Positions 1-64,000 of a stretch of 64,000 nucleotides of DNA are shown here, one piece after another. Under the pieces are notes generated by a model. The model was not told the DNA's origin. It saw only the letters and a program-made list of their open reading frames with translations, and searched no databases. How positions within the stretch are numbered: the stretch's first letter is position 1; every line of letters begins with the position of its first letter. A program made the position numbers and the translations under genes. The stretch lies in the NCBI GenBank assembly GCA_028291515.1, contig JAQGHU010000025.1, positions 62,001 through 126,000 on the forward strand, written 5' to 3'. The DNA comes from Schlesneria sp. Lineage in GTDB: Bacteria; Planctomycetota; Planctomycetia; Planctomycetales; Planctomycetaceae.

Positions 1-1454
1 TGGATCGATCCTGAGACCGTCGTGACATAGAGCGCACCGTTGCTGGCGAAGGCCGAACTGCCGAAGCCGTCCATGGCGGTCCCTTGCAGAGCGGGCCCTT
101 CGGACCATTCGTTCTTCGCGGGATCGTAGATCGAGGTCTTGGTCGTCGGGCCGCCTCCGTCGCTCATGCCACCGATACAGATCAGTTTTCCGTTCCAGGC
201 GGCCAAGGCCAACGCACGGCGATGGAAGTTTGGCGCAGCGACAGTCTTCCATTCTGGCTTGTCGCTGGCGAGGTTCATGGCGAGTGCCGTGTCGTGCCAC
301 TTCGCTCCGGAACCGCCACCTTGCATGTTCCAGCCGCCAACCACATAGATCGTGTCGCCAACAACCGCGGCATCGTGGGATGATCGTGGCTCTGGCAGGC
401 TGGGCAGTGTGATCCATTGTCCCGTGGCAGCGTCCAACTTGGCAAAGTCATCCTGCGAAACCAAGTTCTGTTTTTCGCCAGACTTGTTCGTGGCGACGAA
501 TCCGCCAATGCGATAGATCGAACCCTTGTGTTCGACGACGGCCAAGCCTTGGCGACGTGGGCCAGCGGAAACCAGTTCCCACTGCGTCGGGTTGCTCAGA
601 TTCAACTTCCACAAATCGCCAGACTGTTCTTCGTTCGTATATTCGTGAGCACTGCCATAGTTGCCGCCGTAGACATACAGCGTGTTGCCAGTGACAGCTC
701 CGCCGAAGCTGGTCAAGCCTTTGGGTAGGGTCGGCAAGTTGTGGGCGGTCGGTGCCAGACGGCCTGGTTGATGATGCAGCGTCAACGTCGAGTAGTGGCG
801 GACCGACTTGTATTCTTTCTCTTCGAGCGTTCCGGCCTTCTCTTCGATGTGCTTGGCACGAATCGAATAGGCTCCCGACTTGGGCAGTTCGCAGGCGAAA
901 TTGCCCGCATCGTCTGTCGTTCCTTCAATCTTCGTATCGATTCCTGGCCCAACCACCGTCACCAACGAGCCCGCTTGTGGCTTGCCGTTCCACAGCACTT
1001 GCAGGACAGTCTGAGCCCCCTTAGCTGTTGGCACGACTTCCAGTGGCAGGCGATCGGCATCGCGAACCGCTTTCCAAGTTCCAGGCAACGCAAACGGGTA
1101 CGTCTTGGCGTAGTACTTCAACAAGAACGGCTCGGCACCTTTGGCCATGACACCGTAGGTGTGACGCAGAATCAACGTCGACTGTTGAGCCTGACCGTTC
1201 AGTTCGGCTTCCAGGGCATCGCTCCCCTTGGTCAACGGCAGCAGCTTTGGTTCGCCACGTCCAGCAACGGTCCAAAGTTCCGCCTTGGCGATTTTATCGA
1301 GCAGCGCGGGGTCGTCGGCTTCAGCGGCATCCCCAAAAAAGACTTTGACCTTTCCCGTCTGTGACGTGGAATCGTTCAACAGAAAGATGAAGTGGGCCTG
1401 GCTCAGGCTGGGGACAGCCAGCAAGAGCGCGATCATGAGTCCAAAACGTTTCAT
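1..1454 (-). CDS. DUF4198-like / Kelch-repeat secreted protein (3' end outside window)
   Basis: Reads from ATG at 1454 leftward and is still open at base 1, so the C-terminus is missing. The start MKRFGLMIALLLAVPSLSQA is a clear signal peptide, followed by HFIFLL, the typical beginning of a DUF4198-type (nickel uptake/Ig-like) domain over about residues 20-240. After that come Kelch-type blade motifs (VYGGN, YRIGGF, YVVGGW, ICIGGM), so the second half should fold as a beta-propeller resembling galactose-oxidase/Kelch proteins. The combination suggests an exported protein that binds a ligand or matrix; no catalytic residue could be assigned. It lies 80 bp downstream of the PQQ-propeller gene on the same strand and may be the last gene of that run. 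Function is unknown beyond domain type. Confidence 0.8.
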   Translation of the reverse strand, partial: MKRFGLMIALLLAVPSLSQAHFIFLLNDSTSQTGKVKVFFGDAAEADDPALLDKIAKAELWTVAGRGEPKLLPLTKGSDALEAELNGQAQQSTLILRHTYGVMAKGAEPFLLKYYAKTYPFALPGTWKAVRDADRLPLEVVPTAKGAQTVLQVLWNGKPQAGSLVTVVGPGIDTKIEGTTDDAGNFACELPKSGAYSIRAKHIEEKAGTLEEKEYKSVRHYSTLTLHHQPGRLAPTAHNLPTLPKGLTSFGGAVTGNTLYVYGGNYGSAHEYTNEEQSGDLWKLNLSNPTQWELVSAGPRRQGLAVVEHKGSIYRIGGFVATNKSGEKQNLVSQDDFAKLDAATGQWITLPSLPEPRSSHDAAVVGDTIYVVGGWNMQGGGSGAKWHDTALAMNLASDKPEWKTVAAPNFHRRALALAAWNGKLICIGGMSDGGGPTTKTSIYDPAKNEWSEGPALQGTAMDGFGSSAFASNGALYVTTVSGSI

Positions 1455-1534
1455 GAGTGATCCTAGTTAACAACGGTTTGGCGACCGCCACGGTCGCGGG
1501 ACATTTTTGTAACGCCTAACGGAGCACGTTCCGA

Positions 1535-2896
1535 TCAGCGTTTCGAAGCAATGCAATACAACACGTCGCCTCGACGCAGCAGCAGGCGATCCTTCACATA
1601 GACGGCTGCATACAACACCGGCGCGCCACCCGGATTACGAGATGCCGCGGGATCGGCGACCTGAGCTTCCCAAGTGACATTTTCAGCAAGCTTGTCGAAG
1701 GTCTCGCCGCTCGACACGATCGACACGGTGCCTCCCTTTCCGAAGATCCCAATGCGATCACCGAAGGCGATCGGTGTGGCCCAGATGCTATCGGCCAGAC
1801 GATTCGAGTAGCGTTCTTCGCCCGTCTCCAGATCCAGGCAGAACAGGACTCCAGTGGCATTCACGTAGTAGGCGTGACCTCGATGTGCCAGCGGTGAGCC
1901 AAACGAAGAAGTCGCACGCTTGGCCTTCCAGACAAACTCGGCTTTGAAAGTGCCGTCATCGGCAGTCTTGATCTCGATCAGACCATTTGATTCCGCAGCC
2001 TTCCCGGCCTCTCCTTCGCCGCGTCCAGCCGTGGCACCGATCAAGAAACGGCTATCGCCGACAGGAACCGGTGTCGGCGTCGAATTCCCTTTGATTTCAG
2101 TAAAGTTCCACAAACTTTTGCCGGTCACGGGGTCGAGGCCCGCGATACGTCCAATCCCGCTCAACACCAGATGCTTATTGCCTTTGACGGAGATCAATCG
2201 AGGGCTGGCCCAACTGGTGACCCCCAGACCGGCCACTTTCCAATCTTCGCGACCGGTCGCCTTCTGCACACTCATCACATACGGGTCTGCTTGACGTTCG
2301 ACCCACACGAAGACGTGACTGTCAGACTGCTCCAACGAAGCGGCCAACCCATGTCGCGATTCGATCGGGCCAAACTCTTCCACCAGGTTTCGTTGCCATC
2401 GCACCGTCCCTTCGTGGTTCAGCGCAATCAGGTTGCCACCTTCGAAGAAACAGACCACCCCGTCAGCATCGACGACCGGCGTCGGGGCTGCCTTGCTGAC
2501 GTAGTTACTGCTTTCCGTCTGGGTCGCTGCTTCCAGATCGTGCTTCCACAAAACCTTACCAGCCTCCAGATCAAAAGCAGTGACGTGACAGTGCTCTTTC
2601 TTGGGACCCGAGATCGATGTCACATAAGCTCGTCCACCCCAGGTCACCGGGCTGGATTGTCCGTACCCGGTGATCTCAGCTTTCCAGAGCAACCCCGCTT
2701 CGGGTGACCAGGTCATCGGGACCGCTTCGACATTGGTGCCCTCTGGCACAGGCCCTTGAAAGCCAGTCCATCCATTTGCCAGCGCGTTAGCCGACAACAC
2801 ACATAGCGTCACCGCGATCGTCGCCCCTTCGATCAGCGATTGCCATGACCGACCACGTGTACTGCATGTCGTTTTGTCGGTTAAGCTCATCAGCAT
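1535..2896 (-). CDS. PQQ-like beta-propeller protein (outer-membrane/BamB-type repeat)
   Basis: About 453 residues with a hydrophobic export segment near the N-terminus (ATIAVTLCVLSANALA), followed by WTGFQGP, the usual first strand of planctomycete PQQ-binding-like propellers (compare WPRFRGP in the paralog at 26498). Blade motifs include GLLWKAEITGYGQSSPV, GKVLWKHDL, GTVRWQRNL, GKSLWNF and LFCLDLETGE. Such proteins are exported propellers; whether PQQ is bound cannot be seen. The frame is open to 2965. I prefer ATG 2896 (or 2890) because AAGGA lies just upstream and the signal peptide then sits close to the start. It belongs to a same-strand run with the lipoprotein at 3428 and the DUF1559 gene at 4444. 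Confidence 0.85.
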   Translation of the reverse strand: MLMSLTDKTTCSTRGRSWQSLIEGATIAVTLCVLSANALANGWTGFQGPVPEGTNVEAVPMTWSPEAGLLWKAEITGYGQSSPVTWGGRAYVTSISGPKKEHCHVTAFDLEAGKVLWKHDLEAATQTESSNYVSKAAPTPVVDADGVVCFFEGGNLIALNHEGTVRWQRNLVEEFGPIESRHGLAASLEQSDSHVFVWVERQADPYVMSVQKATGREDWKVAGLGVTSWASPRLISVKGNKHLVLSGIGRIAGLDPVTGKSLWNFTEIKGNSTPTPVPVGDSRFLIGATAGRGEGEAGKAAESNGLIEIKTADDGTFKAEFVWKAKRATSSFGSPLAHRGHAYYVNATGVLFCLDLETGEERYSNRLADSIWATPIAFGDRIGIFGKGGTVSIVSSGETFDKLAENVTWEAQVADPAASRNPGGAPVLYAAVYVKDRLLLRRGDVLYCIASKR

Positions 2897-2978
2897 CAAA
2901 TCCTTTGACCAATCCATTTCAGACCACCATTGAAGAGTAGCGCGGGCGACGAACCTGAACCCCACCCATTCTCACCCT

Positions 2979-3428
2979 TCATAGCGAGAAATCGAGTTTC
3001 TTTTCGCCGTCTGGCGAAACTTCGACAACTAACTTCGACTGCTGATTGAATTCAGGTGGAATCGGCTGTTGAGGCAACACGGGAACGCCACCCTTTTCCT
3101 GAGACGCCTTTGCGTACGCCGCTTCGTCATCCATTGCGAATCCAGGGTCGATAATCGACTCGATCTGGACTTTGTTCTTGCCAACAACCGGGCCATTCAG
3201 GACATTGAAGTCATAGAAGCCATCGGTCACAGTCGCCACCGCCGTCGGCCCCTTCGATCCGTCAATCGGCGTGAACGTGATACGACCAGCTTTCAGCATC
3301 TCATTATTGAAAAGAATCGCTCCCCGCACGGCGACTCGCTGCGGCCCTTTGGAACCTCCACAGCCAACCACACAACAAACAGCCAACAAGCCGATACTTG
3401 CCCAACGACATTGAAGAGTTCCAGCCAT
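2979..3428 (-). CDS. Small lipoprotein with carboxypeptidase-regulatory-like fold
   Basis: 149 residues from ATG 3428, preceded by a purine-rich GAGGGGG ribosome site. The N-terminus ends in LLAVCCVVGCGGSKGP, a lipobox whose cysteine would be lipid-modified. The mature part (VAVRGAILFNNEMLKAGRITFTP, then GPTAVATVTDGFYDF and VVGKNKVQIES) matches the transthyretin/carboxypeptidase-regulatory-like lipoproteins that typically follow DUF1559 genes in Planctomycetes. The frame is open up to 3536, but that longer start would bury the signal peptide and run into the DUF1559 stop. Role unknown; probably a surface-anchored companion of the pseudopilin upstream. Identification rests on pattern and context, not a search. 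Confidence 0.85.
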   Translation of the reverse strand: MAGTLQCRWASIGLLAVCCVVGCGGSKGPQRVAVRGAILFNNEMLKAGRITFTPIDGSKGPTAVATVTDGFYDFNVLNGPVVGKNKVQIESIIDPGFAMDDEAAYAKASQEKGGVPVLPQQPIPPEFNQQSKLVVEVSPDGEKKLDFSL

Positions 3429-3532
3429 ATCCCCCTCACCAGAAACAGGCACCCAACACATACGCAGATTCGAAAACTGCGGGGGCGGTCGCATCTCTGC
3501 GCTCCGCCCATGCCGGTCACATGACGCTGACT

Positions 3533-4444
3533 TCAAAAATCGCCAACCACTTCGCCACCGGATCGGGTGGCCAGCGAATTCAGCAAGTTGTGATCGATAT
3601 TTTCACTGATGTATCGAGCAGAACCGTCGCACAGCAACATGTTCACGACACCAATATGCTCGCTACGAAAACTCGACAAACGCGAGGAATCACCCTGCAT
3701 CGACTTGGGATTAAACGGCCCGGCAGTGGTGAATGCGGTGGCCAATGGATACGGAGACGACCAGTAGGTGAAGCCCCAGCGAACCTGACCGCTACAGGGC
3801 GTGGCTGGCATCGCACCCCACAGATAATCTCCAAAATTCCAGGCCGACTCACCGCACAGGAATGTCGACGAAGACCCATCGGTCAGATCTCGCATGCTCG
3901 TGCTACCGCTGCCCGAATTGACGATCGCACCATTATTCGGAACCGAGGTCGGATTGGCCGTCGTTGGAAATGTGCCGTACGGATCCAAGCTACCCGTACA
4001 GGCGGCATAAGTTCCTGGAGCGCGACTGTTGCTGTCGCAACCACTGATGGGAACTGGCCGTCGAAATGGTGCGGTCGGACACAAGTAGGCCGGGATCTTT
4101 TGCGAAACAGCAATCAGATTTGTGGGATCTGTATTCCCTAAACTGAAGTTGTATTGCTGGTACGTGTTCCCCTGATCCAGATAGGGAAGAATGCTCGCAA
4201 ACACGCCCGACTTACCCAGTCCCGGATCGATCGAACTCAACGGGAATCGCGTGTACGAATCGTGATAGTTATGAATCGCCAAGCCGATCTGCTTGAGATT
4301 GTTGCTGCACTGAGTTCGACGAGCGGACTCGCGAGCCTGTTGAACGGCTGGCAACAGCAGAGCAATGAGAACGGCGATGATCGCAATCACCACCAGCAGT
4401 TCGATCAACGTAAAACCAGGACGAGACTTTCGACCACGCGGCAT
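3533..4444 (-). CDS. DUF1559 prepilin-like protein (H-X9-DG-CTERM)
   Basis: 303 residues. Residues 1-30 hold a type IV prepilin/type II pseudopilin leader (GFTLIELLVVIAIIAVLIALLLPAVQQARE) with the cleavage Gly-Phe and conserved Glu at +5. The C-terminal part contains H-IGVVNMLLC-DG, an exact H-X9-DG motif, which with the leader defines the DUF1559 family found in dozens of copies per planctomycete genome. ATG 4444 is preceded by GAGGGAG with 5-nt spacing. It should be processed by a prepilin peptidase and exposed at the surface or in the periplasm; exact function is not established. First gene of the minus-strand run that continues with the lipoprotein 105 bp downstream and the propeller. Confidence 0.95.
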   Translation of the reverse strand: MPRGRKSRPGFTLIELLVVIAIIAVLIALLLPAVQQARESARRTQCSNNLKQIGLAIHNYHDSYTRFPLSSIDPGLGKSGVFASILPYLDQGNTYQQYNFSLGNTDPTNLIAVSQKIPAYLCPTAPFRRPVPISGCDSNSRAPGTYAACTGSLDPYGTFPTTANPTSVPNNGAIVNSGSGSTSMRDLTDGSSSTFLCGESAWNFGDYLWGAMPATPCSGQVRWGFTYWSSPYPLATAFTTAGPFNPKSMQGDSSRLSSFRSEHIGVVNMLLCDGSARYISENIDHNLLNSLATRSGGEVVGDF

Positions 4445-4536
4445 GACAACTCCCTCTCAATGAACCAGTGACAACGATTTCAACGGGGACCGAGTCGTTG
4501 GCTGGCTACCGAGAGGGGTGGCTGGCGACGGCATTT

Positions 4537-4562
4537 GATCGAACTCGACATTGAGTTCGATC
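4537..4562 (+). terminator. Perfect 10-bp hairpin followed by T-rich tract
   Basis: GATCGAACTC, loop GACATT, GAGTTCGATC, then GGATTTATTTTTTA on the plus strand. It has the shape of an intrinsic terminator, but no plus-strand gene ends here. It may close an unannotated short transcript or be part of the DUF1559 upstream region. Confidence 0.4.
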
Positions 4563-4700
4563 GGATTTATTTTTTAAGGCGAAATACCGACAAGGAAGTC
4601 GGTGAAATCGCCATAACCAACTGCTGTAGAATGCGTTCCTACCACCTCACAGGGAGTGGAACTGCTAGCTGGCGACCGCGAGAGGGGCTGGCTGGCGAGT

Positions 4701-4715
4701 TGAGACTGAGTCTCA
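4701..4715. promoter_or_regulatory. Fur-like 7-1-7 palindrome
   Basis: TGAGACT-G-AGTCTCA is a perfect 7-1-7 inverted repeat, the architecture of Fur-family operators. The following bases (AATCTCA) make a second overlapping half-site. The site at 23883-23897 has the same core, ACTGAGnCTCAATCTCA. No downstream iron gene was recognised, so assignment to Fur is inference. Confidence 0.4.
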
Positions 4716-4842
4716 ATCTCACGAATATCATAGCCGACATGACGCCGATTGCAACTATGGCTTTCAATTTCTTCAGTGAGATTCTTCTCCTCAGTGTAAT
4801 GGCCACCATCGGGATTGCGGCCGCAGACTGCCAAAGAATGAA

Positions 4843-4872
4843 AGAGACCGCTGTCCTGCGACAGCGGTCTCT
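4843..4872 (-). terminator. Intrinsic terminator of the glycogen debranching gene
   Basis: 13-bp perfect stem (AGAGACCGCTGTC / GACAGCGGTCTCT) with loop CTGC. Read on the minus strand it lies 24 bp past the debranching-enzyme stop and is followed by TTCATTCTTT. Confidence 0.75.
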
Positions 4873-4896
4873 CATTTCAGATCTTACTCAACCACC

Positions 4897-7134
4897 TTAC
4901 TTGCCCTGCAATGATTTCAGATGGCTCTCGCGACCCACCGGAGTATCCATAGCCAGATCGGCGATGATCTCGGCGGCCACGAACCCTTCTTTCTGCTTCT
5001 GCTTGATGGTCGGAGTCATCAATCGCAAGAGAGCAATTGAGCGAGCGAAGATTCGATACTGTGCCCCCCCTTTGGTCTCCGACAGATGTCCCGGAAACTG
5101 GGCGGTGTCCAGTAGCGGTTCCCAGTACGCCTCTTCGACCGGGGTCGGCAGCATGAAACAGATCTCTTCATGATGCGCGTTCAGCAACAGGAGAACGGTA
5201 TCGCCTTCGATCGGTTCGCCGTGATCGTTCACTTCGCCAATCAGCTTGCCATCCAGTCGCAGACCGATGCATTTGACGAAACCGGCATCCCAGACTTCAT
5301 CGGTCACTTGCTTGCCGTCAATGTTGATCCAGCAGACATCAGATGATTCCTCACTGCCTCGAATGGATTGGCCCTGGAAAAATTTCTGTCGGCGAAAGAC
5401 CGGCTCGGCTTTGCGTAGAGCAATGATGCCGCGAACGAAATCGAACATCTGTTGCTGCTCTTCGTCCCAGTCCCAATTGAGCCATGTCAGTTCGTTGTCC
5501 TGGCAATAGCAGTTGTTGTTGCCTCCCTGGGACTTCACCATCTCATCGCCAGCCAGGATCATGGGAACACCCTGACTCAGTACCAATGTCGCCAGCATGT
5601 TTCTCATCTGCCGCAGACGCAGTGTTTTGATCTCGGCATCGTCCGTTGGCCCCTCGACGCCGCAGTTCCAACTTTGGTTGTCGTTCGCTCCGTCGCGATT
5701 CTCTTCGCCGTTCGCTTCGTTGTGCTTTTCGTTGTAGCTCACCAGGTCATGCATGTTAAAGCCGTCGTGACAGGTCACGAAATTGATGCTCGCATACGGA
5801 CGACGACTGCTCCATTCATAGAGGTCAGCCGAACCGCAGATGCGGGTTGCAAACTCCGACAGCATCCCCCCGTCACCCTTCCAGAAGCGACGCACATTGT
5901 CCCGATAACGGCCATTCCATTCGGACCATTGCGATGGAAAGTTACCAACCTGATATCCGCCCGATCCCAAGTCCCACGGTTCCGCGATCAGCTTTACGCC
6001 GGACAACACGGGATCTTGATGCAGAATGTCGAAGAACGCCCCCAGCTTGTCGACTTCATACAGTTCGCGGGCCAGGGCACTCGCCAGATCGAAGCGGAAC
6101 CCGTCGACATGCATTTCGGTCACCCAGTACCGTAAGCTGTCCATGATCAGTTGCAAGACTCGCGGTGACCGCATGTTGAACCCGTTACCGCAACCGGTGA
6201 AGTCCATGTAGAAACGAGCATCTTCGGGCGACAGCCGATAGTACGCCGCGTTATCGATGCCGCGGAATGTCATCGTGGGCCCATTCTGGTTCCCTTCGGC
6301 GGTGTGATTGTAGACCACGTCCAAAATCACTTCGATTCCCGCCGAATGCAGGCCGCGCACCATCGTCTTGAATTCTCGAACCGTCTCATCTGCACTGTCG
6401 GCGCACGAGAAGTGTCGATCAGGTGCCATAAAGGCCAGAGTGTTATAGCCCCAGTAATTGCAAAGCCCCTTATCGATGAGATGTCGATCGTCACAGCGGT
6501 GAAACACGGGCAGCAATTCGACGGCCGTCACCCCGAGATGCTTAAGATGATCCAGAGCTGCCGGAGACGTCAGACCCGCGTAGGTGCCGCGCTGTTCTTC
6601 GGGAACGCCGGGATGTAGTTGTGTGAATCCTTTGACATGCATTTCATAAATGATTGTTTCATGCCAGGGATGATTCGGTGGTCGATCATCGCCCCATGTG
6701 AACGCCGGATCGATCACCACCCCCAAGGGAGCCGCGTGCGCATTATCTCGATCATCGAACGACAGATCGGTTTCAGGATCGCCGATCTTGTAGCCCCACA
6801 TCTCGTCGCACCATTTGGTGTCTCGGCCGATCCCCATGGCATAGGGATCGAGCAGAACTTTGTTGGCATTGAAGCGATGCCCGTTTGCAGGCTCGTAGGG
6901 CCCTGCCACGCGATAGCCATACAATTGGCCTGGTCGCGCGTCAGGCAAATAGCAGTGCCACACGAGATCACGGCGCTCAACGACAGGGATCTTTTCCGTT
7001 TCCTTCTCATCGTCTGGTGAGTCGAATAGACAGAGTTCCACGCTGTGCGCGTTTTCCGAGAAGAGGGCAAAGTTGACGCCATTTCCGTCCCATGTCGCCC
7101 CTAACGGATAAGGTCGCCCTGGCCAGACACGCAT
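4897..7134 (-). CDS. glgX: Glycogen debranching enzyme / isoamylase (GH13, GlgX type)
   Basis: 745 residues from ATG 7134 (the frame is open to 7176, but MRVWPGRPYPLGATWDG is the usual family start). An N-terminal CBM48-like domain covers about residues 1-130, then the GH13 barrel. Visible conserved regions: DVVYNH (region I), VDGFRFDLAS with nucleophile Asp near 349, LIAEPWD with acid/base Glu near 385, and FVTCHDGFN with the third Asp near 457. The enzyme hydrolyses alpha-1,6 branches of glycogen or limit dextrins in the cytoplasm. Length fits GlgX/TreX. The C-terminal ~35 residues (TIKQKQKEGFVAAEIIADLAMD...) extend slightly beyond the usual fold. A strong terminator follows. No glycogen synthase or phosphorylase gene is adjacent. 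Confidence 0.95.
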   Translation of the reverse strand: MRVWPGRPYPLGATWDGNGVNFALFSENAHSVELCLFDSPDDEKETEKIPVVERRDLVWHCYLPDARPGQLYGYRVAGPYEPANGHRFNANKVLLDPYAMGIGRDTKWCDEMWGYKIGDPETDLSFDDRDNAHAAPLGVVIDPAFTWGDDRPPNHPWHETIIYEMHVKGFTQLHPGVPEEQRGTYAGLTSPAALDHLKHLGVTAVELLPVFHRCDDRHLIDKGLCNYWGYNTLAFMAPDRHFSCADSADETVREFKTMVRGLHSAGIEVILDVVYNHTAEGNQNGPTMTFRGIDNAAYYRLSPEDARFYMDFTGCGNGFNMRSPRVLQLIMDSLRYWVTEMHVDGFRFDLASALARELYEVDKLGAFFDILHQDPVLSGVKLIAEPWDLGSGGYQVGNFPSQWSEWNGRYRDNVRRFWKGDGGMLSEFATRICGSADLYEWSSRRPYASINFVTCHDGFNMHDLVSYNEKHNEANGEENRDGANDNQSWNCGVEGPTDDAEIKTLRLRQMRNMLATLVLSQGVPMILAGDEMVKSQGGNNNCYCQDNELTWLNWDWDEEQQQMFDFVRGIIALRKAEPVFRRQKFFQGQSIRGSEESSDVCWINIDGKQVTDEVWDAGFVKCIGLRLDGKLIGEVNDHGEPIEGDTVLLLLNAHHEEICFMLPTPVEEAYWEPLLDTAQFPGHLSETKGGAQYRIFARSIALLRLMTPTIKQKQKEGFVAAEIIADLAMDTPVGRESHLKSLQGK

Positions 7135-7280
7135 AATTCTTCTCGCACAATAAATGGTTGACTTGGTTTCGCGCAAATTGCGCTCGGATCACTCAACTGG
7201 TAAACATTGTACCGGCTACTGAGTGGTCAGACGCAAACTGCGCGCCGCCTTCCCCATCGAAAACAGCCGAAAGTTGTCCC

Positions 7281-8072
7281 TTAACTGAGCGATGTGATCG
7301 ATCGATCAAGATGGACGTAACCCCCATCGACGTGAATCAGTTGGGCAGTGGTATGGCTGGAACGAGGCGACAGCAGAAAGGCGATCGTGTTGGCAATCTC
7401 TTCGCAGGTCGTCATGCGGTGCTCGAAAGGAATCCGCGATTCAATCTGTCGGCGCGTTTCATCAGGATTGGGAACAGTCGCCAACCATGTCGCATACATT
7501 GGAGTCCAGCATTCGGCCACGATGACCGCATTCACACGAATGCTGTACTTGGCGAGTTCCACGGCCCATTCGCGAGTCAACGCATTGCGACCCCCATTCG
7601 CCGCGGCATACGCCGATGTCCCCCCCTGCCCGGTCTCAGCCACCTTGGACCCGACATTCACGATCGACCCGCGCGATTTCTTCAGTTCGGGCAACGCGAA
7701 ATGAGCCATCTCATAGTAGTGCAACAGATTCTTCCGCAACGACGCGACGAAGCGTTCTGTATCCCCATCCTCCAGATTCACGCCGTCGTTGATCCCGGCG
7801 TTATTCACCAAGCCTTCAATGCGACCGTACTTCGTCACGGTCGCTTCCACCGCGCGCCGACAATCCTCGGTCTGATTGAGCTCCGTGGCCACCGCCCAAG
7901 CCCGACCACCCACCGCTTCAATCGATTTCATCGCTGCCGCATTGTCAGCCTCATTGCGACCAACAATGACCGGAATCGCCCCCTCCGCCGCCAGCACGTG
8001 GCAAACGCCCAGCCCAATCCCTTTGGCCCCGCCGGTCACAAGAATCACTTTGTCTTGAAGTCCGAGATCCAT
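7281..8072 (-). CDS. SDR-family oxidoreductase with Asn in place of the catalytic Lys
   Basis: 263 residues, classical short-chain dehydrogenase length. TGGAKGIG (residues 13-20) is the NAD(P)-binding glycine motif, NNAG (90-93) stabilises the sheet, Ser142 sits in the catalytic-Ser position and Tyr155 in the YxxxK position. The fourth residue after Tyr155 is Asn159 (codon AAT), not Lys: SAYAAANGG replaces the usual SAYxxxKGG. The rest, including the C-terminal HVDGGY, looks intact, so it is a full-length fold with an altered proton relay. It resembles SDRs annotated as L-fucose or sugar dehydrogenases, but substrate cannot be deduced. It stands alone between the debranching enzyme and a methyltransferase-like gene. 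Confidence 0.9.
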   Translation of the reverse strand: MDLGLQDKVILVTGGAKGIGLGVCHVLAAEGAIPVIVGRNEADNAAAMKSIEAVGGRAWAVATELNQTEDCRRAVEATVTKYGRIEGLVNNAGINDGVNLEDGDTERFVASLRKNLLHYYEMAHFALPELKKSRGSIVNVGSKVAETGQGGTSAYAAANGGRNALTREWAVELAKYSIRVNAVIVAECWTPMYATWLATVPNPDETRRQIESRIPFEHRMTTCEEIANTIAFLLSPRSSHTTAQLIHVDGGYVHLDRSITSLS

Positions 8073-8171
8073 GCGAAAGCTTTCTAAGGCGAAGTCGAAG
8101 TGTGCGAATTGAAACTGAGTTTGAAGGCTGCACTTTAGTGCAGCACGCCACCTCGCTCAATGAACGCTTCA

Positions 8172-8302
8172 TTAAGTAGCCTTCTCTCTCCGCGAGAAGA
8201 AGGCCGATGAACGCGCCGCCGTGATCGCCATGCCGTTCCGATGCTCCACGAAGCGCGGATTTGCGATCGGCTTACTTCTCGCAGAGCGAGAAGGCTACTT
8301 AA
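8172..8302. repeat. 28-bp inverted repeat (imperfect), 131-bp element
   Basis: Arm 8172-8199 (begins TTAAGTAGCCTTCTC) and arm 8275-8302 (ends GAGAAGGCTACTTAA) are reverse complements with two mismatches, separated by 75 bp. The right arm covers the stop codon of the gene at 8295, so insertion may have set that protein's C-terminus. Confidence 0.75.
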
Positions 8303-9110
8303 GTGGCGCCTCGTCGCTCGTCACTTTCAAATTCTGCACCGCACAAACGCGCCGATGATAAGCAAACTCCGGCGACAGATGATTCAAGGGCACATGCTCC
8401 CAGGTCCACTCCTCTGTTTTCTCGGGCAATGACGCTCCATAGAGGATGTCAAACCGCTCCACGACCTCGCCCGTACGATTGACTTTCAGCTTCTCGACGT
8501 CCGTGATCAACGTCACCACACCCGGTAAGCGACGCAGATAGTCGAGGTGACTCTCAATCAGGTCACGCGCGTACGCATCCACTTCCGATTCGGGTCGAGA
8601 CTTCTTCTCCAGGTAATACGCGGGGACATACGGAAGTTGAGACAGCAGATTCACCGAGACAACATAGTCGACCAGCGGATCGTCACAGAACAACTGCGGT
8701 TCCGCATGCGGCAGCGGCCTGCGAGGATCCTTCGCCGCTTCCGCCAACTCAACGGCGGTCGCAGTCACGTCGGCTCGAACTAGCTTCACGTTGCGATACC
8801 TGAGCGTCGTCAGATAGACGCTCAGCGGATGAACCACATCGACGAGGATCACCTGATCAAAGCTGGCCGCCAGATCCGCGAGAGGAACATCCAGCAGCAA
8901 CCCCGATCCCAGCACCACCGCCTTACGTCGTTGCGGACAGTCGAGCACCGCCGTGCGGATCACCTGCATCGTTCGTTCCAGATGATCTTTCCAGGCCCGC
9001 CGACACTGCCGATGCCGGACCTTGATCCCCAGTTGCCCATTCAAATACCCCAATTTCCTAGCCGTCCAGGAACAAGGAGTGGTGAGGTATTCAAAAAGTT
9101 CCAGAATCAC
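8295..9110 (-). CDS. Methyltransferase-like hypothetical protein
   Basis: 271 residues, cytoplasmic, no signal peptide. Residues around 60-95 (KAVVLGSGLLLDVPLADLAASFDQVILVDVVHP) look like SAM-methyltransferase motif I with a strand, glycine turn and an acidic residue ending the next strand. Later LVDYVVSVNLLSQLPYVP resembles motif IV/V, and a region rich in charged residues (ESHLDYLRRLPGVVTLITDVE) follows. I infer a Rossmann-fold methyltransferase or relative; substrate unknown. The last codons lie inside the right arm of an inverted repeat. Initiation at ATG 9110 has no outstanding ribosome site. Confidence 0.75.
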   Translation of the reverse strand: MILELFEYLTTPCSWTARKLGYLNGQLGIKVRHRQCRRAWKDHLERTMQVIRTAVLDCPQRRKAVVLGSGLLLDVPLADLAASFDQVILVDVVHPLSVYLTTLRYRNVKLVRADVTATAVELAEAAKDPRRPLPHAEPQLFCDDPLVDYVVSVNLLSQLPYVPAYYLEKKSRPESEVDAYARDLIESHLDYLRRLPGVVTLITDVEKLKVNRTGEVVERFDILYGASLPEKTEEWTWEHVPLNHLSPEFAYHRRVCAVQNLKVTSDEAPLK

Positions 9111-9189
9111 GCCAGGCCCTTGAGTCTGATCACTGCGACTTCGTTCGAAGTTGCGGATGTTACCCCTGGTTGGCGTCGATCAAAACCGA

Positions 9190-9290
9190 GTTGACCACAA
9201 ATAGGACGAATCCCCACGAATGCGAGCCAGACAAACGCTCTCGCAAGGGCTCGCTTTCATTCGTGTCAATTCGTGAGGTTCGTGGTCAAA
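9190..9290. repeat. Imperfect palindromic intergenic repeat
   Basis: Left part (TTGACCAC...CACGAATGCGAGCC) and right part (GGCTCGCTTTCATTCGTG...GTGGTCAA) are near reverse complements, giving a long hairpin around ACAAACGCTCTCGCAA. Non-coding. Confidence 0.65.
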
Positions 9291-9314
9291 TCTCCGACCG
9301 CGAAAGTCACTCGA

Positions 9315-9800
9315 TCACGTCGTCGTCAGGTCTCGCAGTACTTCTTGCCACGAATTCATTCGTTTGACTCTTGGCAGGAATCGCGAAAACCTTTTCACTT
9401 CCGTCTCAATTGGCTGAAACAGGTACAGGTTACTGACCGTCTCGAGATATCCCAGCACTTCCAATCGATCATCGATGAAGTGGGTGACACCGAGCCGCTG
9501 ACAAATCGGCGCTTTCTCGCGTCGCTCGCGACAAAAGTGGACATCCGCTTCGGCAATTCCTGTTCGATCGTAGAAATTGTGGTGAGCGAGCCACTGGCGA
9601 GTGCGGTCTTGAGTGCTTTGACCACACTTCGAGACCAGCACGATTTTGTCGAACCGCTCATTGAGTTGCTTGAGCACGTCAAACACATCGGCCACAGCGG
9701 TCGTCAGCAAGAAATTGCGGCCAAAAAAGGACGTATCCGTCCCATCATTCACTCGATCGATGATGACTCCGCCAACATCGACCCCTAACACTTCTTTCAA
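9315..9800 (-). CDS. HAD-like hydrolase-fold protein
   Basis: 161 residues. Motif I is GVDVGGVIID (Asp8 nucleophile position, Gly instead of the second Asp), motif II KIVLVSK, and motif III/IV THFIDDRLEVL with the acidic pair. This is the HAD fold; loss of the second motif-I aspartate makes classical phosphatase activity doubtful but resembles some nucleotidase-like members. The start is TTG at 9800 with GGAG six bases upstream; the nearby ATG (AATGTATTG) is out of frame and stops at once. No signal peptide. The gene stands alone, between repeats. Confidence 0.8.
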   Translation of the reverse strand: MKEVLGVDVGGVIIDRVNDGTDTSFFGRNFLLTTAVADVFDVLKQLNERFDKIVLVSKCGQSTQDRTRQWLAHHNFYDRTGIAEADVHFCRERREKAPICQRLGVTHFIDDRLEVLGYLETVSNLYLFQPIETEVKRFSRFLPRVKRMNSWQEVLRDLTTT

Positions 9801-9953
9801 TACATTCTCCTAAAACACAAACAATTCTGCGGCATCACGTTGATGCCGCATCAAGACTTTACATTTGCATGACACCGATCGGCCATTCAAGGTTCGCATC
9901 AAAATATGATATGAACCCCTTCGTGACATCACCCTGCCACATTTCTTAGCTCC

Positions 9954-9987
9954 TGATCCGTGTTCAATCCGTGTTTCATCCGTGGCT
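9954..9987. repeat. 34-bp dispersed repeat, copy 1
   Basis: TGATCCGTGTTCAATCCGTG and the following TTTCATCCGTGGCT are identical to 19664-19697. It contains three spaced ATCCGTG units. Non-coding. Confidence 0.8.
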
Positions 9988-9999
9988 GGAAATCTTCCG

Positions 10000-11613
10000 T
10001 CAGTGATTGACACAAAACTCGGTCGAACTGATCAACGCCCAGATCATTTGGCCAATGGCCTGATCCATCTGTTCGGCTCGGCCAGCCAGAAACTGCTCCA
10101 TGGCCTGCACTTCGTTCCTGGCAGGCATTCGCGATAAGACCGTGACAAACAACAAGTCACATCGTTTGGCGTGATCCGACTCAGTGACCAATTGCGCCGC
10201 GAGGTTGCCATCCTTCGGCTTCAGTAACTCCAGCACCCTGGCGTCATGCGACAGAAACAATGCCGCTTTGACCGAAGGAGCAAACTCAACTTCGGGATCG
10301 CGCGGGGGATTCGCAAAGGCGGCGACAAATCTCTTCCGCAACTCTTCCAGTTGTGGATTTGGCTTCGCTGCCCCTTCGGTTGGCATTTGGAATCGAGGCA
10401 ACTCACCGGTCGCCTGCGACACACTCCACAAGAGTTGTTCGGTCGACAGTGGCTTCTCAATCGCGACGACATACTTCTCTGGCAGCGGTTCACGCTCTAG
10501 CTCCGCCGGCAAGATGCTTGACCGCTGATAGGCTCGCGATAATGCCAGTTCGCGCAGCAGCCATTTGATATCGAACTGATGCGCCACGAACTCATCCGCC
10601 AATAGCTCCAGCACCGCGGGATGACTGGCAGGATTCTCGCTGTGCTGCAAATCAAGTGGATGGACGAGTCCTCGCCCGAGCATCTGAAACCAAAGTCGAT
10701 TCACGATGTTACGAACAAACGGCTTGTTCGTCGCAATGGGCAGTTGCTCGGCCAGAATTCCCAACGGGCTGAACTTCGGCTTGCCGGGAAAGTTGACTTT
10801 GCGATCCGGCGCGACGGCGAACTCTTCCCCTTTAGCGAACGCCGGAACTTCGAACTCGGTACCAAATGGCAATCGAGGCCCTGTCGCGTGCGGCTCTTTG
10901 ACAAAGACCGACATGAACTCCGCCTTCTTGTCGATCACCTTTTCCGCAATCGCTGGATACTTCAGATCGGTGCGAATACTGGTGTGTGACAGGAACGTAT
11001 GCAGCCCCTGGAAGTCGACCTGTTTGTAATCCTGAATAAACAAATGGTCGTGGCATTGAGCACACTGGAGATCGACACCGAGAAATAACCTGCCCACATC
11101 GCGAGTCAGCCCCGGCAGGTCCACCAGTTGCTGCCCATAGTTCTCCAGCCGCTTTGTCAGAAAGAACGCCGCCCCGCGAGTTGCCTCTTGATCGGGATCA
11201 GGATTCAAGATCTCACGCACCAACTGATTCCACGGCTTGTTCGACGCGAACGACTGTTCGAGATATCGCGACCATTCCTCATGATCGCCAGCCCGCTCCA
11301 TCAACTGCACATGCCACGCTTCGCGCATGTGGCGCGGATATTCGGGCGATGCGAGTAGCCGATCAATCAGGGCCGATCGTTTGTCGGCCGTCGAATCACT
11401 GATGAAAGCGCGCGCCTCGCTAACCGACGGAATGCGGCCGGCAAGATCGAGATAAACGCGACGCAAGAACTCAGCATCATCGCTCGGTGGTGCCACAGTC
11501 GTTCCCGCCGCGGCCTCAATCAACTGATCAACTCGCGAGTGCACCGGCTCATCCGCGATCGTCACAGAGACTATGACGATCAACGACAACAAGGCCAGAA
11601 TTCCGACTCGCAT
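10000..11613 (-). CDS. DUF1549-family protein with CxxCH motif
   Basis: About 537 residues from ATG 11613 (frame open to 11625). The N-terminal MRVGILALLSLIVIVSVTIADE is a signal peptide. The DUF1549 region starts at FLRRVYLDLAGRIPSVSEA, with DVGRLFLGVDLQCAQCHDH giving a CxxCH (Cys188, Cys191, His192 in the longer frame) as in planctomycete cytochrome-like proteins. The second half carries DUF1553-type motifs (NRLWFQMLGRGLVHPLD, LLELLADEFV-like, LSRAYQRSS). Usual partners are DUF1501 proteins; none is adjacent. Likely periplasmic; role unknown though often linked to sulfated polysaccharide use. Shorter than most ~700-1000 residue members. Confidence 0.9.
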   Translation of the reverse strand: MRVGILALLSLIVIVSVTIADEPVHSRVDQLIEAAAGTTVAPPSDDAEFLRRVYLDLAGRIPSVSEARAFISDSTADKRSALIDRLLASPEYPRHMREAWHVQLMERAGDHEEWSRYLEQSFASNKPWNQLVREILNPDPDQEATRGAAFFLTKRLENYGQQLVDLPGLTRDVGRLFLGVDLQCAQCHDHLFIQDYKQVDFQGLHTFLSHTSIRTDLKYPAIAEKVIDKKAEFMSVFVKEPHATGPRLPFGTEFEVPAFAKGEEFAVAPDRKVNFPGKPKFSPLGILAEQLPIATNKPFVRNIVNRLWFQMLGRGLVHPLDLQHSENPASHPAVLELLADEFVAHQFDIKWLLRELALSRAYQRSSILPAELEREPLPEKYVVAIEKPLSTEQLLWSVSQATGELPRFQMPTEGAAKPNPQLEELRKRFVAAFANPPRDPEVEFAPSVKAALFLSHDARVLELLKPKDGNLAAQLVTESDHAKRCDLLFVTVLSRMPARNEVQAMEQFLAGRAEQMDQAIGQMIWALISSTEFCVNH

Positions 11614-11849
11614 GCGATCACTCACTCATCGGAGAATACAGTTGCATGCTCGCAAGTTATCGACGGCAAGTCGTGATCACAAGGAACACCGTGCGACGTA
11701 TCGGCTAAACCAAGGGTCTTTTACAGAACGGAACGTGCGGGCGCATTGCAGAGCTTCGATTTCAACTGGTACAACTGGTGCTCATCAGAATTCATCGTGT
11801 CGAGCCACAACCAGGCTCGGCCGAAATCCGCTATGAACCAGGAGGCCTC

Positions 11850-12107
11850 ATGATTCAACCGGTGAACTACAACAAGAAGTGGCTGATCGCCTCGGGCGTG
11901 CGCATTGTAGATGTCGATGGAATGACGACATCCAAAGCGCCGGGTTCGGCCCGCACTCACACCGAATTCACGGTCTGCTGGTCAGACCGCGGCCGGTGGG
12001 TTCCGCAGGCGTTCCTTGGCCAACAGTTTAAGAGCGAGGAAGAAGCGACTGCCTACCTGGATACCAACCGTGAGCAGTTGGAGTCAGCACCGGGGCTGGT
12101 GGGGTAA
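11850..12107 (+). CDS. Small hypothetical protein
   Basis: 85 residues from ATG 11850, chosen because AGGAGG stands four bases upstream; the frame is open from 11778 but that part lacks a ribosome site. The sequence (NYNKKWLIASGVRIVDVDG ... CWSDRGRWVPQAFLG) is cytoplasmic, without membrane segment, and ends in an acidic helix (FKSEEEATAYLDTNREQLESA). I do not recognise a family. Convergent with the YIP1-like gene; a dispersed repeat follows the stop. Confidence 0.6.
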   Translation: MIQPVNYNKKWLIASGVRIVDVDGMTTSKAPGSARTHTEFTVCWSDRGRWVPQAFLGQQFKSEEEATAYLDTNREQLESAPGLVG

Positions 12108-12110
12108 TCC

Positions 12111-12168
12111 TGTAGGTGATGCTTCAGCTTCACTCTTCGGTTGGACAGAGGTCTGGCCGAAGCATTGC
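12111..12168. repeat. REP-like repeat GTAGGTnATGCTTCAGC, copy 1
   Basis: TGTAGGTGATGCTTCAGC...TCTTCGG with a trailing GAAGCATTGC forms an imperfect hairpin. A second copy is at 28539-28594. Confidence 0.6.
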
Positions 12169-12192
12169 CTCGATTCTGCTCGCATCCGCAAA

Positions 12193-13182
12193 TCAATGGA
12201 CGCTCTCAGCTCGCGAGGCATTGAGTTCGACAGACCTCGGTAGCGGCTCGATTTGTCGGCTGGGTTGGCTGATCTGTGTCCCCTGTCGACTTGGCTGTGT
12301 GATGGGAATCAACACCATCCAGATCAACAACGACGCCGTCGCGAGCAGTTTGACACCCATGGTGAGCCGCCCCGGAGACGGTGCCGCTTTGACTGTCCAC
12401 GACCAGCGACTCCCTTCACCGAGTGCGACCATCAATGTTCCGACCAGCCAGATCGGCCAGGTGATCACTCCCACGACCACGATCACGGCCATCACGTGAA
12501 CGATCAGAAACTCGACGGCGGGAGCCTCGGCCACGTTTCCGACCATCATGACTGGACGATCCCCGCGGAATCGACAGAGGAACAGCGAGTCCAGCACGAG
12601 CATCAAGATGAAGAAAGTTCCGGTATAGAACATCTCGTTGGCACGCGGGACGAACAACGTCGACAGGATCCGAGTCACCAGGAATACTCGCCAAAGCGAA
12701 ACCATCCCCAGGAACCAGAGTTTGATGATCGCCGCATCGTCCGCCGACATCAGTCGCTCAACCGGAAGGATAAAGATCCACGCCAGTGGTGCGGTCATCC
12801 AGAACAGACCCAGGAATACGCGGAATCGCTCCCAATACTGCCCGTCCGCGGCACCTCGCATGCGGGCCACGACCACGACCAGCGGGAACAGAACCAGCGA
12901 CAATGCGACGGTTGTGATGAAAGGAAGAGCAATCATCCACGGGTTCTGCAGCCAGTTGATCCCGTGATATTCCCGGACAAACCCGGCAGAGATCACCAGG
13001 ACCAAACCCAGCCAGAACGTATCGCGATGCGACGCGAAGGCCAGGATCGCAGGGCGGGATCCCAACAGGAAGTGGAACAGCCGACCGATCGTAATATCAG
13101 TCGACTTCACGGCGGCATCGGTCTCGTCGTTTGACAATGCTGAGGGCAAACGATCTTCCGCTGGAGTTTCAATTTCGTTCAT
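12193..13182 (-). CDS. YIP1-like integral membrane protein
   Basis: 329 residues. After a ~60-residue polar N-terminus there are about six hydrophobic segments (TFWLGLVLVISAGFV, MIALPFITTVALSLVLFPLVVVVA, VFLGLFWMTAPLAWIFIL, GTFFILMLVLDSLFL, FLIVHVMAVIVVVGVITWPIWLVGTLMVAL, GVKLLATASLLIWMVLI). The pattern resembles YIP1-type membrane proteins, but no signature motif decides it. A basic, serine-rich C-terminal tail (QPSRQGTQISQPSRQ) is presumably cytoplasmic. Role unknown. Confidence 0.75.
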   Translation of the reverse strand: MNEIETPAEDRLPSALSNDETDAAVKSTDITIGRLFHFLLGSRPAILAFASHRDTFWLGLVLVISAGFVREYHGINWLQNPWMIALPFITTVALSLVLFPLVVVVARMRGAADGQYWERFRVFLGLFWMTAPLAWIFILPVERLMSADDAAIIKLWFLGMVSLWRVFLVTRILSTLFVPRANEMFYTGTFFILMLVLDSLFLCRFRGDRPVMMVGNVAEAPAVEFLIVHVMAVIVVVGVITWPIWLVGTLMVALGEGSRWSWTVKAAPSPGRLTMGVKLLATASLLIWMVLIPITQPSRQGTQISQPSRQIEPLPRSVELNASRAESVH

Positions 13183-13801
13183 GGCTCATTTCCCGTAGAG
13201 GCACTCTTGCATCGACCGGTTGCAAGGATCTTTGGGCATGAATTAGTGACAGATCTGGACTCGAAAACTGACCTTGGTAACAACGCCCGCTGGACGCATT
13301 CAATCGACAATGTCAGCGGCAGATTCTACCGAACTTGATCGAATTCCGTTCCGAGCGACACCGATCAATGATTGACCATCAGCAAAAACAATCGCCCTGA
13401 CGAACGCACATTTCGAAGAGCTCGCCAAGGCGACTGGGCAATGTATTTCGCTTATTCGGGTACCGCCTGCGCACCCGCTTTCATGCGCACAGTCGATTCA
13501 ACAACTCATTTTTGGTCGGTGTCCACGCATTGCGGACGTTTTCGTCTCATCGGACGCATCCGCAGGGATCTCAATCTGCTGATGTCGAGCCGTCGCAGTG
13601 GAGCAGATTCATTCGTGATCGAGGACTATCAACCCCTGCAACAGGTCCATTCGACTAGCAGATTGCCAGTCTTCGACAATGCGAATTCAACATGAGGGAC
13701 GAAGAACTGCTGCCACGAGCATTCGTTGATCAGTCTGGCATCGTGTTTGCTTAAGCCTTGATCAGGGTCCATCACAATCTTGATTCAAGAAAGCGTATAC
13801 C
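13183..13801. other. Long intergenic region
   Basis: No supported gene. A plus-strand frame at 13372-13695 has no ribosome site, atypical composition and no recognisable domain. Nothing repetitive was recognised. The region probably carries the promoters of the divergent flanking genes. Confidence 0.4.
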
Positions 13802-13978
13802 ATGAAACGAATCATCGCCGCCGTCGCCGTTTGCTCGTCATTGCTTGTGAGTGCTGGTTGCTCACAGCAGTCCACTGCCACTAAGAAAGAAGAAGTGAAG
13901 ACACCGGGTGGAACCACAACCGTCACCACCAAGACCGACGTTGAAAAGACTGGCGATCACAAAGATACGAGTAAGTAA
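13802..13978 (+). CDS. Very small lipoprotein
   Basis: 58 residues: MKRIIAAVAVCSSLLVSAGC is a complete lipoprotein signal with the lipobox SAGC at residues 17-20, followed by a short polar tail rich in Thr, Lys and Glu (KTPGGTTTVTTKTDVEKTG). Such Thr/Lys-rich mini-lipoproteins recur in planctomycete genomes; function unknown. It is shorter than common ORF cut-offs and easily missed. An inverted repeat 12 bp past the stop may be its terminator. Confidence 0.75.
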   Translation: MKRIIAAVAVCSSLLVSAGCSQQSTATKKEEVKTPGGTTTVTTKTDVEKTGDHKDTSK

Positions 13979-13989
13979 ATTCCTCGCCA

Positions 13990-14023
13990 CGTCTCGCTGC
14001 GGCTCGGGGGACCAAGCGAGACG
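13990..14023 (+). terminator. Possible terminator of the small lipoprotein gene
   Basis: CGTCTCGCT and AGCGAGACG form a 9-bp stem around a 16-nt GC-rich loop. No strong T-run follows, so termination is only plausible. Confidence 0.35.
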
Positions 14024-14470
14024 TTGGCAGGATTTCACTCAGTGCTCATGTCGTTCACGAGATCTGTTTCGTGACGATGCGCACATCATGTGATTGAGGA
14101 ACAACCGAACGAGTGCCATCACCGGTGCTCGATTCGGTCGTCTCCCATTGGTCGCCCAATCTCTCAGCGAGATCACCTCCTTGGCGGGAGGACGAAGTGG
14201 ACGAGGCTCGCCTTCTTGCCTTCCTGGGTGCGGCGTAAGGCCTTGGCCTCTTTTCGTGGAGCGCGAGCCCCCTTTGTTCATCGGCAACCGAAGTTCGCTC
14301 CGCTTGCCATGACCATGGACATGGCCTTCCCCGGATCAAGTTTTGACAAACACAAGTAAGAATTCGCCTCTCGCCAAGCGTTCTCATTGTGTGGGAACTT
14401 TCGGATTCGCGCGGGCGTCCAACCAACGGTGCCGCGTCGAATCCGGAGCTATCGCAGTGGAGAGATCATC

Positions 14471-16828
14471 ATGAAACGCTTTCTGGGGCTGATGTTAGGG
14501 CTGTGCGTCGGGTTCGCGAATGCAGTCACCTACGCGCAAGGGGTGCTGATCATCACCAACCATCCCGGACCACTGCCCCGTCCAATACCGCATCCAACTC
14601 CCCACATCCGCCCACTACCCCCACCTTCCAGTTCTTACAAGATTAAAGAGCTCAGCGTTCAGGCTCGTGTCACCGATCAGGTGGCTCGCGTGCAGGTCTC
14701 GCAATCGTTCGTCAACACGGGCAGCACTCAGATGGAAGTGCAGTTCCTGTTTCCACTCCCTTATGACGGGGCCGTCGATAAGCTGACACTGCTGGTCGAT
14801 GGGAAAGAGTTTCCCGGCAAGCTGATGCCTGCCAAGGAAGCGAGATCGGTCTACGAAGCGATCGTCCGCTCGAACAAGGACCCTGCTCTGCTGGAATGGA
14901 TGGGCAGCGGTCTGTTCCAGACGAGTGTCTTCCCGGTTCCCCCTGGAGCCGAACGCAAAGTCACGCTGAACTACAACCAACTCCTCCGCAAAGAGCGTGG
15001 CCTGACCGATTTCCTCTTCCCGCTCAGCACCGCTCGCTACACCTCCCACGCGGTCGAGAAGGTCGAATTCCAGGTCGCGATTGAATCGGCGATCGACATC
15101 AAGAACGTCTACTCGCCAACGCATACCGTCGACATCAAGCGCCCCGATTCCAAGCACGCTGTGATCTCGTACTCGCGAACCAACGAAGTTCCGACCAGCG
15201 ACTTCCGGTTACTGTTCGATGTCGACAAAGGTCAGGTCGGCGCCAGTGTCATCGCGTACCGACCAAAGGACGGCGAAGACGGCTACTTCCTGCTGTTGGC
15301 CAGCCCGCAAGTCAAAGCCGCCGACGCCGAACGCCCCAAGAAGACGGTCATCTTCGTCCTGGATCGTTCAGGTAGCATGAGCGGCAAGAAGATCGAGCAG
15401 GCCAAGTCCGCTGTCAAATTCGTGCTGAACAACCTGCGTGAAGGCGACATGTTCAACATCGTCGCTTACGATGGTGTCGTCGAATCCTACAAGCCGGAAC
15501 TCGAACGCTATAACGACGAGACTCGCAAGGCGGCCCTCGGCTATGTCGAAGGCCTCTATCCAGGAGGCGGGACCAATATCTCCGGAGCACTCACGGCCGC
15601 ACTCGGCCAACTGAAAGACAACAGTCGCCCGAACTACGTCATGTTCCTGACCGACGGCCTTCCCACCATCGGTGAAACGAACGAAGCCAAGATCTGTGCC
15701 GGAGCCAAAGATGCGAACAAGATTCGCGCGCGGGTCCTCTCGTTCGGCGTCGGCTATGACGTGAACTCGCGACTCCTCGACCGCATCTCGCGAGACGGCT
15801 TCGGCCTGTCAGAATATGTTCGTCCCGACGAAGATATCGAAGCCCACGTCAGCACCGTTTACAGCAATATCAGCTCCCCGGTCCTGACCGATGTCGCGGT
15901 CAACTTTGAACTCGACGGCATCAAGCCCGAAGACGGACCGCCCGTCAATCGCGTCTATCCCAAGGGGAACTTCGACCTCTTCGAAGGTCAGCAACTGGTC
16001 GTCGTCGGTCGTTACAAGAAACCCGGCGCCGCCAAAGTTGTCATCAAGGGACAAGTCGGTGGCCAGGAACAGAAGTTCGACTTCCCCGCGACGCTGATCG
16101 AAAAGAGTCACGACGAAAGCTTTGCCTTTGTCGAAAAACTGTGGGCGATGCGCCGCATCGGTGAGATCATCGACCAGCTCGACCTGGCTGGTAGGAACGA
16201 CGAAATGGTGAAGGAACTCGTCGATCTCTCGACCAAGCACGGCATCCTCACTCCCTACACCTCGTTCCTGGCAGACGAAACAATGAGACCTCTGGCCGAC
16301 GCGGGTGCGTTCCGCCGAGCCAACGAATCACTGTCGCAACTGAACGACGCGTCGGGGGTGTCGGGCGTCGCTCAGCGAGCAGAAAAAGGTCGCTTCCAGA
16401 ACGCCACGAATGCGGCCGCGCCTGTCGATGCCTTCAAACCCGGCCCCGGTTTGTCTGGAGGTGGCCTCAGAAGCGGCAGTGCTCCAGTCGCCAACTCGTT
16501 CCGCGACGCAAAGACCGACAAAGAAGTCGCAGCCGATTCAGTGCGTCAATACGGCAACCAGACGGTCTATTCTCGGAAGGGCTTGGCTTCGGCATCTGAA
16601 GCCAAAGCCAACGGAAAGGCCGAGCAGCAAATCGTTGTCACTCCAGAAACGGCAGACCTCGATCTGGAAAAAGACAAAGACAAGATCGAAATCGTCGATC
16701 GCTTCACCGACGGCTACTTCGCCTTGGTCAAAGCCAACAACCCCAGCGAAAACCAACTCCTCAGTCAGCAGCGTGGCGATGAACAACTGCTGATCAAGCT
16801 GCGAGGCAAGAACTACCTCGTTCGCTAA
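14471..16828 (+). CDS. VIT and VWA domain exported protein
   Basis: 785 residues from ATG 14471 (GGAG eight bases upstream); the longer frame from 14387 precedes the signal peptide MKRFLGLMLGLCVGFANAVTYA. Next is a proline-rich stretch, then a VIT domain (about 55-185: QVARVQVSQSFVNTGSTQMEVQF, FPLPYDGAVDKL). The VWA domain begins near 290 with the MIDAS DRSGSMSG (Asp298, Ser300, Ser302) and continues through FLTDGLPT. This is the inter-alpha-trypsin-inhibitor-like architecture. The C-terminal ~200 residues are low-complexity and charged. Expected to bind divalent metal and protein partners outside the cytoplasm. Upstream of the DUF4139-like gene with the same orientation, separated by repeats. 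Confidence 0.92.
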   Translation: MKRFLGLMLGLCVGFANAVTYAQGVLIITNHPGPLPRPIPHPTPHIRPLPPPSSSYKIKELSVQARVTDQVARVQVSQSFVNTGSTQMEVQFLFPLPYDGAVDKLTLLVDGKEFPGKLMPAKEARSVYEAIVRSNKDPALLEWMGSGLFQTSVFPVPPGAERKVTLNYNQLLRKERGLTDFLFPLSTARYTSHAVEKVEFQVAIESAIDIKNVYSPTHTVDIKRPDSKHAVISYSRTNEVPTSDFRLLFDVDKGQVGASVIAYRPKDGEDGYFLLLASPQVKAADAERPKKTVIFVLDRSGSMSGKKIEQAKSAVKFVLNNLREGDMFNIVAYDGVVESYKPELERYNDETRKAALGYVEGLYPGGGTNISGALTAALGQLKDNSRPNYVMFLTDGLPTIGETNEAKICAGAKDANKIRARVLSFGVGYDVNSRLLDRISRDGFGLSEYVRPDEDIEAHVSTVYSNISSPVLTDVAVNFELDGIKPEDGPPVNRVYPKGNFDLFEGQQLVVVGRYKKPGAAKVVIKGQVGGQEQKFDFPATLIEKSHDESFAFVEKLWAMRRIGEIIDQLDLAGRNDEMVKELVDLSTKHGILTPYTSFLADETMRPLADAGAFRRANESLSQLNDASGVSGVAQRAEKGRFQNATNAAAPVDAFKPGPGLSGGGLRSGSAPVANSFRDAKTDKEVAADSVRQYGNQTVYSRKGLASASEAKANGKAEQQIVVTPETADLDLEKDKDKIEIVDRFTDGYFALVKANNPSENQLLSQQRGDEQLLIKLRGKNYLVR

Positions 16829-16870
16829 ATGACCGTGCGCAATAATGCTCGTTTTGGATTTCAGCTTGGG

Positions 16871-17131
16871 TGCCACTGGTGGCCGCTCTGGGCCACCAGT
16901 GTCTTCGCGTCGCTGCAATCGCTTTGATCGGGTGAAGAGCGTGTGCAACATTCAGCGTCATCATGCATTGTTTACTCTTTGATACATCGGCAAGACACTG
17001 GCAACGCAAAGCCGTCGCCAGTGGCACCCGAAATGGCTCTTCAGGGCGCAAGCCCCTCTTGTCGACGCTGCCAACGATCGAGAGACGTGCCACTGCATTG
17101 GCCGCTTCGGACAACACAGTACCGATGCCAC
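16871..17131. repeat. Cluster of three related REP hairpins
   Basis: Three units share a GTGCCACTG...CAGTG(N)CAC plan: 16873-16902 (perfect 10-bp stem ACTGGTGGCC / GGCCACCAGT), 16994-17027 (inverted orientation) and 17087-17131. The last aligns closely with the copy at 35681-35723 (GCCACTG, TTGGCCGCT, CGGACAAC, CCGAT). They lie between the VIT/VWA and DUF4139-like genes; the first may act as a terminator. Confidence 0.7.
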
Positions 17132-17213
17132 TTGACCCCGAAGGTCATCTCCTCGGCTAGCCCCGACACGTATCGAACGAGACATCTCATCAAATGGCAC
17201 CAGGAATAACATC

Positions 17214-19142
17214 ATGACCGCTCGATCTCATCTCCGATCAATCATCACCTTCAGCCTGATCGCGGCTGCCGGAGCAACGACAGCACACGCGGCCGATTCC
17301 CCGAACGATCAACTCAACCTCACGACAGACCGCGTCATCGTCTTCAAAGACGGGTACTACCTGGCCCTCAAGAGCGGCACGGCGGTCACCAACAAAGATG
17401 GCGAAGTCCACCTGCTCGATGTCCCCGACAACGCGGTCCTGGGCTCCGTCTGGGCCACATCCAGCAAGGGCAAGCTGACCGCCATGGTCGCTTCGCGCGA
17501 AACGATCAAGCAGTCCGAAGAAATTGCCGTGCCCTGCATGCAGACAGTGGACATTCTGCAAGCCAATATCGGCGCGAATGCCAAAATCGTGATGCACGAT
17601 AAAACGGTCTATCAGGGTGACATCGTCCGCGTGTTGACAGAGCCCACAGTAACGACCCCGACCCCCGGTCTCATCGCTCTGATCAAGGCTGTTGGCTCGG
17701 ACAAAGCGGGTGCAAGCGCCAAAAACGATGTGCACCTTGTGACGGTCGATCAAGGCGATCTTGTCCGCGCATTGAAGGAATCCGCGGCATCAGCGGCCGC
17801 ACCAGGCGTCGCCGCATTGATCAAAGGTCTCGACCCAGAAGCGATCGCTCACGATCCTTTGTCGTCCGCTCTCCGTTCTGGCAAACCAACAACCACCACC
17901 GTCTCGGGCGTCACCGGATCACAGTTCATCGTCCGTACAGAAGACGGAGACGTCTTGCTTCCAATCGCTCAGGTTCAAACAGTCACGATCAAGAATATGA
18001 AGGCGGAGCTCAAACGCACCGTCACGGCATCGACAAACTCCAAGCGACTGACGATGCGTTTTACCGAGCCAAATAAGGCGGTCGACGTTTCGTTCATGTA
18101 CTTTCAATCGGGCCTGCGATGGATCCCCACGTACCGCATCAACTTGACGGAAGACCAGGGTAAGCAGATGGCCAACATGGACCTGCAGGCCGAATTCCTG
18201 AACGAAGCCGAAGACCTCGACAACATCCCTGTCGACATCGTCGTCGGCGTCCCCAACTTCAAGTTTAAGGACACCCCCAGCCCGCTCACCCTGGAACAAA
18301 CACTCCGCAATGTCCTGCAACAGGCCGCGCCGCAACTGATGAGTCAGTCCATGTCCAACAGCTTCATCGCGCGAAGCGGCGAACGAGCGGGCCCCGGGAT
18401 GGCTCATCAGCAGGAAAATGCTGCTTTCGCCTTACCTCCCGAATTGGGAGCAGTCGGGGCTCAGGACCTGTTCGTTTACAGCTTGAAGAAGGTCAAGCTG
18501 ATGAGAGGACAACGAGCGGCCATGCCATTGCTTTCGTCCCGCGTTCCTTATCGTGATGTCTACACGTGGGACGTGCATCTGACTCGCCAGGACATCGAAG
18601 CCGGCAACAAGGGAACAACGCCACAGAACATCTCCGAGAATCGCGTCTGGCATCAAGTGGTCCTTACCAACAACACCGGTGTCCCCTGGACCACCGGAGC
18701 CGCCCTGCTGATGCAAGGCAATCAGCCTCTGTCGCAGGAACTGCTCACCTACACGTCCGTTGGCGGTGATGTCCGCATCCCGATCACTATCTCAGTGGAT
18801 ACTCGGGGAACATATCGCGAAGAAGAGACCGCTCGCAAGCTGAACGCCCTCGGCTTCGAAGGCCACAATTATGCGCAGATCGACAAGACCGCGACGCTGA
18901 ACCTGATCAATCACAAACCGCTGCCAATCGACGTGGAAATCACGTTCCGCACCGGCGGCAAGGCCGCCGAAGTCTCGAACGACGGCAAGATCACGCTCAA
19001 CTCGCACTCAGCCGCGGACTGGATCGACTACCGCGGCTATTCCGCCGTGAACAACAGTTCGACGGTGGTCTGGAGAAGCACCATCAAACCAAAAGAAACG
19101 TTCGCGCCCATCGTAAAGTACCACTACTTCGCCAGGCATTAA
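17214..19142 (+). CDS. DUF4139-like exported protein
   Basis: 642 residues. MTARSHLRSIITFSLIAAAGATTAHA is a signal peptide. The central and C-terminal part (FMYFQSGLRWIPTYRINLTEDQG, ANMDLQAEFLNEAEDLDNIPVDIVVGVPNFKF, and GVPWTTGAALLMQGNQPLSQELLTYT) has the W-x-P-Y and paired beta-sandwich features of DUF4139 proteins (mucoidy-inhibitor-A-like). An N-terminal region (residues 30-250) contains a repeated GDIVRVL/GDLVRAL element. Likely periplasmic or outer-surface; role unknown. It may work with the VIT/VWA protein upstream, a pairing inferred only from order and orientation. Confidence 0.75.
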   Translation: MTARSHLRSIITFSLIAAAGATTAHAADSPNDQLNLTTDRVIVFKDGYYLALKSGTAVTNKDGEVHLLDVPDNAVLGSVWATSSKGKLTAMVASRETIKQSEEIAVPCMQTVDILQANIGANAKIVMHDKTVYQGDIVRVLTEPTVTTPTPGLIALIKAVGSDKAGASAKNDVHLVTVDQGDLVRALKESAASAAAPGVAALIKGLDPEAIAHDPLSSALRSGKPTTTTVSGVTGSQFIVRTEDGDVLLPIAQVQTVTIKNMKAELKRTVTASTNSKRLTMRFTEPNKAVDVSFMYFQSGLRWIPTYRINLTEDQGKQMANMDLQAEFLNEAEDLDNIPVDIVVGVPNFKFKDTPSPLTLEQTLRNVLQQAAPQLMSQSMSNSFIARSGERAGPGMAHQQENAAFALPPELGAVGAQDLFVYSLKKVKLMRGQRAAMPLLSSRVPYRDVYTWDVHLTRQDIEAGNKGTTPQNISENRVWHQVVLTNNTGVPWTTGAALLMQGNQPLSQELLTYTSVGGDVRIPITISVDTRGTYREEETARKLNALGFEGHNYAQIDKTATLNLINHKPLPIDVEITFRTGGKAAEVSNDGKITLNSHSAADWIDYRGYSAVNNSSTVVWRSTIKPKETFAPIVKYHYFARH

Positions 19143-19185
19143 ATAACAGGCTCGATGGCCTCGGGTGCCAGGAGTTATCGAGCGA

Positions 19186-19522
19186 GGATATCTACAGATC
19201 TACCCGAGAGGGATCTGAACAATCGTCCGTCGATTCATGGTTCTCAGGCCCAAGGTGCCGGAACTTTGCCCAGCCAGGGCCCTTTGGCCCTGGAATTAAG
19301 CCCACAATTGGACTTCCAAAGGCCTGTAGGGCCGGGCATTTCAGGGAGGGACCGATTTCAAGATGAGGGAACTAATGGGCCGGCCCTTCAGGCCTCAAGA
19401 GATGTTATTGCAGGTCCTGTTCCGGGGCCGAAGGGCCCCGGCTGGGCAAAGTTCCGGCCCCTTGGGCCTCATGACAAAGGCCAAACAATCCTAAAACGAA
19501 TGCATCAGAGATGTGTAGATAC
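19186..19522. repeat. MITE-like element, copy 1 (~337 bp)
   Basis: The whole element is a long inverted repeat: the left half contains GGCCCAAGGTGCCGGAACTT then TGCCCAGCC, and the right half contains the reverse complement GGCTGGGCAAAGTTCCGG with GGGCCTCATGA. The outer ends (GGATATCTACAGATCT / AGATGTGTAGATAC) also pair. The copy at 40359-40686 is collinear with it over its length, including non-palindromic central bases. It has no coding capacity, so any mobility would need a transposase elsewhere. Confidence 0.8.
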
Positions 19523-19573
19523 GAGTCCTCGGACGTCGCCGTCTCTTCCACCGAGAGCATTGGCTTAACACGT

Positions 19574-19661
19574 GTAGCCAATCTCGCCAAGAGATTGGGT
19601 GAAGTCGATGTGCTATCAACGTCGATGGTCGCTCACCCAAGATCTTGGCGATCTTGGCTAC
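19574..19661. repeat. Palindromic repeat GTAGCCAATCTCGCCAAGA, copy 1
   Basis: Left arm GTAGCCAATCTCGCCAAGAG and right arm ending GGCGATCTTGGCTAC form a ~29-bp imperfect hairpin. Related units at 51247-51325 and 51836-51873 share TCTTGGCGAGAT and GGCTAC. Confidence 0.7.
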
Positions 19662-19663
19662 AT

Positions 19664-19697
19664 TGATCCGTGTTCAATCCGTGTTTCATCCGTGGCT
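19664..19697. repeat. 34-bp dispersed repeat, copy 2
   Basis: Identical over 34 bp to 9954-9987, with three ATCCGTG units. Non-coding. Confidence 0.8.
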
Positions 19698-19718
19698 AAG
19701 TCTTCTCTTCTATCCGAA

Positions 19719-20627
19719 CTACTCAATCGGCAAAAACGTCAGCGTTCCACCGAGCATATCCGGCACGATCAACTGCTTGTGATCGGCATCATAATAGAAG
19801 TCCGCTGCCGACTTCAGACCTTCCAGAATCACATTCACTTCGCGAGTCTTCCGGTCCACTTTCCAGACCTTACCCTGAGTCCAACTCGACGCGTAGAACG
19901 TGTCCTTCGTGACAGTCAGCCCGTCGATGCCGCGCATCCCAGTCGTCAGGATCTCGTACTTGCCGTTCTCATACGTGACGATGTGCCCCGCGAAGAAGTC
20001 GCCGGCGTACACATGCGAACCCTCTTCCTTCGGCCCCACGGCCACACCGTTTGGAAACCGCAGAGCCACGTTACCAGCCGGAATCGCGACCGAGATTTCA
20101 CCCTTCAGCGTGACCTTGTAGATGCAACCCTTCTTCGGCAGTTCCTTGGCCTTGTCGCCATCCAGATCCCACAGCTTGCGTTCGCCAGCAGGATCGAACA
20201 TCGCGCCAGGATTACTCATTTCCGAGATGTACACGCTGGCCCCGTCAGGCCCCGCGGCAATGTCATTCAGAAACTCGATCGGTTGCGGAAAGCTTTTCAT
20301 TTCGGCCAGCTTCGCGGTCTTCCCGTCCTTGTCGACCTTCCACAACGTGGTCTCGTCACACACAACCAGATAGTCGCCGACGAACGCGATTCCCTTGGGA
20401 GCATTCAGCCCCTTGGCAAACACAGTCACTTTATCACCGTCGAGCGTCACGATCGTTCCGTCGCCAGGCTCTTCCCCGTTGATCATCGTGACATACAGCT
20501 TGCCGCCAAACCCCCGGCAAACGCTCTCCGGATTTTCTCCGACCTTGATGGTTTTTGGCGCATCGGCCGCCAACAGGCCACTGGAAACAACAGACAAAGC
20601 CAGGCACGTCAGGATGAAACGAGACAT
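19719..20627 (-). CDS. SMP-30/gluconolactonase-like secreted propeller
   Basis: 302 residues from ATG 20627 with GGGAG upstream; the frame is open to 20696 but the signal peptide MSRFILTCLALSVVSSGLLAA marks the start. The mature part has NHL/SMP-30-like blades (NAPKGIAFVGDYLVV, PIEFLNDIAAGPDGASVYISEM, LRFPNGVAVGPKEEGSHVYAGD, GIDGLTVTKDTFYASS). NDIAAGPDG and FPNGVAVGP are the usual metal-site loops of gluconolactonase-like proteins. Likely a periplasmic sugar lactonase or NHL-type protein. A related gene is at 62036-62926. Confidence 0.85.
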   Translation of the reverse strand: MSRFILTCLALSVVSSGLLAADAPKTIKVGENPESVCRGFGGKLYVTMINGEEPGDGTIVTLDGDKVTVFAKGLNAPKGIAFVGDYLVVCDETTLWKVDKDGKTAKLAEMKSFPQPIEFLNDIAAGPDGASVYISEMSNPGAMFDPAGERKLWDLDGDKAKELPKKGCIYKVTLKGEISVAIPAGNVALRFPNGVAVGPKEEGSHVYAGDFFAGHIVTYENGKYEILTTGMRGIDGLTVTKDTFYASSWTQGKVWKVDRKTREVNVILEGLKSAADFYYDADHKQLIVPDMLGGTLTFLPIE

Positions 20628-20737
20628 CAGCAACTCCCAGAGATAGTGAACATCAGGACCGCGATGCCAGCATAGTCCCACCCGTGTTGAATTCAACTGA
20701 GTCGGCCGTGGCCTTGAGAATGCAGCAGGCCGTCTTC

Positions 20738-20811
20738 TTTCAATCTGCGTGCTTCTGCGAAATCTGCGGATCAGAATTCATCATCCGCAGATGACGCAGA
20801 TTTCACAGATT
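20738..20811. repeat. Repeat AATCTGCGTGCTTCTGCGAA, copy 1
   Basis: TTTCAATCTGCGTGCTTCTG continuing to ATCTGCGGATCAG, then ATCCGCAGAT and CAGATTTCACAGATT. Left and right parts are partly complementary (ATCTGCGGAT / ATCCGCAGAT). A second copy is at 27949-28014. Confidence 0.75.
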
Positions 20812-20914
20812 ATGAGATGAAATTCAAAGAGGCTATACGTTGTTTGATTGAGCGGTTCACATGCCCGGCGAAGACACGGCCATGTCGAAGACTCCATAAC
20901 CGTGGCGGGCGTTC

Positions 20915-22192
20915 TTATACCGTGGCTGGTTGCACCAACTTGCCCGCTTTCACAATCCCTCCCTGCAGAACCGCGATGAATCGCGTGCGGTCCTCAAGCA
21001 CCGAGATATCCGCCACCACATCACCGTCAACAACCAGCACATCTGCCAGCTTGCCTGATTCCAAAGTCCCCAGTTCGTGATCGCGACCCAGGATCTCCGC
21101 CCCGGTTTTCGTCGCGCACATCAACGTCTCCAGCGGCGTAAATCCGACATAGTTCACGAAGAACGTCAGTTCACGAGCGTAGTTCCCGTGGGGATTCCAA
21201 CCAAACCCATAGTCTCCGCCAAGACCAATGCGACCGCCCGCCTTGAGGATCCGCCGAGCACTCTCGGCCCCACCCTCCAGCGTTTCCTTGTGACCGTCGA
21301 TCACACGCTGAGACAGATTAAACTCGGGGCCACGCTCGATACTCGCCAGCTCAAAATAGAGCGCTGGCACAACAGGGACGTTTCGCTCCAGGATCAACTG
21401 CAACGCCTCATCGTCGAGAAACGTCCCATGCTCGATGGCATCGTACCCGGCTCGCAACGCGTTCTTGATTCCCTCGGTCGCCCGGCAATGGCCTGTGACT
21501 TTCATGCCGTGGTTATGGGCCGTCGCGACGACCGCGTGCATCTCCTCAAACGTCATGCACAGCGTGTGATGATCGTTGATATCGGGCGACGCAGCATCCC
21601 CCGTCGGATACGTCTTCACCCACTCAACGCCATCCTTCACCAGCTTGCGGACCGCCGCTCGTGCTTCATCCGGTCCGTTGATCAGCAGCACCAGCCCATC
21701 CATGCCGATCTTGCGAAAGTCCGGATTCCAATCCATCAAGCCGCCGACTCCGCAGATTTCGCGACCACTCGTCGCCAGCCGAGGCCCCGGAACCAGATCG
21801 CTTTCGATCGCCTTCTTCAGCCAGACATCAACATTGAACAGGCTGCCACCACTGCGAGCCGACGTGTAACCACACTCCAGCGCCAACTTGGCATTGCAAC
21901 CGGCCAGCAGCGTGACGTATTCGACCGGATACTTGATGTCCAGATCTTCCAGCGCGGACACGTTGAAGTAGGTCGCATGGAAATGAGCTTCGATCAGCCC
22001 CGGCATAATCGTGCCGCCCCTGGCATCGATCCGAGTCGCCTCGCGATCCACCAGCGGCATGGCCGCCGCCGGACCGACATAGCGAATCCGCCCATCTTCA
22101 ATCACCAGCGCAGCATCCCGAATCGGCGGTGCTCCTGTTCCATCCACCACCTGACCATTCTCAATCACCGTCACGCCAGACGCCGTCTTCAT
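20915..22192 (-). CDS. Metal-dependent amidohydrolase (imidazolonepropionase-like)
   Basis: 425 residues, no signal peptide. Amidohydrolase landmarks in order: GTGAPP, DARGGTIMPGLIEAHFHATYF with His70 and His72, VKTYPTG with Lys193 (usually carbamylated), TGHCRA with His235, IEHGTF with His255, and LGGDYG with Asp327, then TPLETLMCATKTGAEILG and LGTLESGKLADVLVVDGD. These complete a binuclear metal site, so the enzyme should be active. Substrate cannot be deduced; relatives include imidazolonepropionases and prolidase-like enzymes. The stop is close to a dispersed repeat. Confidence 0.93.
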   Translation of the reverse strand: MKTASGVTVIENGQVVDGTGAPPIRDAALVIEDGRIRYVGPAAAMPLVDREATRIDARGGTIMPGLIEAHFHATYFNVSALEDLDIKYPVEYVTLLAGCNAKLALECGYTSARSGGSLFNVDVWLKKAIESDLVPGPRLATSGREICGVGGLMDWNPDFRKIGMDGLVLLINGPDEARAAVRKLVKDGVEWVKTYPTGDAASPDINDHHTLCMTFEEMHAVVATAHNHGMKVTGHCRATEGIKNALRAGYDAIEHGTFLDDEALQLILERNVPVVPALYFELASIERGPEFNLSQRVIDGHKETLEGGAESARRILKAGGRIGLGGDYGFGWNPHGNYARELTFFVNYVGFTPLETLMCATKTGAEILGRDHELGTLESGKLADVLVVDGDVVADISVLEDRTRFIAVLQGGIVKAGKLVQPATV

Positions 22193-22290
22193 GTGATGCC
22201 AATCCGGAAGTGAATTCAGAGCAAAGGTGTCACTATCACTATTGAAGGTTCAGTGGCAGCGGGTCAAGGGAGTCGCCAAGCCATCACACC

Positions 22291-22483
22291 TTCCGTCATT
22301 CCCGCGCAGGCAGGAATCCAGAGAACCGCAGAACGGCAGCGGCGAGTGGCACGTCCCTGACGGGAAGGGCGTGGGCTGGGCCAAACGAACACGCCATTCG
22401 AAGACTGCCTCTTGATCCACCCACTCTTCATCCGTGGCGAACACTCTTCTCTCCGCCGCTTCCGTCATTCCTGCGGGAATCCA
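22291..22483. repeat. CCGTCATTCCCGCGCAGGCG-type repeats (two copies)
   Basis: TTCCGTCATTCCCGCGCAGG then CAGGAATCCAG at 22291-22321, and a shortened copy CTTCCGTCATTCCTGCGGGA then ATCCAG at about 22460-22483. Same family as 25344-25374 and the arms of 26121-26278. Confidence 0.75.
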
Positions 22484-22552
22484 GTTGTCGATTGCCGCCA
22501 GAGATCAGTAAGCTCTCACCGCGTTCAAACAACGAAACACAAGGAGATCGTC

Positions 22553-22852
22553 ATGGCGAAGAAGAAAGTGGCGCAGGAGTCGGCACCATCTGGCCTGGGA
22601 ATGATCGGCGGCGCGGCCGCAGGGGCCGCTGCAGGATCAATGCTCGGCCCCATCGGGGCGGCCGTCGGAGCTGTCGTCGGCGGAGCGGCCGGGGCCAATG
22701 CAGGTGCCATCGCGAACAGCATCCCGAAGTCGGTCAAGAAGGCCGCCTCTAAGGGAATCAAGAAGGTCACGGGAGCGGTCAAAGCCGCGGCGAAAAAGGC
22801 ACCCGCCAAGAAAACAATGAAGAAGGCCGTCAAGAAGACTGCGAAGAAATAG
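22553..22852 (+). CDS. Glycine-zipper protein with histone-H1-like Lys/Ala tail
   Basis: 99 residues from ATG 22553 with AAGGAG seven bases upstream. Residues 14-62 are a small-residue hydrophobic stretch (GLGMIGGAAAGAAAGSMLGP, GAAVGAVVGGAAGANAGAIA) of glycine-zipper type that could insert in or oligomerise on membranes. Residues 63-99 are strongly basic Lys/Ala/Pro (SVKKAASKGIKKVTGAVKAA, KKAPAKKTMKKAVKKTAKK), like bacterial histone-H1-type DNA-binding tails. Together they suggest a membrane-associated nucleic-acid- or polyanion-binding protein; this is inference. No signal peptide. Confidence 0.75.
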   Translation: MAKKKVAQESAPSGLGMIGGAAAGAAAGSMLGPIGAAVGAVVGGAAGANAGAIANSIPKSVKKAASKGIKKVTGAVKAAAKKAPAKKTMKKAVKKTAKK

Positions 22853-22974
22853 GCGGGATCAGATCGCGACCGCCAGCCTGTCGACACTGTCTCATTCGAT
22901 ACGCGTTGGCGGCGGAATTCATCTGCCGCCAACATTTAATCTCTCTTGTAGGGCGGATTTCCAGTAGTGTCCGC

Positions 22975-23409
22975 CTAAATTGGGGATGGCCGCTTCCGTG
23001 GCTTCCAGAGAATCAGGTAGGCGGAGAGCAAGATCAGTGGAATGGTGAGGGGCCAATATGTAACCTCGCAATACCAGACTTGATCAGGGGTACCAATTAC
23101 TGTTCGTATAACTTCCGCGTACAAGGGCCAGTTTTCCAATCCCCTGAAGTCGTCGGGACCTGGAATTTCACCCCAATTGATCATCACAGAATGCTGGTTC
23201 GCGTGCGCTGCTTCCACCTCCGCCTCATTCCACTGCCACAAGCGAAGGCCGTCGGCAGAAGTGGCAACGATGTATCTCATGCCGAAGAGCGAGTAACCGA
23301 AAACATCATCGACTTGCCTCGCACGAACCCACATCCCTGTAACCACGCACGCCATCAGCAGCGTGACGCCCCCCGCCTTTCGTCGCCAGCCTTGGAAGAA
23401 TGTGTGCAT
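22975..23409 (-). CDS. GWRRK-family small membrane protein, paralog A
   Basis: 144 residues from ATG 23409. Residues 3-12 (TFFQGWRRKA) carry the family signature FF-x-GW-RRK-x-G; residues 13-31 are a hydrophobic helix (GGVTLLMACVVTGMWVRA). A ~90-residue polar middle follows, and the C-terminus has a second helix TYWPLTIPLILLSAYLILWKPRK. Paralogs: 36036-36452, 36445-36909, 36902-37336 and 51363-51638. The leader TATCATGCCCCCC directly before ATG is nearly identical to that of the 36036 gene. Both arms of an inverted repeat bracket this gene and the ORF upstream. Probably an inner-membrane protein with a periplasmic loop; function unknown. Confidence 0.8.
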   Translation of the reverse strand: MHTFFQGWRRKAGGVTLLMACVVTGMWVRARQVDDVFGYSLFGMRYIVATSADGLRLWQWNEAEVEAAHANQHSVMINWGEIPGPDDFRGLENWPLYAEVIRTVIGTPDQVWYCEVTYWPLTIPLILLSAYLILWKPRKRPSPI

Positions 23410-23429
23410 GGGGGGCATGATACCAAATG

Positions 23430-23462
23430 ACAAAGGCCGGGCGGTTCACGCTCGGCCTTTGT
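23430..23462 (-). terminator. Terminator hairpin between small ORF and paralog A
   Basis: ACAAAGGCCG / CGGCCTTTGT, 10-bp stem with a 13-nt loop. Read on the minus strand it follows the small ORF at 23474 and precedes the start of the membrane gene by about 20 bp. Confidence 0.65.
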
Positions 23463-23473
23463 CTTGTGATTCG

Positions 23474-23617
23474 CTATTCATCCGGCTGCTCAACAAGAGA
23501 ATCCTCTGACAGGTCAATTAGCTTCTTCAGCCTGTCAAAGTCTTTTTTCGATACTCGCGACGATAGTCGCAGTCGCACCATCAACACAGATGCGGGACAG
23601 TACCGACCGGCCTTCAT
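23474..23617 (-). CDS. Possible 47-residue protein
   Basis: ATG 23617 to TAG 23474. The second half is a charged amphipathic helix (VSKKDFDRLKKLIDLSEDSL) followed by VEQPDE; the first half is MKAGRYCPASVLMVRLRLSS. It ends 12 bp before a terminator-type hairpin, which supports its being a real transcription unit. The start codon is inside the right arm of the flanking inverted repeat. No family recognised; too short for usual gene callers. Confidence 0.4.
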   Translation of the reverse strand: MKAGRYCPASVLMVRLRLSSRVSKKDFDRLKKLIDLSEDSLVEQPDE

Positions 23618-23882
23618 CCCCAATTTAGGCGGACAGTACCGGACTTCCAATCCGTCACTCTCCTCCGCGCCGTGAAGCCCCCAAGATCAAAGCGAAGGCG
23701 ACGACCCAAACCTATCTCAAGAAGATGACGCAGCCCGCGCGCTGCTGGCATGCGCCGGCGGTCGATCAGCTCGGCCCAACACAGCAGCTGACACTCAACC
23801 AAACGTTTGAGTTCTTGAAAACACCAGATTTCGACAACAGGTGCGGTTGCAATTCCGGCGACGACCGCTACAGTATTGATAC

Positions 23883-23897
23883 TGAGACTCAATCTCA
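23883..23897 (+). promoter_or_regulatory. Fur-like box upstream of small-ORF/TPR cluster
   Basis: TGAGACT-C-AATCTCA is a near-perfect 7-1-7 inverted repeat; the extended ACTGAGACTCAATCTCA matches the 4701 site (ACTGAGTCTCAATCTCA). An AT-rich stretch (AATAAAATACAAC, AAAATATTACC) follows, suitable for a promoter. Iron regulation of the genes at 24044-25317 is inference. Confidence 0.4.
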
Positions 23898-24043
23898 ATA
23901 AAATACAACACTGTTGTCGTACGCAAAATATTACCACTACAACACTTGTGTTTTTTTCCGCAAACGCCAGCGACCTTTCGGTAGCCAGCCAACGACCTCG
24001 AAATTGACTGCTGGTTGTCTGCTGACCCTAAACGAGGCATTGA

Positions 24044-24219
24044 TGCCACGCCTTCATCCGCTGCGCCGTGCGTTGACGTTGATCAAACCGCTGGTTGCGA
24101 TTGCCGCCGTCCAGCAATTTCACGTCCGATTCATGGTGTGTGTGACTGTCGTGGGTGGGGGCATGGATGCCGCCGCCCACACATTTTGCTCGCAACCGGC
24201 CGGGGCACCACTGACGTAA
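24044..24219 (+). CDS. Possible 58-residue hypothetical protein
   Basis: MPRLHPLRRALTLIKPLVAI then AAVQQFHVRFMVCVTVVGGG and a tail AAAHTFCSQPAGAPLT. A basic N-terminus and hydrophobic stretches could anchor it in the membrane. Weak ribosome site ACGAGG. It is the first ORF after the Fur-like box, and the next ORF starts 10 bp after its stop. Family not recognised. Confidence 0.4.
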
Positions 24220-24229
24220 AGGATTCCGC

Positions 24230-24436
24230 ATGGACTTCAACAAACGATGGCGCCGAGAGTTGCAGTTCAATGTGGTCATGCTGGGACTTTCCAGCCTGGC
24301 ATGCGTGCTGACCGCTCTCGTTCGAGATCCCCTCGGCCTGTCGCACGAACGACCTTTGCGAGTTTCTCAGCAATTTCAAACAGCCGATGCGGGATCGGCG
24401 ACGGTGAGCCAGTTCGGTCGCCAACCGCCCAGATAA
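24230..24436 (+). CDS. Possible 68-residue single-helix membrane protein
   Basis: MDFNKRWRRELQFNVVMLGL followed by SSLACVLTALV is a charged N-terminus plus one hydrophobic helix; the remainder (RDPLGLSHERPLRVSQQFQT...) is polar. AAAGGA lies seven bases before ATG. Tight spacing behind the ORF at 24044 suggests co-transcription and a small membrane component. Family not recognised. Confidence 0.45.
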   Translation: MDFNKRWRRELQFNVVMLGLSSLACVLTALVRDPLGLSHERPLRVSQQFQTADAGSATVSQFGRQPPR

Positions 24437-24547
24437 TTCTCGACAGCGTGCATCGCGTGATCCTGTCGGCGGGTTTGCTGACAACAAACATTCCAAGCCA
24501 ATGCCGTACCCCTCCCTGTGAGATTGCCACCAACCGGGACGCCCATC

Positions 24548-25317
24548 ATGTCTGAATTCGAATCCGTAGACATCGACCGCTCGGCATTGCATCAGGCCGA
24601 GGCCAGTTTTCGAGGCGGCAGGATTCGCGACGCCTTTGTGAAGATCCAACCGCATCTTGAGGATCAGCCCGACTGTGGACGCGGTTGGGAACTGCTCGGA
24701 TTGATCCGCCACAACTGGCGGCAATGGGAAGCCGCCCTGGCAGCACTGGAAGAAGCGTCCATCCGAGTACCGCTCAGTGCTGCTGCCGAATGTGCCTTGG
24801 GAGACTGCTATCTCGCCGTGGATCGCGAAGCCTGGGCCCGACCACTCTATCGAAATGTGGTTCAGCGCAAATCGACAACCGTGTGCGCACTGCTCTCCGC
24901 AGCAGCGGGGCTGGATGCTCTGAACGAACCGCAAACCGCCGCCGTCGCCTGTCGACGCGCCGTCACACTCGACCCGAAGCGGCGCAGCCTTATTTCGATT
25001 TGTCGTACTATCTGCGACGATGCGGTGCCTCGACACGAACGATTGAAGCCGCAGCGCAGCGCGCGATCAGCCTGGAGCCAGACAATCTCAAGTTCCGATT
25101 GGGACTGGCCGGCTACCTGCAGTCACGGGACCGATCTTCCGAGGCCCTGGTCCTCCTAGCTCCGGTGACAATGGACCAGATCCGATCGGTCTATTGTCAC
25201 GGTTGCCTGGGCCGCTTACTCGAACTGTTCGCGACAGTCGGCGACGACGAGCGGGCCGAATGCTGTCGGCAGCAGCAGGAATCATTGGATCATTCCGGAG
25301 AGGCCGGCGAGTGCTGA
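24548..25317 (+). pseudogene. TPR protein interrupted by a single-base frameshift
   Basis: The first frame (24548 to about 24975) encodes MSEFESVDIDRSALHQAEAS and TPR-like helices (GRGWELLGLIRHNWRQWEAA, AECALGDCYLAVDREAWARP, CRRAVTLDP). It then runs into nonsense, while the next frame carries EAAQPYFDLSYYLRRCG, AAQRAISLEPDNLKFRLGLA and RLLELFATVGDDERAECCRQ to the stop at 25317. Adding one base in the GACCCGAAG stretch near 24972 restores LDP-EAAQPYFDLSYYL, an ideal TPR join, for about 256 residues. So this is one tetratricopeptide scaffold gene with either a deletion or a sequencing error. It lies downstream of two small membrane-type ORFs and a Fur-like box. Confidence 0.75.
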
Positions 25318-25343
25318 ACGTCGCGAGCGAGAGATTTTCCCGC

Positions 25344-25426
25344 TTTCCGTCATTCCCGCGCAGGCGGGAATCCAGCGAATTGTCAGAGTGCTTCAATGTA
25401 GAAGGCACACTCCGTGTGCCTTCTAC
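25344..25426. repeat. Dispersed repeat plus perfect 13-bp hairpin
   Basis: 25344-25374 is a CCGTCATTCCCGCGCAGGCG family copy. 25398-25426 is GTAGAAGGCACAC, loop TCC, GTGTGCCTTCTAC, a perfect 13-bp hairpin. Either could terminate the TPR transcript. Confidence 0.75.
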
Positions 25427-25525
25427 TCTATCGCCGAGCCTATACCGCTCAGGCCACCCCACCCTCAATCCGCTTCACTGACAGTCACCTTCGCTCTTTC
25501 ACTGTGGATATCGAACAGCTCACGA

Positions 25526-25570
25526 TTTGTGATAACGGGTCAGCCAATCACACAGACCCGTTATCACAAA
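25526..25570. repeat. Perfect 15-bp hairpin
   Basis: TTTGTGATAACGGGT and ACCCGTTATCACAAA are exact reverse complements around a 15-nt loop. It lies 32 bp beyond the stop of the minus-strand gene at 25602 and may act as a terminator or protein-binding site. Confidence 0.7.
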
Positions 25571-25601
25571 CCACGCCGCAGACGAGATCAAGCTGATCGC
25601 G

Positions 25602-25826
25602 TTACGTCGTGCTTTCGGTCGTTTCAGGTGTGTCTGGCGATGTCAGCCAGTTCGTAATCACGGGATAGTCTTCGCGACGATCGCTGATCGTGTGTGAACT
25701 GCGACGAGCATGCAGTCGACGATGATCGTCTTCGCCTTCGTTGAGATCCGCGTACGCGGGAACCAACGCACCCAGCACCATCAATTGAGCCATCCCGACG
25801 CCAAACACACTTCGAATCGAGTCCAT
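25602..25826 (-). CDS. Small putative secreted protein
   Basis: 74 residues from ATG 25826 (frame open to 25847; AAGGGCG lies upstream of the chosen start). A hydrophobic segment (VFGVGMAQLMVLGALVPAYA) resembles a signal peptide with AYA cleavage. The rest is short, charged and low in hydrophobics (DDHRRLHARRSSHTISDRRE), ending NWLTSPDTPETTESTT. No family recognised. Convergent with the TPR gene, separated by hairpins. Confidence 0.55.
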   Translation of the reverse strand: MDSIRSVFGVGMAQLMVLGALVPAYADLNEGEDDHRRLHARRSSHTISDRREDYPVITNWLTSPDTPETTESTT

Positions 25827-26120
25827 GATACGCCCTTCTGCAAACATCTGAGTTGAGTGTTACTGGCCGACCGCGTCAATGCGGTCCAGCCCCACTACGT
25901 ATACATACGGCCATCGGGGCGCGATCTAACAGAGCAAGTTTTTACTCTGTCGACTTTGCCAGCAATTCAGCAGTTTCTTGCTTAATTTGTTGCCAGATAT
26001 CGACAGACCTTTCATGCAAGACACATTCGCCGACACAGAGAGCTGCCGATATCGGTAAGCCGTGATGCCACGGCAACTTCACTAACCAGAATTATTCACA
26101 AGCCGACATTTTTTTGACCC

Positions 26121-26278
26121 GCCACTGCTTCCGTCATTCCCGCGCAGGCGGGAATCCAGCGAGTTGTTAAGACGGTGTCGATACGAGAACCCTGATATCG
26201 TTCGATCCCCCGCGTCAGTGGTGAATCGCCGCCGATGAACTGGATTCCCGCCTGCGCGGGAATGACGGAAGCAGTGGC
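26121..26278. repeat. 158-bp element with perfect 39-bp terminal inverted repeats
   Basis: Arm 26121-26159 (starts GCCACTGCTTCCGTCATTCC) and arm 26240-26278 (ends GGAATGACGGAAGCAGTGGC) are exact reverse complements. The 80-bp centre is not coding. The arms contain the CCGTCATTCCCGCGCAGGCG motif found singly at 22291, 22460 and 25344, so single copies may be solo remnants. Confidence 0.85.
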
Positions 26279-26497
26279 CTAGGCGACCATCTCACCGACC
26301 CGTGAATAATCCGGGCTAATGGATATCTGCCCGCGGCTATGGAATTTTCTGCCGGAATTCGTGGCGGTTTTCCGCAAACCCCGTGACCTGACATGAAGGG
26401 AAGATGAATTTACGCCCCGCGCAGGTCCCAATCGAGCAGAATCCCGCAACCTGATCTGACTCATCACTTCTTTCCTCTCATTCTTCGAAAGCGTGAC

Positions 26498-27919
26498 ATG
26501 CACAATTCCAGGCCTTACTTCTCGGCGATCGCGGGATTGCTGCTGCTGGGCGGCGTGGCGGTGGCGACGGATTGGCCTCGCTTCCGCGGCCCGAACGGCA
26601 GCGGTGTGAGCGAAGAAACCACGCCGACACCCGTCACGTGGTCACCCGATAAGAACCTGAAGTGGAAGGTGAAGCTGCCCGGCCCCGGTTCATCGTGCCC
26701 TATCATCGTCGGCGACAAGATCTTCGTCACCAGTTGGTCAGGCTACGGTACCGACCGCGGCGACCGCGGCAAACAAGACGCCCTCTTGCGACATCTGACG
26801 TGTCTCGACCGCCAGACGGGCAAGACCATCTGGGACAAGACCGTCAAACCGTACCTGCCCGAAGACGAATACGGCGGGATGTTTGCCGAGCACGGATACT
26901 GCACGCATACACCTGTGTCGGACGGCGAACGAGTCTACGTCTTCTTCGGCAAGACCGGGGCTTTGGCATTTGATATGGAAGGGAATCAGCTCTGGCAAAC
27001 GGCGCTGGGGACTGATTCCAATCGCATGAACTGGGGCTCCAGTTCCAGTCCGGTGCTCTATAAGAACTTGGTCATCGTGACCGCCGCGATGGAAAGCCAG
27101 AAGGTCTACGCACTGGACAAGGCCACCGGGAAACAAGTCTGGCAAGCCGAGGCAGACGCGCTCGCAGCGACCTGGGGAACCCCGGTCCTCGTCGAAGTCG
27201 ATGCCGACCGCACCGACCTCGTCATCGGCGTCCCCGATGAGATCTGGGGCTTCAACCCTGACACCGGCAAGCTGCGTTGGTATTGCGAAGCGTTGAAGAC
27301 ACGCTCGTTCTGCTCCAGCGTCATCACGGATAACAAAGTGATCTACGCGATGGGCGATCAGGGAAGCGGCTCGATCGCCATTAAAGCGGGTGGCAAAGAC
27401 GACATCACGAAGTCGAATGTCCTCTGGACCGGCCGCGACAACAACCGCATCGGCACGCCTGTCCTCGCGGACGGCAAGCTCTATTTTGTCTCCAATCGCG
27501 TCGCCACCTGCGTCGACGCCAAAACCGGCGACCGGATCTACCAGGGTCGCTTAGGAGGCGGTTCGGCTCCGATCGCACAGGATGAAGGTGGCGGCGGTCG
27601 CGGTGCTGGTGGCCCAGGTCGAGGAGGCCCCGGCGGTGGTGGTCCAGGTGGTGGTGGCGGACGCGGAGGTCGCGGCGGGGGCGGAGGCGGTCAGGACTAT
27701 TCCTCACCCGTCGTCGCCGACAACAAGATGTACTACATCGCGCGGAACGGCGAAGCTCACGTGATCAAGCTCGGCGACAAGTTCGAACAACTCGCCACCA
27801 ACCGAGTCACCGAGGACACCGAAGACTTCAGCGCCACCCCCGCCATCAGCGACGGCGCCCTCTACATCCGTTCCAGCAAGTACCTCTACTGCATCGCCGA
27901 AGATGCGAAGAACAAGTAG
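26498..27919 (+). CDS. PQQ-like beta-propeller protein with Gly/Arg-rich insert
   Basis: 473 residues with signal peptide (SAIAGLLLLGGVAVATD) then WPRFRGPNGSGVSEE. Propeller blades: NLKWKVKLPGPGSSCPIIVG, RQTGKTIWDKTV, GNQLWQTALG, GKQVWQAEADALAATWGTPV, GKLRWYCE, IYQGRLGGG. Residues about 362-405 are an insert made almost only of Gly and Arg with a few Pro, in place of a loop between blades. The last blade closes with ALYIRSSKYLYCIAE. Exported, probably PQQ- or other ligand-binding propeller; activity unknown. Paralog of 1535-2896. Confidence 0.9.
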   Translation: MHNSRPYFSAIAGLLLLGGVAVATDWPRFRGPNGSGVSEETTPTPVTWSPDKNLKWKVKLPGPGSSCPIIVGDKIFVTSWSGYGTDRGDRGKQDALLRHLTCLDRQTGKTIWDKTVKPYLPEDEYGGMFAEHGYCTHTPVSDGERVYVFFGKTGALAFDMEGNQLWQTALGTDSNRMNWGSSSSPVLYKNLVIVTAAMESQKVYALDKATGKQVWQAEADALAATWGTPVLVEVDADRTDLVIGVPDEIWGFNPDTGKLRWYCEALKTRSFCSSVITDNKVIYAMGDQGSGSIAIKAGGKDDITKSNVLWTGRDNNRIGTPVLADGKLYFVSNRVATCVDAKTGDRIYQGRLGGGSAPIAQDEGGGGRGAGGPGRGGPGGGGPGGGGGRGGRGGGGGGQDYSSPVVADNKMYYIARNGEAHVIKLGDKFEQLATNRVTEDTEDFSATPAISDGALYIRSSKYLYCIAEDAKNK

Positions 27920-27948
27920 CAGCCGCCAAAGTGGCGCCCGACTTTGCC

Positions 27949-28014
27949 TTTCAATCTGCGTGCTTCTGCGAAATCTGCGGATCAGTATTCATGATCCGCA
28001 GATTTCACAGATTT
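27949..28014. repeat. Repeat AATCTGCGTGCTTCTGCGAA, copy 2
   Basis: Matches 20738-20811 with one short internal deletion; same TTTCAATCTGCG start and CACAGATT end. Confidence 0.75.
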
Positions 28015-28162
28015 GAAGACGAAAGCCAGCGCGCTCGTCCGCGAAGTGATCGGCATGCCAACACTATGCTCGCTTGAAAGTAGAAAAGAGGTGGCCGACG
28101 CGAAGCTCGATTGATAACGTTTTGGACGAGAACTCTATCGTCATCCCGTGAGGTGCCTGCAA

Positions 28163-28522
28163 ATGAAGACCAAACTTCGCGGCATTTTTCTAACGTCCGA
28201 GCACCCCGAACAAACCGCCGCGTTCTATCGAGACGTCGCCGGATTGGACCTCGAACAAGTCGGCGACCCCAGCACGTACATCTACTGGAAACTGGATCAG
28301 GACGGACTTCAACTCGCCATCCACGACGCGCAGAAGTTCGCCGACTACGCCTATCCCGCTCAAGCAACCTCCAACGTCACGCACCTCTATTTTCAGATCG
28401 AACGCCACGAACGGTTTCTCGAACACCTCCAGCAACTCCACATTCAACCTCACGCAATAGATGACATCGTCATCACGGTTGTCGACCCCGATGGGAGAAT
28501 GGTCATGTTCGGAACCGCGTAG
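28163..28522 (+). CDS. VOC-superfamily (glyoxalase-like) protein
   Basis: 119 residues from ATG 28163; the GTG five codons earlier is a less likely start. The fold signature is clear: KLRGIFLTSEHPEQTAAFYR with FYRDVAGLDLE, the YWKLDQDGLQLAIH strand, a second half THLYFQIERHERFLEHLQQL, and the closing VVDPDGRMVMFGTA. His and Glu candidates for the metal site are partly present (HLYFQIE, DPDG), so it could be a metal-binding glyoxalase/dioxygenase relative or a resistance-type binding protein. Cytoplasmic. Single-gene unit. Confidence 0.85.
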   Translation: MKTKLRGIFLTSEHPEQTAAFYRDVAGLDLEQVGDPSTYIYWKLDQDGLQLAIHDAQKFADYAYPAQATSNVTHLYFQIERHERFLEHLQQLHIQPHAIDDIVITVVDPDGRMVMFGTA

Positions 28523-28538
28523 GTAGCACCGATAGTCA

Positions 28539-28641
28539 TGTAGGTTATGCTTCAGCATATCTCTTCGATGCGCTCACCGACTGAAAGCATTGCTCTCAAA
28601 TGTGGCCTCTGCCCCGGGGTGCCAGGGACTCGGAGTCCTCG
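28539..28641. repeat. Two dispersed repeats
   Basis: 28539-28594 is copy 2 of the GTAGGTnATGCTTCAGC family. 28616-28641 (GGGGTGCCAGGGACTCGGAG then TCCTCG) is, with two mismatches, the reverse complement of 63084-63109. Confidence 0.6.
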
Positions 28642-28762
28642 ACGTGGCCGTGTCTTCGCTGGCACAGCGACTTCGATAACCCCGCTATTTTCAGAGAGCC
28701 GCGCTGCGTCAGCACGCGGATAACGTCGTTCGCTGGCATCAATGCCAATCCAGGCAGGCCAG

Positions 28763-29431
28763 CTAGACGAAGTGCGTTTTCAAATGAGCGAGGTCTCCGA
28801 CTTTCGCATCGAGGTAACCAGTTTCGCTGTCGATGAACGTCTCGAAGATCTCATGCTCCGGGCCAATGTAGCACAACGTTTCCCATTCGCGCAGGAAATG
28901 CGTCAATGTGGGAGCGATCGGACGACGAACCGTTCCCTCGTGAGACAGATAGACCACAGGCGGATCGATGTCATCGTTTGCAGTGTAAAGTCCAAGCGAA
29001 TCACCGCAATTCATCGACATGAAGACAAACGAGTTTCGCCACAACTCCGCGCACTCAGGGTCAATGTCATCGAAGACACTTCGAACGCCTTCCGAATTCC
29101 AGCCCATCAGTCGCTCGGAATGGCAGAGGTTCGCGCCACCATAAAAACTGGAATACGAAAACTGAGATGCCATTTCCTCACCAACAAGCGCCACCAACCC
29201 GTCCGTAGGACGACGCCGAAATGTCAGGCTGTACTTGCAACGACACGAACCAGACTCGTTCAACAAAAACGCCGCCAGCGAATCGGGAATCTTGTACTCA
29301 ATCGATGTCTGCAGTTCCGCAAGCTGTTCCTTCGTCAGAGGCTCGTCGGCCTCGGCAGAAACAATCGGCTCGGAACCCAATCGGCTGAGTGATTGCGTAA
29401 ACTGAATCGCTCGCTGAACCCACTCCGACAT
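28763..29431 (-). CDS. SMI1/KNR4-like protein
   Basis: 222 residues, no signal peptide. LTKEQLAELQTSIEYKIPDSLAAFLLNESGS matches the SMI1/KNR4 start (E-x-x-L-G-hydrophobic-P-x-x-L-x-x-F). SFVFMSMNCGDSLGLYTAND with VVYLSHEGTV matches its central G-D-x-hydrophobic and closing strand. Members are often immunity proteins of contact-dependent or polymorphic toxin systems, or regulatory scaffolds. No toxin gene was recognised beside it, so an immunity role is only possible. Standalone minus-strand gene next to repeats. Confidence 0.7.
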   Translation of the reverse strand: MSEWVQRAIQFTQSLSRLGSEPIVSAEADEPLTKEQLAELQTSIEYKIPDSLAAFLLNESGSCRCKYSLTFRRRPTDGLVALVGEEMASQFSYSSFYGGANLCHSERLMGWNSEGVRSVFDDIDPECAELWRNSFVFMSMNCGDSLGLYTANDDIDPPVVYLSHEGTVRRPIAPTLTHFLREWETLCYIGPEHEIFETFIDSETGYLDAKVGDLAHLKTHFV

Positions 29432-29504
29432 TCTTCTTCCTTCACTATGCCGCTTTGGGACAAGCAGTGCGGAACATCAGCTCACGGTTCGCATTGCGAA
29501 ATCA

Positions 29505-29807
29505 TCATTTGGCAATCTGCTGAAGAAGCATTTGTTTTCGCAATTGATGCCGATAAGCGATCGAATAGATGACTTGGAACGCACTAAATGCGGTCATTGC
29601 CCAGAGGAAGTTTGGCGCTGCGACGACTTCCACCAGATTCAGGGAGGCCCCGCCAACCATCGCGACCATCAATATGACCATCACGATCCAGAGCCAACTA
29701 CCTCTGGGGTGGTAGTGGAATTCCTCACCACTCTGTCTCCTCCAATGGAGGAAATTGGCGACTTCGCCGCAGCCAAACACAATTAAGAAGCATGTGGACG
29801 CGTTCAT
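29505..29807 (-). CDS. Small membrane protein, two or three helices
   Basis: 100 residues from ATG 29807 (frame open to 29849). Helices: ASTCFLIVFGCGEVANFL, WLWIVMVILMVAMVGGASL and FLWAMTAFSAFQVIYSIAY, ending in a basic tail RHQLRKQMLLQQIAK. No family recognised. Divergent from the aldolase gene, sharing a ~200-bp upstream region. Confidence 0.55.
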   Translation of the reverse strand: MNASTCFLIVFGCGEVANFLHWRRQSGEEFHYHPRGSWLWIVMVILMVAMVGGASLNLVEVVAAPNFLWAMTAFSAFQVIYSIAYRHQLRKQMLLQQIAK

Positions 29808-30011
29808 GATGGTTCGCACTGACCTCGCGACACCTTGGACCAATCTCATTTCAGCCTACAGCCTCCGCGCTGCACTTTCCAACAGTACCGCTTTCAATCC
29901 GTCGTCGACTTCCGCGATCCCCATGTTTACGATCTATCACCAAAAGATTTTCGTAACACTGCGATCCGATCGCATCGCAAACTGGCCCCCATCCAACCTC
30001 AGGAAACTCCC

Positions 30012-31076
30012 ATGCTCGATAACATTGTGAAGCTGCTGGGTGATAAGGCTGACGAACTCCTCAAGTTCAACACTCCCAAGATCTCGCGCGAGCGACTGCA
30101 TCTGCCATGTGGTGACTGGGTCGATCGGATCTTCGCGTCGTCTGATCGCAACAATCGAGTATTGGCGAATCTGCAGCGGTTGTACGGACATGGTCGACTC
30201 GCGGGAACCGGGTATGTGTCCATTCTGCCCGTGGACCAGGGGATCGAGCATTCGGCGGGAGCCAGCTTTGCCAAGAACCCGGATTACTTCGATGCCGAAA
30301 ACATCGTCAAGCTGGCGATCGAAGGGGGCTGCAATGCTGTGGCTTCGACGTTCGGCGTACTCGGGATTGTGGCTCGCAAGTACGCTCACAAGATCCCGTT
30401 TATTGTGAAGATCAACCACAACGAACTGCTCACCTATCCGAACAAATTCGATCAGGTGATGTTCGGGACTGTGAAACAAGCGCACGAGATGGGTGCGGCC
30501 GCGGTCGGGGCCACCATCTACTTTGGTTCCGAGCAAAGCACGCGACAGATTGTCGAAGTCTCCCAAGCCTTCGCCGAGGCGCATGAACGCGGCCTGGCGA
30601 CAATCCTCTGGTGCTACCTGCGCAATGATGCGTTCAAGAAGGACAAGGACTATCACGTGTCGGCGGATCTGACCGGGCAGGCCAATCACCTGGGAGTCAC
30701 CATTCAGGCCGACATCATCAAGCAGAAGCTTCCCGAGAATAACGGCGGCTTCAAGGCCCTCAATTCAGGTGCCTCCAGTTACGGCAAACTCGACGAACGA
30801 ATCTACACTGAACTGACCAGCGACCACCCCATCGATCTCTGCCGCTATCAAGTCGCCAACTGTTTCATGGGCCGCGCAGGCCTGATCAATTCCGGCGGTG
30901 CCTCGGGCAAGAACGACCTCGCCGACGCCACTCACACCGCAGTCATCAACAAGCGAGCGGGCGGCATGGGACTGATCTCCGGCCGCAAAGCGTTCCAACG
31001 CCCCCTGGCCGACGGCATCGCCCTGCTCAACGCGATCCAGAATGTCTACCTGTGCGAAGACATCAGCGTCGCATAA
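30012..31076 (+). CDS. fbaB: Class I fructose-bisphosphate aldolase (DhnA/FbaB type)
   Basis: 354 residues from ATG 30012, with AGGA upstream; the frame is open from 29835 but the N-terminal motif fits this start. Landmarks: [17 protein letters not shown] (phosphate-binding region), [27 protein letters not shown] and the C-terminal [14 protein letters not shown]. These place it in the archaeal-type class I aldolase family, which uses a Schiff-base lysine and no metal. Reaction: fructose-1,6-bisphosphate to GAP plus DHAP, cytoplasmic, in glycolysis/gluconeogenesis. Standalone unit; an imperfect hairpin (31113-31163) follows the stop. Confidence 0.93.
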
Positions 31077-31112
31077 GCTCTTAGAGTGGCACTAAAGAGA
31101 TGCGCCTACGAA

Positions 31113-31163
31113 GGGATGAGCGTTCAGTGTACCAACCTTCGAACGTCCAACTGAACGCATCCC
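31113..31163. terminator. Imperfect hairpin between convergent genes
   Basis: GGGATGAGCGTTCAGT and ACTGAACGCATCCC pair with one bulged base. It sits between the convergent aldolase and 31180 genes and could terminate both. Confidence 0.45.
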
Positions 31164-31179
31164 ACTCGGGGCGTAACCA

Positions 31180-32154
31180 CTATTTGTCGTTCCATTTGAT
31201 CATGGGGCCCACCTCCACCTTCGGCAGCGAGATCGTAATTCGTGTGTCGTAGGCGACTCTCTTGTCCATATCGACGCGCACTCTGTTCCCGACGGCTCGC
31301 AACATCACTTCGCCACCGTGACCCCGCACCAGAACTCGTTTTCTGGCAGCATCCACATCCAGCCAGCCGCTTCCGATTCTTTCGGCAATCAGGTCTCGAT
31401 GTGTTGCGGACGTGACGACAACCGTGTCCTTCTGAATTATGATGGTGCCGCGACCGGCCGGCACGCGGAGTTGAAGCTGCCCGTCGTTCGCGGAGACCAC
31501 CAGGTAGTTCGCAAAATCTTGGAGGATTGCTGGCTCCGGAACCTGAGGCACCGGGTTCTTGGACAGGTCCAGCCGAGCAATTTCATAACGCAACGAGATC
31601 GAACTAGGACTAAAGAGTTCGCCCACTTCCAGATAGCTAAGCTGGCCAACTCCCCCTTCGCGCGTGACAAACGGCAGCATCGCACGATGCTTTTCTTTAG
31701 GAATGACCTCCTGGAATGAAACCCACTTATCGTTCTCGACCGACTTCAAATCTTCGATGATCGACTGGGGCGTCCTCTTTGGCAGATTACCGGCTTTCTC
31801 CCACCAGGTTCCAACCTTCATTTCAAATATGACGATCGTGATCGATTGGCCATCGGTCTGAAACGCTGCGTCCAGCCCCTCCTGACGAATCCACGCTTTC
31901 AACTTGTCAGTGTAATTGAGTTCCGCGAGTTCGTACGGTTGCGCGGCTTCCACATTCAGCACACCCGGCGGCGGAGCCATAAAGCGGCCGGTATCAAAAT
32001 CGAAAAACAGCGGCCGAAGCTCAACCTCGGTTAACACCCGCCCCAGCACAATGCCATCGAACGACAGACTCGCTGTCCCATCATCCTCGGCAGCGTTCGC
32101 CACATCACAAGCAAGAACGGCAAGCAACAATGGCAGCGCAACACTCTTGATCAT
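31180..32154 (-). CDS. Secreted hypothetical protein
   Basis: 324 residues from ATG 32154 (frame open to 32199). MIKSVALPLLLAVLACDVANA is a signal peptide. The first half resembles a STAND/secretin-N-like pattern (LSFDGIVLGRVLTEVELRPL, LQWL-like KLKAWIRQEGLDAAFQTDGQ), and the second half has paired strands GRGTIIIQKDTVVVTSATHR and ARKRVLVRGHGGEVMLRAVG. I do not recognise a family with confidence. Likely periplasmic. Confidence 0.7.
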   Translation of the reverse strand: MIKSVALPLLLAVLACDVANAAEDDGTASLSFDGIVLGRVLTEVELRPLFFDFDTGRFMAPPPGVLNVEAAQPYELAELNYTDKLKAWIRQEGLDAAFQTDGQSITIVIFEMKVGTWWEKAGNLPKRTPQSIIEDLKSVENDKWVSFQEVIPKEKHRAMLPFVTREGGVGQLSYLEVGELFSPSSISLRYEIARLDLSKNPVPQVPEPAILQDFANYLVVSANDGQLQLRVPAGRGTIIIQKDTVVVTSATHRDLIAERIGSGWLDVDAARKRVLVRGHGGEVMLRAVGNRVRVDMDKRVAYDTRITISLPKVEVGPMIKWNDK

Positions 32155-32199
32155 TGTGAGCTCCAGTTGTCGATTCGATGCAACATCATCTACGTGCAT

Positions 32200-32656
32200 G
32201 GGGCGACGATCCGATTATTGCCTTCTGAAGTTCGCGATGCCAATCTCTCATTCGCTTTCAGTCCCATGAAGGGCGAATCAAACACCATGTTGCCCAAACT
32301 CAACGTGGCCTCTGAGCCACATGGTCATTGTGAATATATGGCTTATATGTATCCGCTGAATACTTCCTACCCTGCCACGAAGACGGTTTGTCAATAACTT
32401 AGCCAGGCATCGGTCTGATCGGGCACTTTTGTCAGTCGACAAATTCACTCTCAAACGCAAGCTTCACTCTTTCCAATACGCGCCACAACGCGAATGGCAC
32501 AAAAGACTTTCGCCAAGACGATGACCCCAATCCTGCGCCCTAACGCAGCGGCTGTGGGCTCTGTGGTGAATATTGTTGCACCGTCGCAAATTGTGACCTA
32601 GGTTCATTGTGGGGCCATCTATGGAATAGTGATCGCATTGTCTGGAGTTCCGCGAC
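32200..32656. other. Intergenic region upstream of hybrid kinase
   Basis: No supported gene; short frames here have no ribosome site. No repeat family was recognised. It probably holds the promoters of the divergent flanking genes. Confidence 0.4.
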
Positions 32657-35602
32657 ATGACTGTGGACAATCGCCCCCACCAGGAACCGGACTCAATATC
32701 CACTGTCCCTTGGAAACTCGACTGGCGCATCGCCGCCAGCGCCATTCTCACGGCCCTGTGCCTCAGTTATCTGAGTTCCTGGGTCGTGATGCTTGCCCTC
32801 CGTGATCTCACGAATCGAGCGTTCCTGCCGCTTGGCGTCGGTGCCGTGGGCCTGGCCGCCAGTACCGCTCTGGCAGTCTATGCCCTCCTGCGACCAACTG
32901 CCCATCTGTCAGCCTTGCTCTCGCGCAATCGCGAATTGGAAGGCGCAATCGCCCAGAAGTCGCAGATGCTGAATGACAGCGAAGCCCGAGTCGCCCTCGC
33001 GGTCCGGGGATCCAGTGATGGGTTGTGGGATTGGAATATTCTGACGACGGAAATCCGCTACATTCCACGAACGCGCGGAATGCTCGACCTCAATGATCCC
33101 GGTTTCAAGAATACGCTGGAAGAATTCAATAGCTCGTTGCATCCCGATGATTTCCTGCGGACCTGGCAATCCGTGAAACGTCATCTCGAACATCGCGAAC
33201 CCTACGACATCGAGCACCGTCTGCGCACGAAAGCGGGCGACTATCGCTGGTTTCGATCACAGGGCCAGGCCATCTGGAATGATCAAGGGGAACCAGTCCG
33301 TATGGCAGGATCGGTCACCGATATCCATCGCCAGAAGAGCGCGGAATTCGCTCTGACTCACGAACGCTTCTTGCTCGACACACTGCTCAAGAATCTGCCC
33401 GATTTGATTTATTTCAAGGACACGCAGGGCCGGTTCTTGCGGGTCAGTTCCGCTCTCGCGAAACATCTCGGTGGGCGATCGCCCGATGACGTGTGCGGCA
33501 GAACAGACGCCGACTATTTTCCGACCGACTATGCGGATCAGGCACGTACCGACGAGGAAGAACTCATTCGCGGCGTTCGCACGGTCGTCACCAAAGAAGA
33601 ACGACCGGTCTGGAACAATGGCACCAGTTCGTGGGTCTTGACGACGAAGATCCCGCTGAAAGATGCTAACGCACAAATCATCGGAACGTTCGGCATTTCC
33701 CGAGATATCAGTGTGCTGAAACAGGCCGAGCATCGGTTTCGCCAGGTGGTCGACGCCGCGCCGAACCCCCTGCTCCTCGTTTCTTCATCCGGCACGATTC
33801 AACTGGCGAACACAGCGACGGACAAACTCTTCGGTGTCACGCGAGCCGAAATCATTGGCCGCTCAATCCAACGACTCATCCCCGACTGGTCGCAGGCCGA
33901 TTCCGAAGCACCGCCTGTCAAACGGCCACGTCGAGAAGCACTCGGACTGCATCGCGATGGCACATTGGTCCCGCTGGAAATCAGACTCAGTCCCCTGGTC
34001 TTCGGCGATGACCAAGTTGAGCTGGCAAGTATCCTCGACCTGACCGACCAGAAGCAGGCGGAACAGGCCCTGGTTGCAGCCAAAGAAGTGGCGGAAGCGG
34101 CCAACCGTTCCAAAAGCGATTTCCTGGCCAACATGAGCCACGAGATTCGCACGCCGATGAACAGCATCCTGGGGTTCACCGAACTGCTCCGCCGCAAAGT
34201 CGGCTCGTTCGAGCAGCAAGAGTTCTACCTCGAAACCATTCACGCCAGCGGTCGCCACCTGTTGACGATCATCGACGACATCCTCGACCTCTCGAAGATC
34301 GAAGCCGGGGAAATGGAATTCGAGTCCGTCCGCTGTTCACCCCACCACATCATCGGTGAAGTGCTGTCGGTCCTGCGCGTCAAAGCTCAAGAAAAACTGC
34401 TAAGTCTCGAGTGTCACTGGACGAGCGGAATTCCCGAGACCATCCAGTCCGATCCCGCGCGCCTCCGGCAGTTACTGATCAACCTGGTTGGCAATGCGAT
34501 CAAGTTCACCGAGCATGGCAGCGTCCAACTGAAGATCACCGTCGCACCAAGTTCGCCTGAACCGCGATTGATGATTGAAGTTCAAGACACGGGCATCGGC
34601 ATGACCGCCGCGCAGATCGCCCGGCTGTTCGTTCCCTTCCGACAGGCCGACAGCTCCGTCACCCGGCGATTCGGAGGAACCGGCTTGGGACTGGCAATCT
34701 CCAAACATATCGCCCGCCAACTCGGCGGCAACATTACCGTCACGAGCGAACCCGGAGTCGGTAGCGTGTTCTCCGCCGCCATTGCGACGGGCCCGCTCGA
34801 CAATGTCCGGATCTTCGATGGTCCGCCGAGTGAAGCGTTGCTACCCGTGCGAAAGCGACCACATGCCCGAGTCCGTCGCTTGGACAAGGTGCGCATTCTC
34901 CTGGTCGAAGATGGTGAAAGTAATCGCGACCTCGTCAGCCTCGTCCTGCGAGAAGCGGGAGCGACCGTGGAGACCGCCGAAAACGGTCAAGAGGGCATTC
35001 TTGCCGCGATCAGCAGTGATTTCGACTTGATCCTGATGGACATGCAAATGCCCATCCTCGACGGATACAAAGCCGCCACCCACCTGCGATCGCTGAAGTT
35101 CGATGTTCCGATCGTCGCCCTGACCGCTCACGCCATGCGAGGCGACGAGCAACGTTGTCGCGAAGCGGGCTGTTCGGGCTACCTGACCAAGCCCATCGAT
35201 ATTGATGAACTGCTCAGGGTCATCAGCTACGTCCTGGCCCCGGCCGTCACCTCCAGAATGATCGCCAAGATCCCACCCGCGTGGTCCGAGGAAGAGGAAG
35301 GCCGCATCGTGTCGTCGCTGCCGGTCGAACACGACGGCTTCCGCACGCTGGTCGAAAGCTTCCTCACCAAACTACCCGACAAACTCGACGCCATCGCCGC
35401 CGCGATCGCGGTAGGCGACGCCGACGAGGTCGAACAACTCGCCCACTGGCTCCGCGGCACCGGCGGCACCATGGGCTTCGACTGCCTGACCGGCCCCGCC
35501 CAACGCCTCGAAGAATCCGCCCGAGACCTCGAACAAGACGCCCTCCACGACCAACTAAAATCCATCCGAAACCTGGCCGATCAGATGGCGGTTCCTGTCT
35601 AA
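32657..35602 (+). CDS. Hybrid sensor histidine kinase with receiver and HPt domains
   Basis: 981 residues. Two membrane helices lie near 27-75 (AASAILTALCLSYLSSWVVML, FLPLGVGAVGLAASTALAVY), then three PAS/PAC modules over about 110-470 (GLWDWNILTTEIRYIPRT; LIYFKDTQGRFLRVS; PNPLLLVSSSGTIQLAN). Next come HisKA with SHEIRTPMN (His495), HATPase with NLVGNAIKFTEHG, DTGIGM and GGTGLGLAIS, a receiver domain with phospho-acceptor Asp795 in LILMDMQMP, and a C-terminal HPt with AHWLRGTGG (His930). All phosphorelay residues are present, so it can autophosphorylate and relay to HPt. Output protein unknown; the nearby receiver at 37380 lacks its Asp. Confidence 0.95.
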   Translation: MTVDNRPHQEPDSISTVPWKLDWRIAASAILTALCLSYLSSWVVMLALRDLTNRAFLPLGVGAVGLAASTALAVYALLRPTAHLSALLSRNRELEGAIAQKSQMLNDSEARVALAVRGSSDGLWDWNILTTEIRYIPRTRGMLDLNDPGFKNTLEEFNSSLHPDDFLRTWQSVKRHLEHREPYDIEHRLRTKAGDYRWFRSQGQAIWNDQGEPVRMAGSVTDIHRQKSAEFALTHERFLLDTLLKNLPDLIYFKDTQGRFLRVSSALAKHLGGRSPDDVCGRTDADYFPTDYADQARTDEEELIRGVRTVVTKEERPVWNNGTSSWVLTTKIPLKDANAQIIGTFGISRDISVLKQAEHRFRQVVDAAPNPLLLVSSSGTIQLANTATDKLFGVTRAEIIGRSIQRLIPDWSQADSEAPPVKRPRREALGLHRDGTLVPLEIRLSPLVFGDDQVELASILDLTDQKQAEQALVAAKEVAEAANRSKSDFLANMSHEIRTPMNSILGFTELLRRKVGSFEQQEFYLETIHASGRHLLTIIDDILDLSKIEAGEMEFESVRCSPHHIIGEVLSVLRVKAQEKLLSLECHWTSGIPETIQSDPARLRQLLINLVGNAIKFTEHGSVQLKITVAPSSPEPRLMIEVQDTGIGMTAAQIARLFVPFRQADSSVTRRFGGTGLGLAISKHIARQLGGNITVTSEPGVGSVFSAAIATGPLDNVRIFDGPPSEALLPVRKRPHARVRRLDKVRILLVEDGESNRDLVSLVLREAGATVETAENGQEGILAAISSDFDLILMDMQMPILDGYKAATHLRSLKFDVPIVALTAHAMRGDEQRCREAGCSGYLTKPIDIDELLRVISYVLAPAVTSRMIAKIPPAWSEEEEGRIVSSLPVEHDGFRTLVESFLTKLPDKLDAIAAAIAVGDADEVEQLAHWLRGTGGTMGFDCLTGPAQRLEESARDLEQDALHDQLKSIRNLADQMAVPV

Positions 35603-35680
35603 AAAAGCGTGCGCGATGCTAGTTGTTTTGGGTACCACGCAACGGCGCGAACGGTTTTCCAACGCTGGATAAACGCGGGT

Positions 35681-35723
35681 GTGCCACTGGTTGGCCGCTG
35701 CGGACAACCAGTGCCGATAGCAC
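35681..35723. repeat. REP hairpin, GTGCCACTG...CAGTGCCGATAGCAC
   Basis: ACTGGTTG pairs with CAACCAGT. Closest relative is 17087-17131; both keep TTGGCCGCT and CGGACAAC. Non-coding. Confidence 0.7.
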
Positions 35724-35891
35724 GTAAACGCAACAGCAATGTCTTCGCCCGGCGCATCATGTGTCGAACGCGAACTCTCATCACGGCTGACAAGTCAACC
35801 AGTCTTCGTTTAACCGCGTGGGCATCGCCCCGCGCGTCATGCAAAGTTCGACGACGTTCTCCGATCAGGAGTGTGGCACGCCATGAGTCTT

Positions 35892-35934
35892 CGAAGGGCG
35901 TGGGATTTCGGCTCCACTCCTGACCACGCCCTTC
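35892..35934. repeat. Perfect 11-bp hairpin
   Basis: CGAAGGGCGTG at one end and CACGCCCTTCG at the other, with a 21-nt loop. It lies upstream of the membrane-paralog triplet; no gene recognised in this stretch. Confidence 0.55.
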
Positions 35935-35988
35935 GCAAAGCCTCAGAGCCTGCCACCCAAATTGAAAAAGCGATAGACCTGCGCGACG

Positions 35989-36022
35989 AACCGGACAGGA
36001 ACACCTGTCCGGTTGTTTTTTT
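35989..36022 (+). terminator. Strong intrinsic terminator immediately before paralog B
   Basis: AACCGGACAGG, loop AACA, CCTGTCCGGTT and then GTTTTTTT: a perfect 11-bp stem with T-run, 14 bp upstream of the ATG at 36036. It would stop upstream readthrough, so the downstream genes need their own promoter or antitermination. Confidence 0.85.
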
Positions 36023-36035
36023 GTATCATGCCCCC

Positions 36036-36452
36036 ATGCACACCTTCTTCCACGGCTGGCGACGAAAAGCAGGATGCGTAGCGCTCGTGATGGCCTTGTG
36101 CCTACTGGCGCTTTGGTTCCGTAGCCACGTCGTAGCCGATACCCTCGCGGTTTGCATTGGGGAGGCCATCGAAGCCGAAACTTCCCAAGGAATGTTTGAA
36201 GTATTGCACAATAACATTGGCTATGTGGATGATTTAGGAGTCCGACACACCTCGGTCCCCGGCGGCTTGTCGTGGAGGAGCGAATCAACAGATGTCCTGC
36301 CAACTGGTGGCCCTAGCATGTTCGGGGGAACCAAGAGCTATTTTCGATGCTCGCTGCTTTGGTTCGTCCTGCCCCTCACCATACTCTCCGCCTACCTCCT
36401 GTTAGTCCCCTCAAGAAAACGACCATCTACCGAGAGCCAGCCCCATGCGTGA
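36036..36452 (+). CDS. GWRRK-family small membrane protein, paralog B
   Basis: 138 residues. MHTFFHGWRRKAGC signature, then helix VALVMALCLLALWF, a ~75-residue polar loop (GEAIEAETSQGMFEVLHNNIG...), and C-terminal helix LLWFVLPLTILSAYLLLVPS with RKRPSTESQPHA. The N-terminal 12 residues differ from paralog A only at one position. The leader TATCATGCCCCC-ATG follows a strong terminator. Its last codons CAT GCG TGA overlap the next start (ATGCGTGA), so translation of the triplet is coupled. Predicted inner-membrane protein with two helices; no recognised family. Confidence 0.8.
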   Translation: MHTFFHGWRRKAGCVALVMALCLLALWFRSHVVADTLAVCIGEAIEAETSQGMFEVLHNNIGYVDDLGVRHTSVPGGLSWRSESTDVLPTGGPSMFGGTKSYFRCSLLWFVLPLTILSAYLLLVPSRKRPSTESQPHA

Positions 36453-36909
36453 ATTCTTCCACGGCTGGCGACGAAAAGCGGGATGCGTTGCGCTCATAAT
36501 GGCGTGCGTGCTGATGGTTGGATGGTTCAGAAGCCGATTGGTGCAAGATGAAATACGGATATCTGTTTGCTATGCCAATTTGTTTTTCAACTCCTGCAAC
36601 AGCACCCTCACTTGGTGGCAATTGTCCGGCCTCGATTCTGCGTCTCCGCAATGCTTCGCTTTGCAGTGGCTGACGCATCCCGAGATACGAGGACGTATGT
36701 TCTCGTTTTCCGAGCTAGTCACATTAGAGGAAGGCAGCTCGCTAACCCCAACCCACGTCTATGTTCCGCGAGAAGAACAAGGAGCGGCGCTAGTGAATTG
36801 GACCGTGCCTTACTGGTCGATTGTCCTGCCACTCACCCTACTCTCCGCCTACCTCCTGTTGGTCCCATCACGGAAGCGGCCACCAACCGAAAGCCAGCCC
36901 CATGCGTGA
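36445..36909 (+). CDS. GWRRK-family small membrane protein, paralog C
   Basis: 154 residues. MREFFHGWRRKAGC, helix VALIMACVLMVGWF, a loop of about 95 residues, then PYWSIVLPLTLLSAYLLLVP with tail SRKRPPTESQPHA, which is nearly identical to the tail of paralog B. Loops of B and C do not align by eye, so ends are conserved and middles are not. It overlaps its neighbours by exactly 8 nt at both ends (ATGCGTGA). The identical junctions indicate tandem duplication of a unit. Confidence 0.8.
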   Translation: MREFFHGWRRKAGCVALIMACVLMVGWFRSRLVQDEIRISVCYANLFFNSCNSTLTWWQLSGLDSASPQCFALQWLTHPEIRGRMFSFSELVTLEEGSSLTPTHVYVPREEQGAALVNWTVPYWSIVLPLTLLSAYLLLVPSRKRPPTESQPHA

Positions 36910-37336
36910 GTTCTTTCGAGGTTGGAGGCGGAAGGTGGGTTGCTTGCTGCTGATCCTGGCAACGGCGGCAGCAACGGCTTGGTGTCGCAGCTTGATGGTT
37001 CGAGACCAACTCATTCATGTCAGCGGCAGTACGATGCGTCAGATCACATCGGAATCTGGGACCTTGAGCTGGGAAACATCCATTCACTTCGAAGATTTCT
37101 TCGACTCTGCGATGCCCGAATCCGGTTGGTTTTCCCGACCGGCGACGGAAACTGGCCACGATGGATATAGGGGCCTGTGCCAATGGCGGTTCGCCTGGGG
37201 AGGGTTTGATCTCGCCACAGGAACGATTGGACGCTCTCAAATTTACGGAGGGGCTGTTCCCTACTGGTCGATGGCACTTCCGCTGACCCTCGCGTCCGCC
37301 TACTTGATCCTCTGGAAGCCACGGAAGGCGAAGTGA
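36902..37336 (+). CDS. GWRRK-family small membrane protein, paralog D
   Basis: 144 residues. MREFFRGWRRKVGC, helix LLLILATAAATAWC, polar loop with several Trp and Gly (FAWGGFDLATGTIGRSQIYG), then PYWSMALPLTLASAYLILWKPRKAK. The C-terminus (SAYLILWKPRK) is closer to paralog A than to B or C, so the copies have mixed affinities. Last gene of the triplet; convergent with the receiver gene 43 bp away. Function unknown. Confidence 0.8.
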   Translation: MREFFRGWRRKVGCLLLILATAAATAWCRSLMVRDQLIHVSGSTMRQITSESGTLSWETSIHFEDFFDSAMPESGWFSRPATETGHDGYRGLCQWRFAWGGFDLATGTIGRSQIYGGAVPYWSMALPLTLASAYLILWKPRKAK

Positions 37337-37379
37337 GCCTTGTCCAAATTACTAGGTCGGCGGTCCCGTATGTTCTGCA

Positions 37380-37853
37380 TCAGGGATCAAGAATCTGCCT
37401 CACCCGATCGCTCAACGAAAAGATCGAGAACGGTTTGCGGAGCAGATCTGTCACGGGCCCCAATTGATCTCGCGGGATGATCGGGCCGGCGTGTTGGCAG
37501 TTCAATTGTTCGTAGTCGGACATCATCAACACTTTGATCGCGGGATACGCTCGTCGCAGCCGGGCGGCCAGATCCCAGCCGCTTAAATGAGGCATCACGA
37601 CGTTCGCGATCACCAGATCGATGGGCCGGTCCAGACATTGGCACGCTTGCAGCGCCTCGATCCCATCGGCCGCCTCCACCGTCTGGCAGCCGCATTCTCT
37701 CAGAACCAGGCAGATCATCCGCCTCAGGTCTCGATCGTCCTCCGCCACCAGCACCGTGGCTTGTGGCATCTTGGTATGACCCAGCGCCAGTCGCAGAGGT
37801 AGCGGAAGCACCTGGCACGGTCGAACAGCGCCGCTGAAATGAGGGCCGAGCAT
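37380..37853 (-). CDS. Receiver-domain protein lacking the phospho-acceptor Asp
   Basis: 157 residues from ATG 37853, which has GGAGG six bases upstream; this gives a 28-residue extension before the receiver. The domain starts PQATVLVAEDDRDLRRM with the acidic pair Asp-Asp. The usual phosphorylation strand is DLVIANVVMPHLSG, where Asn (codon AAC) occupies the phospho-Asp site. The switch Ser (LMMSDY) and Lys (LRKPF) are kept. No output domain follows. I infer a pseudo-receiver acting by protein contact, or a stand-alone regulator; it cannot accept phosphate in the normal way. It lies downstream of the hybrid kinase and triplet, opposite strand. Confidence 0.85.
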   Translation of the reverse strand: MLGPHFSGAVRPCQVLPLPLRLALGHTKMPQATVLVAEDDRDLRRMICLVLRECGCQTVEAADGIEALQACQCLDRPIDLVIANVVMPHLSGWDLAARLRRAYPAIKVLMMSDYEQLNCQHAGPIIPRDQLGPVTDLLRKPFSIFSLSDRVRQILDP

Positions 37854-38247
37854 TCGCCACCTCCATAACTTGGAGAGACTAAGTTGACCGGTTCTGACAT
37901 ACCGGTTTTGTGGCCCACAGACATTGATTCGACCAGTTCCAATTTATGCGATCAGCTCAATGAAGCAATCTCAGACAAGATTTTGAGAATCGTGCAATTG
38001 AGCTACAAAGTAGCCACGATCGGGCAAAAACTGCTGATCCTGCTCCCTCTGTTTCGCGACTCGGCTTGGGACTTCATCGCACGGATCGGCCATCTTCTGG
38101 TCGGTGATCTCACAGTGCGATGCGGACTGTGCCATGAGGTCGTACATTGACCCACGCATTTGCAAGAAAGAGGGCCACTTCGGCGATTGGCAAGGGAGTT
38201 GCATTTGTTTCTCAAGGGGCGGCTCACATCACTAAGGAAGGTGCTCC

Positions 38248-38436
38248 ATGGCGGATGATCAAAATCAACGAGGCGTTCAGGACCGGGCTCAGCTCAATGT
38301 CGATGAACGATACAACGTCGAGTCTCTCGCGCAGCGACTGGGCGTGATGGCAGAAGAGATCAGGAGCGCCGCCGACAAGGTCGGGAAGAGCCCCGCCAAG
38401 ATCACAGATTACTTCCGGAACAAACTGACCTCTTGA
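38248..38436 (+). CDS. DUF3606-family small protein
   Basis: 62 residues from ATG 38248 with AAGGTG upstream. QLNVDERYNVESLAQRLGVMAEEIRSAADKVG then SPAKITDYFRNKL is the typical DUF3606 helical pattern (a ~57-residue family of unknown role). Acidic and cytoplasmic. Standalone; function unknown. Confidence 0.85.
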   Translation: MADDQNQRGVQDRAQLNVDERYNVESLAQRLGVMAEEIRSAADKVGKSPAKITDYFRNKLTS

Positions 38437-38628
38437 AGCGCATCCCACTTAAACTGTGGCATCCCGCGAGCAGAAAAATGCTTAGTCAAACCCATGTTTC
38501 AACGCGACACGTAAGTGCTACACGCACTAGATCATGATCCGTCAGCATCCTCCGGCAGGCCGACACACCCTGCCCTGTGATGCAGACGATCATCGTCAGC
38601 CCGAGCCAAACAGCTCTGCGGCTGGCAG

Positions 38629-38661
38629 ACGCTCGCGTCCTTAACGACGCGAGCGTTTTTT
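38629..38661 (+). terminator. Strong intrinsic terminator
   Basis: ACGCTCGCGTC, loop CTTAAC, GACGCGAGCGT followed by TTTTT. An 11-bp perfect GC-rich stem with T-run. Upstream gene could be the DUF3606 gene (193 bp before) or an unannotated RNA. Confidence 0.85.
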
Positions 38662-38853
38662 GTTGGCACGTCGGGCGTGTGAAGTCGAGCCCTTCCCATG
38701 CATCAAACTCCGACAACCCCCACCGAGTTCATCTCGGTGGAATTTGGGCCTTTGCACTATGCTGGCCGGCGATCCTCCCCCGAAATCGATCTGTCACAAA
38801 ACCTCCACTTTTTTGAGGAAAACGGCCAAAAATAGCCCCGTTTTGTCCCCCAT

Positions 38854-38887
38854 TGTCAAAAACTGTCCTGGGCTGTCAAAAACTGTC
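38854..38887. repeat. Two 14-bp direct repeats, 20-bp period
   Basis: TGTCAAAAACTGTC occurs at 38854-38867 and 38874-38887. The 20-bp spacing (near two helical turns) is suited to a tandem protein-binding site. Confidence 0.6.
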
Positions 38888-39258
38888 AGTGACGATTTCG
38901 CACAAAATTGGCAAAGTTTCTCAAACACCGTCTTGATCGTGGCTCGTCAATTGGCACAATCGTCGACGGTACGAATGACTCGTGGTGTACCGTAACCAAC
39001 GGACACGCCTCTGGGCCGCTCTCTTAGCGGAAGATCAGAGGTCCAATTTCGTGATCTGACCAAGACAAACAGCACGCCGCCCACCTCCTTCCTGAGCGGG
39101 GCGACTTCACCCCCTGACTCCTCGGGCATCCGCCTGACTGTTGTGGCGGGTTCGTTGAACAACTTGAGGAACAAACGCCTGTGGACGCGCGACTCGCAAG
39201 AGCCGCACGCATCCAAAACAGTGGGAAGTGACAACACTTTTGAAGGGAGATTGCCATC

Positions 39259-39633
39259 ATGTCGGCCCATCGTCGAGATACCGACCGCATCCTGATCGCC
39301 AGTTTGGCATCAGGGAAATCGACTCAAGTGGCGGCTGCCGAAGCCGGTGTCAGTGAACGAACTGTCTATCGCCGCCTGGAAGAACCAGAGTTCCGTCGGA
39401 CCATGGTCACCTTACGCGAGCGATCAGTGGACTACCTGACCAGTCGTCTGGCCGAAGCGTCGAACAACGCCTTTGAGCGACTGCAGATCCTGCTCACAGC
39501 AGACTCGGAATTCGTGCAACTCGGAGCCGCACGAACGCTTTTGGATCAAATGCTGCGACTGCGAAACATGGTCGAATTCGAAACCAGACTCGCTCGGGTG
39601 GAGGAACTATGCGACACGCAACAAGACTCTTAA
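39259..39633 (+). CDS. Helix-turn-helix protein (terminase-small-subunit/resolvase-like)
   Basis: 124 residues from ATG 39259 with AAGGGAG upstream. ASGKSTQVAAAEAGVSERTVYRRL is a clean HTH (recognition helix SERTVYRRL). A charged helix-rich remainder includes LRERSVDYLTSRLAEASNNA. Such short HTH proteins recur in planctomycete genomes as the first of a pair with the next gene. It overlaps 39609 by 25 nt, so the two are coupled. Role likely DNA-binding; phage origin is possible but no other phage genes are near. Confidence 0.75.
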   Translation: MSAHRRDTDRILIASLASGKSTQVAAAEAGVSERTVYRRLEEPEFRRTMVTLRERSVDYLTSRLAEASNNAFERLQILLTADSEFVQLGAARTLLDQMLRLRNMVEFETRLARVEELCDTQQDS

Positions 39634-39992
39634 AACTCGAAGCCCGGACGCAGCACATCGCCGATGAATTGGACGGACCACCGTCTATGCAAGCCAAGCC
39701 GTTCTACGTGGCACTCGCAGAGTATATGGACTGGCTGCGCAGTCACCTCGACAACAAGGAATGCTCGCAAGAAGATCGCGAATACATCCACAACTCGATC
39801 GCCGCATTACAGGAGATGCATGGGGACTGGACCGTCGACCAAGGCTGGAGGCATTATTACGCCGGAGGCCCGAACCAAGGCGACAGATGTGATCACTTGG
39901 AGCCGCTACCGAATTGGCAAGACTTGCCACTCTCCCAATTTCGCAAATTCGATGATCCAAAGAAGAGGCCGAACAAACGGAAGACGCGATGA
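39609..39992 (+). CDS. Hypothetical partner of the HTH protein
   Basis: 127 residues. Hydrophilic with Trp/Tyr-rich motifs (FYVALAEYMDWLRSHLDNKE, EYIHNSIAALQEMHGDWTVD, WRHYYAGGPNQGDRCDHLEP) and a basic C-terminus (DPKKRPNKRKTR). Starts 25 nt inside the HTH gene. No family recognised; inferred to act with the HTH protein because of translational overlap. Confidence 0.65.
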   Translation: MRHATRLLKLEARTQHIADELDGPPSMQAKPFYVALAEYMDWLRSHLDNKECSQEDREYIHNSIAALQEMHGDWTVDQGWRHYYAGGPNQGDRCDHLEPLPNWQDLPLSQFRKFDDPKKRPNKRKTR

Positions 39993-40132
39993 GAATCGAG
40001 GGCACTCTCATGAAGAAATCACCTGACACATCGACGCAGTTTGCTCTCTATCTTGTCCCCTCCGCGACTTCGCGTCTTCGCGTGAGAACATTCTTCTCTC
40101 CGATGCTGCAGCGTGGCACGCGGTTACTGGGA

Positions 40133-40206
40133 GGGCGAGGCTCCTGCCGAGCCGCGCAAGTTATTGTGCGTCAATCGACATGCGCGGCTCGGCGGGAGCC
40201 TCGCCC
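40133..40206. repeat. Palindromic repeat GGGCGAGGCTCC-TGCCGAGCCGCGC
   Basis: 26-nt arms: GGGCGAGGCTCCTGCCGAGC plus CGCGCA, and TGCGCGGCTCGGCGGGAGCC plus TCGCCC, complementary except for one base, around AGTTATTGTGCGTCAATCGACA. Only one copy was seen in this window. Confidence 0.75.
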
Positions 40207-40358
40207 CCAACCGACATCAACATTTGTCACCAACAACGCTGCACCAAGGGGTATGTCATGCGAAAAAAATGGCACCCCCCCGAAAACCCTGCCATGGACT
40301 GACAAATTCTGCCAAATCGTAAGGAAACTCGCAGCGGTACCACGGACTTGGAGCACAG

Positions 40359-40686
40359 GGTATCCACACATCTTTCCCCAAAGCAAACTGAATGATCGTC
40401 GGCTGGTTCAGTGTCCTCAGGCCCAAGGGGCCGGAACTTTGCCCAGCCAGGGCCCTTCGGCCCTGGAATTAAGCGCATCACTAGACTTCCAAAGGCCTGA
40501 AAGGCCGGACATTTCAGGAGGGTGCTAATTCAAACTGCAGGACTAATGGGCCGGCCCTTCAGGCCTCCCGAGATGTTTTAAGAGGTCTTGTTCCGGGGCC
40601 GAAGGGCCCCGGCTGGGCAAAGTTCCGGCCCGTTGGGCCTCATGACAGAGTGCAAAGCTTCAATGCATCAAAGATGTGTATATACC
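40359..40686. repeat. MITE-like element, copy 2 (~328 bp)
   Basis: Same element as 19186-19522 in the same orientation: shared TCAGGCCCAAGG, GGAACTTTGCCCAGCC, TAATGGGCCGGCCCTTCAGG and GGGCCTCATGACA blocks, and outer ends GGTATCCACACATCTT / AAGATGTGTATATACC that pair. Central bases differ by scattered substitutions. Confidence 0.8.
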
Positions 40687-40769
40687 TGTGGACTCGCATA
40701 TCCTCGACAGGGCCATGTCTTTGATCAAAGACACCACAACCGTGAGCAAACACCATGACCGACAGTCAT

Positions 40770-41633
40770 TTAGAACAACGCCGACGCGAGTCGCGCGGCA
40801 CGGCGGCGAGCATGGATCTTCATCAGTTCGGCTCCGACCAGGATGATCTGAGCCGTGTAGTAGTTCCACAGCATCAACACCACCAGCGACGCGGCGGCTC
40901 CATAGACCGAGGTCGCTGCCACATGAGCCAGATACAGACCCAGCAAGGTCTTGCCGATCGCAAACAAGACCGAACCAGCGAACGAACCAACCCAGACCGA
41001 TCGCCAGGGGACCTTGGTATCGGGCAGACTATGATAGATCATCGCGAACACGATCGTGACGAGGACCAGGGAAAACAAATGCGGGAAATAGGTCTTCAAG
41101 ATCGCGGGAACGTAAATCGAGTATTCGTGCTTGTCGAGCATGACGTTCACGACATTCATCGCCGTGCTCAGTGCCAGCGATCCCAGCAGCAACAGGCCGA
41201 AGGCGATCACCAACAGAAACACCAGGAAACGCTGCTTCAGCAGCTTCCACATGCCGCCGCTGTCCTTGGGATGCCCGAGGATCGTATTCAGCGAGTCCTG
41301 CAGCTCACTGAATACTCCCAGAGCACCGATCAGAACCGTGATGACGGCAATGGTGCTGGCAATGACACCCGCCCCCTGCTTCTCGGCCGCCGAGAGCAAC
41401 GATTGCAATGTCAGCGCCACGTCGTTGCCGACGACCGATTTGAGCTGATTGAACAACTGCCCTTCGGCCGCTTGTCGCCCAAAGATAAAACCTGCAATCG
41501 CCACTACGACCATCAGCGTGGGGGCCAGCGAAAAGGTCATGTAAAAAGCAATCGCCGCTCCCAATCGTGGGATGCGGTCAGTCATGTATTCCAGAACGGT
41601 TTCTCGAATGATACCTGGGACAATACGCAGCAT
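40770..41633 (-). CDS. YihY/BrkB-family membrane protein
   Basis: 287 residues from ATG 41633 (GGAGAG upstream; frame open to 41723). Motif GAAIAFYMTFSLAPTLMVVVAIAGFIFG is typical of the family's first helices; later helices TIAVITVLIGALGVFSELQDSLN, FLVFLLVIAFGLLLLGSLALS, YFPHLFSLVLVTIVFAMIYHSLP, SVWVGSFAGSVLFAIGKTLLGLYL and AASLVVLMLWNYYTAQIILVGAEL follow. GAELMKIHARR is the usual C-terminal signature. Inner-membrane protein, once mis-assigned as RNase BN; real role unclear. Confidence 0.9.
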   Translation of the reverse strand: MLRIVPGIIRETVLEYMTDRIPRLGAAIAFYMTFSLAPTLMVVVAIAGFIFGRQAAEGQLFNQLKSVVGNDVALTLQSLLSAAEKQGAGVIASTIAVITVLIGALGVFSELQDSLNTILGHPKDSGGMWKLLKQRFLVFLLVIAFGLLLLGSLALSTAMNVVNVMLDKHEYSIYVPAILKTYFPHLFSLVLVTIVFAMIYHSLPDTKVPWRSVWVGSFAGSVLFAIGKTLLGLYLAHVAATSVYGAAASLVVLMLWNYYTAQIILVGAELMKIHARRRAARLASALF

Positions 41634-41753
41634 CAGTTGGCTCTCCTGCCGACAGTGTACAGTATGAGGGTCGGCGATAATCAAGTCCGCCGAGGCCGAT
41701 GTCGGAGAGTTGCCGACGATCACATCAGAAATTTACGAAGGGATCGATGAACG

Positions 41754-42432
41754 ATGTGTGGACGAGCGGCCACGGCTCCAGTACTGAGTTGGAACGAGTA
41801 CTATCAGGTGATGGGCTTCGACCTCTGGTTGAATTTCAAGCCCAGCTATAACGTCACCCCGACGCAGCCACTGCCGTGCATTCGTGTCGAGGACGGCCAG
41901 CGATCGGCGTTTGTCGCCAAGTGGGGACTGATCCCCAGTTGGGCGAAAGACCCGAAGATCGGGGCTCAGTGTTCGCAAGCTCGTTCCGATACCGTAGCCG
42001 AAAAGCCCGCGTTTCGAGCCGCCTTCAAGAAGCGGTGCTGCCTGGTCGCCGTCACGGGATTCTACGAGTGGGATCAGCATCACATCGTGAAAGGAAGGCC
42101 CAAGCAGCCCTATTACTTCACGCTGCAGGATGGCCGACCGATGACATTCGCCGGACTGTGGGAATCGTGGGTGTCTCCGGAGCAAGAGACGATCGAAACC
42201 TGCACCATCATCACCTGCGGTCCGAACGAGATCATGGAACCGCTGCACGACCGCCTGCCCGTGATCCTGCCCAGCAACCTGTGGGACGTGTGGCTCGATC
42301 CCGGGATGGATGCAACTGTGGCCGGTCTCGTCAAAGATGAATTCCACACGCGGCAGTGATTATCACTTCGGGTTGGAATGCATTGAACCTATCGAAGTCG
42401 AACCGCCCCAGATCCAGCAATCACTGTTTTGA
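41754..42432 (+). CDS. SOS-response-associated peptidase (YedK/HMCES-type), C-terminus frameshifted
   Basis: As read it stops at 42359 after 201 residues. Catalytic features are intact: Met-Cys2 (after Met removal the nucleophile), Asn33 in YNVTPTQ, GFYEW with Glu105, and PLHDRLPVIL with His165. The ARxET-type loop reads QARSDTVAEKPAF. It crosslinks abasic sites in ssDNA. The next reading frame from about 42344 continues STRGSDYHFGLECIEPIEVE then PPQIQQSLF to TGA 42432, which looks like the conserved family C-terminus (xECIEP). I infer a one-base insertion near 42335-42350, biological or sequencing. Start ATG 41754. Confidence 0.88.
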
Positions 42433-42450
42433 AAGGAAGGCAAAGAAGTC

Positions 42451-42485
42451 AAAAAGGGTGAGCTCGTGGAAGCATCACCCTTTTT
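42451..42485. terminator. Bidirectional terminator
   Basis: AAAAAGGGTGA / TCACCCTTTTT, 11-bp stem, 13-nt loop, with A-run and T-run on the outer sides. It separates the convergent YedK-type and PRC-barrel genes. Confidence 0.85.
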
Positions 42486-42555
42486 GAGTGGGACGATTGG
42501 ATGCGAGCAGAGGTCCGCAACCCTTCATTCCCGATCTATCGCGATGTGCAGCGGA

Positions 42556-43428
42556 TTACTTAGGAGCGGCCGTTTTGGGTTCACGTGGCTGTGGAGCGCC
42601 AGGAACTTTCGGAGCATTTGGAATGGGATCTTTAACCGCAGGTGCCTTCGGAGCAGCAGGAGCTTCCGTCCGTGGTGCTGGAGTTGGATTTGGAGCGGTC
42701 TTAGGAACTGGGTTCGGATTAGGAGCTGTCTTTGGAGTTGGCGAATCCTTGTCCGAATCATTCTTCGTAGCGGGCTTGTCGTTCCTGTCCTTGTTGTCGG
42801 AATCATTTTTCTTATCGGAGTCGTTCTTCTTGTCAGTATCGCTCTTCTTGTCCGTGCGATCAGTCTTCTTCGAATCTTTCACATCGTCATCATTGATCGC
42901 TGGCTTGGCGGCTTTGACATTGGTCGATCGACCATTGCCGTTCGCTCGCTGATTATTGATGTGGCTGGCATAGTAGTTGTTAACGCGTGGTGCCCATTGA
43001 GAATAGCCAACCGAACGCCACTGACTGGCCGAGTAAAATGGAGCTTGAATCCAGACGGATTGAGGCAGCGTCAGGACGGTATACTGCAGCGCGTTGCCCT
43101 GGCCATAGTACGGCTGGAAGACCTGCCATGGCATGACGTACAGCGAGTCCTTTTCCTTGGCGTCGTTCATCGCCACGACGGCATACAGGACTTCGCGAGA
43201 TTCCCCGTTGATCACCAGATCTTTGATATGGCCCACTTCGGCGCCATCATCATTTTTGACCGGCATGTTCATGATGTCCGAGGCGCGATAAACGGCGCTG
43301 TCGGGATTGTTCGCATCAGTCCGAGCCGGTACAGCCCCTTTTGCTTCGTCCTCAGCACGCAGCGACTGAGTCGCCAGACCGGTCATCAACATTGCCACCA
43401 TCGAAGCGGAAACAAGCAAGCTTTTCAT
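42556..43428 (-). CDS. PRC-barrel-like protein with low-complexity tail
   Basis: 290 residues with signal peptide (MKSLLVSASMVAMLMTGLATQ). Residues about 45-130 (YRASDIMNMPVKNDDGAEVGHIKDLVI then REVLYAVVAMNDAKEKDSLYVMPWQVF) are a PRC-barrel-like module. The second half is unstructured: a Lys/Asp/Asn-rich repeat with alternating KND and KKS units, then Pro/Ala/Lys repeats (PKTAPNPNPVPKTAPNPTP). Probably exported or surface-associated; the charged repeats may bind polyanions or metal. Role unknown. Low-complexity makes this stretch sensitive to indel errors. Confidence 0.8.
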   Translation of the reverse strand: MKSLLVSASMVAMLMTGLATQSLRAEDEAKGAVPARTDANNPDSAVYRASDIMNMPVKNDDGAEVGHIKDLVINGESREVLYAVVAMNDAKEKDSLYVMPWQVFQPYYGQGNALQYTVLTLPQSVWIQAPFYSASQWRSVGYSQWAPRVNNYYASHINNQRANGNGRSTNVKAAKPAINDDDVKDSKKTDRTDKKSDTDKKNDSDKKNDSDNKDRNDKPATKNDSDKDSPTPKTAPNPNPVPKTAPNPTPAPRTEAPAAPKAPAVKDPIPNAPKVPGAPQPREPKTAAPK

Positions 43429-43658
43429 TCGACTCCCCTTACATTCGATTATTGCGGAGGCGGCAAAGTGCCACCATCACGTTCCCCAGAACAATTGCTT
43501 GATCGCAAAAGTCGTTCCGGTGAATTTGCAGCATTCAATGAGGGCCACTGCGAACTCAGCCGGAGTCTGATGTGTCGCTTGATTCAGCAACGAACGGGTG
43601 CAGTGGTTTTCAGAGTGATCGTGCGGCTCGATCGCAAACACAGTGTGAGACCGATCTG

Positions 43659-43874
43659 ATGTCGGCAACCGTTGCGATCGTTCAACAACCACCCTGGCAG
43701 ACGGAGACTCACAATTGCACCACGCAATCTCCACTTCCTGCGTTTGTGCCCATGGCGGAATGGGAAAGCAAGGCGAAGAGCGACATCGCGATGTTTGTCG
43801 CAGCAACGGAATGGTTACAACGAGGCCAGATGAGACGGAGAAATGATCGCAACACGAAGGTCAGAAGACGATGA
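43659..43874 (+). CDS. Possible small hypothetical protein
   Basis: 71 residues from ATG 43659; C-terminal part is basic (RRNDRNTKVRRR). Its stop overlaps the next start (ATGA), the arrangement typical of coupled genes, which is the main support. No ribosome site of quality and no family recognised. Confidence 0.35.
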   Translation: MSATVAIVQQPPWQTETHNCTTQSPLPAFVPMAEWESKAKSDIAMFVAATEWLQRGQMRRRNDRNTKVRRR

Positions 43875-44443
43875 GTGAGAGCCCGATTCGTACAGATGCC
43901 ACTGCCTTGGCAATGGTTGGTGAGTACCGAAGACGGTTCTCGTCAGCCCCGATCGGGACTTGGGTTGACTGTATCGACAACTTTATCGGTATGGGCTTTA
44001 GCGGCGTTTCCGGCAAGTTCTCTGATAGCGTCTTTTTTGAGGATGGTACCGGAACCACGGCGGACGCGGATGAGCGCATTCTATTCGAATGGAGAGCGGT
44101 CGGTGATCGGGTCATCGAATTGCGGTGCATCGAGCATATCCCTGCCCTTGAAGGTTGGACGGAACAGGAGTACGAAGAAGACCGACAGTGGCACCGGGTG
44201 GAATACGACTTTGTGGTTCCCACGGAAGTCAATGTCCCGACAATTGTGGATGCAGAGCAACTGACAAAGTACCAACACCGCGGTGCGCGCAACCTGCAAT
44301 TTCTCGAATGCATCACCTACCGATTTGGGGGGCCACTCCGACTCGGTACAGGACGAGACGATCTACGCAACTTGGAAGATCTGCGGCGGATACTTTGCCC
44401 TCAAGTCCTCACAATCAAGCGGCCTTGGTGGAAGTTCTGGTGA
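43871..44443 (+). CDS. Hypothetical protein
   Basis: 190 residues. No signal peptide or membrane segment. Features: DNFIGMGFSGVSGKFSDSVFFEDGTGT, an acidic WTEQEYEEDRQWHRVEYDFV, and a C-terminal KRPWWKFW. Family not recognised; the short aromatic end resembles C-terminal tags on some small planctomycete proteins but this is speculative. It is followed 65 bp later by the arabinofuranosidase gene with the same orientation, not obviously functionally linked. Confidence 0.6.
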   Translation: MSESPIRTDATALAMVGEYRRRFSSAPIGTWVDCIDNFIGMGFSGVSGKFSDSVFFEDGTGTTADADERILFEWRAVGDRVIELRCIEHIPALEGWTEQEYEEDRQWHRVEYDFVVPTEVNVPTIVDAEQLTKYQHRGARNLQFLECITYRFGGPLRLGTGRDDLRNLEDLRRILCPQVLTIKRPWWKFW

Positions 44444-44507
44444 GTCGCGTTTTGGTATGCTGGGCCTGCTGTGAGACGCAGGCGCGAATTTAATAGGCGG
44501 AGGATTC

Positions 44508-46994
44508 ATGATCCAGACATCTTGTCGACTTTCGTTCAGTGCGACGTTCTTGATGGCGTGCTTAGCTTTACTGACATGCGCGTCCGCTCAGGAAGTGCAT
44601 GTCACGATCCATGCCGACCGCGTCGTTCATCAGGTCTCACCGTACTTGGCCGGAGCCTGCTTGGAAGACGTGAACCACGAGGTTTACGGTGGGATCTACA
44701 GCCAGATGCTGTTCGGCGAAAGCTTTCAGGAACCGGCAATCACGCCCCCTCCGAAGGGCTTTCGAGTCCTCGGCGGACAGTGGACCGTTCGCAACGATGA
44801 ACTGATCGCGTCAGGAATTCCCGGAGACAAGCTGATCAGCGAGACCCCACCCTTCACGAATGGCGAAGTTCATGTCGAAGTCTTCATCGCGGACCGCCAG
44901 ACAACCAACGCCGGTCTGATCGTGCGGGTCGGCAAGGCAACTGCCGGGATGGACAGCTTTGATGGCTATGAAATCTCGCTCAACGCCGCCGCGCAACATG
45001 TGCTGCTCGGTCGACATCGACACAATTGGGAACGCATCCGCGACACTCCGTGCGAGATCCCGATCGGCCAATGGGTGCCGCTGGCCGTCAAACTGAATGA
45101 CCGGACCATCGAGATCTCAGTCAACGGCAAGAGCGTCTTGCGACATGAGGACGACGAGAAGGCGTTGCTGTCTGGAACGGTCGGCCTGCGTCAGTTTCAG
45201 AAGGAAGCGAAGTACCGCAAGCTGTGGGTCAAGACGGGAGACGAAACGCGGCAACTGGAGTTCACGGCCCCCGCGGAGCCAACGCCTGAAGTGAGTGGCA
45301 TGTGGCGTGCGACCCAGACTGGCACTGCGAAAGGGAAGTTCGCACTCGAACAGAAAGAGCCGTTTGTCGGGCGACAGTCGCAACGGATCACATTCGTCGA
45401 CGGCCAAGGTGACGTTGGTGTCGAGAATCAAGGCCTGAATCGCTGGGGCGTCCACTATGTCGAGGGTCGCCTCTATGAAGGAACGCTGTGGGCGAAGTCG
45501 GAGAAGCCGCTTGATCTGGCGGTGATGCTGCAGAGCAGCGATGGCGCGCAGTCACATGCGGAAACCAAAGTCACCGTGAAGCCTGGCGAGTGGCAACGTC
45601 TTCGTTTTGAGCTGACACCGACTGCCACGGTAGAGCGAGGTCGCTTCGCAATCGCATTGAAACAGCCTGGATCGGTCGAGCTTGGCTATGCGTTCCTGCA
45701 ACCGGGTGAGTGGGGTCGCTACAAGGGACTGCCGGTTCGTCGCGATGTGGCCGAGGAACTGGTCGCCCAAGGTCTCCGAGTCCTTCGGTACGGCGGCAGC
45801 ATGGTGAATCATCCCGAGTATCGTTGGAAGCAGATGGTCGGCCCGAGTGACCGTCGGCCTCCGCACAATAATACGTGGTATCCCTATTCGACCAACGGCT
45901 GGGGAATCATCGAGTTCCTCGATCTCTGCGATGCGGCCGGGTTTCTCAGTATCCCGACGTTCAACATGGACGAGACTCCTGAGGACATGGCGGACTTCAT
46001 CGACTACGTGAACGGTCCCGTCACAACTGATTGGGGTCGTCGCCGTTCCGAGAGCAGCCATCCCGCCCCGTACAACTTGAAGTACATTCAACTCGGCAAC
46101 GAAGAGCGAGTCGACGAGGTCTATTTCGCAAAGTTCGCCAAGCTGGCCGAAGCGATCTGGAAGCATGATCCGCAGATCACGATTGTCGTCGGCGATTTCC
46201 TGTTTGCAGAACCAATTCGTGATCCGTTCAACTTCAAGGGGGCGGCTTCACAGATCACGACCCTCGCGGCTCATCAGAAGATCTTGCAGTTGGCGAAGAA
46301 AGCAGATCGCGAAGTCTGGTTTGATGTGCATGTCGGAACAGATGGCCCTCGCCCTGATTCAACGTTGGCCGGAACGTTCTCGTTCATTGACGCGTTGGAT
46401 CGGATTGCGGAGGGGGCTCGATTCAAAGTGGCAGTGTTTGAACTGAACTCCGGCAATCACTCGCAACGCCGAGCCCTTGCCAATGCATTGGCGATCAATG
46501 CGTTCGCTCGCGATGGACGCATTCCCGTTGTCATCGCCGCCAACTGTCTGCAACCCGATGGCCAGAACGACAATGGCTGGGACCAAGGCCTGCTGTTTCT
46601 CAATCCGTTTCAGGTCTGGTTGCAGCCACCCGGGTACGTGACCCAAATGGTCTCGTCGCACTTTCAGCCAAAGCTGGTTCAATGCGACGCAGCCGATGCG
46701 GGCGATCGACTCGATCTGCTCGCCACAATCAGCGACGACGGCAAGACGCTGGTGCTGCAAGCGATCAACCCAACGGCTCAATACGTCACCTCACAGATCG
46801 AAGTGAAGGGATTCATCCCCAAGCAGCAAACCGCCAAGGGACTGGAACTATCGGGGCCGCTCGCTGATGCCAATACGTCAGTTCAACCGATCGCAATTAC
46901 ACCTCAGCAGCGCGAATGGAAGCACTCGTTGGGAACGAAGGCGACCAACTACACGTTCCCGCCGCATTCGATCACGATGCTGAAAGTAGAATGA
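44508..46994 (+). CDS. Alpha-L-arabinofuranosidase (GH51)
   Basis: 828 residues. Signal peptide MIQTSCRLSFSATFLMACLA then LLTCASAQ. Mature start TIHADRVVHQVSPYLAGACLEDVNHEVYGG matches GH51 (fold begins with the I-x-P-x-hydrophobic-G-x-x-x-E-x-x-x-x-x-x-x-GG pattern). A CBM/jelly-roll-like insert covers residues ~90-280. Catalytic Glu532 is in QLGNEERVD (acid/base) and Glu645 in VAVFELNSGNHS (nucleophile). It removes terminal arabinose from arabinan or arabinoxylan, in the periplasm or outside. Larger than the core family because of the insert. Ribosome site GGCGGAGG before ATG. Confidence 0.93.
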   Translation: MIQTSCRLSFSATFLMACLALLTCASAQEVHVTIHADRVVHQVSPYLAGACLEDVNHEVYGGIYSQMLFGESFQEPAITPPPKGFRVLGGQWTVRNDELIASGIPGDKLISETPPFTNGEVHVEVFIADRQTTNAGLIVRVGKATAGMDSFDGYEISLNAAAQHVLLGRHRHNWERIRDTPCEIPIGQWVPLAVKLNDRTIEISVNGKSVLRHEDDEKALLSGTVGLRQFQKEAKYRKLWVKTGDETRQLEFTAPAEPTPEVSGMWRATQTGTAKGKFALEQKEPFVGRQSQRITFVDGQGDVGVENQGLNRWGVHYVEGRLYEGTLWAKSEKPLDLAVMLQSSDGAQSHAETKVTVKPGEWQRLRFELTPTATVERGRFAIALKQPGSVELGYAFLQPGEWGRYKGLPVRRDVAEELVAQGLRVLRYGGSMVNHPEYRWKQMVGPSDRRPPHNNTWYPYSTNGWGIIEFLDLCDAAGFLSIPTFNMDETPEDMADFIDYVNGPVTTDWGRRRSESSHPAPYNLKYIQLGNEERVDEVYFAKFAKLAEAIWKHDPQITIVVGDFLFAEPIRDPFNFKGAASQITTLAAHQKILQLAKKADREVWFDVHVGTDGPRPDSTLAGTFSFIDALDRIAEGARFKVAVFELNSGNHSQRRALANALAINAFARDGRIPVVIAANCLQPDGQNDNGWDQGLLFLNPFQVWLQPPGYVTQMVSSHFQPKLVQCDAADAGDRLDLLATISDDGKTLVLQAINPTAQYVTSQIEVKGFIPKQQTAKGLELSGPLADANTSVQPIAITPQQREWKHSLGTKATNYTFPPHSITMLKVE

Positions 46995-47042
46995 ACTAAG
47001 TTGTGGCTGCTTCAACTCAATTCGATAGAAGGCAACGATATT

Positions 47043-47435
47043 GTGACGACTGAACGCAACGGACCAGAGTTCGACCCACGAGTAGGCTTCGCAGCCGAGC
47101 GAACATTGCTCGCGTGGATCCGAACCGGTCTGGCATTGATGGGGTTTGGCTTTGTCGTCGCGCGTTTCGGCTTGTTTCTTCGCGAAATCGCTGTCGCCGA
47201 ACATGCGATCGCGCACAACAATACCCGGATGTCATTCTGGGTTGGGACAGGCCTGATCATCCTCGGAGTCATCGTCATCGGAAGTGCCGCCTTCCAGCAC
47301 ATCACAATCATGCGACGCTTTGCCCGGCAAGAAATATGGGAGCCTAAGGTGTCGTTGCTTGGCCTGGCACTGACGGCAGTATTGGTCTGTGTGGGAGTGA
47401 TCCTGACTGGCTACTTGGTGATTTCACAGCCCTAA
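47043..47435 (+). CDS. DUF202 membrane protein (YidH-like)
   Basis: 130 residues from GTG 47043 (GAAGG upstream; TTG 47001 is an alternative). DPRVGFAAERTLLAWIRTGLALMGFGFVVARFG is the DUF202 signature, followed by helices VGTGLIILGVIVIGSAAF and LLGLALTAVLVCVGVILTGYLV. Small three-helix inner-membrane protein of unknown role. Standalone. Confidence 0.85.
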   Translation: MTTERNGPEFDPRVGFAAERTLLAWIRTGLALMGFGFVVARFGLFLREIAVAEHAIAHNNTRMSFWVGTGLIILGVIVIGSAAFQHITIMRRFARQEIWEPKVSLLGLALTAVLVCVGVILTGYLVISQP

Positions 47436-47479
47436 CAATGCTCCGTCTCCTGGAATGGCCCACTTGCTATGATTAGCGA

Positions 47480-48091
47480 ATGATGCAAACCACAAATAAT
47501 CCACCAACGATTTATGTCATCGCTGGCCCGAACGGGGCTGGAAAGACGACGTTTGCTTCCGAATTCCTGCCGGACTTTGTCACATGCCGCGAATTTCTGA
47601 ACGCAGACCTAATTGCTGCTGGACTAGCGCCATTCGCACCAGAGACACAGAACATGCGAGCCGGCCGCTTGCTGTTGGAACGGATTGATGAGCTAGCAGC
47701 CAAACGAGTTGACTTCGGATTTGAGACGACGCTCGCAGGGCGAAGTTACTTGAAGCTGCTGAAAGACTGTAAGGCGAATGGGTATCGCGTCTTACTTTTC
47801 TTCCTGTGGTTGCCTGCGGTCGAACTAGCCATGGATCGAGTACGAAATCGCTTTCAGCAGGGTGGACACAACATTCCGATGGAAGATATTAGGCGGCGCT
47901 ATGCCGCAGGCATCAGGAATTTTTTCCAACTTTATGAGCCGATCCTGGATGATTGGTGGATCTACAATGCGTCGAAGCTACCACCGCAACTGATTGCATC
48001 TCGAACTCAGGTGCCCGTCACCACCGAAATGAAATCGCTATTCAGTCAAATCAAAGATCAAGCGGAGGTGTCCGATGGAACGAACAGATAG
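47480..48091 (+). CDS. Zeta-toxin-like P-loop kinase
   Basis: 203 residues. Walker A GPNGAGKTT at residues 16-24, then NADLIAAGLAPF, and FGFETTLAGRSYLKLL typical of zeta/UNAG-kinase-like toxins; LLFFLWLPAVELAMDRVRNRFQQGGHNIP and DIRRRYAAGIRNF complete it. Zeta toxins phosphorylate UDP-N-acetylglucosamine, poisoning cell-wall synthesis; this one's target is not proven. It overlaps the next gene by 17 nt. The order toxin-then-small-partner differs from classical epsilon-zeta. Confidence 0.85.
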   Translation: MMQTTNNPPTIYVIAGPNGAGKTTFASEFLPDFVTCREFLNADLIAAGLAPFAPETQNMRAGRLLLERIDELAAKRVDFGFETTLAGRSYLKLLKDCKANGYRVLLFFLWLPAVELAMDRVRNRFQQGGHNIPMEDIRRRYAAGIRNFFQLYEPILDDWWIYNASKLPPQLIASRTQVPVTTEMKSLFSQIKDQAEVSDGTNR

Positions 48092-48278
48092 TCGAACCAT
48101 GACAGAATTAGCAGACGCTGCGTTTCAACAGGCAGCCAAAAAAGTCATCGAAAAAGCAATCCAAACAAAAACCCCTGTGATTGTCTGGGAGAACGGGGTC
48201 ATCAAGAAGATTGATGTATCCTCCGAAAAACACATCGATGGCAATATCAACACCAAAGACGCTGATGTCGCTCAGTAG
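48075..48278 (+). CDS. Putative antitoxin/partner of the zeta-like toxin
   Basis: 67 residues. FQQAAKKVIEKAIQTKTPVIVWENGVIKKIDV is a helix-strand unit similar to small partners found directly behind zeta-like kinases in other bacteria. Overlap of 17 nt with the toxin gene shows coupling. The role as antitoxin is inference; no DNA-binding motif is seen. Confidence 0.65.
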   Translation: MERTDSRTMTELADAAFQQAAKKVIEKAIQTKTPVIVWENGVIKKIDVSSEKHIDGNINTKDADVAQ

Positions 48279-48334
48279 TCGATTGCGCACTTTTTGCGTT
48301 GTGATGACGGTGGCCATCAAACAAATGCGACAAA

Positions 48335-49243
48335 TCAAAACAGTTCTCGTTGTCGCTGACGAGGGGCTAATGACGCGTGAGAGCCGGGCCATGTTGGCAG
48401 TGCTGGCAGCAACGGTAGATGCCGAGTCAGTGTTTCATGGAATGATTTGGCCAACTCCGGGGCATGCTGATCGTGAGGTGTGTGCAGGAACACATAGGGA
48501 GTCAGACCGCGATTGATCCAATCGGCAACCTTGGGAGCCCATTCGTCGATCCAGGTTTGTACGGCAGCGACGTCGTTGCGACCGACGAAGCGCAACATCG
48601 GGCGCTGGCCCGTTACCGAGTGACAGAGGGGACTATTGGGTTTGCGCTGTTGGGCTTCGGCTTCATGGTGGTCGCTCGGTGGGGCTGAGAAGAGCGGGCG
48701 GCTATCGAACAGTGCACGGTCGATTTGCAAGCGCTGCAAGAGTTCGTCCAAGGCTTGCTCGGTAGGTCCGTGATCAAAGAAGTCGTGGTGCCTCACTTCG
48801 ACGGCGAAGGGGAATTCTTCGGGAAGTTCACGTAAATACGTTGCGAGGGCCGGAAGCTGCGCGGCGGAGAATGTGGGCGACAACTGCAAGAAGGATGGTC
48901 CGAGGCGATCTGCCAAGGCCAGTCGTTCGAGGACCGAGAGGAACTGCCGCGTTTCCGCTGCGGCGGCGACCAACTGTTTTTCATGGCTGATCGTGCGAGG
49001 AAACTTCAGCGCAAATTGAAAACCAGGCAACGTCTCCTCGCACCAGCGCTGGACGGTATCGAGTGTGGGGAGACCATAAAACGTCGTATTGCCTTCAACC
49101 GAGTTGAACGCCATCGAGTACTGGTGCAGAAACTCATGCCGCTTCGCGCCACGTCGAAAGACCGAGCCAACCCAGTCGGGACAACTCCAAACAGGGCAAC
49201 CGAGATAGTAAGGGAGCGACGGTGATTGAACTGGAAGACTCAT
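48335..49243 (-). CDS. DUF72 domain protein (YecE-like)
   Basis: 302 residues from ATG 49243 (frame open to 49303). YYLGCPVWSCPDWVG with FNSVEGNTTFYGLP and FALKFPRTISHEKQL are DUF72 signatures (TIM-barrel). Later FAVEVRHHDFF and MLRFVGRND are the expected C-terminal strands. A ~20-residue polar stretch (SAPPSDHHEAEAQQRKPNSP) is inserted. Function unknown, cytoplasmic. Convergent with the zeta-type pair. Confidence 0.9.
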   Translation of the reverse strand: MSLPVQSPSLPYYLGCPVWSCPDWVGSVFRRGAKRHEFLHQYSMAFNSVEGNTTFYGLPTLDTVQRWCEETLPGFQFALKFPRTISHEKQLVAAAAETRQFLSVLERLALADRLGPSFLQLSPTFSAAQLPALATYLRELPEEFPFAVEVRHHDFFDHGPTEQALDELLQRLQIDRALFDSRPLFSAPPSDHHEAEAQQRKPNSPLCHSVTGQRPMLRFVGRNDVAAVQTWIDEWAPKVADWINRGLTPYVFLHTPHDQHAPELAKSFHETLTRHLPLLPALPTWPGSHASLAPRQRQRELF

Positions 49244-49345
49244 CGTTCTCACGCGAAACTTGGAAGCACTTGGCCCGCTCCATTGTAGGCGACTGTCCAG
49301 CAAACGGCGGACCGCGGATCCGAATGGATATGTGCTTCGCGCTAG

Positions 49346-49696
49346 TTACCGTGCGACGACTTTGTAGCCGATCTCGCCCAGGATTGTTTGCAGGCGGCTT
49401 AGTTGATCACCTTGAATTTCCAGGGCGTCCTCTTCGATCGCTCCGCCGGCACCGCAGGAGTTCTTGAGTCGCGTCAGCAGCGCCGGGAGATCGTTCGCTT
49501 CGGCTGATAGACCGCGGATCACGGTGACCAGTTTTCCCTTTTTGCGCTTTTCAACGCTCAGTCGCGCGGTTTGTTTCTGGGGAGGAATCAGTTCCTTGGC
49601 GGCGACGACTGGTGGACACGTACACTCCGCTTCCAGTTTCCCGCAGCGTTCGCAGGTTGGCGGGCGATCCCAGGCTGTTCCTTCAAACAATCTCAT
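49346..49696 (-). CDS. yciH: SUI1/YciH-family translation factor
   Basis: 116 residues from ATG 49696 (frame open to 49726). N-terminal Cys-x2-Cys...Cys-x-Cys (CERCGKLEAECTCP) may bind zinc. SUI1 core: RLSVEKRKKGKLVTVIRGLS, DLPALLTRLKNSCGAGGAIEEDALEIQGDQ and LGEIGYKVVAR. Bacterial homologs influence start-site fidelity and stress translation. Next to DUF72 on the same strand, 103 bp apart. Confidence 0.9.
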   Translation of the reverse strand: MRLFEGTAWDRPPTCERCGKLEAECTCPPVVAAKELIPPQKQTARLSVEKRKKGKLVTVIRGLSAEANDLPALLTRLKNSCGAGGAIEEDALEIQGDQLSRLQTILGEIGYKVVAR

Positions 49697-49864
49697 ACGG
49701 CGGCTTTCGAGGGGAGGCGAAGACAAACGAGAACTCGCGGACGGACTCGCCGGAGCGATGTCGCCCCTGCTCCGATTCTAGACGGCCCCAGTAAAAGTCG
49801 GTAGGGACTGGATTGGCCGGCGGCGGTAGTCGATCGCAGTGGGCGGCCCACAGAGTTTCTTCAA

Positions 49865-49898
49865 TCTGGGGGCTCGAAGACTCGACCCCAGCCACCCG
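49865..49898. repeat. Repeat TGGCTGGGGTCGA-TTCGA-CCCCCA, copy 1
   Basis: GGGGGCTCGAAGACTCGACC then CCAGCCACCC. Copy 2 at 51752-51784 is GGGGGCGAACGAAGCGTTCG then ACCCCAGCCACCC. Both have an internal short palindrome. Confidence 0.55.
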
Positions 49899-50041
49899 AT
49901 CTTGGCATGATAGTGTCCTGTGATTTGGAGCAATTGCAGTAGAGACGCAAGCGGATCACATCAGGACTTTGAGCGCGGCTCGTCGAAGTTCCGGTTCAGC
50001 CGAATTCTTGTGATCAATACATTACAACATGGCTGCGTTCA

Positions 50042-51247
50042 ATGATTCTGCATGTCGACATGGACGCGTTCTATGCCTCGGTCGAGGAACGGGACAACCC
50101 GGAACTGGTCGGTAAGCCCGTCATTGTCGGGGGGACACCGCAAGGGCGCGGGGTTGTCGCCGCGGCGAACTATGCTGTTCGAAAATTTGGCGTGCATAGT
50201 GCCATGCCTACGTCCGCAGCACTGCGACGATGTCCGCACGCGATCCTGATCCCACCGCGTCTTAGTTACTACGCCGAGGTTTCCGAACAGATCCGTGAGA
50301 TCCTGTACCGCTACTCGCCCTTGGTCGAGCCGCTCTCTCTGGATGAAGCGTTTGTGGACGTGACCGGGAGCGAATCCCTGTTTGGTCCGCCCGCAGAGAT
50401 CGCTCGACGAATAAAGCTTGAGATCCGAGAGCGCGTGCGGCTGGTCGCCTCTGTAGGTGTCGCCCCCAACATGTTTCTGGCCAAGATTGCCAGCGATCTC
50501 GAAAAGCCGGATGGACTTGTCGTCGTCGATCCTGCCGGGGTGCAAGCGTTTCTCGATCCTCTGCCGGTGGGACGCCTGTGGGGCGTTGGCCGCGTCACGG
50601 GGCTGGCCTTGGAACAACTGGGCATCCGCACGATCGGAAACGTGCGGCAGATCGCGTTGGAAACTTTGCGGCACCACTTCGGAAAGACGGGTGAACATCT
50701 CTGGCAACTGGCTCATGGAATTGATGAACGGCAGGTGGTGGCGGATCGCGAGGCGAAATCGATTTCGCACGAAACGACATTTGCTGTCGATATCGACGAC
50801 CGCGAAGTGCTCAGAGCGTGGCTGGTCGAACTTGCGGAGCAAGTCGGCTGGCGGATGCGCCGGCAAGACCGTCGGGGACGAACAGTGCAACTCAAACTGC
50901 GGTTTGCCGATTTTCAGACGATCACACGAGCGAAGACTCTGGCCGCGCCGACGAACATCACGGACGAAATCTGGCGAACCGCCGTGGAACTCATGGAAGG
51001 ATCGTTGTCGGCATCGCACCAGGGGATTCGACTGCTGGGCGTTGGGGTAAGCGGGTTTGAAGGGACTCGCCAGGTTCAGCAGACATTGTTTGCCGACGAA
51101 GAGCGTGAGAAACAGGTCCATCTGGATCAGGCTGCCGATCTGATCCGCGCTCGCTTTGGTGCGTCTTTACTGCAGCGTGGCAGCGGACTGCTCCATGATG
51201 GTGAATTCAAGCCGGTTCCGCGACCACCGAGGAATAAGCCAGACTAG
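50042..51247 (+). CDS. dinB: DNA polymerase IV
   Basis: 401 residues. Catalytic acidics: Asp6 and Asp8 in HVDMDAFYASVE, Asp101-Glu102 in SLDEAFVD. Fingers/thumb motifs FGVHSAMPTSAALRRCP and VGVAPNMFLAKIASDLEKPDG, helix-hairpin LWGVGRVTGLALEQLGIRTI, and little-finger domain ISHETTFAVDI. C-terminal QQTLF is a beta-clamp-binding motif. Y-family translesion polymerase, probably damage inducible. No SOS box seen by eye. Tail beyond clamp motif is basic (RPPRNKPD). Standalone. Confidence 0.96.
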   Translation: MILHVDMDAFYASVEERDNPELVGKPVIVGGTPQGRGVVAAANYAVRKFGVHSAMPTSAALRRCPHAILIPPRLSYYAEVSEQIREILYRYSPLVEPLSLDEAFVDVTGSESLFGPPAEIARRIKLEIRERVRLVASVGVAPNMFLAKIASDLEKPDGLVVVDPAGVQAFLDPLPVGRLWGVGRVTGLALEQLGIRTIGNVRQIALETLRHHFGKTGEHLWQLAHGIDERQVVADREAKSISHETTFAVDIDDREVLRAWLVELAEQVGWRMRRQDRRGRTVQLKLRFADFQTITRAKTLAAPTNITDEIWRTAVELMEGSLSASHQGIRLLGVGVSGFEGTRQVQQTLFADEEREKQVHLDQAADLIRARFGASLLQRGSGLLHDGEFKPVPRPPRNKPD

Positions 51248-51325
51248 TAGCCAGGATCTTGGGCAGACGTTAATCGAGGTTGTTCGCACATCGACTTCAC
51301 CCAATCTCTTGGCGAGATCGGCTAC
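51247..51325. repeat. Palindromic repeat GTAGCC...GGCTAC, copy 2
   Basis: GTAGCCAGGATCTTGGG and CCCAATCTCTTGGCGAGATC then GGCTAC form an imperfect hairpin. ACATCGACTTCACCCAATCT is identical, inverted, in the unit at 19574-19661. Lies just after dinB. Confidence 0.65.
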
Positions 51326-51362
51326 AGGCAGAAGAGCTTGGCTTCGTGGAACGGGTAGTGTG

Positions 51363-51638
51363 TCATTTCGAATTTATGTTGCCGGACGTGACGGGGCTTT
51401 GGCTTTTCGGTCGACGACTGAGCAGCATGTAGGCAGAAATGAATGTGAAAAGAAAAACAAGGACCGACTGTTCTATGAGAACTATTGACACCGCCTCTTG
51501 GGGCTGAATGCTCTCCGCTATCGCAATTGTCCGCAGCATGTCCGAGACACCCAGCCCGGCCAAGAATAACGTCACGCATCCGACCTTGCGTTTCCACCCG
51601 CGAAAGAATGCACACATAAAACTGAAGAACTCGCCCAT
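51363..51638 (-). CDS. GWRRK-family small membrane protein, paralog E (short, divergent)
   Basis: 91 residues. Starts MGEFFSFMCAFFRGWKRKVGC, where the FF-x-x...FF-x-GWKRK segment looks like a duplicated or fused start (MGEFF, then CAFFRGWKRK). Helix VTLFLAGLGVSDML, a short polar link, a second helix VLVFLFTFISAYMLLSRRPK. The long middle loop of A-D is missing. Retains SAY-x-L near the end. Repeats 51247-51325 and 51752-51873 flank the gene. Function unknown; inner-membrane location inferred. Confidence 0.7.
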   Translation of the reverse strand: MGEFFSFMCAFFRGWKRKVGCVTLFLAGLGVSDMLRTIAIAESIQPQEAVSIVLIEQSVLVFLFTFISAYMLLSRRPKSQSPVTSGNINSK

Positions 51639-51751
51639 GATTCACCTCATCGCCGATGATTCTACAAACTGGAGCAGGAAAGGCGACGGGGTCCCTGTAG
51701 TCGACGCTTCGTCGCCCACAGTGGATTCGAGAACGACGTCCATCCAAGAAC

Positions 51752-51873
51752 TGGGGGCGAACGAAGCGTTCGACCCCAGCCACCCTAAACTAAGCGTCAC
51801 AAACTTTGGGCGAGTGTCTATCGTATTGGGATCGCACAGCGACTTCGCCTAATCTCTTGGCGAGATTGGCTAC
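51752..51873. repeat. Two dispersed repeats upstream of rsmA
   Basis: 51752-51784 is copy 2 of the GGGGGCGAA...TTCGACCCC family; 51836-51873 is a third, half-length unit of the GTAGCC/GGCTAC family (AATCTCTTGGCGAGATTGGC then TAC). Confidence 0.6.
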
Positions 51874-51954
51874 GGGGAGGCGAGAATGGTGGCAGGAAAT
51901 TGAACGTGGTCCAAGTTCTGGCACCGGCGTCTGGTTCTTGCTATACTACTGCGG

Positions 51955-52902
51955 ATGAATTCGCCGCTTCGTCAGACCCGGTCCCATCTCATCGCCCTGT
52001 TTCAGCAGGAAGGGTTGCACCCGCGCGGGGATCTGGGCCAGAACTTTCTGATCGATCTGAATCTGCTGGAAAGTATTGTCGCAGAAGCAGATCTGAGTGC
52101 TGACGACGTCGTGCTGGAGATCGGTGCCGGGACCGGTGGCCTGACGACTTTTCTCGCTGCCGAGGCGGGTGCTGTCGTATCAGTCGAATATGATCCGAAC
52201 ATGTATCGGCTGGCGAGCGAAGCAGTTTCTCGCTTGCCGGACGTCACATTGCTGAATTGCGATGCATTGAAAAGCAAGCATCAGCTGAATCCGTTGATCA
52301 TCACGGAAGTCGATCGAGAACTCGCTGCCGAGCCCGGGCGACGGCTGAAATTAGTGGCCAACCTGCCCTATCACGTCGGCACGCCGATCATCGCGAATCT
52401 GCTGGCGCTGGATTATCCGCTGGATCGGATGGTCGTCACGATTCAGTACGAACTGGCTCAGCGGTTGTGTGCGAAACCACATACGTCGGACTACAGCGCG
52501 TTGTCGGTTTTTATGCAGGCTCAATGCCGCATCAAGATCATACACAAGCTGGGACCGTCGGTCTTCTGGCCGCGGCCGGAAGTAGATTCGGCGATCGTGC
52601 GGATCGATCCCGATCCCGACATGCGAACCAAAATTGTGGACCGACACGCGATGCAAATCTTTTTGCGAGACCTGTTCACGCAAAGGCGGAAGCTGCTGCG
52701 AGGGGTGCTGGCTCAGAACTATAAGGGGCGTCTGACCAAGCCGGTCATCGACGCCATTTTGGCCGAGTTGCAATTGCCCGCCGCGGCGCGGGCCGAAGAA
52801 TTGGAAGTCGACCAGTTGGTCGCACTTTCGAACCGATTGCAGCGGGCGATTGTCAGTCAAACACCGGAATCAACAACCAACGAACCGACTCGGGATGCGT
52901 GA
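51955..52902 (+). CDS. rsmA: 16S rRNA dimethyladenosine transferase
   Basis: 315 residues. [20 protein letters not shown] is the family N-terminus, [15 protein letters not shown] is SAM motif [16 protein letters not shown] motif II, and [18 protein letters not shown] contains the NLPY catalytic motif. [17 protein letters not shown] and the C-terminal domain follow. It dimethylates the two adjacent adenines in helix 45 of 16S rRNA. Start ATG 51955. The stop precedes the guaB start by 31 bp, so the two are probably co-transcribed. Confidence 0.96.
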
Positions 52903-52933
52903 TGCATCCCTGACTACTGATCAGGAGCTGACC

Positions 52934-54418
52934 ATGGAAGACCGGATTGCTTACAAGGGAGTCACGTTTGACGACGTGCTGCTGGAACCCGGCTATAGCG
53001 AACTTGTGCCGGCCGATACCGATGTCTCGACGCAACTGACGCGGAACATTCGGCTAAGTATGCCGATTCTCTCCAGCCCGATGGATACGGTCACCGAAAG
53101 TGACATGGCGGTGGCAATGGCCCAGGAGGGTGGCCTGGGGATCATCCATAAGAATATGACCCCTGAGGCTCAGGCGCTTCAGGTCGAACGGGTAAAGCGT
53201 GCCGAGCATGGCGTGATTGTTGATCCTGTGACGCTGCCGCCGGAAGCAACCGCGGCTCAGGCGCGGGATATCATGGAGGAAAAGAACATCGGCGGCGTGC
53301 CGGTCACACGCGATGGCAAGCTGTTGGGCATCCTGACTCGCCGCGACCTGCGGTTTCTGCCGTCCACCGATACTCCGGTATCGGAAGTGATGACAAAAGT
53401 GAATCTGGTGACTGCGAATGAAGACACCACGCTGGAGCAGGCGCAGCGGTTACTCTTGATAAACAAGGTGGAGAAGCTGCTACTGGTCGATGAAAACTAC
53501 CAGTTGAAGGGGTTAATCACGATCAAGGATATCGACAAGAATCTCCGATATCCAAGAGCAGCCAAAGACACACGCGGTCGTTTACGGGTCGGGGCTGCGA
53601 TCGGAGTTGGCGATTACGAGCGGGCCGCACTGCTGATTGAAAAGGGAGTTGACGTTCTGTGCGTGGACAGTGCCCACGGACATTCCAGGAACGTTATCGA
53701 AACGGTCAAAGAACTGAAGCGGCGATGGACAATCGATGTCGTCGCCGGAAACGTGGCAACGACAGAAGGAGCACGAGACCTGGTCCGCGCGGGGGCGGAT
53801 GCGGTGAAGGTTGGGATTGGTCCGGGTTCGATTTGCACCACGCGAATCATCGCCGGGATCGGGGTCCCGCAACTGACGGCGATTGCCAATGCCGTCAAAG
53901 CCACAGCCGGAACCGACATTCCGATCATCGCGGACGGGGGCATTCGCTATAGCGGTGACATTACGAAAGCCCTGGCAGCCGGAGCCCACTGCGTGATGCT
54001 GGGGGGCCTGCTAGCAGGGCTGGATGAAAGTCCCGGCGAAGTCGTGCTGTTTCAAGGAAGACGATTTAAACGCTATCGCGGCATGGGTTCACTGGGCGCG
54101 ATGGTGAAGGGAAGCAGTGAACGATACCGACAATCGTCCCACGACGACGGCAAGGGACCATCCAAACTGGTTCCTGAAGGAGTCGAAGGACGCGTGGCCT
54201 ACAAGGGCTCATTGCCGGTGTTGTTGTATCAATTGATTGGAGGCCTGCGGGCCGGCATGGGATACTGTGGCGTTCGCACGATCGCCGAATTGCGCACGGA
54301 AGCTCGATTCATACAGGTCTCACCGGCCACGGTCAGGGAGAGCCATCCGCATGACATTACCATTGTCGAAGAATCGCCAAACTACTCGGCCGAACACGCG
54401 CCGATGGAGTCGCCTTAA
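52934..54418 (+). CDS. guaB: IMP dehydrogenase
   Basis: 494 residues from ATG 52934 (frame open to 52850 inside rsm[21 protein letters not shown] is the usual start, AGGAG upstream). CBS pair inserted at residues ~95-215 ([40 protein letters not shown]). Catalytic loop [11 protein letters not shown] with Cys301; flap [11 protein letters not shown] and [11 protein letters not shown]. It oxidises IMP to XMP, the committed step of GTP synthesis, cytoplasmic. The following gene starts 68 nt before the stop. Confidence 0.97.
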
Positions 54419-55397
54419 ACTGGCCGTCCTGGGAGCTTCGGTTCTGTGGAACCTGGCTCCCCTGGCTTCGGCCGACCAGCCGGGCCTGCGAACACGCGAT
54501 ACGTCTGCATCGCAGCCGGCCGCCGCACGGTGGAAGAAACTAAAAGGTCAGTACGAAGTCACCCCCAGTTCGTCGTCGCGTTCGACGCAACTGGAGCAGC
54601 CAGGCGGCAAAGGGACCACAGTCAAAGCGACTCCGGTCTCGACTGCCACCGAGCCACTGGCCGCTGAAGTCGAATCGACTTTTGCTAGTGACGAACAAGC
54701 GCCAGAACGCGCCCTCCCCTTGCCTGATGCCGAGCCGTCAGCGCAACCCTACGAAGAGAGCTTCAATCCCTTCGAGGATCCGGCCACAGTCGAACGATCA
54801 GTGCCCGTACAAAACGTGAGCCAACTCGATCAGAAGACTCAGGAAAAGATGCAGATCCAGACTCCGCTGGACCCCGTGGGTGCCCCACGCAACAATGCGC
54901 GGCCAATTGGTCAGATCCCAAGCGGTCCGCCGCGCAAGACGACGCAAGTGCGACGCATCAGCGATATCAATCCGCAGAATGACTTTGACCGCGATACCGA
55001 AATCAAGCAGTACGCTGCTGAGAAGGCTCGCGAGTTCAACGTCCGTTTCGGTGGCGACACCTATGTCCCTCGCAACTTCCCGGAGCTGGGAATGTGTTGG
55101 ACTCCCCCGCACACGAACTACTATCCGCTCTACTTCGAAGATCCTGCCCTGGAACGATACGGCCACTCTCACCACCACCTGATTCAGCCGATTATCTCGT
55201 CGGCCCGAATGAGTGGTCAACTGGTGATGATGCCGTACCAGATGGCCATGGTTCCACCCTGGGAACTGCATTCGCCACTGGGCTGGTACCGACCGGGTGA
55301 TGTGGTGCCGAAACTGCGTTATCCGTTCCCCTGGAACACCAAGGCGGCCCTTGTCCAAGCCGCTGCCGTCACCGGATTTATTTACGTGATCCCATGA
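54351..55397 (+). CDS. Secreted hypothetical protein overlapping guaB
   Basis: 348 residues from ATG 54351 with AGGGAG upstream, overlapping guaB by 68 nt in a different frame. A basic N-terminus precedes a signal-like segment [20 protein letters not shown]. The middle is Ser/Thr/Pro/Glu-rich and likely unstructured. The last third is distinctive: [80 protein letters not shown], a Pro/Tyr/Met-rich pattern recurring in planctomycete secreted proteins. Function unknown. Confidence 0.75.
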
Positions 55398-55531
55398 TCA
55401 CGATGTGAAAGTCTTGCGACAGACCTGCAGTACCTCGGTTGCGAATCTCGTGACCGAGGTACTGTCGTTTGGTGCGTCGATGAATATGCGTCGTGGCCCA
55501 TCAGCCCTGCGCGTGTCCGACCGGCGTTATC

Positions 55532-55627
55532 AACGCAAAGTCGCCAAGGCGCAAAGACGCCAAGAAGAAGATATCTTCTGCCCTCTTTATCTTCCCTTGC
55601 GTCTTTGCGCCTTGGCGACTTTGCGTT
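55532..55627. repeat. Perfect 29-bp inverted repeat (96-bp element)
   Basis: AACGCAAAGTCGCCAAGGCG then CAAAGACGC at 55532-55560 is exactly complementary to 55599-55627. A related single arm occurs at about 63028-63060 (TTAACGCAAAGACGCCAAGG then CGC). Confidence 0.85.
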
Positions 55628-55958
55628 AATAAGGCAGCCAAGCGGCTACGCCCGGAAGTGCGGTTGGCTACTCGTCTTCGCAATTCAAGACCAAGATCAA
55701 CAGGGGTGGATCGGTCACCGGGCCGAAGTCTGAAGGGTTGACCATTTGATGGTTTAAAGTGATGGCTCTCAAGCAAAGTGCTTGCCTCAAAGCCTTCAAT
55801 TGATTTTGATGCTTTGTTCTTCCTGATTTGGCTCATTCGTTATTGAAGCCAAAGCTTCGTCTAGCCGGAGCGCTCCAAGGTGCGGGGAGCGACTTCCGAA
55901 GAGCCGCCGACGCTGGTATCTTCTAGGTGAAGACTGATCTCCTTTGCAGGATTGTGTG

Positions 55959-56369
55959 ATGTCCCCTTCCATTGATGAGACGTTGACCTTGGCCGACCGC
56001 ATTCTCGATCGTATTGAAGCCCTGATTTTTGAAGCCGAGCGAACCACCAAGCCGCTGGAAGTGGATCCGTATCGAGGTCAATTGTTTGAACTGTTCGTGA
56101 CTGCCAACGGGGCCGGATATACCGCGGACGGAGCGGATCCGGACCTGTCCGCCGATGGACTGTGCCGCCTGCTGGGCAGCCGCTGGGGCCTGGCCAATGC
56201 CGCTCGCGAATCGATGGCCCAACAAACGCGAATGCCTGCCGATCAATTGGCGAAGATGCGATTGCTGTGGTCGGTCATGCGAATGTGGATGGAATGGGAC
56301 TACGCGTGGGAACGCTGGGCCGAATTCCATAAGACTCCAACCAAGGAATCGCCCGATCAGGCCGAGTAG
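55959..56369 (+). CDS. Hypothetical cytoplasmic protein
   Basis: 136 residues from ATG 55959 (frame open from 55944). Helical, Trp-rich: TLTLADRILDRIEALIFEAE, YRGQLFELFVTANGAGYTAD, LRLLWSVMRMWMEWDYAWER-like MRLLWSVMRMWMEWDYAWER. No family recognised. Its last 13 bases overlap the convergent methylase gene. Confidence 0.6.
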   Translation: MSPSIDETLTLADRILDRIEALIFEAERTTKPLEVDPYRGQLFELFVTANGAGYTADGADPDLSADGLCRLLGSRWGLANAARESMAQQTRMPADQLAKMRLLWSVMRMWMEWDYAWERWAEFHKTPTKESPDQAE

Positions 56370-58234
56370 AGTTGCTCGACCAAGTGATCGAGTCGAGCCT
56401 CGGAGACTACTCGCTCTTCGACAGGGACAGGCCAGTGGCGAGCCAACTGATCCAACTTGGATAGAATTTCCGGCCGCGATGTCATCGGTAGCGGGAACTG
56501 CTTCAGCACGGTGCCACTGATGTCCAGATGCGCACCGCGTGGCTTGGCGGTCGCTTCAAACCAGTGTTTGGCACGGGACGAATTCAGGACGGCGGTTAGC
56601 GCTGCTACGGACATGCGAGCATCAGTGTTGGCCGGGTTTGCGACGATGACGTTCATCGAGAACCCGACATAGGTGGGCTGCTCAGCATAGGCGAACCGCG
56701 GCTCGTGGCCCATCTGCAGACAGAGGACTCGCGGTTCGACGAACAGACGTTCTTCGCGCGGCCAGTGCAAGTGCCACCAGGCAATCTGACCGGACTGCAC
56801 TTCGCGTCGACGCTCTAACACGACACGATAGCGTTCCAAGTGCGCGGCGATGCGCGGATACGGCTGAAGTGAAGCGGCCGTTGTTTTCGTGAGGTAGAGC
56901 ACATGATGAGACGGCTGCGAGTCGACGCGAAATCGTCCGACCGTCGACAAGGCGTAGTAGGGCCGCAACAGCGCGGCCTCGGCATTGTTCAGGTCTAATC
57001 CGGCTATCTCAGCGGTGGTCAGCACGAACACGCCCCGGCCGATCGCCACACGATCACCAAGTTCCAGGGCGGCGGCCCGAGTCACAAACGGCGGGTTCTC
57101 GGCCATGCCCTGTCGCACATCGAACTGATCAGCCAACACGCTGGTTGACTGTTGTTGCAGCCGGTGCGATTCGGAACTGGTTCGCAATTGCCCGTTCAAC
57201 CACAACGCCTGCTGCGGGACGGTACGCACGGACTCGTCGGCCCAGAGATCACTTTGCATCGCCACTTCGATCTGACCGCGCGACTGGTTCGACAGATCGA
57301 AGACTCGACAGCTTGTGATCGCAGCCGGCTCTTTTCGAACGCGGAAGATCATGTGCCGACCGGAGACCTGTGGAAACAGCGGCACCGATCCAAAGTGGAC
57401 GACTTCTTCCAGCGTCGATTCGGTCGCCATTCGCTCTCGCAAACGTTTCGCCGACGCCGCGCTGGTCCAGTAGCTATTCACGATGAACGCCAACCGACCG
57501 CCAGGCTTCAGCAGATCGAGGCCTCGGTGAAAGAAGTAGTGCCAGAGGTCCATGCGAGCGGTTCGCCACTGTTGCCCGATGGACGAAGCCGCGATCCGGT
57601 CGAAGTCGGCTTTGGCGTTGAGTTCGCGTCGATAGGGAGGATTGCCAATGATCAGATCGAACCCGCCGGCATTGGCGACTGTAGGGAAGGCGGTGCTCCA
57701 GTCGATGGGAGCGACTTCCTCGTTGGTGACATGGTGCGGAGTACTGAGTACTGAGTACTGAGTACGCGGTGGCTTGATCGGCGGCTCACTCGGTCGCTCG
57801 CATGGTGGCTTAATCGGCGGCTTTACAGAGCGGGTCGACCAAGCATCACCCAAGAGCGAATCGCCGCATCGGAACTGGGCTGCGAGGATGTTGGCGACTT
57901 TGGCCGTGTCTGGGAGCCCACCGCCGATCCACTCGGCTAGACGTTGATGTAGCTTCTTGATGGCGATCGGATCAGCGTCGACTCCGAAGATGCGATCACG
58001 CACAATCGCTAGCCGACCAGCCGTGTCAGCATGGGGAATACCACGACGAGCGGCGAGTTCTTCAAGGAGAGCCAGTACGAACGCGCCGTCGCCGCAGGCC
58101 GGATCCAGAATTCGCCAGGAATCGACGTGCGTCGCCTGAACAGCAGCGGACAGGGCACGCGCGACCATCCAGCGGGCTAGCCATTCGGGCGTGTAATAAC
58201 TGCCAAGGGCACGGCGGCGTTTTGTGTTCTGCAT
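56357..58234 (-). CDS. N6-adenine DNA methylase (Eco57I/type IIG-like)
   Basis: 625 residues. N-terminal GSYYTPEWLARWM, SAM motif DPACGDGAF (44-52), FGVDADPIAIKKLHQRLA (motif II) and catalytic IIGNPPYRREL (Asn198-Pro-Pro-Tyr201), all in the gamma-class amino-methylase order, followed by a long specificity region with VRQGMAENPPF and the TRD-like C-terminal half. No nuclease domain is seen at either end, and no restriction gene lies beside it, so an orphan methylase or a solitary BREX/type II-like enzyme is possible. Residues ~132-172 are a repetitive PPIKPP...STPHH insert that contains a GTACTGA tandem repeat in the DNA. Confidence 0.88.
   Translation of the reverse strand: MQNTKRRRALGSYYTPEWLARWMVARALSAAVQATHVDSWRILDPACGDGAFVLALLEELAARRGIPHADTAGRLAIVRDRIFGVDADPIAIKKLHQRLAEWIGGGLPDTAKVANILAAQFRCGDSLLGDAWSTRSVKPPIKPPCERPSEPPIKPPRTQYSVLSTPHHVTNEEVAPIDWSTAFPTVANAGGFDLIIGNPPYRRELNAKADFDRIAASSIGQQWRTARMDLWHYFFHRGLDLLKPGGRLAFIVNSYWTSAASAKRLRERMATESTLEEVVHFGSVPLFPQVSGRHMIFRVRKEPAAITSCRVFDLSNQSRGQIEVAMQSDLWADESVRTVPQQALWLNGQLRTSSESHRLQQQSTSVLADQFDVRQGMAENPPFVTRAAALELGDRVAIGRGVFVLTTAEIAGLDLNNAEAALLRPYYALSTVGRFRVDSQPSHHVLYLTKTTAASLQPYPRIAAHLERYRVVLERRREVQSGQIAWWHLHWPREERLFVEPRVLCLQMGHEPRFAYAEQPTYVGFSMNVIVANPANTDARMSVAALTAVLNSSRAKHWFEATAKPRGAHLDISGTVLKQFPLPMTSRPEILSKLDQLARHWPVPVEERVVSEARLDHLVEQLYSA
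57739..57763. repeat. Short tandem repeat inside the methylase gene
   Basis: AGTACTGAGTACTGAGTACTG continuing GAGTAC: a 7-bp unit (TACTGAG) repeated about three times, in-frame inside the coding region (YSVLS in protein). A site for length variation. Confidence 0.7.
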
Positions 58235-58424
58235 CCGCGTTTGCCCTGTCTTCTTGCACTTCGGAAGTCCGCTCCAGCGGACTCGGCATCAAGCTGGTAT
58301 TGAATGAGTTCACTGACGAGCGCGATCTACAATTGGCCAATCCACTCAAACCTTACCTCGTTGGTTCTAATATAGCCGGACAAGGTTTATCATTTCATCT
58401 CACAAAACGAGGTGAGAATTGCCG

Positions 58425-60344
58425 ATGCCGCTTTCCGTCGATCAGTTTAAAGAAGCTCTCATTGCATCGAGGCTTTTCGAGACGGAACAGATCGAGACGT
58501 TCTGGAGATCGCTGCCTGTCGATCGACAGCCCCACGATGCCGAGGCCTTTGCCAAGCTGCTGGTTGACAACGACCATTTGACGGCGTTTCAGGCTTCGGA
58601 GTTGCTGTCGAATGGTCGCACGCCATTAGTCCTGGGTGACTACGTGCTGCTGGACCGCATTGGTGCTGGCGGCATGGGTCAGGTGTTCAAAGCCAAGCAC
58701 CAGCACATGGACCGCCTGGTGGCGATCAAACTGATCTCAGAGGCGATGACCAAGGATGCGAACGCCGTGCAACGGTTCCAGCGTGAGCTGAAAGCGGCAG
58801 CCAAGCTCGTACATCCCAACATCGTGCAAGCCTACGATGCCAGCGTGCAGCGCGGTGTCTGGTACCTGGTGATGGAATATGTCGAAGGCCGCGACCTGGC
58901 GGAGATGCTCGCTACCGACGGCCCGTTTGACTCTGAACGAGCGGTGGACCTCGTCCGGCAAGCATCGCGAGGGCTAGCCTTCGCACATAGCAAGGGGATC
59001 GTGCATCGCGACATTAAGCCTGCCAATCTGTTGCTGGACCAGACGGGCACGTTGAAGATCATGGACATGGGATTGGCTCGCATCGAAGACAATCCCGCGG
59101 TTGACGGGCTGACGCAGACTGGACAGGTCATGGGAACCGTGGACTACATGGCTCCCGAACAGGCTATCGATACCCGATCTGCGGACGCTCGCGCGGACAT
59201 TTACAGCCTGGGGTGCACTCTGTATCGCCTGCTGACGGATCAGAACATGTACGACGGTGCGACACTGGTGCAGAAGCTGATGGCTCACCAGAACAGCCCG
59301 ACGCCGGCGCTGCAGCAGTTGCGTCCTGATGTCTCGACTCCACTGGCCGCAGTCTTCGAGAAGATGGTCGCCAAGCGACCGCAGGACCGACTGCAGACGA
59401 TGGAAGAAGTTGAAGACGCCCTGTCCGGACTCATCGGACAGCGTTCGGCGGCTTTGCAACCAGGAGTCATCCAAGTCCGGTCGGAGCCAACGCCTGTGGA
59501 TGTGTTTGCGCCGACGGTGAGACTGCAGTCGCCACCTGCTCCGGTCACGACGAGTGTGCCTTTATGGAAACGACCGGTACTGATTGTGGTCGCGGCTTGT
59601 TTGCTGTTGCTGCTGGCTGCGGCAATCACGACACAGAACGACCAACTCAGCCCCACCGGCCAGCTAGAAGAAAGCGGTAAATCGACCCAGGCGACGACTC
59701 GCAGCAACGATCTTGCTGTGCCGAACCGGTTCGTATTGCAACTGGCGAAGTGGGACAGGATCATCCCGCCGCCAGCGTTAGAACTCGATACTTCGCAGCC
59801 GTTTACCCTCGAATGTTTCGTGACACTTGAGGACGATGTCGACGAAGGCATGGCCACAATCATCTCGAATGTGGGGCGAGCTCAACTGGAGATCCTGGCA
59901 CAGGATCGGCTTAGTTTTACGCTGTATCATGCGGATGGAACCAAAACGAGCGCGGTGAGCGAAGAATCGCTTAAGGAGAAAAAGCGAATTCATCTGGCAG
60001 CCGTCCGAATGCCTGACAAGATCATCCTGTTCGTCGATGGCAAGGCGATCGTGCAGCGCGAAGATTCAGACACATCGATCAGTGCTGGACCGAATACCTG
60101 GAATCTTGGCGGCGGCGATCTCGATCCATTTGAGGGTGTGCTCTCTGAAGTTCGCATCTCGCAGACCGCTCGCTACCAAAGCGACTTCACCCCGCCACTG
60201 CGTATCGAAACTGACGTGCAGACTTTGGCGCTGTACCAATGTAATGAAGGACAAGGCAAAACGGTCCCAGACTCCTCAGGCCACGGACATCATGCCAAGC
60301 TGAAAGGCGGGAAGTGGGTGCCGGTGGGATCGTCGTCACCGTAA
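58425..60344 (+). CDS. Ser/Thr protein kinase with C-terminal LamG-like domain
   Basis: 639 residues from ATG 58425 (GAGGTGAG eight bases upstream). An N-terminal ~70-residue planctomycete leader (QFKEALIASRLFE...HLTAFQASELL) precedes the kinase: GAGGMGQV P-loop, VAIKL with Lys102, HRDIKPAN with catalytic Asp196, DMG in place of DFG, and APEQ. A single membrane helix lies near 385 (VLIVVAACLLLLLAAAITT). The outer domain (FTLECFVTLEDDVDEGMATI...) is a concanavalin/LamG fold ending NEGQGKTVPDSSGHGHHAKL. So a cytoplasmic kinase with an external sensor-type domain. Substrate unknown. Confidence 0.93.
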   Translation: MPLSVDQFKEALIASRLFETEQIETFWRSLPVDRQPHDAEAFAKLLVDNDHLTAFQASELLSNGRTPLVLGDYVLLDRIGAGGMGQVFKAKHQHMDRLVAIKLISEAMTKDANAVQRFQRELKAAAKLVHPNIVQAYDASVQRGVWYLVMEYVEGRDLAEMLATDGPFDSERAVDLVRQASRGLAFAHSKGIVHRDIKPANLLLDQTGTLKIMDMGLARIEDNPAVDGLTQTGQVMGTVDYMAPEQAIDTRSADARADIYSLGCTLYRLLTDQNMYDGATLVQKLMAHQNSPTPALQQLRPDVSTPLAAVFEKMVAKRPQDRLQTMEEVEDALSGLIGQRSAALQPGVIQVRSEPTPVDVFAPTVRLQSPPAPVTTSVPLWKRPVLIVVAACLLLLLAAAITTQNDQLSPTGQLEESGKSTQATTRSNDLAVPNRFVLQLAKWDRIIPPPALELDTSQPFTLECFVTLEDDVDEGMATIISNVGRAQLEILAQDRLSFTLYHADGTKTSAVSEESLKEKKRIHLAAVRMPDKIILFVDGKAIVQREDSDTSISAGPNTWNLGGGDLDPFEGVLSEVRISQTARYQSDFTPPLRIETDVQTLALYQCNEGQGKTVPDSSGHGHHAKLKGGKWVPVGSSSP

Positions 60345-60357
60345 GCGAAGCGACTCA

Positions 60358-60780
60358 TCACTCGCCAATGACCTTTACCAGAACCTTCTTTGGCCTGCGA
60401 CCGTCGAATTCGCCATAGAAGATTTGTTCCCAAGGGCCGAAGTCGAGCTTTCCGTTGGTGATCGCGACGACGACTTCGCGGCCCATCACTTGGCGCTTCA
60501 TATGAGCGTCTGCGTTGTCTTCGCCGGTGCGGTTATGGTGATAGCGTTGCGGGGAGGCATCGAACGGAGCCAACTCTTCCAGCCACCGCTGATAGTCTTC
60601 GTGCAAGCCGGGTTCATCATCGTTGATGAAGACCGAGGCGGTAATGTGCATGGCATTGCAGAGCAGCAGTCCTTCCTGGACGCCGCTCTGTTTCACGATC
60701 GCTTCAATCTTCGGCGTGATGTTCTCGAATGCCATGCGAGCGGGGAGATTGAATGTGAGGTATTCGGTGTGTGATTTCAT
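60358..60780 (-). CDS. yjbQ: YjbQ-family (UPF0047) protein
   Basis: 140 residues from ATG 60780 (frame open to 60810). [40 protein letters not shown] and [20 protein letters not shown] with [20 protein letters not shown] are the family signatures, including the conserved His residues and GPWEQ. Members show thiamine-phosphate-synthase-like or housekeeping activity; the physiological role is open. Cytoplasmic. Convergent with the kinase gene, 14 bp apart. Confidence 0.93.
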
Positions 60781-60957
60781 GGGTTCACCAGTCGTCGTGG
60801 GCCACATCAATGAGGATGTACAATGAAGAAGGCCATGATACCAGGCAGGAGGAGCGAATCTCGCTCACAGTTCATTTTCTACTTTGCCCATTGAGGGCTA
60901 TATTGTCGCAATCTGGCAATCGTCGAAGGTGATTTACGAAAGGATGAAGGGTCAGCC

Positions 60958-61939
60958 ATGCCACGCAAGGAAACGAATCGAGACAAGCCGGCCGCGGATT
61001 CAGCCACGGACAAGTTCCATGATGTGATGAGCGATCTCGTGGATCGCGCCCTCGGAGTCGTTTCCCATGATTCTAAGCCAAAGATGCCACATACCCCCTG
61101 AGTCTGACGGTGAAGCAACGGGAGAGCTTGATTCAGGGGACCCGAATCAAGAAGGGGATCAAGGATAGACTTCAGGAAGCGGGCGCAGGGACGCGAGTTA
61201 TCGAGGTGACGAGAAAAGAACTCGATCACGTGAGCGACGAGATCGAAGCATCAATCGACGACGCCGTTGGTGCCGAGAAAAGGAATCTTGTGGCCGTGCT
61301 GCGCCGGATTTTGGAATTGCCATCTGTCGGTCTGGATGGATCACTAAGCGATACAAGTAGCAAGGCCCCCAAATCGGCGTTGAAGAGCAACGTGGTCTAT
61401 CAGTTCAAGATCACAATACTGGAAATCAAACCGGCGATCTGGCGTCGGATTCAAATCCTGGACTGCACATTGGGGGATCTCCACAGGTACATCCAAGCGG
61501 CATTTGGCTGGGAGAACTACCACATGCACGAGTTCAAGATCGATGGGGTTTCGTATACGCAACCTCTGTCAGATGCCGGCATGTTTGGAATGGAATCCGA
61601 AGATGAAACAGAAGCCTATCTCAGCAAATTGATTCCCAAATCGAACCGGAAGCCTCTGTGGGATTACATTTACGATTTTGGTGACGACTGGGGGCACCAG
61701 ATTCAATTCGAAGGATTTTTGCCGGTCGATCCGAAGGTCAAATATCCGTCATGCGTTGATGGCAAACGCGCCTGTCCACCAGAAGACTGCGGCGGGCCCT
61801 GGGCTACTTCCATTTGTTGGATGCTCTCAGCGATCCTCAACATGAAGACCACGAAGAATTGCTGGAGTGGCGCGGGCCAATCAACCCCGAAGCCTTCGAT
61901 ATTAAGAAGGCGACAACAGAGCTGAGGAGGGTGAAATGA
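60958..61939 (+). pseudogene. Plasmid pRiA4b ORF-3-like protein with two frameshifts
   Basis: ATG 60958 (GAAGG upstream) reads MPRKETNRDKPAADSATDKF to SHDSKPK, then meets a stop at 61099. Missing one base near 61082 would continue DATYPLSLTVKQRESLIQGT, which is the family-like text in the adjacent frame (61110 onward). That frame runs through the conserved core YQFKITILEIKPAIWRRIQI, LHRYIQAAFGWENYHMHEF, YIYDFGDDWGHQIQFEG and CPPEDCGGPWA. It breaks again near 61805, where the next frame gives WGYFHLLDALSDPQHEDHEE then LLEWRGPINPEAFD to TGA 61939. Both joins are single-base. Either a decaying gene or assembly error. Function of the family unknown. Confidence 0.75.
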
Positions 61940-62035
61940 CCCGCAAATGACGCTTGCGTCATCCTCGACGGTTAAGCGTAATTCAGAAATCGCTGGCCCC
62001 ATGACATCGTGCGGACGGGTAGTAGAAGTGGGTAG

Positions 62036-62926
62036 TCACATTGTTTCTCGGAGAAAGTGTGGCGTCCCTTTTGTGTTCAGCTTGCGCTTGTAGAGTCGGT
62101 CAGTCGATGTCACGTAGACGGTGTCGAAGTTGGGGCTGCCGAATTTGACGTTTGATAGAAACTTCGTCTGGGGCTTCACAATGGAGCCGCACGGACGGCC
62201 TGTGGGATCGAACATCTGCAGGCCAGCATGGGTCGCGACGTAGAGGCGGCCTTTGTCATCGACGGTCATGCCGTCGGAGCCTGGCAGCGTCTGGCCTGAT
62301 GGAATCTGGAGCGGGCCGTAGTAGTTATCGCCGAACTTCAAACTGCCGTCGGATTCCACTCGGTAGGTGCGCAGGTGCGGGTGTTCGGAATCAGCAATCA
62401 CGAGAGTGCCGCCGTCCGGCCACAGTGTTAGACCGTTGGGTTTGAAGCCGCTCGCGACGACGCGTTTTGCACCATCGGGAGCAACGTACCAGACCTGGTT
62501 CCCACCCATGTCGGTGACGTACACGCCGCCCTTGCGGTCGACCATGATGTCGTTGCCCGCGATGTCAGTGGCGATCACGGTTGGCTTCGCGTCGCGGTCG
62601 TACCAGACCACCTGCTTCGTTTCCCCCTGGCAGGCGTACAGTCGACCTTCGGGACCGAACATCAGGCCGCTGGCTTTGCCGGTATTCTTCGCCCAGACGA
62701 CCGGCTTGCCATCGTCACCGAGCTTTAGAATCAAGCTTTGGGGGACATCGACGAAGTAGACAGTCCCATCCTTGTCGACCGCGGGGCCTTCGGTGAACTG
62801 ATACCCTTCCGCGACCAATTGCCACCCTTCCCCGTCGATCAGGACTTGAGACAACGGCATGTCTTGTGCATGACCGACTGCGACGAGGGAGAGCAACGAC
62901 AATGCAACGAACAAGCGGCGAATCAT
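62036..62926 (-). CDS. SMP-30/gluconolactonase-like exported protein
   Basis: 296 residues with signal peptide MIRRLFVALSLLSLVAVGHAQ. Propeller motifs: YQFTEGPAVDKDGTVYFVDV, GKASGLMFGPEGRLYACQGE, NDIMVDRKGGVYVTDMG, GFKPNGLTLWPDGGTLVIAD and PGSDGMTVDDKGRLYVATHA. EGPAVDKDG, NDIMVDRKGG and SDGMTVDDKG are the divalent-metal-site loops of SMP-30/lactonase enzymes. Probably a periplasmic sugar lactonase. Distantly related in plan to the gene at 19719 but clearly distinct in sequence. 197 bp separates it from the LRR gene, same strand. Confidence 0.9.
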   Translation of the reverse strand: MIRRLFVALSLLSLVAVGHAQDMPLSQVLIDGEGWQLVAEGYQFTEGPAVDKDGTVYFVDVPQSLILKLGDDGKPVVWAKNTGKASGLMFGPEGRLYACQGETKQVVWYDRDAKPTVIATDIAGNDIMVDRKGGVYVTDMGGNQVWYVAPDGAKRVVASGFKPNGLTLWPDGGTLVIADSEHPHLRTYRVESDGSLKFGDNYYGPLQIPSGQTLPGSDGMTVDDKGRLYVATHAGLQMFDPTGRPCGSIVKPQTKFLSNVKFGSPNFDTVYVTSTDRLYKRKLNTKGTPHFLRETM

Positions 62927-63027
62927 CTCAATTCCTTGGGAGCGCGAGGTGAGTGGAATGATCGTGCCACTTTACCGAGGCGATCGGAATTGATCGACCT
63001 TGGCGCGAATTGAGATCATGGCTTTAT

Positions 63028-63109
63028 TAACGCAAAGACGCCAAGGCGCAGGGACGCGAAGGAAGAGGGGCGAGCTAGGGAGCCGAGGACTCCAAGTCCG
63101 TGGCACCCC
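63028..63109. repeat. Remnant repeat arms
   Basis: TTAACGCAAAGACGCCAAGG then CGC (about 63028-63060) is a single arm of the 55532-55627 family; 63084-63109 is the inverse counterpart of 28616-28641. Confidence 0.55.
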
Positions 63110-63122
63110 GTGGTCAGAAAGT

Positions 63123-64000
63123 CTACTCGCCTGGGTCACTAGCCGGAGAGAAGTAGACTTTGCATTCCGGCAATGCGTCTTGAAGGGCGACTCGCAGATC
63201 CGTTGATACGGAGACTCCCTGCAGATCGAGAATGACCAGGCGGGAGAGGTCTTTCAGCAGAGTCATTCCTGCAGGGCTGAGCGGGGTATCGACCAACCGC
63301 AAGACGATCAGGTTTTCCAGCGACTGCAGATGTTTGAAGCCTTCGCCATGGATCTTCGTGGAATCCAAATTGAGGATTCGCAGCTTCGGTAATTTGATCA
63401 GGTGGCGCAGGCCTGGATCTGTGACTTTGGTTCCCGCCAGATCGAGGTAGTCCAGTTCTTTCATGTCCTGCAGATAGTAGAGCGACACGCTGGTGATCTG
63501 TGTGTCCGCCAGGATCAGTGTCTGCAGGTCGGTCAGTCCTTGCAGGTGATCGACCCCGTCATCGTCAATCGCGGTGCTTCGCAGATTAAGCTTTTTCAGG
63601 CTCGACAATTTCTGCAGATGCTTCAGGCCGCCGTTACCGATGTCGGTGTGACTTAGACCCAGATCACGCAGTTTCGATAGCCCAGCCAGATGCTGGAGTG
63701 CGACATCGCCAGCCGGCGTCCCACCGAGTTCCAGCCGTTCGAGATTGATCAGTCGGCTGAGGGGTTCCAACCCGACATTCCAGGCATCGATCTGCTGTGG
63801 CTCGCGGTCGCGACGGTCGATGTCTATTCGATCAGAACTGGCTACGTCACCGGTTCCTTTTGCGTAGGTGAGGCGAAGCTCTCTCAAACTGTTCAGCACG
63901 CCCAAGTCGCGTAGCATTTCCGGCGGCAGTGCCTGATCTTCCAAGCCGACCGCGGTGACTCGGTCAAAGGCAGCAAGCCTGGACTGCAAAGGTTGCGGGA
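63123..64000 (-). CDS. Leucine-rich-repeat protein (5' end outside window)
   Basis: The frame is open to the window edge, so the N-terminus is missing; the apparent TTG start at 63989 is not trusted. About seven to eight 24-residue repeats of the LxxLxxLxLxxTxIxxxGLxxL type are visible, for example LSKLRDLGLSHTDIGNGGLK, LSSLKKLNLRSTAIDDDGVD, LTDLQTLILADTQITSVSL and LPKLRILNLDSTKIHGEGFK. Terminal region VILDLQGVSVSTDLRVALQD caps the array. Solenoid protein for protein-protein binding; planctomycete copies are often exported, but a signal cannot be checked here. Confidence 0.8.
   Translation of the reverse strand, partial: PQPLQSRLAAFDRVTAVGLEDQALPPEMLRDLGVLNSLRELRLTYAKGTGDVASSDRIDIDRRDREPQQIDAWNVGLEPLSRLINLERLELGGTPAGDVALQHLAGLSKLRDLGLSHTDIGNGGLKHLQKLSSLKKLNLRSTAIDDDGVDHLQGLTDLQTLILADTQITSVSLYYLQDMKELDYLDLAGTKVTDPGLRHLIKLPKLRILNLDSTKIHGEGFKHLQSLENLIVLRLVDTPLSPAGMTLLKDLSRLVILDLQGVSVSTDLRVALQDALPECKVYFSPASDPGE

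What the first reader, a model, noticed from the sequence alone, without database searches (positions are those of the whole stretch)
36036..37336. Tandem triplet of an apparently undescribed small membrane-protein family
Three consecutive genes (B, C, D) share FF-x-GWRRK-x-G starts, a first helix, and a closing helix with SAY-x-L, yet their 75-95-residue middles do not align by eye. Two more members (A at 22975, E at 51363) are in the same window. Conserved ends with variable middles is the pattern of a scaffold that displays different domains, or of rapidly diversifying surface/sensor proteins. Five copies in 64 kb suggests a genome-wide expansion. I do not recognise the family.
Basis: partly seen in the sequence, partly recalled or inferred. 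Interest (0 to 1): 0.85.

Follow-up and report, generated by a model that had tools for sequence, protein, structure and literature searches.

The report
Gene cassettes with shared coding ends
Planctomycete bacteria of the genus Schlesneria carry scores of small membrane-protein genes whose first and last stretches are nearly the same DNA while the part between seems to be exchanged between loci and sometimes replaced by an unrelated gene, which looks like an undescribed way of shuffling envelope genes.

Summary
The triplet is real and belongs to an undescribed family: 92 copies of its 5' DNA signature in the 8.6-Mb genome (0 for the reversed pattern), present in 11 of 14 other Schlesneria genomes (2 to 69 matches each); outside the genus only single relatives were found. 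Predicted proteins have two membrane helices around an outside domain. For most members (64 of 85) this middle is one homologous, very divergent domain, modelled as a seven-stranded beta fold. What is unusual is the DNA. In this genome and its close relatives the first ~60 nt are more alike at synonymous sites than codon usage predicts (weak in some other species). Genes occur as copies that end where the gene ends, and ends stay in place while the middle differs. At five loci here and one in the nearest relative, the two end blocks flank an unrelated gene; one of these, a PQQ gene, has other neighbours in 7 relatives. Best explanation: cassette exchange by recombination at conserved coding ends. 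Surviving middles look mostly constrained. Function is a guess. Main caveat: draft assemblies.

The parts
36036..36452 (+). gene B, 138 aa, first gene of the triplet; middle not recognised by the family middle profile
36445..36909 (+). gene C, 154 aa; middle scores 6.8 bits with the middle profile (99th percentile of shuffles 5.8); AF2 model pLDDT 82.1, pTM 0.68, residues 81-110 uncertain
36902..37336 (+). gene D, 144 aa; canonical member: helix 8-32, seven strands between 33 and 120, helix 122-137; pLDDT 89.9, pTM 0.78
36045..36098 (+). N block of B (codons 4-21), the 5' coding block that is alike among copies at synonymous sites
36366..36422 (+). C block of B (VLPLTILSAYLLLVPSRKR), the conserved 3' coding block
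36445..36452 (+). 8-nt overlap ATGCGTGA of B stop and C start (same at 36902-36909 for C and D); 16 of 23 adjacent pairs within 100 nt overlap by exactly 8 nt
35991..36012 (+). GC-rich hairpin CCGGACAGG-AACA-CCTGTCCGG followed by a T-rich run, just upstream of B (terminator-like, read by eye)
36024..36029 (+). TATCAT, -10-like box starting exactly 12 nt before the B start codon; at this exact place in 18 of 110 members; within 20 nt upstream in 19 of 110 members against 1 of 519 non-family ORFs
22975..23409 (-). gene A, 144 aa, single gene with TTTGGTATCATG upstream
51363..51638 (-). gene E, 91 aa: start block and closing helix nearly adjacent, a near-empty cassette
31072..37988 (.). stretch holding a hybrid histidine kinase gene and B-C-D that does not align at the syntenic place in the nearest relative (G012 C153, about 930 nt between the same flanks)

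Best explanation
The genes are recombination cassettes. Each consists of an N block (start codon plus about 60 nt coding for the RRK tail and first membrane helix), an exchangeable middle, and a C block (about 40-60 nt coding for the second helix and its basic tail). RecA-type homologous recombination or gene conversion between the similar blocks of different loci copies middles from locus to locus, adds and removes tandem copies, and keeps the blocks alike within a genome. Occasionally a whole unrelated envelope gene becomes enclosed by the two blocks and is then copied or exchanged in the same way. The usual product is a two-helix membrane protein that holds a seven-stranded beta domain on the outer side of the cytoplasmic membrane; some lone or first genes have a -10-like box placed for a leaderless transcript, and tandem genes are joined by 8-nt start/stop overlaps. 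Shown from sequence: copy number, like blocks, gene-bounded copies, different middles between kept ends at syntenic loci, foreign cargo between blocks. Inferred: that these patterns come from homologous recombination (not a dedicated recombinase), the topology (from charge), the leaderless start. Guess (about 0.25): the displayed domains are a varied repertoire that binds phage, toxin or neighbour ligands.
For: Within this genome, codons for the same residue are identical in 0.60 of comparisons in codons 4-21 (0.38 expected from codon usage), but 0.36 (0.33 expected) in codons 27-36; against G001, G005, G006 and G008 the N block falls to 0.42-0.46. Of 17 pairs with similar middle DNA, 11 show no similarity within 400 nt on either side; of the 6 pairs at 88% or more, 4 (L036/L038, L092/L144, two L031/L144 pairs) (three of them printed). 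Same locus, flanks 91-92%, N and C blocks kept, middle not alignable: L083 vs G012 L146. Same locus, flanks about 90%, block ends kept, ordinary member in one genome, unrelated 241-aa ORF in the other: L032 vs G012 L158. Copy-number change with the junction inside the N block: L049 vs L159, the G012 copy being broken. Foreign cargo between N and C blocks at L035, L037, L053, L295, L303; the same lipoprotein cargo at two loci with unrelated flanks (85-87% nt); the PQQ gene has no block beside it and a shared downstream neighbour in 7 of 7 relatives examined, which this genome lacks there. Of 30 full-length G012 genes, 23 have no middle counterpart above 34% identity in the loci fetched here; in 7 syntenic loci with family genes, 20% of family nt but 73% of other nt align. 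Across species, one pair has middles 92% identical and N blocks 0.59 identical.
Against: The assemblies are drafts (G000 119 contigs, G012 about 200; G012 and G011 are MAGs by title); wrong joins at repeated short blocks could fake the link between flank and block, less easily the link between block and cargo. Foreign cargo was not seen in the 15 loci of G008, a 20-contig assembly. The within-genome excess is weak in G001, G005, G006 and G008 (0.43-0.49), and for G001 and G006 some between-species values (0.467, 0.498) exceed the within-genome value; G007 and G011 stay close to this genome (0.54, 0.57); the expectation uses codon usage of this window only. In close species pairs the N block is mostly as similar as the middle; in the 8 more distant pairs with middles at 45-60% identity it is below both own-genome means in 5, between in 1, above in 2. 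6 of 17 middle pairs do keep a similar flank. Left junctions of foreign cargo fall at different places, which does not separate homologous from illegitimate recombination. No expression or recombination data; no significant fold match.
Confidence: 0.63

Rival explanations
1. An ordinary lineage-specific gene family: repeated duplication and loss, relaxed middles that diverge fast, and protein-level constraint on the two membrane helices, perhaps with codon selection near the start. No DNA exchange.
For: Most middles are one homologous domain; of 109 N-C block pairs 7 are broken family genes, and 19 further N-block hits have no C block within 1.5 kb; plain orthologs with similar flanks exist (L084/L146, L031:6580/L144); synonymous excess is weak in four of the other genomes.
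Against: Synonymous excess in this genome confined mainly to codons 4-21, gene-bounded copies without similar flanks, different middles between kept ends, unrelated genes between blocks, mostly constrained middles.
Confidence: 0.17
2. A dedicated mobile or integron-like system: a recombinase acts on sites inside the N and C blocks, so that the coding ends double as recombination sites and any gene between them is a mobile cassette.
For: Arbitrary cargo between the same two blocks; gene-sized copies at sites with unrelated flanks; swap at one locus.
Against: Junctions with foreign cargo lie at different positions in the N block; no terminal inverted repeat better than shuffles in 8 of 8 species; no recombinase was sought genome-wide; no relatives found in viral, plasmid or phage collections.
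Confidence: 0.12
3. Assembly artefact: short repeats joined wrongly in draft assemblies.
For: C-block 32-mers are identical in many copies; key genomes are drafts, several of them MAGs by title.
Against: Block-cargo junctions are unique sequence; the same kinds of pattern appear in two separate assemblies; a double wrong join would be needed to restore both flanks of L083/L146. The family itself is multi-copy in G008 (20 contigs) and in the single-contig G003.
Confidence: 0.08

Closest known systems
Rhs genes: C-terminal tip displacement (PMC2935791, abstract and section list seen)
   Same: Conserved part and variable part evolve apart; diversity from recombination and acquisition rather than fast mutation.
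   Different: Rhs has a conserved core and a variable C-terminal tip; here two short conserved ends enclose a small middle, about a hundred copies per genome, and cargo can be an unrelated gene.
DOMO, domain movement in Type I restriction S genes (PMC3077401, abstract and section list seen)
   Same: A variable domain moves, probably by recombination at repeats on either side (x-domain-y), also between loci.
   Different: DOMO concerns DNA-recognition domains of restriction S genes; here whole small genes are built on the repeat pair and foreign genes are enclosed.
vls antigenic variation system of Borrelia (search listing with start of abstract only)
   Same: Variable cassette region exchanged by recombination.
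   Different: One expression site plus silent cassettes of about 90% identity; here most copies are complete open genes and many middles are not alignable.
Integron gene cassettes (recalled)
   Same: Arrays of small genes with common ends that hold arbitrary cargo.
   Different: No attC-like site, fixed crossover point or integrase shown; the ends are themselves coding sequence.
PE/PPE genes of mycobacteria (search listing with start of abstract only)
   Same: Large family with a conserved N-terminal part and recombination among copies.
   Different: Different protein family; a conserved 3' block was not mentioned in what I saw.

Membership tests
Any curated protein family (Pfam, NCBIfam, PHROGs, PADLOC) | match above curated cut-off | tested here: not met
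   Five window proteins against Pfam and NCBIfam: only sub-threshold hits, best E 0.079 and 0.063; 66 members against Pfam (1 at E 0.0084, DUF3955), PHROGs (1 at E 0.0014) and PADLOC (0)
Solved folds (PDB) | sequence or structure match | tested here: not met
   No sequence match; Foldseek best E 0.004, none at 0.001 or better, TM-scores of the 50 rows shown at most 0.32
Rhs-type displacement system | conserved core with variable C-terminal tip | tested here: not met
   Both ends conserved, middle variable; no Pfam Rhs match in 66 members
DOMO-type domain movement | domain moves between genes by recombination at flanking repeats | tested here: inconclusive
   Gene-bounded copies and replaced middles seen; the recombination step itself is inferred
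Integron cassettes | attC-like sites and an integrase with a fixed crossover point | tested here: inconclusive
   Junction positions differ between cargos; no search for an integrase or attC sites was made
Transposon with terminal inverted repeats | inverted repeats at the ends | tested here: not met
   Best match of N block with reverse complement of C block reached by 69 to 200 of 200 shuffles in 8 of 8 species
Wider planctomycete WVRS...VPxW two-helix proteins (recalled) | common in the class | tested here: not met
   0 of 98 class genomes for one strict DNA pattern; in 150 genomes of the family, of which at least 9 are of the genus, 8 non-genus genomes have one match each at E 0.02 or better; 245 genomes of the phylum: 3 matches, two of them training sequences. 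Only part of the candidates was scored.

The most novel reading that the evidence does not exclude
Schlesneria has a genome-wide gene-capture platform in which the coding ends of a small membrane-protein family serve as the exchange sites: an envelope gene that becomes enclosed by the N and C blocks can gain a start, an export helix or a promoter, and can be swapped among about a hundred landing sites, an integron-like role without the usual integron parts.
Probability: 0.24. Interest if true: 0.92.

Novelty: new variant of a known kind. Interest (0 to 1): 0.74.

Why it matters
Domain and cassette exchange at flanking repeats is known for some antigen, toxin and restriction genes. Here it appears on the scale of about 100 chromosomal genes per genome in environmental bacteria, with coding ends that also enclose unrelated genes. 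It would give a natural, countable system for how bacteria exchange envelope genes, how large genus-restricted families arise, and where part of the unannotated protein content of planctomycetes comes from. Cultured strains exist, so it can be tested directly.

Tried and rejected
Terminal inverted repeats between N and C blocks: an apparent CTTCC..GGCT match was no better than shuffles. A wide planctomycete superfamily, which I recalled, was not confirmed. Known folds: CYTH, PH and RseB-like hits are weak, TM-scores low. Positive selection on middles: gene-wide dN/dS below 1 in all 10 pairs computed; no site test was made. Phage, plasmid or viral carriage: no relative found (one search had 10 pattern stretches, none confirmed).

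Counting notes: N-terminal copies in this genome number 92 (exact degenerate DNA pattern), 104 and 110 (two peptide patterns in fetched loci), 128 (profile hits at E 1e-3, a few counted in two frames or only partial). I use 92 as the firm count. The genome search scored only part of its candidates in several calls, so copy numbers in relatives are lower bounds. The tables use only loci that I fetched; one search counts only matches of 250 nt or more at 80% or more.

Full report
WHAT IS THERE. Genes B, C and D lie at 36036-36452, 36445-36909 and 36902-37336 on the + strand and overlap by the 8 nt ATGCGTGA. A is 22975-23409 (-) and E 51363-51638 (-). They share FFxGW(R/K)RKxG, a first hydrophobic helix, and a last helix with SAYxxL and a basic tail. 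E has almost nothing between the ends.

HOW MANY. The degenerate DNA signature of the start occurs 92 times in the 8.59-Mb genome; the same pattern read backwards occurs 0 times. The 3' signature occurs 63 times with up to 3 mismatches and 0 times in the control. Members sit singly or in tandem arrays; 23 adjacent pairs lie within 100 nt and 16 of these overlap by exactly 8 nt. A profile of 66 members finds the family in 11 of 14 other genomes of the genus (2 to 69 matches each) and in 0 of 44 relatives outside it at E 1e-6. In 150 genomes of the family, at least 9 of them of the genus, 8 genomes outside the genus have one match each at E 0.02 or better; two are strong (2.1e-18, 6.3e-18) and have the same layout including the middle.

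THE PROTEIN. No curated family or solved structure matches at a cut-off. Mean net charge over 64 members is +3.2 in residues 1-12, -2.6 in the middle and +3.2 after the last helix, which by the positive-inside rule puts both ends inside and the middle outside. AlphaFold2 on D in an alignment of 43 sequences gives pLDDT 89.9, pTM 0.78: helix 8-32, seven strands between 33 and 120, helix 122-137. C gives pLDDT 82.1, pTM 0.68 with first helix, six strands and last helix, residues 81-110 being uncertain; most of the alignment is shared between the two jobs. Foldseek finds nothing significant in PDB or BFVD. A profile of middles trained on other species only scores 68 of 85 full-length members of this genome above the 95th and 64 above the 99th percentile of shuffled middles. 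The middles are therefore mostly one very divergent domain; B and A are among the 17 below the 95th percentile.

THE DNA OF THE ENDS. Where two members of this genome have the same residue in codons 4-21, they use the same codon in 0.599 of comparisons; codon usage of 16 long window ORFs predicts 0.378. In codons 27-36 the values are 0.359 and 0.33, in the C block 0.415 and 0.335. Within G012, G011 and G007 the N block gives 0.543, 0.603 and 0.586; within G001, G005, G006 and G008 only 0.433, 0.485, 0.455 and 0.489. Between this genome and G012, G011, G007 it is 0.569, 0.568, 0.538; against G001, G005, G006, G008 it is 0.418, 0.426, 0.449, 0.457. For G001 and G006 some between-species values (0.467 with G005; 0.498 with G007) exceed the within-genome value. 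So the start block is clearly alike in this genome and three others, with a limit before codon 27, and the likeness falls off in part of the genus; in four genomes the signal is weak. Codon selection near the start may contribute.

EXCHANGE. Of its 30 full-length genes with both ends, 5 have a counterpart here with at least 71% identity in the middle, 2 have 47-49%, 23 have at most 34%. In the 7 syntenic loci that contain family genes, 1804 of 9237 family nt but 21026 of 28636 other nt align. Case by case: L083/L146 keeps both flanks, 58 nt of the N block and 54 nt of the C block, with middles that do not align and differ in length. L159 has an N block that aligns to both of two neighbouring copies in L049, that is a copy-number change with the junction inside the N block; the L159 copy has a stop. 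Of 17 gene pairs with similar middle DNA, 11 have no similarity within 400 nt on either side and 6 keep at least one similar flank; among the 6 pairs at 88% or more the split is 4 to 2. Three of the four were printed: similarity begins near the start codon and ends near the stop. L084/L146 is a plain ortholog. Among 127 cross-species pairs with similar middles, one has middles 92% identical but N blocks at 0.59, below the mean to its own genome's copies; close species pairs mostly keep like N blocks; of the 8 pairs with middles at 45-60% identity from other species combinations, the N block is below both own-genome means in 5, between them in 1, above in 2.

FOREIGN CARGO. In this genome's fetched loci, 109 of 128 N-block hits have a C block within 1.5 kb downstream; 98 of these are one open frame, 7 are broken family genes, and 4 enclose an unrelated ORF. 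L037: N block in frame with a 110-residue unrelated stretch, stop, then SADLILWKPRK. L035: N block in frame with a lipoprotein-like ORF, stop, then LFSAYLIFRKP. L053: N block, a lipoprotein-like gene with its own start (Pfam tRNA_anti-like, E 4.5e-10), C block. L076, re-fetched as L303: N block, a 413-aa PQQ propeller gene (PQQ_2, E 1.2e-24), C block. A fifth locus, L295 on contig C63, holds a damaged copy of the L053 cargo (85-87% nt) between a damaged N block with the TTTGGTATCAT box and a C block (37 of 38 nt), in otherwise dissimilar surroundings. The PQQ gene has orthologs at 67-75% nt in 10 of 14 genus genomes. In the 7 loci examined, neither block profile finds a block (both do in L303), the downstream neighbour is shared by all 7 (83-97% aa) and an upstream neighbour by 4 (93-97%; 33-36% in the other 3); none of these neighbours is found beside the gene here. 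So the gene has most likely moved here. In G012, L158 has at the place of an ordinary member in L032 (flanks about 90%) an unrelated 241-aa ORF with a signal-like start between N and C blocks (no Pfam match). In the other loci scanned (231 distinct N blocks, which include L295 and L303), 32 were not one open frame; I recognised foreign cargo between both blocks only in L158, L295 and L303. By eye, these cargos look like exported or membrane proteins; I did not test that. L101 has an N block on a lipoprotein-like ORF, but no C block.

EXPRESSION SIGNALS. TATCAT starts exactly 12 nt before the start codon in 18 of 110 members, and lies within 20 nt in 19; it lies within 20 nt of 1 of 519 non-family ORFs of 100 aa or more. 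In 9 of the 19 it reads TTTGGTATCAT, an extended -10 look, and in many it follows a GC-rich hairpin (by eye). Placed so near the start, it would give a transcript beginning about at the ATG. This is inference; most members lack the box.

SELECTION. dN/dS of middles between this genome and G012, seven pairs: 0.025/0.218, 0.063/0.238, 0.083/0.31, 0.161/0.59, 0.011/0.143, 0.109/0.15, 0.386/0.717; against G011 0.19/1.328; two within-genome pairs 0.035/0.089 and 0.272/0.576. The middles are mostly kept as proteins. This counts against point mutation under gene-wide positive selection as the main source of variety; single sites were not tested.

READING. The simplest account of all this is exchange by recombination at short coding blocks. 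It resembles Rhs tip displacement (PMC2935791) and DOMO in restriction S genes (PMC3077401), of both of which I saw the abstract and section list, but with two-sided coding ends, about a hundred copies and foreign cargo. Fusion of distant gene pieces by deletion (PMC12803068, abstract and section list) is another route to single chimeras. I found no description of this family in the searches made (open-access papers only).

LIMITS. The assemblies are drafts, many of them MAGs; the link between flanks and blocks needs long reads. Copy counts in relatives are lower bounds. The foreign-cargo list comes from fetched loci only. The function of the beta domain is unknown; a repertoire against phages, toxins or neighbours is a guess.

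Noticed in passing
window 38783-39117: About 330 nt present in many dispersed copies at 76-79% identity here and in G012, with further repeated pieces near 40259-40330 and 40336-40500; a dispersed repeat that I did not identify.
   Followed up: no
L053:1950-2400: A second repeat (query 148-600) recurs at many places, some of them a few hundred nt from family genes.
   Followed up: no
L054:608-2048 (+): One long ORF that seems to join two family-like units in frame.
   Followed up: no
window 32657-35602: Hybrid histidine kinase with PAS, HisKA, HATPase, receiver and Hpt domains directly upstream of B; it lies with B-C-D in the stretch that does not align in G012.
   Followed up: partly
L255:3001-3459 (G012) and L277 (G061, other genus): By eye the middle of one Schlesneria member resembles the single-copy relative of another genus, so some middle lineages may be older than the genus.
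   Followed up: partly
   Followed up: no
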